From: a virus | DNA: 20,652 nt | IMG/VR virus record: IMGVR_UViG_3300027631_000169 | Span: 1 to 20,652 of that record | Reading direction: 5' to 3' (one strand) | Shown: one piece after another, positions 1-20,652 of the stretch | How positions within the stretch are numbered: the stretch's first letter is position 1 | How the letters are laid out: every line of letters starts with the position of its first letter | Made by a program: the position numbers and the translations under genes | The notes under the pieces: generated by a model | The model's input: the letters and a program-made list of their open reading frames with translations, nothing else | Told to the model about the DNA's origin: nothing | The model's database searches: none

Positions 1-1135
1 CTGGCTTAGTAGATTTAACTACTTTACTAGCGATTCCTTCTTTGATTGTTTTCTTAGCGTTTTTGTTAATTGAAGTGTATTTGAAGTTCTCTGCTAATGT
101 AGAGAATACCAATTTAACCTCTCTTACTGATTTAGTTCTATCTAAAGTTTCGATAACTTTAATTTTTTGTTCGTTAGTCATATTATGAGCTCTGAACAAT
201 TTGTTAGCGAATAATAATTTTGCGTTTAACAAATTAACTTCGTTGATAGTTCTTTGTAATGATTTGATAGTGTTGTAGGCTTCTTCTAATTCAGCTTCTT
301 TTTCAGCTTCCTCAGCTTCATCCATCTTCTCTTCATCACCTTTCATATCAGATTCCATTTCTCTTAAAATTTCTTCTAAGTCAACTTCGTCTGATTCTTC
401 TTCAGCTTCGTTAGTTACAACTACTTTAGGGTCTTCGCCTTTATCAGTACCAGCTTCAGAACCATCTGCTAAATTTTCATTAGCTGCGAATGGATTTTCT
501 TCAGCAGGTGCTTCTTCAGAACCCTCTTCGTCTCCTAACTGAGCTTCTAATTCTCTGATGATTGCTTCTAAGTCCATGTCATCTTCAGATTCCTCTTCAG
601 CACCCATGTCCATTGAATCACCACCCATTTCAGAATCCATGCCCATGTCATCCATGCCCATTTCATCTTCACCTTCAGCTTCTGTTGCTGCAAAAGGATT
701 TTCTTCTTCAGAACCTTCTTCACCTTCTAATTCTGCTAATCTCGCTTTCAATTCTGCGATTTCAGCATCTTTTTCAGATGGTTCTGATTCCATACCATAC
801 TCATCTTCTTCGTTGATGTCTGCTACTTTTTTGTAATCGGCAACTTGTGCACCTGGCTCGCCAGATGTTGTTTTAGTTGAACCGCCTTCAAATTCAGTGT
901 CAGCATCCAAAGATGGTACAGATGTAGAAGAACCGATTCCTGTTGAATCTAATTCTTCATCTACTTGCTCTTCATCGCCTTCCATCTCAGCTTCAGCTCT
1001 TAACTTTTGAGTTAACATAGACTGTAGTCTTGGTGTAAAGGCTTCTTCTAAAGCAAGCTTTGCGTTAGCTAATGCAGTTTCTTTTACCGCTTTAGCATCG
1101 GCGATTGCTTCTTTCAATAATTTTGAATTTGCCAT
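1..1135 (-). CDS. Acidic prohead core/scaffold-like protein (gp22-like), partial
   Basis: The ATG is at 1135 and the frame stays open to the left edge, giving 378 residues without the C-terminus. The N-terminus (residues 1-50) is helical and begins MANSKLLKEAIADA, where LLKE resembles a prohead-protease site. Residues 50-290 are extremely acidic and Met/Glu/Asp-rich and contain an imperfect duplication: EENPFAA occurs at 144-150 and 212-218, and DLEAIIRELE (188-197) resembles DLEEILREME (252-261). Residues 285-378 turn basic and helical (NEVNLLNAKLLFANKLF at 298-314). Acidic coiled-coil composition, position downstream of the protease and the likely major capsid gene just beyond the edge fit the internal scaffold that shapes the T4-type prohead and is then degraded. 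The family call is by composition and synteny, not by a catalytic motif. The gene is separated from bS21 by a terminator and a 184-base gap, so it probably has its own promoter. Confidence 0.7.
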   Translation of the reverse strand, partial: MANSKLLKEAIADAKAVKETALANAKLALEEAFTPRLQSMLTQKLRAEAEMEGDEEQVDEELDSTGIGSSTSVPSLDADTEFEGGSTKTTSGEPGAQVADYKKVADINEEDEYGMESEPSEKDAEIAELKARLAELEGEEGSEEENPFAATEAEGEDEMGMDDMGMDSEMGGDSMDMGAEEESEDDMDLEAIIRELEAQLGDEEGSEEAPAEENPFAANENLADGSEAGTDKGEDPKVVVTNEAEEESDEVDLEEILREMESDMKGDEEKMDEAEEAEKEAELEEAYNTIKSLQRTINEVNLLNAKLLFANKLFRAHNMTNEQKIKVIETLDRTKSVREVKLVFSTLAENFKYTSINKNAKKTIKEGIASKVVKSTKP

Positions 1136-1251
1136 TTTTAAATGATTTTTGTTCCTGTGAAGTTATTGTAATTGTGGAACTTCAATGATATTTTGCTGGT
1201 TGTTCGGTCACACCTTATAGAGAAGGGTATTCATTAACCAACGAATAGTAA
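1136..1251 (-). promoter_or_regulatory. Leader of the scaffold gene with candidate promoter and hairpin
   Basis: This gap, downstream of the bS21 terminator, holds no ORF. On the minus strand TTGGTT (1241-1236) is followed after 16 bases by TATAAG (1219-1214), a sigma70-like arrangement. A 6-bp stem GAAGTT/AACTTC (1183-1178 with 1164-1159, 13-base loop) lies in the transcribed leader, and GTTCC/GGAAC offers a competing pairing. Promoter placement is a guess, but some promoter is expected here because the terminator separates this gene from the upstream operon. Confidence 0.25.
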
Positions 1252-1277
1252 TAAAAAAATCCTATATAAGATAGGAT
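1252..1277 (-). terminator. Rho-independent terminator after bS21
   Basis: On the minus strand a 7-bp stem ATCCTAT/ATAGGAT (1277-1271 with 1265-1259, loop CTTAT) runs directly into a run of T residues (1259-1253). It lies about 43 bases after the bS21 stop codon and separates the head operon from the scaffold gene. Confidence 0.75.
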
Positions 1278-1285
1278 ATTCAGAA

Positions 1286-1294
1286 ATAAATATA
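1286..1294 (-). promoter_or_regulatory. TATATTTAT motif
   Basis: This is one of six intergenic copies of TATATTTAT in the window (minus strand, 1294-1286). It sits between the bS21 stop and its terminator. If it is a promoter, transcripts would immediately meet the terminator, which makes this copy the least convincing as a start site. Confidence 0.25.
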
Positions 1295-1319
1295 TAAATT
1301 TTTTAGAAAACTAAAGAAA

Positions 1320-1517
1320 TTAGCGATTTTTATTAAAATAATTTTCCAATTTCTCTTTATGTACCGATTTTAGCTTTTGAATTCTCTTAGTTACAGAAGG
1401 CTTTTCAAACTCCTTTCTATCTCTAAGTTGTTCTATTTGCTTAACACTTTTTACTTTATTTTTGTAAACTTTCAACGCTCTTTCGATGTTTCCATCTTTT
1501 ACATCAATAATCAACAT
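1320..1517 (-). CDS. rpsU: Ribosomal protein bS21 (phage-encoded)
   Basis: A 65-residue, strongly basic protein with the bS21 pattern. It begins MLIIDVKDGNIERALK, which matches the host-type start (hydrophobic strand, then IERALKxYK). It continues with LRDRKEF and EKPSVTKR, corresponding to the conserved R-R/K-x-F-x-KPS-x-x-R core, and ends in a basic helix. The length is typical of Bacteroidota bS21. The protein binds the platform of the 30S subunit next to bS18 and the 3' end of 16S rRNA and influences initiation. Here it sits inside the phage head operon, seven bases after the DUF5856-like gene. The leader reads TAATAAGTT before ATG, with no Shine-Dalgarno sequence. Phage bS21 genes are known from other viruses; a role in redirecting host initiation is inference. 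Confidence 0.85.
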   Translation of the reverse strand: MLIIDVKDGNIERALKVYKNKVKSVKQIEQLRDRKEFEKPSVTKRIQKLKSVHKEKLENYFNKNR

Positions 1518-1523
1518 AACTTA

Positions 1524-1895
1524 TTATTGGTGATTTACCAATTTGTATTTAGTTTTATATAATAAAGATACAACAGTATCTATATCGTTTTGAATCCAAC
1601 TATCTTGTAATTTTGGATTTGTTCTTAGTTTTGCAACCATACTACAAAGTGTTTCAAAATACTTAATAATATTTTTAATATCATTATTTTTATCTAACAC
1701 TCCTATACCCGATAATTGAATTAAACCTTCTTTGCCCTGATATACTTCTACTAACCCATCGATTAATCCACCAATTGAATCGTAATATTCACCCAATGCA
1801 ATGTGTGCTGAATGAGAACCTATTCCCTTAACACCCAAATGAAATGAATGGGTTTGTGTTCTACTTTGTAATAACAATGATGCTAATTCTTCCAT
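1524..1895 (-). CDS. DUF5856-like helical protein, possibly ferritin/Dps-like
   Basis: The ATG at 1895 shares its A with the TAA stop of the upstream gene (TAATG); the longer reading from 1904 needs a TTG and is less likely. The 123-residue protein starts MEELASLLLQSRTQTHSFHL and continues with HSAHIALGEYYDSI, then GLIDGLVEVYQGKEG. I recognise this SRxQxHxxHL ... H-x-ALxxYYD ... D-x-x-x-E-x-YQG pattern as the phage family DUF5856. H16, H19, H28, H31, E36, D39 and E50 resemble the helix-borne metal ligands of Dps/ferritin-like bundles, but a metal site is inference. The function is unknown; the position between probable core proteins and bS21 suggests a packaged or assembly-stage protein. Confidence 0.7.
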   Translation of the reverse strand: MEELASLLLQSRTQTHSFHLGVKGIGSHSAHIALGEYYDSIGGLIDGLVEVYQGKEGLIQLSGIGVLDKNNDIKNIIKYFETLCSMVAKLRTNPKLQDSWIQNDIDTVVSLLYKTKYKLVNHQ

Positions 1896-2323
1896 TATTT
1901 GCAAGTTTTACATTCTTTTAAACCCAATCTTTGTTTCATAACATCTTCGGTAACTTCTGCTATTTCAAAGTATCTATTTAATACATGTCCCATATCTTCA
2001 TATAGTGCTTCCATTCTTTGTTCTTGTGCCTTTGCTTCCATTGATTCCTTTTGGAATTTCTCATGCAATGCTTTCAACTCCTTCATATTACGTTTAATAG
2101 TAACTCTATCAAACCAATCACCACCTTCTCTTAAAGTATATTCTTGTGCTGCATCTGCGATACCACCCAATGTTTCCGCAATAGTTCTAATATCAGATTT
2201 TCTATTCATTTGTTCACCAAATTGGCCAAATGTAGAAATTATCTCTAAGAAATGTTTTTTGATTTCAGTAGGAAGTTGTTGTAGTTTATCTTCCTCATTT
2301 AGTAAATCTTTTAACCGTATCAT
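1895..2323 (-). CDS. Small helical probable core/internal head protein
   Basis: 142 residues, predicted almost wholly helical and charged. The N-terminus MIRLKDLLNEED has a short amphipathic helix ending in LNE, which resembles the capsid-targeting peptides that T4-type prohead protease removes after hydrophobic-x-Glu. The centre contains GGDWFDRVTIKRNMKELK and RMEALYEDMGHVLNRYFEI, patterns that I associate with an unnamed family in environmental T4-like phages. The C-terminus carries CKTCK, a lone CxxC. It lies ten bases after the protease gene, and its stop overlaps the next start (TAATG). A role as an internal or core protein is inferred from position and N-terminal motif; no enzymatic motif is seen. 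Confidence 0.65.
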   Translation of the reverse strand: MIRLKDLLNEEDKLQQLPTEIKKHFLEIISTFGQFGEQMNRKSDIRTIAETLGGIADAAQEYTLREGGDWFDRVTIKRNMKELKALHEKFQKESMEAKAQEQRMEALYEDMGHVLNRYFEIAEVTEDVMKQRLGLKECKTCK

Positions 2324-2333
2324 CTTTATTATA

Positions 2334-2924
2334 TTAGTTTAATTCAATTATAATTTCTCTCATCAAATCTTGTGAGCGACACCATTTACCACATTCCTCT
2401 GCAACTTTTGCCCATTGCTTTGATTCGTTCATTGGTGCCATAAATGCGCCGTGCGTAGAAGGATTGGATACAAAATCCCATCCAACCAATTCGAAGTCCT
2501 CCTGAACCATTACAGTCCCGTCTGATAACTCTTTTACCGAACCCAATCCTCTCGATGAAATACCTAAACGAATATTGTTTTTTAATAGTTCTCTAAGAAT
2601 GTTTCCAGATGGAGTTGAAAGTATTTCTACTATACCAACTACATCATCACCATCCCAACCTATTTCCCTAATGTTATGAGATACGTTCTTTAAATTGATT
2701 ACGGGAGAATCTGGATGGTCTAACTCACCTAATGCTCTACGCTCTTTAATAAGTTGTTCGTATTTCTTACACTCTCTTTCTAAGATTTCTTTAGGATATC
2801 TTCTATGATTTTGATTTGGAGCACCTGCTCTTTGTAGGATTCCTTTAACTAAATAAGTTCCGTTATCCTGTTCAACGAGTTTTGCTTCAAACAAATGGGT
2901 CTCTATTAATAATCCTTTATTCAT
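2334..2924 (-). CDS. gp21: Prohead core protease (gp21-like)
   Basis: 196 residues, close to T4 gp21 (212 residues). The family signature is clear: GELDHP at 66-71 with the likely catalytic His70, INLKNVSHNI at 76-85, GISSRGLGSV at 121-130 with the catalytic Ser at 123 or 124, and ELVGWDFVSNPSTHGA at 145-160. These serine proteases of the herpesvirus-assemblin type are incorporated in the prohead core, activate by self-cleavage and cut scaffold, portal-associated, internal and capsid proteins after (hydrophobic)-x-Glu. The ATG directly abuts the upstream TAA (TAAATG), so translation is probably coupled. Several proteins in this window carry matching hydrophobic-x-Glu sites near their ends or between domains and are candidate substrates. 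Confidence 0.93.
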   Translation of the reverse strand: MNKGLLIETHLFEAKLVEQDNGTYLVKGILQRAGAPNQNHRRYPKEILERECKKYEQLIKERRALGELDHPDSPVINLKNVSHNIREIGWDGDDVVGIVEILSTPSGNILRELLKNNIRLGISSRGLGSVKELSDGTVMVQEDFELVGWDFVSNPSTHGAFMAPMNESKQWAKVAEECGKWCRSQDLMREIIIELN

Positions 2925-3281
2925 TTATTTTATATCTTTTTTTATCTTTTCTGCTGCTCTGCCGGTTAATCCTTTATCTTCCCAAGCCTTTACTAAGGCT
3001 GTTTTTAAATAATTTCTTAACTCTGTTTCATCCAACTCATCGTTTGTACTATCAGTTAATTTTACTATTTGAGATTGTACAAATCCCATTCTCACTATTT
3101 TATCCGCAACTCCGTTCGTTATTCCATCATTACTATCCATTAACTTAGCTATATCATTCATAGCTTGTTTATTATTGGATATTGATTCTAATATTTTGGC
3201 TACGGCTTTTTTATATTTTTCGTTACCATTTATATAGTTTCCTACCTTTTTAGCCAATTCATAAATAAAGTAGATAACCAC
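2925..3281 (-). CDS. Membrane-anchored helical protein, probably the -1 frame extension of the EF-hand gene
   Basis: From a GTG at 3281 the frame gives 118 residues beginning VVIYFIYELAKK, a truncated hydrophobic helix, followed by a charged helical region. The same frame is open further upstream to 3353 (a TAA lies at 3356-3354) without any ATG, GTG or TTG before 3281. The extra 21 codons from 3344 read VVSEGVIEGILATITLAILGK, which completes a convincing transmembrane helix. The true N-terminus is therefore probably not at 3281. The most economical reading is a -1 ribosomal frameshift at the A-run at the end of the upstream gene, giving a fusion of about 243 residues. A non-AUG start, or a one-base error in the A11 tract, is the alternative. 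No family is recognised. The stop abuts the protease ATG. Confidence 0.6.
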   Translation of the reverse strand: MVIYFIYELAKKVGNYINGNEKYKKAVAKILESISNNKQAMNDIAKLMDSNDGITNGVADKIVRMGFVQSQIVKLTDSTNDELDETELRNYLKTALVKAWEDKGLTGRAAEKIKKDIK

Positions 3282-3340
3282 TTTACCTAATATAGCTAAG
3301 GTTATAGTTGCAAGGATTCCTTCAATTACGCCCTCACTAA

Positions 3341-3655
3341 CTACTTTTTTTTTTTAGCTCCTTCGTTTTTAGCTCTTAATGCTGCTAAATCCGAACCTTC
3401 AATCTCACCATCACCATCGGTATCAATCTTCTTTTGACCCGCAGTTAATTCAGCCTCATTATATCCTCTCAATCTTCCTTCTGATTTTGCTTTGTAAGCA
3501 GTGTCTACGGCGTTAAAGAATTTCTTCTTTTCATCATCAGACATATCGTTGATAGATTTACCACATTTATCTAACATATGTTTGAATAATTGTTGATAAT
3601 CTTGTTCTTCTTTTACTACTTGCTTAACAAGTTCTTTTAATTGAGCTCTATTCAT
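3341..3655 (-). CDS. EF-hand/dockerin-like small protein
   Basis: 104 residues. The N-terminus MNRAQLKELVKQVVKEEQ is an amphipathic helix ending in a hydrophobic-x-Glu motif, as in prohead-targeted proteins. Residues 20-60 form a helical DUF-like segment (FFNAVDTAYKAK). Residues 74-93 hold one calcium-loop: D78, D80, D82, then E84-I85 and D89 (DTDGDGEIEGSD), the dockerin/EF-hand pattern. The end is AKKKK encoded by an A11 run, immediately before TAG, where a -1 frameshift may extend the protein with a membrane helix. The ATG shares a base with the upstream stop (TAATG). Its function is unknown; a calcium-dependent structural or core role is inference. Confidence 0.7.
   Translation of the reverse strand: MNRAQLKELVKQVVKEEQDYQQLFKHMLDKCGKSINDMSDDEKKKFFNAVDTAYKAKSEGRLRGYNEAELTAGQKKIDTDGDGEIEGSDLAALRAKNEGAKKKK
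3344..3363 (-). promoter_or_regulatory. Candidate -1 frameshift site (A_AAA_AAG with upstream AAGGAG)
   Basis: On the minus strand AAGGAG (3363-3358) is followed by CT, then eleven A and a G (3355-3344), then the zero-frame stop TAG (3343-3341). The last seven bases, A AAA AAG in the zero frame, are the heptamer used by E. coli dnaX. A -1 slip leads straight into the open frame GTA GTT AGT GAG of the downstream gene. The upstream Shine-Dalgarno-like element mirrors dnaX, although its spacing here (7 bases) is shorter. A weak stem-loop (about 3325-3308) follows. Transcriptional slippage on A11 could have a similar effect. Confidence 0.5.
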
Positions 3656-4422
3656 TATTCTGAAATTTGTCTTATTTTTTGGTCTAATTTTAGTAATCGT
3701 TCCTTTATACTATAAATATGACTATTTGTTCTTTTCCAATAACTTTTATTATCTACCCCACTTTCATTCTTAATTTTACCATACCAATTAAGAAATCTTT
3801 CCATTTCTGCTAATTGTTTATTGATATTAGATATACCTTTACCAATTTTAGATTGTGCAGTTGATTCATCATTTTTTAATTCTAACCAACGATTTTCTTT
3901 AACTACACTATATCCAGTCAAATCAGCTTGTCTTTTTCCTTTGGTTTTTTCATCATCTTTACCACTAAATGCAAACGGAGTACTATATCCTTCTACACCA
4001 CCGGTTGTATTCATTTCATCAACTTTTAATTCAGCATCTTTATACATACCACTAACCTTTGCATCCAATTCTGCTGAAAGTTTCTTCTTTTGTGCAGTTA
4101 GAGCTTTAAGTTTTTGTACATATTGTTTTTCTTGTGGAGTTCCCTTAGATTGTTTGTATCCTTCTAAGTTTTGCTGAATAGCATCTAATGTTTTAGCATA
4201 ATCGGTTTGAATGGCTCTAACTGAACGTAATTCAGCTAATACCATTTCTTTTATTTTATCAGGCAATCCTTTGTGAGATGTTGATGCAAAATCTTTAGCA
4301 TCTTTATCACTCATTGAGTCAGCTGCTTTTTCAACTTCCGGAGATGGATTTTCCATATCGCCCTTTTGAGCTGCATGTACCATTCCCATAAATCGTTGTT
4401 GTGCTTTTGATTGTGCTGGCAT
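3655..4422 (-). CDS. DUF3008-like N-terminus, coiled-coil protein
   Basis: 255 residues. Residues 1-21, MPAQSKAQQRFMGMVHAAQK, match the short DUF3008-type motif (PAxSKAQQRFMGMVxAxxKG), often seen at the start of small proteins of T4-like environmental phages. KDFASTSHKGLP (43-54) is the second motif that usually accompanies it. The rest is helical, rich in Lys, Gln and Glu (for example residues 90-125), and probably coiled coil. No catalytic motif is seen. It lies in the portal-to-protease interval where T4 has small prohead core proteins (gp67, gp68), so a core or internal protein is the best positional guess. It is followed by the EF-hand gene with a TAATG overlap. Confidence 0.7.
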   Translation of the reverse strand: MPAQSKAQQRFMGMVHAAQKGDMENPSPEVEKAADSMSDKDAKDFASTSHKGLPDKIKEMVLAELRSVRAIQTDYAKTLDAIQQNLEGYKQSKGTPQEKQYVQKLKALTAQKKKLSAELDAKVSGMYKDAELKVDEMNTTGGVEGYSTPFAFSGKDDEKTKGKRQADLTGYSVVKENRWLELKNDESTAQSKIGKGISNINKQLAEMERFLNWYGKIKNESGVDNKSYWKRTNSHIYSIKERLLKLDQKIRQISE

Positions 4423-4432
4423 TTTAATATAA

Positions 4433-4660
4433 TTAAGCTAATACATAAACTGAACCACCATTAGTTACCGACACACGTTCAACATAACAAGGAAAGGGTT
4501 CTCCTGCAGTTAAATGTGCCAATGAAATAGTAGTACCACCTTTTAATGTAATTGTCCCGGTTACACCACTCACAGGCAATACACCCCAAACTCTATCTAT
4601 CAATGAAGCAGAACCAGATGTTACTAATTTTGCATCGTATGCTCTATAATTTACACTCAT
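4433..4660 (-). CDS. Small beta-rich protein of unknown function
   Basis: 75 residues, unlike its helical neighbours: it is rich in Gly, Thr, Val and Ser and predicted to be all beta (for example VSGVTGTITLKGGTTISLA and VERVSVTNGGSVYVLA). It has one Cys and no signal peptide. It sits four bases after the upstream stop and eleven bases before the DUF3008-like gene, clearly within the operon. Size and composition would suit a capsid decoration protein or a small fibre or plug domain, but this is only inference and no family was recognised. Confidence 0.65.
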   Translation of the reverse strand: MSVNYRAYDAKLVTSGSASLIDRVWGVLPVSGVTGTITLKGGTTISLAHLTAGEPFPCYVERVSVTNGGSVYVLA

Positions 4661-4664
4661 AATT

Positions 4665-5540
4665 TTATTTATTTAAACTTTCTTTTAATTCTTTTAATAA
4701 TTCATAACTCATCATTAATGCAGACAAATGAGATTCTCTTAATTTCTTAACTGATTTAATTTTTCTAATATTGGAAATAGTTTCAGCTAATTTAATTTTT
4801 GTTACTTTATCAGAAATTTTAGAACCAACTTCTTTTAATCCTTCAGATAAAGTATTAACCTCTTCATTAACATATTCTTTTAATTTACCTGTATTATTAA
4901 TATTATTAATATACTCTTTAAGTAAATTCTTTTGTCCAGCTGATAAGTTATTATATTTTTTATTAAAATTTTCTACTAACATTTTGTATGATAGCATTCT
5001 AACTTCTTCATCTTGCTTTTTGTATTCTTCAAAAACTCTATCATTTAATTTTTTATCTTTATTTTCAATCGAAGAGTTAATCATATTCTCAACAATAGTA
5101 AATTTAGAATTAACGATATCTTTTGGTTCGAATGATTCTTTTGCAATAGTTGCTTCAAATACTTTATAAATGGAAGCTAAGTTTTTATAATTTGAAATTG
5201 AAGATTTAGTAAACTCATCTATATCATAAGCTTCCTTTATTTCTTTTATTAAATTATATTTTTCCTTCATAAGCTTTTGCTCATCTAATCTTTTACGAGC
5301 TTCACATACGGTTTCAACGAATTTTTCAGCCTTGTTTTCTGAATTATATTTTTCATTAATCAAATACTGATATAATTTCAATTCTTTTGAAAGTTCTTTT
5401 TTGCCTGAAAAATATTCTTGCAATATCTTTTCAGCTTTTGAATTTTGTTTGCCAGACATGATTTCAGATGTAATCTGTCTAACTAGCAATTCAAAAATGA
5501 ATCCTGTGTTTTTAAATTTCGAGTGCTTAATATTTTTCAT
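4665..5540 (-). CDS. Lysine-rich helical protein of the portal-protease interval
   Basis: 291 residues, strongly helical, rich in Lys, Glu, Asn and Ile. The start is MKNIKHSKFKNTGFIFELLVRQITSEIM, a pattern (FKNTGFIFELLVRQ) that I associate with a conserved but unnamed family next to portal genes in environmental T4-like phages. Residues 225-240 contain VNEEVNTLSEGLKEVG, with LSE as a possible prohead protease site. Codon and amino acid use (Lys/Asn/Ile-rich) are a little more AT-driven than in the terminase. It follows the portal gene after a 46-base gap that contains a TATATTTAT motif 21 bases before the ATG. A prohead core component is the positional inference; no enzyme motif was found. 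Confidence 0.7.
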   Translation of the reverse strand: MKNIKHSKFKNTGFIFELLVRQITSEIMSGKQNSKAEKILQEYFSGKKELSKELKLYQYLINEKYNSENKAEKFVETVCEARKRLDEQKLMKEKYNLIKEIKEAYDIDEFTKSSISNYKNLASIYKVFEATIAKESFEPKDIVNSKFTIVENMINSSIENKDKKLNDRVFEEYKKQDEEVRMLSYKMLVENFNKKYNNLSAGQKNLLKEYINNINNTGKLKEYVNEEVNTLSEGLKEVGSKISDKVTKIKLAETISNIRKIKSVKKLRESHLSALMMSYELLKELKESLNK

Positions 5541-5561
5541 TAATTGTGTAATTTCTCTGAT

Positions 5562-5570
5562 ATAAATATA
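5562..5570 (-). promoter_or_regulatory. TATATTTAT motif upstream of the 291-residue gene
   Basis: TATATTTAT on the minus strand (5570-5562) lies 21 bases before the ATG in the gap after the portal gene. The same word recurs in five other gaps. No TTTG -33 element lies at the right distance, so it would act like a T4-type late promoter with only a -10 element. Confidence 0.35.
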
Positions 5571-5586
5571 CGTTTATTGTGGATTA

Positions 5587-7314
5587 TTACTTTTTATCCA
5601 AATCTTCCATTAAAATAGTCTTTTTGTTACCCATCATATCTTTAAATATTTCCTTAGATTCTCTCTGAGCTTTTTGCTTTAAAGTTTTAATTCCTAACGG
5701 GTCTCTTCCTAAATGATGGTCATCTTTGCCATATCTAACAACATCTTTTGGTCTACCAACTTTACCTTCTTCCTCCAATTCTTCTTTTATTTTTTGAATT
5801 TCTTCTTCTACATTGGTTGGTTCTCCTGCTCCGGTTTCTTTTGCCGGGTCAACACCTTGTGTTTCAATTGATGTTAAACGGAATGTTTGTTTTGTATCTT
5901 CGATAACATCTACTGTTAACTCATCTTGCTCTTCAGGAGTCATATCCATAATAGCATCGTACATCCATTTTTTAGAGAACATTTTAGTTTGTTGCATTTG
6001 TTGAATTAATGCTATTTTAGATGTATATAATTCAACTTTCTCTTGCTCATAAATTTTAGATGGTATTGTTAATTCTAATTGAAAATCTAATTCATCCTCA
6101 CCATCTAATCCTTGTGCATATAAGTGAACAATTGCTATCTTAGTTAATTCCGATACCAATACTTTCTGAATTCTTTCTATTGTTTTTGCAAATCTAACAT
6201 CTTGTGCTGCCAATGTAGCTTTACCACTAACATCTTCTTCGTATCCTAAAAATGCTTTTGGTATTTTTAATGCAGCCATCAACTTACCTTTTAAGTAGTT
6301 GATATCATCAATCATATTATATTCTAAACCTTTTAGGGTGTCGATTGAAGTACCATTATCACTACCACGAACTGGCATATAATAATCTTCAATTAAGTTT
6401 TGAATATTGTATTTTAAGTTATATTCACCCGTAGCTTGGTCTAAGAAAGGAACTTTTTTAGATGAGTTGATAATTTTTTGCATGTAGTTATCAACTTCAG
6501 TTGGTGGAATATTGCCAACATCCACTTTAAATATTCTCTTTTCAGGTGCTCTCATAATACGATGGATTAACATCGCATCTTCCATTAACATTAATTGTTT
6601 CCAAACTCTTCTACCACCTTCAATCATAGATTTTCCGTAAGGTAGGAAGTTTGAATCGGAATATAAACGGAAGTGAGCTATTTCGTAGTTTTCAAATTCT
6701 CTTTTTGAAGAAGCCGTTACCATTGCACTATTTGGATTCTGATATGGTGCATATACGAATTTAACTCTTTGTGGATTTTGTGCATCAAACCCTTCAACTC
6801 GAGATGTTTCATATACCGATAAAGGTTGTACACCTACGATACCCAATTCTTCAGCTATTTCTAAATGTAAAAAGAAATCACCATATTTTACTAAGTTTCT
6901 ACTCCAAGGCCATAGATTAAATTCAATATTTAAAATATCATAAAAAAGATTTCTAAGAATTTCTTTTGTATTTTCGTTTGCACAATTTATTTTAAGTACA
7001 TCGCCTAATTCATTCTTTACGGTTGCTTCATCTGCGTAAATATCTAATGCTGATGATAAAATTGGGTCATTATCCATTCCATCATAATCTCTAAACAAAT
7101 CAATTCTAACTTGTTGATAAGCCATTGCGGATTCTATCAAACCACCACTATATTGTGGAGTTTTCATACGCATGTACCTATCTATTAGATTTGTTGTTAA
7201 TCCTTGATACTCATCGGTATCTATTACTTTGATACCTTGTTTTGTTTTACGAACTATTGTATTAGTTGAAAATAGTTTTTGTAACCTACCGAAAAATGAT
7301 TTATCTGTTGCCAT
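5587..7314 (-). CDS. gp20: Portal vertex protein (gp20-like)
   Basis: 575 residues, near T4 gp20 (524). Residues 40-100 give the typical RYMRMKTPQYSGGLIESAMA and DPILSSALDIYADEA segments; 309-326 read EDYYMPVRGSDNGTSIDT, followed by DDINYLKGKLMAALKIPKAFL (336-356), the conserved portal core of T4-like phages. The dodecameric portal is the DNA entry channel of the head, the docking site of the terminase and the nucleus for prohead assembly. The C-terminal tail (after about 480) is acidic, then charged, and ends ILMEDLDKK, containing a hydrophobic-x-Glu motif that the prohead protease might trim. A Bacteroidota-type promoter lies 20-50 bases upstream. T4 has tail sheath and tube genes between terminase and portal; here only one small gene lies there. 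Confidence 0.95.
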   Translation of the reverse strand: MATDKSFFGRLQKLFSTNTIVRKTKQGIKVIDTDEYQGLTTNLIDRYMRMKTPQYSGGLIESAMAYQQVRIDLFRDYDGMDNDPILSSALDIYADEATVKNELGDVLKINCANENTKEILRNLFYDILNIEFNLWPWSRNLVKYGDFFLHLEIAEELGIVGVQPLSVYETSRVEGFDAQNPQRVKFVYAPYQNPNSAMVTASSKREFENYEIAHFRLYSDSNFLPYGKSMIEGGRRVWKQLMLMEDAMLIHRIMRAPEKRIFKVDVGNIPPTEVDNYMQKIINSSKKVPFLDQATGEYNLKYNIQNLIEDYYMPVRGSDNGTSIDTLKGLEYNMIDDINYLKGKLMAALKIPKAFLGYEEDVSGKATLAAQDVRFAKTIERIQKVLVSELTKIAIVHLYAQGLDGEDELDFQLELTIPSKIYEQEKVELYTSKIALIQQMQQTKMFSKKWMYDAIMDMTPEEQDELTVDVIEDTKQTFRLTSIETQGVDPAKETGAGEPTNVEEEIQKIKEELEEEGKVGRPKDVVRYGKDDHHLGRDPLGIKTLKQKAQRESKEIFKDMMGNKKTILMEDLDKK

Positions 7315-7335
7315 TTATTATTTTATATTTTAATT

Positions 7336-7367
7336 CAAAGATATGGAAATTATTTGATATTAACAAA
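7336..7367 (-). promoter_or_regulatory. Bacteroidota-type promoter for the portal gene
   Basis: On the minus strand TTTG (7367-7364) and TATCTTTG (7343-7336) are separated by exactly 20 bases. This matches the Bacteroidota primary-sigma layout (TTTG at -33, TAnnTTTG at -7). The predicted transcript start is about 15 bases before the portal ATG at 7314. It would allow host RNA polymerase to transcribe the portal and downstream head genes. Confidence 0.6.
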
Positions 7368-7371
7368 TTAA

Positions 7372-7854
7372 TTACCATTTTCTGCAACTCCAATAGTTTG
7401 CTTTGTGTCTTGGACCTGGATTATCACAATTCATTCTTGCTCTAAATGATTTTCTAGCCGCAGGATTTGATTTTCTAATTTTCATCCCTTTCTGCCCAAA
7501 GTTTACCTTAACAACATTGCCTGCTGGGTTCTTTACATATACTTTGAATTTTTTAATATCACCTTGCATTGGTTTACCCAATTGTACGTTTCTACCCTGA
7601 TATTCTGCTTCATATACACAATTACAATTTGCTTCAGCTAAAGTATTTTTGTACGCTTTTAGAAATTCAATGAAATCTTCAATTTCTTCAGGCTCAACAT
7701 CTAATTCATCATATTCATTATCAGTTGTTTCTTCTTTAATAGGAACACAATTTGGTACTTCTTTACCATTTTTATCCTTAGTACCTACCATTTCATATCC
7801 TTTCCAACAAGGATTTTCCATTTCTTTTAGTGGAATTAGATTTATTAGCTTCAT
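7372..7854 (-). CDS. Cys-containing small head-region protein (DUF5872-like C-terminus)
   Basis: 160 residues in three parts. Residues 1-12 (MKLINLIPLKEM) resemble a short capsid-targeting peptide with an LKE site. Residues 15-41 (NPCWKGYEMVGTKDK, then PNCVPIKEE) form a CWKGY...VPNCVP motif widespread in proteins of marine and freshwater T4-like phages. Residues 119-160 contain a basic, aromatic motif with RKSFRARMNCDNPGP and YWSCRKW, which I associate with DUF5872. Cys16, 36, 77, 79, 143 and 157 could bind zinc. Function is not established. It lies between terminase and portal, and its gap from the terminase holds a TATATTTAT motif 19 bases before the ATG. Confidence 0.7.
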   Translation of the reverse strand: MKLINLIPLKEMENPCWKGYEMVGTKDKNGKEVPNCVPIKEETTDNEYDELDVEPEEIEDFIEFLKAYKNTLAEANCNCVYEAEYQGRNVQLGKPMQGDIKKFKVYVKNPAGNVVKVNFGQKGMKIRKSNPAARKSFRARMNCDNPGPRHKANYWSCRKW

Positions 7855-7873
7855 ATTATAATAGTTTCAACAT

Positions 7874-7882
7874 ATAAATATA
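7874..7882 (-). promoter_or_regulatory. TATATTTAT motif upstream of the DUF5872-like gene
   Basis: TATATTTAT on the minus strand (7882-7874) lies 19 bases before the ATG at 7854. A TTG occurs 19 bases further upstream, inside the 3' end of the terminase gene. This copy therefore fits either a T4-like late element or a degenerate Bacteroidota promoter. Confidence 0.35.
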
Positions 7883-7888
7883 TAAAAA

Positions 7889-9499
7889 TTACTTTAGCAA
7901 CCAAGTTAGGTTTTCGGTTTCCCCTTTTCCTAAATGCATTTCGTATGGATTTTTTTGATTTTGCCAATTTGCAGCATAAACACCCGTATCATTATGTATC
8001 GTAGTTGAGTTTAACATACTCTTTGTCAAATCTATTCCCTCTTGTCTTAAACGAAGTGCGGTATTACGAACCCACAATCCAATACCTAATGCCATTGTTA
8101 AGTCATCATTGTATCCCTTCATAGCTTCTGCTCTACCACCATTCCAAATGAATGTAAATAATTCATCTATCAATCTATTAGAACGAATTAAGATATCTTT
8201 ATCCTTCATATAGTTATCTAATGCTGAAATGATAAGAGGACGAGTTTTGGATGTCGTAGAAAATCCAGCAACCATACTTCTTTCTTCTCTATAATATTTG
8301 TTACTCATTTGTCTTTCGGTATCCACATATTGTAAATCATTACTCATATAGAATAAATTAGGATATCCCCTATTGATTACTTGCTGAATTGTAGCCCAAC
8401 CAACGTTAGCATTTTCAATTACTAATAATGCGTTATTATATTCGGTTGATAATGCAGTTAAAAAATTACCAAAATCTTTTGTATCTATCTTTCCTCTATA
8501 TTCTCCAACTTGCGATGAATCTTCTATATCAATTATTTGACACGTAGAATAATCCGTACCATCGCCTCTCGCCACGTCGGCAGATATCATATATTGTCTA
8601 TTGTAATTAGGATGTTCCCATATCCAAAGATTTCCATCGAAACCTCTCTTTTCAACAGGTTCCATTACATATGTTTCCTTATACCAAGTTAATAATGCCG
8701 GGTCGATTACAGTATCACCCGAACCGATAAAGTCACAATCACATTCTTGCGATGCTCCTTTTGCTCCTAAGATTCGAGTTTGCTCATCCCTCCATGCTTG
8801 ATTTCTTTCAGGGTGTACAGTCCAATGTAGATTAATACAATTGAATCCATTTTGCCCCGCTTCACCGGCTACCCAAGTTTTATGAAAGAAGTTACCCACA
8901 CCATTTGGTGTAGAAAGAATAATTGCACTACCACCCGTTGATAGAGTTGATTGTGCTGATAACCAAATATCATCGATATCTCTAATGAATGCAGCCTCAT
9001 CCACAACTAATAGGGATAGGGCTTCCGAACGTCCTGCATCAGGTGAAGATGCGATTGCTTTTACTTGCGAACCATTCTTTAATTTAAGTGATAGTTTATT
9101 ATCTTCGGATGCCGCCGTTGAACCATCTCTTAACCAAATAGGAAGTAAATCGTGCATAACCCTAACCTTCTCTACTAAGTTCTTTGCAACAGTTACTTTA
9201 GTTGCAATAACCAACGCATTGAAGTCTTGGTTGAATATCATCTTCCAAAGTATAAAGCCCGCCGATAGGGTTGATAAACCTAATTGGCGGGATTTAAGAA
9301 TAATATTGAATCTATTATCTTTAAAATCATCTAAACAATTTTCCTGAAAAGGATATAGATGAAATGGAATTTTTCCACGAGTAGGGTGTTGAATGACACA
9401 ATACTTTTTCATAAAGTATATCGGGTCTAACGCACACTTCTTATACTCATCGGAGATGATTTCTTTTAGTGTTTTTTTAGGTTGCCCTTGTACACTCAT
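7889..9499 (-). CDS. gp17: Terminase large subunit (gp17-like)
   Basis: 536 residues: an N-terminal packaging ATPase and C-terminal RNase H-fold nuclease. The adenine/Q region is FHLYPFQ (46-52); the Walker A-like loop is KSRQLGLST (69-77); Walker B is LLVVDE (163-168); the coupling motif is STP (196-198). Nuclease acidic residues are D308 (ISADVARGDGTD), E362 (LLVIENAN) and D466 (YNDDLTMALG). The enzyme docks on the portal, cuts concatemeric DNA and drives it into the prohead. The loop has Leu where the classical Walker lysine stands (GLS rather than GKT), with a Lys at the loop's start instead, as in some other terminases. Its ATG overlaps the upstream stop (TAATG at 9499). No small terminase subunit was recognised with certainty nearby. 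Confidence 0.95.
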   Translation of the reverse strand: MSVQGQPKKTLKEIISDEYKKCALDPIYFMKKYCVIQHPTRGKIPFHLYPFQENCLDDFKDNRFNIILKSRQLGLSTLSAGFILWKMIFNQDFNALVIATKVTVAKNLVEKVRVMHDLLPIWLRDGSTAASEDNKLSLKLKNGSQVKAIASSPDAGRSEALSLLVVDEAAFIRDIDDIWLSAQSTLSTGGSAIILSTPNGVGNFFHKTWVAGEAGQNGFNCINLHWTVHPERNQAWRDEQTRILGAKGASQECDCDFIGSGDTVIDPALLTWYKETYVMEPVEKRGFDGNLWIWEHPNYNRQYMISADVARGDGTDYSTCQIIDIEDSSQVGEYRGKIDTKDFGNFLTALSTEYNNALLVIENANVGWATIQQVINRGYPNLFYMSNDLQYVDTERQMSNKYYREERSMVAGFSTTSKTRPLIISALDNYMKDKDILIRSNRLIDELFTFIWNGGRAEAMKGYNDDLTMALGIGLWVRNTALRLRQEGIDLTKSMLNSTTIHNDTGVYAANWQNQKNPYEMHLGKGETENLTWLLK

Positions 9500-10149
9500 T
9501 ATTTTTTAACTTTTATTTTCCAATAAGTACCAAATCCTACATATGGAGAAAATGAACCGGTTGTTCCATCAGTAGTTCTATTATTTACTCCCAATGTAAA
9601 TTGATATATTTTATCTTTTTTAGTTTTTAAAATTAATCCTGCACCAACAGCAGAAACTAAATCAGCTTTATTAAATCCACCATTTAAACCATAATATAAT
9701 TGTGTTTTTGCTGGCTCTTTAACTATCATAGTTTCTTTAATAGTTCTTTCTTTTACACTTGCATTGAAAGTTCTACCTAAAATTTTGTTTTGTGAAATAG
9801 TATCGGTAATAGCAACTGTTCCTAATGAATCAGGCAATATTAATACATCTTTGTATAATACTTTTGAATAGTAATCTTTTAATAATGCTGCGGTATCAAT
9901 TATTGTAGGAATGATTACTTCTTTTTCTACGATTGTTTCGTGATAGATATCATCGCCTTTTTTAGTTACTACTTTTGTTTTAACTACTTCTAACGTATCA
10001 ATATCATGTTTGATAATTTCATATTTTTTACCATCAATTCTGATAGTTCTTCCGCCTGGCATAACTCCACCTGGGTTAAACCATTGTAATAATACATACA
10101 CAATCAATGCTACAATAGCAATGTTTTTAAAATTCAATAATTTTTTCAT
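9499..10149 (-). CDS. Membrane-anchored protein with beta-rich C-terminus
   Basis: 216 residues. Residues 8-23 (KNIAIVALIVYVLLQW) form one transmembrane helix after a short basic start, giving an N-in, C-out topology. A region of charged, repetitive beta/coil (40-140, with VVTKKGDD and VEKEVIIP) follows. The C-terminal 65 residues have alternating hydrophobic and aromatic strands (LYYGLNGGFNKADLVSAVGAG, FTLGVNNR, SPYVGFGTYW), resembling outer-membrane barrel hairpins. An inner-membrane anchor, a periplasm-spanning linker and an outer-membrane-like end would suit a spanin-type lysis protein or an envelope-interacting factor; this is inference. It lies five bases after the Cys4 protein gene, and its stop overlaps the terminase start, so its expression is tied to packaging genes. 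Confidence 0.65.
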   Translation of the reverse strand: MKKLLNFKNIAIVALIVYVLLQWFNPGGVMPGGRTIRIDGKKYEIIKHDIDTLEVVKTKVVTKKGDDIYHETIVEKEVIIPTIIDTAALLKDYYSKVLYKDVLILPDSLGTVAITDTISQNKILGRTFNASVKERTIKETMIVKEPAKTQLYYGLNGGFNKADLVSAVGAGLILKTKKDKIYQFTLGVNNRTTDGTTGSFSPYVGFGTYWKIKVKK

Positions 10150-10153
10150 AATT

Positions 10154-10822
10154 TTAATTTTTTATAAGCTCTGAATGATTTAATTCTCGTAACTTATCTT
10201 CTAATGCTGCTTTCCTTTCCAACAGAGCTTCAATTGCTTCGGTTGCACCATCAATATCATTTTGTAAATCTTCTTTTACTTTTTCAACATCAATATCATA
10301 ATGCCATTTTTGAATACTACCATCTTCATTGATAAATTCCATTGTTTGTGATACTGCTCTTAATCCTTCTTCGAATTGAGCTTTCAAATCAATAACATAT
10401 GATAATTGATTATTAGTTATTTTATAATCTTCATAAAATGGATACGTTCCATCATCTTTTAATCCTTGCTCAAACTTTCTTAAACAAGTTACACACATTC
10501 CCGTTTTACGAATTAGTTTCTTATCTGCGTTACTATATTTTATAGTATCGCAATTTTCGGATTGACAATTATTTAATTTATCTAAATATTGTCTAACCTC
10601 ATCCATTTGGGAAACTGTTATCTTATAACCTTCTTTTTGTTCCCATTCTTTTCCATCCGCATCTACCCACGTTTCACCAACTTCTCTTTGTTTGTCAGTT
10701 TCTTTTTCGTAACCAAATGTTTTTTGATTTTCATCCGTCCTACCAAATACCGTATCTATAATTAGTTTACGAGTCGGATGAATGTAATTATTTTTTTCTT
10801 CAAAGCTTTTTCTCTTTGCCAT
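10154..10822 (-). CDS. Cys4 zinc-finger-like protein upstream of terminase
   Basis: 222 residues. The N-terminus MAKRKSFEEKNNYIHPTRKL is basic. Residues 45-68 carry a VGETWVDADGKEWEQKEG beta motif. C86 and C91 with C110 and C113 (CQSENC ... CVTC) form a probable Cys4 zinc site, followed by a helical region with YEDYKITNNQLSYVIDLKAQFEEGL. The last 45 residues are a coiled coil (EAIEALLERKAALEDKLREL). I do not recognise a named family, though the layout recurs in T4-like phages near terminase genes. A DNA-binding or small-terminase-like role is possible: small subunits also have coiled-coil oligomerisation, but no helix-turn-helix is evident. The leader is extremely AT-rich, with TATAAATA ending eight bases before the ATG. 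Confidence 0.65.
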   Translation of the reverse strand: MAKRKSFEEKNNYIHPTRKLIIDTVFGRTDENQKTFGYEKETDKQREVGETWVDADGKEWEQKEGYKITVSQMDEVRQYLDKLNNCQSENCDTIKYSNADKKLIRKTGMCVTCLRKFEQGLKDDGTYPFYEDYKITNNQLSYVIDLKAQFEEGLRAVSQTMEFINEDGSIQKWHYDIDVEKVKEDLQNDIDGATEAIEALLERKAALEDKLRELNHSELIKN

Positions 10823-10838
10823 ATTTTATTTATTTATA

Positions 10839-10862
10839 ACCTTTTATATATACATATATATA
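10839..10862. repeat. Short TA-rich alternating tract
   Basis: The gap between the 1342-residue gene and the Cys4 gene includes an alternating TATATATACATATATATA-like stretch. It is easily melted DNA in a promoter-like position, but no clear element other than TATAAATA (10838-10831) is seen. Confidence 0.4.
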
Positions 10863-10866
10863 TAAT

Positions 10867-13800
10867 TTATCTCCCAAACTTAAAAATTCCTAAAATTTGA
10901 TTTAAAGGAGCAAATGTTCCTGTTAATTTATATGTGTTACCTTTATAGAAAAATACCAATCCCTCATTTGGAACTAATTTTTCAAATCCGCCAATAGCAT
11001 TTAATCTAGCTAATTCCTTTTCCAATCTCTTTATTTGAGCTACACTACCACCACTTTTGATATCGGATATCGATGATTCTAATGATGCTCTAATGGATTG
11101 TAATGCCTTATCAGGCTGAGCCGTTAATACTGAACTCATAAATGATAATACTTCTGCTCCAACTCCTAAAAAGATATCTTCAAATTTACGAACGTTGCCT
11201 TTCATTATTTTATCTTTAGCATCCTTATCTACACCATCTGCCCATTTTCTAGCATCTTCATCAGTTATAGATTTAATACCAAAAGATTTATTATCAAATG
11301 CCCATCTTCTTGCCAATCCTTCTTTTTCTAATTTTGTTAAATTCTTTTTAGAATTATTAACAAATTTCATCCACCAAGCGTAATGATATTCAGCTACACC
11401 ATCTTTATCGGATAAACCAAATTCAGATTGTAGTTTAGATAACATACTATTAAATTTTCCTTTTTGAGAACTTAACTTTTCATCTTTTGGAAGTTTTGTA
11501 ATTGGAGGGCCTTGCAATGTATATTGTGATTGTACGTGTGCATTTATTTGTTTAATCATAGATGCTAATTTACTTTCGGCACCCCTTACACTTCCAACTG
11601 CATTACCTTTTTCATCGTATTCAACTACATTATGAAATACTAATAAAGATTGTCCATAAGGAATCACATTTGCATTTTGTGGATAGATTACTTCTAAGTT
11701 ACAAAATGCTGAACCATCTTTGAATATACTTTTCTTTTCAGATTCACCCAATCCATTAATAGCAGTTGATAAATCTCTCATTGCGAAATTATATGCATCA
11801 CTCAATTCACCTCTTCCGGCAAACTTAGATGCCAATGCACTCATATCTAAAGCGTTTGCTCCACCATTTGCTAAATGTGATTTGTTACGAGCCGCAATTA
11901 ATTTACCATTTTTCCAACTGATTGCTAATGCCTGTCCATCGGTTTTTTCTCTAACAACTCCCAACTTACCATCTAACGCATTATTAATAATTTTTTTTAA
12001 ATCGCTAAATGTAAGGTTCATCGAAATATCAAATGGATGGTTCATATGTCCATATGCCCCACCTTCCGTTATAATTTCTTTTGATTCGTAAATATTTCCA
12101 TTAAGTTTACCAAAATCTCTTAATAAAATTCCAGCTGCTGCATTTGCTTCATTCTCAACATCAGAGCCTGTTGCTCCATCTTCTGGTCCACCAATGTATC
12201 CATCTTGTCTTTGTTTAAGATGAACTAATTCGTGTGCCAATGTTCTTAGGATATCCGGAGTACTTCTATTGGTAACATATACAAATATATCATTATTAAC
12301 CGGGTCGTATCCACCAAATGATTTAAATGTTGTAGCAAACTCACCATCTTTTACCAATTTAATATTAAATGGTAAACCTATTAAACGTAATCTATCTTTT
12401 GCAAATTTTATAAATTCACCTATAACTCTACCTTTACTTTTTTTTTGTGGAGTAGCTGGCATTTCTTCTTTTAGTAATCCTAGTTTAACAGAAGCATCGG
12501 TTATTTCTTCATAATCACTATTTCTCAATTCTCTTTCTACTTCTCTCCTATTAGCGTTTGGATTTGCACAAACTGCTGCTCCAATTTTCTTTCTACCAAA
12601 TGAACTAGCTCTATCCCACAATTTCATAATTGCTTTGAAATGCCAATCACCAACTCCCACTTCGTTAAATGCGGATGGTACTTTTATTTTTACCCAACCT
12701 CCGTGTCTAAATACTCTAGCTGGTATAGGTAATGTAGAACCTATCGGTAATTTACTCTGATATTTTTTATCAACACCAACTACCTTTGTAACAAAATCTC
12801 TATTTTTATTATCAACACCAATCAATTCAACTTCTACTTCAACGGGCTGTCCACCAATTTTCATTTTACCTTTAAAAAATCCTTTTTGGATTTCACTTAG
12901 GGTTCTGAACGTTGTAGCTTGTTTACCATTAATTGTTGGCATTCCGTGGTCATCTTTTCCAATACTTTTAATTTGTACTTTCTTATTTTTGAATTTACCC
13001 ATTAAAACAGTATCACCATTATCAACATCAACATTTACATCTTCTTTAACTAAATCTCCGAAATTTTTGCTTTGTTTATATGATTTAATGGATTGCAATA
13101 ATTGCTCATCTGACATTTCAAATGTTTCCATTTTTTCTGCCATTTTATTTATTATATTCTGAATATATTTTTCAGAATTCATTTCTTCTTCTTCGGTAAT
13201 TAGGGAACGTATTTCTAATAATCCCATCGTTGCACCTGCCAATCCAGCTCCACCAAGAGCGGCTTGCGTACCACCCATACCCATAGATTCCAATGCAACG
13301 TGTTTAATGGCATCTTTACCTAAGTGTGCGGCAAAACCACCTACTCCGTGAGTAAATGCCCCAACTGCACCACTTGCTGTTGCAGATGCCGCTCCACCTA
13401 AACCTGCTCCACCTGCTATTGCTTTAGCACCAGCGGCTAATCCACCACCCAATGCAACACTAGCAACTAAAAGACCTAAATCTTTATAAAAATGTTTTAT
13501 ATGATGTACTTGCTCTTTTCTTTTTTCATCGGAGTATTCCCATTCGCCGGTTTCTTTATTTTTAGTAGAACCAATCTTTTGCCCACTAGCTAATGCTTTA
13601 TGTCCATCCCAAGCGCCTTTTATCATTTCACCTTTATGTTGTAAAACGTGTCCAATTGCTTTAACAACTTTGGTATCAGCTACTTTTTTTATACCATCTT
13701 TCAAAGAGTTCATAAATTTAGAACCTTGCTTATGTTCTCCATTTTGAATGAACTCTTGTTCATCTTTATTTAAATCTTTAATTTCATTGTCTAATGCAGT

Positions 13801-14895
13801 TTTTAACTCTTCAGCTTTTCTTTCTTTTGAAACTCTATCTTCTGCATCTGATTTTAATTCTGCTCCTTTTAATTTTTGAGGATTTGGTGCTTCCGGCGTA
13901 TCAGCTGCTCCACCTTTTTCTTTATCAACTTTACCTTGCGCCGTTTGGTCTTTCTTAACAGGTTGTCCAGGTTCAGCGGGTTTTGCTGATTGAGTTGCCG
14001 CTTTACCCTTTGGTTCGTTAGCCGGTGCGTCATCAGGTCCAACTAATTTAGTTGCTTGAATATGTGCTTCGTGGTCTTTTGGTAATCGTAACGCTCCCCT
14101 AACAGTAATTTTTTTCTTTTTACCATCAGCTGCAGTGTAATTAATTTCCTTATCCATTACAGGATTTGGCTCTTCTTCTAAGAAATACTCATCTATAAAA
14201 CTATCAGTTTCGGATATTAATTTTGCAATTTGTTCAGCTATCGGGTCATACACATACGAATCATCGGTAGTTGCTACTGAACGAATCGCATCATTTTTCT
14301 TTTGTATTTTCTTAACATCTTCTTTAGATGGATAGCCTGTCGCAAGTTCCTCTTTAATTAGTTTGTTGGTTATCATTTTAAAAATTTCTTTATCGAATTT
14401 TGGATATGCTTTTAAGAATAATTTTTCAGCATCATCCGAGCTCAACCATTTTCTTACATCAGTTCCGCTAATTGGATTTGATTCAGATGGTATTATATAA
14501 GTATAACCAATCTCATCGTAACCATATCCCGTTTTACCATTATATGGCTTAAAGTATTTACCTGCTAATCTACTAGCATCCTTATCACCGACAGCCGCAA
14601 TGTATGCCGTTGTTTTACCATCGAATTTGGAAAGTATTTCTTTTGGTGCATATGGGTTTGATACTTGTACTATTTTGCTTGGAGGGATTCCAAACATTTT
14701 ACCCATTATTACAACTTTTTCTTTAAAAGTAAATGGAGATTTACCACCATCGCTTTTATCCGATGTACCAATGTAAACATTGTTAACGCCAAATTTTGAC
14801 ACTAATTTTTGATACGCAGCGTAATGTCCCTTGTGAAAAGGTTGAAAACGGCCTGAATATACTACTATTGTTTTTTTAACTATTGGTTTATCCAC
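10867..14895 (-). CDS. Giant multidomain protein: nucleotidyltransferase, metallopeptidase and ligase-like domains
   Basis: 1342 residues. GTG start at 14895: an in-frame TAG lies nine bases upstream and no ATG precedes the catalytic motif. Residues 1-180 are an NMNAT/cytidylyltransferase-like domain with SGRFQPFHKGHY (14-25) and ISGTDVRKW (142-150). Residues 190-470 are a charged, Lys/Pro/Ala-rich linker. Residues 473-560 are Gly/Ala-rich and hydrophobic. Residues 572-805 form an unrecognised beta then helical domain. A zinc peptidase follows with AHELVHLKQ (887-895) and ENEAN (914-918). Residues 945-1342 are a DUF6267-type, ligase-like domain: EKTDG (983-987), NLEV (1067-1070), NEGLVFFYKG (1310-1319) and YKLTG (1322-1326). 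Sites such as LIKE, FLEE, LITE, LLKE and IITE lie at 179, 238, 565, 807 and 941, between domains, matching T4-type prohead protease specificity. A packaged, processed polyprotein is inference. Confidence 0.8.
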   Translation of the reverse strand: MDKPIVKKTIVVYSGRFQPFHKGHYAAYQKLVSKFGVNNVYIGTSDKSDGGKSPFTFKEKVVIMGKMFGIPPSKIVQVSNPYAPKEILSKFDGKTTAYIAAVGDKDASRLAGKYFKPYNGKTGYGYDEIGYTYIIPSESNPISGTDVRKWLSSDDAEKLFLKAYPKFDKEIFKMITNKLIKEELATGYPSKEDVKKIQKKNDAIRSVATTDDSYVYDPIAEQIAKLISETDSFIDEYFLEEEPNPVMDKEINYTAADGKKKKITVRGALRLPKDHEAHIQATKLVGPDDAPANEPKGKAATQSAKPAEPGQPVKKDQTAQGKVDKEKGGAADTPEAPNPQKLKGAELKSDAEDRVSKERKAEELKTALDNEIKDLNKDEQEFIQNGEHKQGSKFMNSLKDGIKKVADTKVVKAIGHVLQHKGEMIKGAWDGHKALASGQKIGSTKNKETGEWEYSDEKRKEQVHHIKHFYKDLGLLVASVALGGGLAAGAKAIAGGAGLGGAASATASGAVGAFTHGVGGFAAHLGKDAIKHVALESMGMGGTQAALGGAGLAGATMGLLEIRSLITEEEEMNSEKYIQNIINKMAEKMETFEMSDEQLLQSIKSYKQSKNFGDLVKEDVNVDVDNGDTVLMGKFKNKKVQIKSIGKDDHGMPTINGKQATTFRTLSEIQKGFFKGKMKIGGQPVEVEVELIGVDNKNRDFVTKVVGVDKKYQSKLPIGSTLPIPARVFRHGGWVKIKVPSAFNEVGVGDWHFKAIMKLWDRASSFGRKKIGAAVCANPNANRREVERELRNSDYEEITDASVKLGLLKEEMPATPQKKSKGRVIGEFIKFAKDRLRLIGLPFNIKLVKDGEFATTFKSFGGYDPVNNDIFVYVTNRSTPDILRTLAHELVHLKQRQDGYIGGPEDGATGSDVENEANAAAGILLRDFGKLNGNIYESKEIITEGGAYGHMNHPFDISMNLTFSDLKKIINNALDGKLGVVREKTDGQALAISWKNGKLIAARNKSHLANGGANALDMSALASKFAGRGELSDAYNFAMRDLSTAINGLGESEKKSIFKDGSAFCNLEVIYPQNANVIPYGQSLLVFHNVVEYDEKGNAVGSVRGAESKLASMIKQINAHVQSQYTLQGPPITKLPKDEKLSSQKGKFNSMLSKLQSEFGLSDKDGVAEYHYAWWMKFVNNSKKNLTKLEKEGLARRWAFDNKSFGIKSITDEDARKWADGVDKDAKDKIMKGNVRKFEDIFLGVGAEVLSFMSSVLTAQPDKALQSIRASLESSISDIKSGGSVAQIKRLEKELARLNAIGGFEKLVPNEGLVFFYKGNTYKLTGTFAPLNQILGIFKFGR

Positions 14896-14913
14896 TATCC
14901 CCTATTTTTATAT

Positions 14914-14921
14914 ATAAATAT
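14914..14921 (-). promoter_or_regulatory. ATATTTAT motif upstream of the giant gene
   Basis: GATATTTATATATAAAAATAG on the minus strand contains the ATATTTAT core (14921-14914), 18 bases before the GTG at 14895. AGGGG (14903-14899) lies three bases before the GTG and is one of the few Shine-Dalgarno-like sequences in the window, though the spacing is short. Confidence 0.35.
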
Positions 14922-14935
14922 CTTTTTATTAAAGA

Positions 14936-15061
14936 TTAGAAACTTTTGTAGATAAATGGGTCTCTTTTTTTAAGTTCTTCTAATTTTTTCTTAAATCTTT
15001 TTTTTCTTTTTCGTTCTTCGTATAACTTTACAAAGAAGGAAATTATTGGCCAGTTTTTCAT
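14936..15061 (-). CDS. 41-residue highly basic protein
   Basis: A short ORF with the sequence start MKNWPIISFFVKLYEER, then a Lys/Arg-rich helix (RKRKKRFKKKLEELKKR) and the end DPFIYKSF. The ATG overlaps the TGA of the HAD phosphatase gene (ATGA), and the stop lies 40 bases before the giant gene. An amphipathic, aromatic N-terminus followed by a strongly basic helix and a DPFIYK tail is a layout I associate with tiny conserved proteins of environmental phages. The overlap and the coherent amphipathic protein argue that it is real. Membrane- or nucleic-acid-binding roles are both possible; the function is unknown. Confidence 0.7.
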   Translation of the reverse strand: MKNWPIISFFVKLYEERKRKKRFKKKLEELKKRDPFIYKSF

Positions 15062-15426
15062 AATAATTGTTTTAATTTTATTTTTGCTTCATCTAATCCC
15101 ATTGCTTTATCATCTATAAGTAAATCATAATGTATTTTACCCATATATAATCCGTTATGCTTTACACCCCATTTTTCTAAACTATTCAATGTTATATCAT
15201 ATAACTTTGAGTAGATTTCCTTAACATCTCCATTCAATGTATGCATACCTCTTGCGGTATAAATATATATTATGTGTCCTTTATCGTATAAAGAGTTTGA
15301 TAAATCTATCATTTCTTGTATTGGTTCACAATAATGGTACTTATCTATTCCCAATGATTCCTTTTCTTTTGGACGAAAACATAGTGTATCATCCAAATCA
15401 AATGCTAATATTTTTTTATTACTCAT
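15058..15426 (-). CDS. HAD-superfamily phosphatase
   Basis: 122 residues, a compact HAD without cap domain. Motif I is FDLDDTLC (D10 nucleophile, D12 acid/base), motif II YTARG (T58), motif III probably K97 and motif IV DLLIDDKA (D105/D106). Small HADs of this form dephosphorylate sugar or polyol phosphates and often accompany nucleotidyltransferases and kinases in surface-glycan clusters. The ATG shares its A with the stop of the GatZ-like gene (TAATG), and its TGA overlaps the start of the 41-residue gene, so it is the penultimate member of a coupled operon. The substrate is unknown; context suggests a product of the aldolase-like protein. Confidence 0.85.
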   Translation of the reverse strand: MSNKKILAFDLDDTLCFRPKEKESLGIDKYHYCEPIQEMIDLSNSLYDKGHIIYIYTARGMHTLNGDVKEIYSKLYDITLNSLEKWGVKHNGLYMGKIHYDLLIDDKAMGLDEAKIKLKQLL

Positions 15427-16367
15427 TATGGTAAACTATTTAATTTATTTTGTATATTTTCTTTTATGACTGAATCGATGTTTGGTAATTCATATAAATC
15501 GTAACAATAATGCCCACATACTTGTATTAATTTACGTTTATCATTTATATCAAAATCACTCTTAACCCATTTTTCCCATTTTTTAGAATCGAAACAAATT
15601 TGATAAAATTCATCAATTTGGTTTTCACTCATATGTTCTAAATATGTTAATGTTTGTATTTGTGCAATTTCAGGTCCTATATTTAAGCTATCAACGCCTG
15701 AATTAAATCTAATTTCTAATTCCTCATTGGTTAAATAATCACCATTATGCTCTTTGGTTTTTTTATCAAATCGTTTACAAATTTCAACCATAGATTTTAA
15801 TCTTTGTAAATTAAATTTGCCTGAATTTTTCATATTAACTAAATCTAATCCAACACCAGATTGTATTACAACAAATTCTATATTTGAAAATATTTCTTCT
15901 TTTAAATTATCATTTAAAAATGTTAATATACTATTCAACTCAAAATCTTCAATACGAATAATTGCTTCTTCGGTTAAAATTTCATATTTTAAATTAGGAT
16001 TTATATGATATAGATAATTCATAGTATCGAATGTTTGAGCTATACCAATCGATTTATCATCTACTACAATTTTCCAAGGGTCAATATGAATTATATCAAA
16101 ATATTTTGCATCATTAACATATGATAGAAATCCATCATCTTCAATTTTTCCTTGGTTTGGACCGGAGTGGTCTCTTTCCAAAACAACATCACTTTTGCTT
16201 CTGACATATTTATGAAATGTAGTAGTATCCCATCCATTTACATATCCTCCATCAAAATCGATTTGCCTTCGAGTTGGTAATAATCCAAATCTATCAGATT
16301 GTAATTCCAATACAGAATCTACAATTTGCTTAGACATTGGACATATAAAGTATTTAGGTGTTTTCAT
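15426..16367 (-). CDS. GatZ/KbaZ-like TIM-barrel protein (tagatose-bisphosphate aldolase subunit family)
   Basis: 313 residues. Motifs parallel GatZ/KbaZ in order: QIDFDGGYVNGWDTTTFHKY (35-54) corresponds to their NQVNQFGGYTGM...F region; ERDHSGPNQG (64-73) to GGDHLGPN; HIDP (94-97) to HLD; YEILTEEAI (128-136) to YVIGTEVPV; VVIQSGVGLD (166-175) to VVQPGVEFD; and EHNGDYLTNE ... LNIGPEIA (206-235) to EAHSTDYQT...LKVGPAL. GatZ and KbaZ are described as the non-catalytic partner of class II tagatose-bisphosphate aldolases, with a TIM-barrel fold; the catalytic partner is absent here. The protein is about 100 residues shorter than GatZ. It overlaps the AroE-like gene by 14 bases. A role in making or modifying a phosphorylated sugar in this cassette is inference. 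Confidence 0.65.
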   Translation of the reverse strand: MKTPKYFICPMSKQIVDSVLELQSDRFGLLPTRRQIDFDGGYVNGWDTTTFHKYVRSKSDVVLERDHSGPNQGKIEDDGFLSYVNDAKYFDIIHIDPWKIVVDDKSIGIAQTFDTMNYLYHINPNLKYEILTEEAIIRIEDFELNSILTFLNDNLKEEIFSNIEFVVIQSGVGLDLVNMKNSGKFNLQRLKSMVEICKRFDKKTKEHNGDYLTNEELEIRFNSGVDSLNIGPEIAQIQTLTYLEHMSENQIDEFYQICFDSKKWEKWVKSDFDINDKRKLIQVCGHYCYDLYELPNIDSVIKENIQNKLNSLP

Positions 16368-16998
16368 AATCTATGCCTGTGTATATTTTAAATTGATGTT
16401 TAGCTTGTTCTCTATGTAACATAGTCCCACTTTCACTTTCAACTAAACAATCTACATATGTGTTTGTTGAATCTGTTACTATTGTAAGCGGTGTACAATT
16501 GAAAATAAATTTATTTTTTAATGTATATAATGTATCCCAATTATCCCTAACAATATTTTCAACACTCAATCCCAATTCACTCGCAGCCACTTTAACCGAT
16601 GCTGCTAATCCACCATTACCTAAAACATATAAAGTATCAAATCCTTTGTTATAATGGGTTATAAGCTTTAATGCGGCATAGTAATCGGTATTATAACCAA
16701 TCATCGTATCCGAAGTCATTAAAACAGTATTGATATTACCTACTTTTTTAGCCGCATTATCTACTTCATCCATTAAACTGAATGCAGTAACTTTAAATGG
16801 CATTGATATTGCGCAACCAGAAAATCCTAAGTATTGTGCGGATATAAGCGCCTTTGATATATTATTTACTGAAAACGATTTATATACTGAATTTATGCCA
16901 TGTCTTTCAAATGCCGTATTAAAGAATTTACATCCCATACTACCAGCTCTTTCGCTTAAAGAACCATATATTTTTGTATCTCTATTTATTGTAATCAT
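16354..16998 (-). CDS. Shikimate dehydrogenase-like (AroE-like) protein
   Basis: 214 residues, short of the usual 270 or so. The N-terminal substrate domain is recognisable: SLS (13-15) at the start; GFSGCAISMPFK (58-69), with K69 in the place of the catalytic Lys; VGNINTV (86-92), with N90; and GYNTDYY (101-107), with D105 in the place of the catalytic Asp. The dinucleotide-binding part begins YVLGNGGLAASV (124-135). The C-terminus is abbreviated, lacking most of the NADP-domain end. AroE reduces 3-dehydroshikimate with NADPH; relatives act on quinate or aminoshikimate-type substrates, so the real substrate is open. The gene overlaps the fusion gene upstream by 17 bases and the GatZ-like gene by 14. 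AroE-like genes are unusual in phages. Confidence 0.75.
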   Translation of the reverse strand: MITINRDTKIYGSLSERAGSMGCKFFNTAFERHGINSVYKSFSVNNISKALISAQYLGFSGCAISMPFKVTAFSLMDEVDNAAKKVGNINTVLMTSDTMIGYNTDYYAALKLITHYNKGFDTLYVLGNGGLAASVKVAASELGLSVENIVRDNWDTLYTLKNKFIFNCTPLTIVTDSTNTYVDCLVESESGTMLHREQAKHQFKIYTGIDYENT

Positions 16999-18889
16999 AT
17001 AGCATTTCTATTGATTTATACCATAACATTTTTGAAAATTTATCATCATGTAATGGTGACATATTTAAAAATATAATAGCAGTTAGTAATTTAACTTTGT
17101 TTAAATCGAATCCATTATTTATTATCCATTCTTCATACACATCTTTGAATTTTGTTAAATCCGAAGATACACTATAAGAATATGTTACAGAATAATCACC
17201 TTGAACGAATGTAATATTATCTTCGTTTTTCATTTTATCATATGGTATAATACATCCACCATACATTTTTGCTAAATCATAGTAAATATCTCCACCATTC
17301 GTATATCCACCAAATGATTCTCTCCAATCAATATATGTAAATTTCCTTTGTCCTAAATTATATACAATATTATCAAATTGTAAATCACCGTGAAATGCCG
17401 GATAAAACGGGTTTGATTCAAATTGTTTAAAATCTATTTTAGAAAATATAGATTCCATAGATGGATAATCTATACCATTTATATTATGGCTTTCTACATA
17501 GTAATTTATATTATTTTTATTTATAAATAAATTCAAACGTTCATTTGTTTTATCTACATAAAATTTCTTAATATGTTCAACTGAATTTGGTGATTGAGTT
17601 GATATGTTAGATTTTAGTTCTTCCAAAAACTTAACATATACTTCAAACATATCGATTTCATATAATGTACTTCCTTCTTGCCATTTATATGATATAAAGT
17701 TATTAGTATATTTGAAGTTATCAGGTATTTTATTTCCTAATTCTTTAGCTCTAATAATTCGGTTATCTAATACTGATTTATTTGGAGTAAATTTTATAAA
17801 TGCATTACCTTCTTTATATGTTATTTCCGAATTATCCTTTTGTAAAGAAAGTGGCTTATCATTTAGGTATTCTTTAGTTTTATTCAAATCATCTAAATTA
17901 CCGGTATCCAACCATTTCAATTTTTTTGCTTTAAAGGTAGGGTAGTTCGATGGAGTTTTAAATGCTGATACTATTTCACCTTCTACGATATTATCCTCCA
18001 ATTGCTCCCAAAACACCCCATAATCCCATATTCCAGCCAATCCTATAAATGCCATATCATATCCGTTCTCATTTTTATTAGAATAACGGATGATATCATT
18101 TCCACTTAATTGTACAGTTGAATATTTTTCAGGATATGATGTCGGGTGTATTCCCAACCAATTACCATCTAAGTGTGGCATTGGCGAATCTATTAAACAA
18201 TCACAAGTTGCTATATAAAATGGTCTTTGTAGATAAGATTTACATTGTAATGCCGAATAGCCTGGACCCGAAGCGTATCCATCTACATTATCAATTTCTA
18301 CAAAAGTAAATTTATGTGTTGGAAAAGCCAATTCACAATATTCTCTAACTGAATCTCCTTTATAACCAATTGCTATGATAAATTCATATTCTTTTGGAAA
18401 CTTATCAATTATATGTGAAATAATTGCACGATTGTTAATTGGTAGTAAAGCCTTATTGATTTCTTTGGTTAGATTTCCCAATCGAGTTCCTAATCCAGCT
18501 GCCAATATTAATACGGCAGGTGTTTGATGTTCGCCTTCTATTTTACCATTTGCTCTTGCAAATTCATCATCAATTCTAATAACATCATCTACTTCGGGAG
18601 TTGATACTTCTTGTAAGATAATATCGGTTAGTGCAATAACTCTATGTTTTTTGGGAGGTGTAACATTGAAGTATTCACCGGCTTTCATAATTTTCTTTTC
18701 AACTACACCTTCATCGTTTTCTAACCAAATTTCAGCTTCTCCTGATATAATGAAATTTGTTTCTCTTTTCAAATTATGATATTGATATGAGGTTTTGTAA
18801 CCTGCATTGATGTATATTCGTTTATAACAATATGCATCATTTAATTCTAACCATTCTTCCTTTCCCCAAGGTTTTATTATTGTTTTCAT
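16982..18889 (-). CDS. Cupin-nucleotidyltransferase-APH kinase fusion
   Basis: 635 residues, three domains. Residues 1-110 are a type II phosphomannose-isomerase-like cupin (SYQYHNLKRETNFIISGEAE, H38, E43, H82 in PPKKHRV); the usual second His of the HxH pair is replaced (HNL). Residues 124-345 are a sugar nucleotidyltransferase: LILAAGLGTRLGNLTKEINK (127-146), metal-binding D230 in ATCDCL and D328 in WLDTGN. Residues 355-635 are a choline/aminoglycoside-kinase-like phosphotransferase: HGDLQFDN (500-507) and YIDWRESFGG (519-528). The order cupin then transferase is the reverse of bacterial ManC/AlgA. A kinase and nucleotidyltransferase in one chain suggest phosphorylation and then nucleotide activation of a small alcohol or sugar, as in LicA plus LicC. 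The substrate is unknown. It starts 22 bases after the glycosyltransferase-like gene and overlaps the AroE-like gene. Confidence 0.88.
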   Translation of the reverse strand: MKTIIKPWGKEEWLELNDAYCYKRIYINAGYKTSYQYHNLKRETNFIISGEAEIWLENDEGVVEKKIMKAGEYFNVTPPKKHRVIALTDIILQEVSTPEVDDVIRIDDEFARANGKIEGEHQTPAVLILAAGLGTRLGNLTKEINKALLPINNRAIISHIIDKFPKEYEFIIAIGYKGDSVREYCELAFPTHKFTFVEIDNVDGYASGPGYSALQCKSYLQRPFYIATCDCLIDSPMPHLDGNWLGIHPTSYPEKYSTVQLSGNDIIRYSNKNENGYDMAFIGLAGIWDYGVFWEQLEDNIVEGEIVSAFKTPSNYPTFKAKKLKWLDTGNLDDLNKTKEYLNDKPLSLQKDNSEITYKEGNAFIKFTPNKSVLDNRIIRAKELGNKIPDNFKYTNNFISYKWQEGSTLYEIDMFEVYVKFLEELKSNISTQSPNSVEHIKKFYVDKTNERLNLFINKNNINYYVESHNINGIDYPSMESIFSKIDFKQFESNPFYPAFHGDLQFDNIVYNLGQRKFTYIDWRESFGGYTNGGDIYYDLAKMYGGCIIPYDKMKNEDNITFVQGDYSVTYSYSVSSDLTKFKDVYEEWIINNGFDLNKVKLLTAIIFLNMSPLHDDKFSKMLWYKSIEMLYDYNK

Positions 18890-18911
18890 ATTTGTAACCT
18901 ATTTAATATAA

Positions 18912-19640
18912 TTATAAGAAATTTTTTATTCCCAACCACTCGCTTTCGTAATCTTCAATATTTCTACATTTTTCATTTAAGTCATACCATCTGTATGGTG
19001 CTCCTTGATTGCCACTAAATAATCCTCTATACGTTATATTATTTTTAGTTAAAAACTTAGCCATTTCTATTTGCCAATCCGATTGGTTGTTTAGTAATCT
19101 TTCAAAATAATAATTTACAGCTATATCAAATATATCAGTTTTTGCAATCCAAAGAACATCTTCAAATTTATTATGAATCATAGAATTTGTAAAATCCAAA
19201 GTGTATATTGTATTTTCATAATCCGATTTTAGTATTAATTCCAATTCATCTCTTAATCGATATGATGGATTATAAATAAAATCAGGTCTTATTTTTATAG
19301 TAAAATCATAATAATTGCCTGTTTCTTTTTTTAGCCTATTGCATTCCATAATAGAATGGAATAATGGTTCTATTTGTATATTCCCATTTACCCATTTTTG
19401 ATAATTTTCAATTATCATTTTCTTAGGCTGCCATATATCTGAAAATTGTTCAAATAGAGAATCCGATTCAATTGAAGGAACACCAGCTATACTCAAATCG
19501 GATGAAGTTTGAGTTATACTATCCCACGTATGAACGAATATATCACACTCATCAATCATATCACCTATAAAATTTAAAATATTTTTAGATGTTAAAACAC
19601 CGGTTCTAATTTGACCGCTAAAGCATAATGCTATTTTCAT
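18912..19640 (-). CDS. Putative glycosyltransferase-like protein
   Basis: 242 residues from the ATG at 19640; the longer reading (19676) needs a TTG and runs through the promoter region. The start MKIALCFSGQIRTG is followed by CDIFVHTWDS (residues 35-44) and YDFTIKIRPDF (about 125-135). This FSGQxR ... D-x-FVHTW ... Y-D-x-x-I-x-x-RPD signature belongs to a family of putative glycosyltransferases in surface polysaccharide loci and in phages. No classical DxD could be assigned with confidence. It is the first gene of the accessory cassette and would transfer the activated product of the following genes to a host glycan or virion component; the acceptor is unknown. Confidence 0.65.
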   Translation of the reverse strand: MKIALCFSGQIRTGVLTSKNILNFIGDMIDECDIFVHTWDSITQTSSDLSIAGVPSIESDSLFEQFSDIWQPKKMIIENYQKWVNGNIQIEPLFHSIMECNRLKKETGNYYDFTIKIRPDFIYNPSYRLRDELELILKSDYENTIYTLDFTNSMIHNKFEDVLWIAKTDIFDIAVNYYFERLLNNQSDWQIEMAKFLTKNNITYRGLFSGNQGAPYRWYDLNEKCRNIEDYESEWLGIKNFL

Positions 19641-19645
19641 ACTTA

Positions 19646-19677
19646 CTAAATTACGATATTTTTTACAATTTTCCAAA
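19646..19677 (-). promoter_or_regulatory. Candidate Bacteroidota-type promoter of the cassette
   Basis: On the minus strand TTTG is followed after 20 bases by TAATTTAG, one mismatch from TAnnTTTG, with the same spacing as at the portal promoter. It lies between the hairpin terminator and the ATG at 19640, only about five bases before that ATG, so the transcript would be nearly leaderless. The position directly after a terminator supports it; the short leader is a reservation. Confidence 0.35.
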
Positions 19678-19687
19678 TATTTTGGAC

Positions 19688-19722
19688 AAAAAAAATACCC
19701 ACCAAATTAGTGAGTATTTTTT
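19688..19722 (-). terminator. Hairpin terminator after the oxygenase-like gene
   Basis: The arms AAAAAATAC/GTATTTTTT plus CAC/GTG form a stem of about 12 pairs with one mismatch (19690-19702 with 19710-19722) and a 7-base loop. It is followed on the minus strand by a T-run. Its symmetry makes it potentially bidirectional, but only minus-strand genes flank it. It separates the 2OG-like gene from the sugar cassette. Confidence 0.8.
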
Positions 19723-19737
19723 AAATAAATAAGTTTA

Positions 19738-20499
19738 TTATATCATTGGAGTATCTAATCCACAATGAGATTTAACATCATCGTTAAATTCAAATGGATT
19801 CATTGGAAATTGAATACTAATTCCGTGGCTATTAGCCGGTGAATCATGGTAATCTCTAGCATTGAATACAGTTGCTCTACAATCAATATTGTGGATAACA
19901 TCATCTACGTTATCATAAATGAATAATGATTTTTCAGGTGATACGATTAAATGTAATTTATAAGTATTTTTTATATAATCATCGTAGTTATCACCTTGCT
20001 CAGCTTTAATAACTGCTGCAAAATCTAAATCTAATCCATTATAAATTGGATTTGCTTCTTCTTCGGTTTCAACAATTTTAAATCCTTCTTTTTCAAGTAA
20101 TATGTTATGAATTGAACCACCATCCAATAAATCTTTATAATTCAATGGTAAAGAATTTACTGCTGTAAGGTTTTCTAATTTAGGTTGCCAATCTTGGTGT
20201 AATAATACAATATTTACATCTGCAGGAGAGTATCTAATATTAAATGGTACACTTTCTTTACAAAATAATTTGATATATTCCATTGTTAATGGCAATGCTT
20301 CCTTTTGTCTTTGTTGGAATGAATCATCGATATTCCAATCGAATCCATTGTATCCAACAAATACTTCAGCACCTTCAGTATCTTGCTTAACTCTATAAGC
20401 TTCCATTTCTTCTAATGCAGCTTGTAATTTAGCGTCATCTATAAATTTTTCCAGTGAAATAAATGGAACTTTTTTTCCATCTTCAATTAGTCCTATCAT
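19738..20499 (-). CDS. Putative 2OG-Fe(II) oxygenase-like protein (Asp/Asn hydroxylase type)
   Basis: 253 residues from the ATG at 20499; the longer reading (20535) uses TTG within the promoter region. Residues 88-104 contain FNIRYSPADVNIVLLHQDW, with an H101-x-D103 pair. Residues 181-235 have the order KLHLIVSPEKSLFIYDN, then ATVFNARDYHDSPANSHGIS and IQFP. This matches the layout seen in aspartyl/asparaginyl hydroxylase-like dioxygenases (HxD, then RxHxPL-x-TNP, then W/VFN....H.V.N.....I.L), with H218 as the distal iron ligand. The usual Arg that binds 2-oxoglutarate is not obvious. T4-like environmental phages often encode such oxygenases, acting on proteins or bases. The family is therefore a moderate call and the substrate is unknown. 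It is followed by a terminator and probably forms a single-gene transcript. Confidence 0.55.
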   Translation of the reverse strand: MIGLIEDGKKVPFISLEKFIDDAKLQAALEEMEAYRVKQDTEGAEVFVGYNGFDWNIDDSFQQRQKEALPLTMEYIKLFCKESVPFNIRYSPADVNIVLLHQDWQPKLENLTAVNSLPLNYKDLLDGGSIHNILLEKEGFKIVETEEEANPIYNGLDLDFAAVIKAEQGDNYDDYIKNTYKLHLIVSPEKSLFIYDNVDDVIHNIDCRATVFNARDYHDSPANSHGISIQFPMNPFEFNDDVKSHCGLDTPMI

Positions 20500-20534
20500 A
20501 ATATTAATTTTTGTGGTTGAACATATGTTCTCCA

Positions 20535-20569
20535 ATAAATATAAAATTATTTATAAATCGTATATTTAT
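20535..20569. promoter_or_regulatory. Symmetric divergent promoter region
   Basis: ATAAATATA (20535-20543) and TATATTTAT (20561-20569) are inverted copies around the palindrome ATTTATAAAT (20549-20558). Each copy points at a diverging gene: the minus copy lies 35 bases before the ATG at 20499, and the plus copy 15 bases before the ATG at 20585. The minus strand also reads TATAAATA (20555-20548), the T4 late-promoter word. Confidence 0.5.
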
Positions 20570-20584
20570 TTAAAAGTTTATACA

Positions 20585-20652
20585 ATGAGTTACAATAAGT
20601 GGGATGAGTTCGTAGTAACTCCATCTAAAAAATTTGGATTCGAAGTTCCATC
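20585..20652 (+). CDS. Start of a divergent gene, partial
   Basis: ATG at 20585 followed by an open frame to the right edge (22 complete codons, MSYNKWDEFVVTPSKKFGFE...). It is the only plus-strand gene supported. Too little is present to name a function. The support is the clean ATG 15 bases after a TATATTTAT motif, the divergent arrangement, and the sensible amino acid composition. The coding potential beyond the window is unknown. Confidence 0.6.
   Translation, partial: MSYNKWDEFVVTPSKKFGFEVP

Follow-up and report, generated by a model that had tools for sequence, protein, structure and literature searches.

Whether a phage can enclose several enzymes in its head as one chain and free them with its own capsid protease is the question raised by a locus in a 20,652-nucleotide stretch of viral DNA (IMG/VR record IMGVR_UViG_3300027631_000169; hereafter the window). 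A single open reading frame of 1342 residues with a GTG start at 14895 occupies 10867..14895; an earlier note on this DNA, made from the letters alone, had given its length and limits exactly, though the frame is on the minus strand. The note had read the product as a capsid-packaged polyprotein cut by the phage protease. This interpretation is partly supported by our analysis, and we regard as rather probable a virion-packaged polyvalent polyprotein that would carry enzymes of an RNA-repair or NAD type as cargo, undergo cleavage in trans by the prohead protease and be injected with the DNA.

Head-gene neighbourhood and prohead protease

The neighbours of the ORF encode a terminase, a portal protein, a gp21-type (S77) protease and a scaffold, which places it among the clustered late head genes of a T4-like myovirus. 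In this and later sequences ^ marks a cut, known or candidate, after Glu.

10867..14895, minus strand: putative modular polyprotein gene, 1342 residues, GTG start
14913..14920, minus strand: late-promoter-like box TATTTATA upstream of that gene; TATTTAT in 55/56 family genes
2334..2924, minus strand: S77 (gp21-type) prohead protease and proposed processing enzyme (Pfam S77, 1.5e-29)
2..1135, minus strand: scaffold-like protein, N-terminus MANSKLLKE^A

The TATTTAT count refers to the 60 nt upstream of each gene, where the box is nearly always at about −11/−12 or −22 to −27; the background is 2.1% of 60-nt windows. The family comprises at least 583 confirmed relatives in one viral collection. 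The Pfam match bears out the earlier note in placing a gp21-like protease in the window, and the protein itself carries terminal LLIE^T and LMRE-like sites. An S77 protease was detected in 18 of 26 records of relatives, the other eight being records of 17–40 kb that may be incomplete. T4 gp21 cleaves after L/I-x-E (PMC9026906). In the capsid proteins of the present clade, LLDE^A lies at about residue 60, the equivalent of FLTE65^A in T4 gp23.

Domains and their exchange among relatives

In order, the chain contains an NMNAT-fold nucleotidyltransferase, a Gly/Ala-rich block, an SH3-like module, a HELVH minigluzincin-like domain and an RNA-ligase-like domain.

14350..14895, minus strand: module 1, residues 1–182, NMNAT-fold nucleotidyltransferase (GRFQPFHKGH, ISGTDVR)
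13192..14172, minus strand: module 2, residues 242–568, helical region with the Gly/Ala-rich hydrophobic block at its end (about residues 470–568)
12466..13041, minus strand: module 3, residues 619–810, SH3-like unit (619–~672), then a beta-rich region
12064..12465, minus strand: module 4, residues 811–944, minigluzincin/IrrE-like domain (HELVH at 888–892)
10870..12063, minus strand: module 5, residues 945–1342, RNA-ligase-like nucleotidyltransferase (KTDG, EGLVFFYKG, YKLTG)

The three enzyme-like domains and the Gly/Ala-rich block named in the earlier note were all recovered; the confidence of the structure models is modest, at mean pLDDT values of 62.6 and 67.7. The NMNAT fold spans residues 7–186 (phrog_395 match, 8.9e-13), and NMNAT chains rank top in the structural comparison of module 1 (Z of 11.1 to 2r5w over 159 residues at 3.4 Å). 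The NMNAT-type motifs of the window's protein are SGRFQPFHKGHY (HxGH-type, GRFQPxHxGH) and ISGTDVR ([ST]xSxxxR-type); its Pfam PF01467 score of 18.6 is below the cut-off of 21, and relatives score above it. By these motifs and a Rossmann-like fold, module 1 is assigned to the NMNAT-type nucleotidylyltransferases, with a predicted activity. The HELVH domain (~811–935) matches the phrog_87 metalloprotease (2.9e-4) and, in structure, zincins of the Wss1/IrrE/selecase type (Z of 7–8 over ~90 residues), and has the zincin signature of HExxH plus a downstream Glu (HELVH...ENEANAA). The ligase-like domain carries the signature motifs of the ATP-dependent RNA ligase superfamily (motif I, KxDG, with EGxV and K motifs downstream), and its KTDG and its EG..V..Y.G..YKLTG stretch show little or no variation across the family alignment (A2); structural matches to this C-terminus are weak, with tRNA/RNA ligases among the best at a Z of only ~5, and no convincing relative was found among PDB sequences. 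The Gly/Ala-rich block can be read directly from the sequence and, like some other domains across the family, has no Pfam match.

The first and last domains are constant across relatives, and the middle modules are swapped, reordered, inserted or lost, with lengths ranging from 783 to 1974 residues. One relative carries a CCA-adding enzyme module, and the SH3-like unit is found alone behind differing upstream modules. The Microcystis phage Mel-JY01 version, a cytidylyltransferase-like protein (WWT39297.1), shares the NMNAT-like and ligase-like domains, a locus upstream of terminase and a junction, IIAE^GG, but consists of these two end modules only, without the middle cassettes. Relatives exchange modules at the candidate sites described below, and the chain would therefore act as a cargo cassette. 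Automatic mapping of breakpoints from HSP ends was rejected as noisy, with LLxD nearly as enriched near breakpoints (1.9-fold) as LLxE (2.4-fold) and the two about equal without the ligase site (1.71 and 1.73); anchor-based module starts were used instead.

Polyvalent proteins are large chains of unrelated enzyme domains that are encoded near late virion genes, are shuffled and are thought to be injected with the DNA (Iyer et al., 2017; PMC5512222). The present chain shares with them disparate activities (here NMNAT-fold, zincin-like and ligase-like), the late virion-gene neighbourhood, a zincin-like domain and pervasive domain shuffling among relatives. It differs in content and in the proposed mode of release. 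The same paper leaves cytidylyltransferase/NMNAT modules unmentioned and cites RNA ligase only to say that it does not accompany 2H domains; for release it invokes peptidases embedded in the chain and, in a minority, assemblin-like domains at the C-terminus, and not L/I-x-E sites for a separate gp21-type protease of the phage.

Candidate cleavage sites

14350..14361, minus strand: LIKE^182 (residues 179–182), where the last helix of module 1 ends; pLDDT < 50 from residue 183
14173..14220, minus strand: LISE^229, FIDE^236 and FLEE^241, clustered in a disordered linker
13192..13203, minus strand: LITE^568; conservation weak (18/44)
13042..13053, minus strand: LVKE^618, preceding the SH3-like module; conservation strong
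12466..12477, minus strand: LLKE^810, preceding the metallopeptidase-like module; 24/35 relatives
12064..12075, minus strand: IITE^944, preceding the ligase-like module; [LIVM]xE^GG

Five of these motifs had been listed in the earlier note at the residues where they occur (LIKE 179–182, FLEE 238–241, LITE 565–568, LLKE 807–810 and IITE 941–944), and structure prediction puts all five in or at the edge of linkers; LISE 226–229, FIDE 233–236 and LVKE 615–618 were absent from its list. Two further LLxE matches, VIGE 827 and VVRE 983, are within folded domains. The enrichment that the note had suggested checking is found in placement and not in number. The 10 LLxE motifs do not significantly exceed the 6.0 ± 2.3 of shuffled sequences (P = 0.075), and their number was rejected as evidence; a 1562-residue relative has nine against 6.2 expected. 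Placement, unlike the count, exceeds chance in the models: eight of the ten fall within or border on linkers with pLDDT < 50, compared with 2/28 LLx[DKRNQST] control motifs (LLxD 0/3, LLx[KR] 1/11 and LLx[NQST] 1/14), and seven are inside linkers against 1.2 expected from region-preserving shuffles (P = 0.0005).

Several LxE sites and a head-cluster location would also suit a prohead-core scaffold like T4 gp22, gp67 and gp68, chopped and discarded before DNA packaging; T4 core proteins undergo several gp21 cuts each (PMC9026906). A discarded scaffold is nevertheless extremely improbable here, since the candidate sites avoid folded domains, and conserved catalytic motifs (KTDG, GRFQPFHKGH and HELVH) and a relative's CCA-adding module would be senseless in it.

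Conservation of the sites in homologues, on which the earlier note had staked its proposal, holds at 944 (LxE in 50 of 51 distinct sequences), 182 (28/40), 241 (22/31) and 810, and is weak at 568; site 236 is likewise poorly conserved. Site 618 retains LxE in 41 of 51 distinct relatives' sequences and is among the two best-conserved sites. The ligase-like domain is directly preceded by [LIVM]xE^ in 18/18 dissimilar upstream contexts (less than 50% similarity, from loci not selected for the site; loci from a search that selected EGGAYGH were left out of this Glu count), the site reading [LI][LI]xE^GGAYGH; in the distant relative LR756508 the motif is missing directly before the domain. The SH3-like module has Glu immediately before its start in 13/13 contexts, a count that leaves out L069 with its truncated N-terminus, and a hydrophobic P3 in ten. 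Upstream of the metallopeptidase module, [LIVMFY]xE occurs in 13/14 against 8.1 expected from shuffles, at a nearly fixed distance. A conserved LxE could be inherited along with the downstream module instead of reflecting selection for cutting.

These counts bear on the alternative that a polyvalent protein is packaged and injected intact, with the border LxE uncut or only a terminal tag removed. N4 virion RNA polymerase, a polyvalent protein, is packaged unprocessed (PMC5512222), and the present sites are short, some of them poorly conserved, and not significant in total number. Against an intact chain stand the Glu residues that directly precede the ligase-like and SH3-like modules in all contexts counted, the contrast in linker placement with the control motifs, and a stand-alone ligase showing the same junction as a targeting-type N-terminus (see below), and we consider it unlikely. 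The chain might alternatively process itself through its own HELVH domain, in the way suggested for polyvalent proteins that include phage P1 DdrB; the zincin-like domain is present, and Iyer et al. propose such a role for domains of this kind (PMC5512222). However, 38 of the 68 full-length members lack any HExxH and retain the ligase site, the two-domain Mel-JY01 version still has IIAE^GG, and the junction fits the gp21 code. Autoprocessing was rejected on the missing HExxH and is very improbable; as the site is kept in those members, the capsid protease and not the internal metallopeptidase is likely to be the cutter.

Targeting-like N-termini and the proposed route to the host

Homologues of single modules stand alone in other phages, with N-termini that resemble T4 capsid-targeting sequences (reference, MKTYQEFIAE^A). 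Module 4 homologues stand alone in Synechococcus phages B23 and S-SRM01; the B23 metallopeptidase begins MNYKQFLRE^S and a stand-alone cytidyltransferase of S-SRM01 MKNFHQFITE^A. The stand-alone ligase in LR756500 begins MKFLKSYEEFLNE^NLILE^GGSYGH, in which, judged by sequence, the junction before the ligase is a targeting-type N-terminus. Protein gp080 of the Flavobacterium phage vB_FspM_immuto_2-6A begins MKKSQLRQIIKE^A, and both its domains match modules of the relatives L106–L108 at 51–54%; virion proteomics for Mel-JY01 or immuto phages was not found in the literature. Within the family, LLxE occurs in residues 4–22 of 28 of 53 distinct N-termini; in the window's protein, which starts VDKP, no N-terminal targeting-like tag was found. 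The head region of a 245-kb relative has 11 targeting-like N-termini against 4.1 expected, compared with 24 against 27.2 elsewhere. These stand-alone homologues, like the shuffled modules, are support beyond that in the earlier note.

The same N-termini weigh on a further alternative, a late cytoplasmic fusion of RNA ligase and NMNAT that would work inside the infected cell and stay out of the virion. T4 has free RNA ligases, with rnlB adjoining gene 24, and the catalytic domains do not look like structural proteins. The late-promoter-like box, the fixed position in the head cluster and the targeting-type N-termini on relatives and stand-alone homologues all argue against such a fusion, which we think quite unlikely.

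Among the closest parallels to a processed, packaged chain are the T4 internal proteins IPI–IPIII and Alt, which share the gp21-type protease in the same phage, the L/I-x-E code (candidate sites here) and, with many relatives and stand-alone homologues, a short N-terminal tag. They differ in being separate genes trimmed at their ends, whereas one multi-enzyme chain here has candidate internal sites, and the T4 capsid-targeting sequence ending in [LI]xE is absent from the window's member. In the giant phages phiKZ and SPN3US, according to excerpts of the literature on them, a relative of gp21 cuts head proteins after Glu, and these proteins are ejected; the motif there is S/A-x-E, the reported SPN3US cuts remove propeptides, and in those excerpts release of several enzymes from a single chain was not found.

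From the observed context, promoter-like box, domains, shuffling, site placement and conservation, and tags on stand-alone homologues, we infer packaging, cleavage, injection and function as follows. The gene would be transcribed late together with the head genes, and the multi-enzyme precursor would become part of the prohead core. As the head matures, the S77 protease of the gp21 type would cut the disordered linkers at their [LIVMF]xE sites, each time behind the Glu. The predicted products are the NMNAT-fold enzyme (1–182), linker peptides, the Gly/Ala-rich block (242–568), a short helical piece, the SH3-like and beta-rich module (619–810), the metallopeptidase-like domain (811–944) and the ligase-like domain (945–1342). 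The freed modules would remain with the DNA and pass into the host upon infection, where the ligase, the NMNAT fold and a relative's CCA-adding enzyme suggest RNA repair or nucleotide-cofactor supply against early defences.

Many RNA viruses process polyproteins with their own proteases. If the processed-polyprotein reading is correct, a phage would co-package many host-directed enzymes by means of a polyprotein that its capsid protease cuts in trans, which would explain quick exchange of cargo without rebuilt packaging signals and give a sequence rule for spotting other injected enzymes. More tentatively, a widespread T4-like lineage may maintain a rapidly shuffled chain of host-directed enzymes, loaded into the head as a single molecule, with the capsid protease as polyprotein processor, its linkers serving both as recombination joints and as capsid-targeting sequences, and inject an RNA-repair and cofactor kit together. 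One more gene in the window has comparable features and possibly encodes a further head-packaged protein, to judge by its sequence.

7372..7854, minus strand: 160-residue protein; N-terminus targeting-like (MKLINLIPLKE^), one segment cassette-like (NPCWKGYEMVG)

Gene setting and domain architecture

The 1342-residue open reading frame described in the earlier note is confirmed; it is encoded on the minus strand of the 20,652-base virus record, within a run of late head genes.

14913-14920, minus, TATTTATA box upstream of the 1342-residue frame
14895 down to 10867, minus, 1342-residue frame, GTG start
7889-9499, minus, terminase (late head-gene run containing the frame)
5587-7314, minus, T4-type portal (same run)
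2334-2924, minus, S77 prohead protease (same run)
2-1135, minus, scaffold-like protein (same run)
starting at 7880 and 5568, minus, boxes of the same type upstream of other late genes

The TATTTATA box is similar to the T4 late promoter TATAAATA and keeps a near-constant spacing from late start codons; 55 of 56 family genes have a TATTTAT box upstream, positioned in almost every case near -11/-12 or between -22 and -27 (background 2.1%). A Bacteroidota host is suggested, because the terminase is closest among isolates to Flavobacterium phages of the immuto group (54% identity). The cassette adjoining the head genes (15058-18889, minus) encodes a mannose-6-phosphate isomerase/NTP-transferase fusion, a shikimate-dehydrogenase substrate-binding domain and a PNK3P/HAD-like phosphatase.

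The three enzyme-like domains and the Gly/Ala-rich block noticed earlier are all present. Residues 7-186 are predicted to adopt an NMNAT-type fold (structural comparison, Z 11.1 over 159 residues) and match phrog_395 (8.9e-13) and, under that model's cut-off, the NCBIfam NMN adenylyltransferase (3.7e-8). The hydrophobic block rich in Gly/Ala (residues ~470-568) and an SH3-like unit (619-672) are followed by an HELVH domain (~811-935) that resembles Wss1, IrrE and selecase (Z 7-8). The ligase-like region (945-1342) carries the ligase nucleotidyltransferase motifs KTDG, EGLVFFYKG and YKLTG, invariant or nearly so across relatives, and its fold comparison retrieves tRNA and RNA ligases with a Z of only ~5.

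Candidate cleavage sites and module borders

The motifs LIKE, FLEE, LITE, LLKE and IITE all occur at the residues claimed for them; five more LLxE sites had been overlooked, three of them in linkers (229, 236 and 618) and two within folded domains (827 and 983). Enrichment over chance holds for placement but not for the total, since the chain-wide count (10, with 6.0 ± 2.3 expected; P = 0.075) is not significant, whereas seven sites fall within linkers against 1.2 expected from region-preserving shuffles (P = 0.0005). With linkers defined as predicted-structure regions of pLDDT < 50, eight of the ten LLxE sites lie in or border them, compared with 2/28 LLx[DKRNQST] controls. Conservation is high at some sites and low at others: LxE is retained in 50/51 distinct relatives' sequences at 944, 41/51 at 618, 28/40 at 182, 22/31 at 241, 18/26 at 229, 24/35 at 810, 16/27 at 236 and 18/44 at 568.

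Sequence search found 274 relatives among viral contigs and alignment-based search confirmed at least 583, with full-length members of 783 to 1974 residues. Almost all chains open with the NMNAT-like module and close with the ligase-like one; between these ends, modules are gained, missing or reordered, and one relative (L035) places the metallopeptidase module ahead of the SH3-like module, opposite to the window order. A 1907-residue relative (L169, 835-6558, from a Flavobacteriales-binned contig) begins with the SH3-like module and continues with a CCA tRNA-nucleotidyltransferase module (3.6e-51), followed by the NMNAT-like and ligase-like modules; it also includes a ParB-like stretch.

Among loci not selected on that Glu, [LIVM]xE^ (^ marking a candidate cut point) precedes the ligase-like module in all 18 upstream contexts (<50% alike), and the motif is still present at ~35% identity (Mel-JY01, IIAE^GG; LR756500, LILE^GG). 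Glu precedes the SH3-like module in 13/13 contexts (hydrophobic P3 in 10), and [LIVMFY]xE lies upstream of the metallopeptidase module in 13/14 (8.1 expected from shuffles). Module borders follow the capsid-protease cleavage code, a pattern that could stem from selection acting on the site or from its inheritance along with the downstream module.

T4 gp21 cleaves after L/I-x-E (PMC9026906). In the T4 record, gp23 reads FLTE65^A, and both IPII and IPIII read MKTYQEFIAE^A. The corresponding stretch in capsid proteins from the window's relatives is LLDE^A, around residue 60; the S77 proteases carry LLIE^T close to their own N-terminus. A search of 26 relative records for S77 located it in 18; the other eight (17-40 kb) may be incomplete. 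The internal HELVH domain appears not to be required for the proposed cutting, because the 38 of 68 full-length members without HExxH keep the ligase-border site.

Targeting-type N-termini

Stand-alone module homologues carry N-termini of the targeting type: the LR756500 ligase (MKFLKSYEEFLNE^NLILE^GGSYGH), the S-SRM01 cytidyltransferase (MKNFHQFITE^A) and the B23 metallopeptidase (MNYKQFLRE^S). So does immuto gp080 (MKKSQLRQIIKE^A), encoded a few genes upstream of terminase, both domains of which match modules of related loci L106-L108 (51-54% identity). LLxE lies within residues 4-22 in 28/53 distinct family N-termini. In a 245-kb relative, the head region has more tag-like N-termini than expected (11 versus 4.1), with no such excess elsewhere (24 versus 27.2). 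The window's 1342-residue protein has no N-terminal tag and begins VDKP, the residues directly after NLINE^ and NLSE^ in two related loci (L042 and L040, respectively); the lineage's targeting signal would therefore have to lie elsewhere or be dispensable.

Proposed processing and related proteins

Linker placement, border conservation and tags on stand-alone homologues favor the polyprotein reading of the earlier note, while the non-significant motif count and the untagged window protein weigh against it; a polyprotein processed by the capsid protease is the best available interpretation and is partly supported. We infer that the precursor would be synthesized late and enter the prohead core, that the capsid protease would release its modules during head maturation, and that these would stay with the DNA, enter the host and there serve to repair damaged RNA early on or to supply cofactors. 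The ligase-like and NMNAT-fold cargo, with the CCA-adding enzyme of L169, would fit such a role, which is consistent with phages countering RNA-cutting defences (PMC7824862, PMC9503650).

T4 internal proteins share the processing code and tags but are encoded as separate genes. Polyvalent proteins (PMC5512222), the nearest class, are likewise multi-enzyme chains beside late genes; their processing is ascribed to peptidases embedded in the chain or, for a minority, to assemblin-like domains at the C-terminus, whereas the window family has candidate sites for a trans-acting capsid protease at its joints. That paper makes no mention of cytidylyltransferase/NMNAT modules and refers to RNA ligase only in saying that its 2H domains show no association with it. 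No multi-enzyme chain combining shuffled modules with joint sites for a trans-acting capsid protease turned up in the open-licence papers searched, an absence that is weak evidence.

Several other proteins have related features. A 160-residue window protein (7372-7854, minus) has a targeting-like N-terminus, MKLINLIPLKE^MENPCWKGYEMVG, and is a candidate second head-packaged protein; the cassette after this N-terminus is fused to DUF5661 in Synechococcus phage B23 gp266 (L173). Flavobacterium phage immuto_2-6A gp088 (L170, 3132-5855), annotated NadR, is a 907-residue multidomain chain and likely another polyprotein. It combines an NMNAT-like domain with a pair of zincin-like HExxH motifs and has the sites VVKE496 and VMAE702. 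The RegB-like module of immuto gp080, together with its flanks, has a related counterpart within a DUF2213-annotated protein of Vibrio phage vB_VpaM_VPs20. In the 245-kb relative (L184-L185), genes outside the head cluster at 218335, 236303, 236544 and 236945 share near-identical N-terminal tags (MIRLKSLLKE, MIKLTDLISE, MKLKDLLNE) and are candidates for further packaged proteins.
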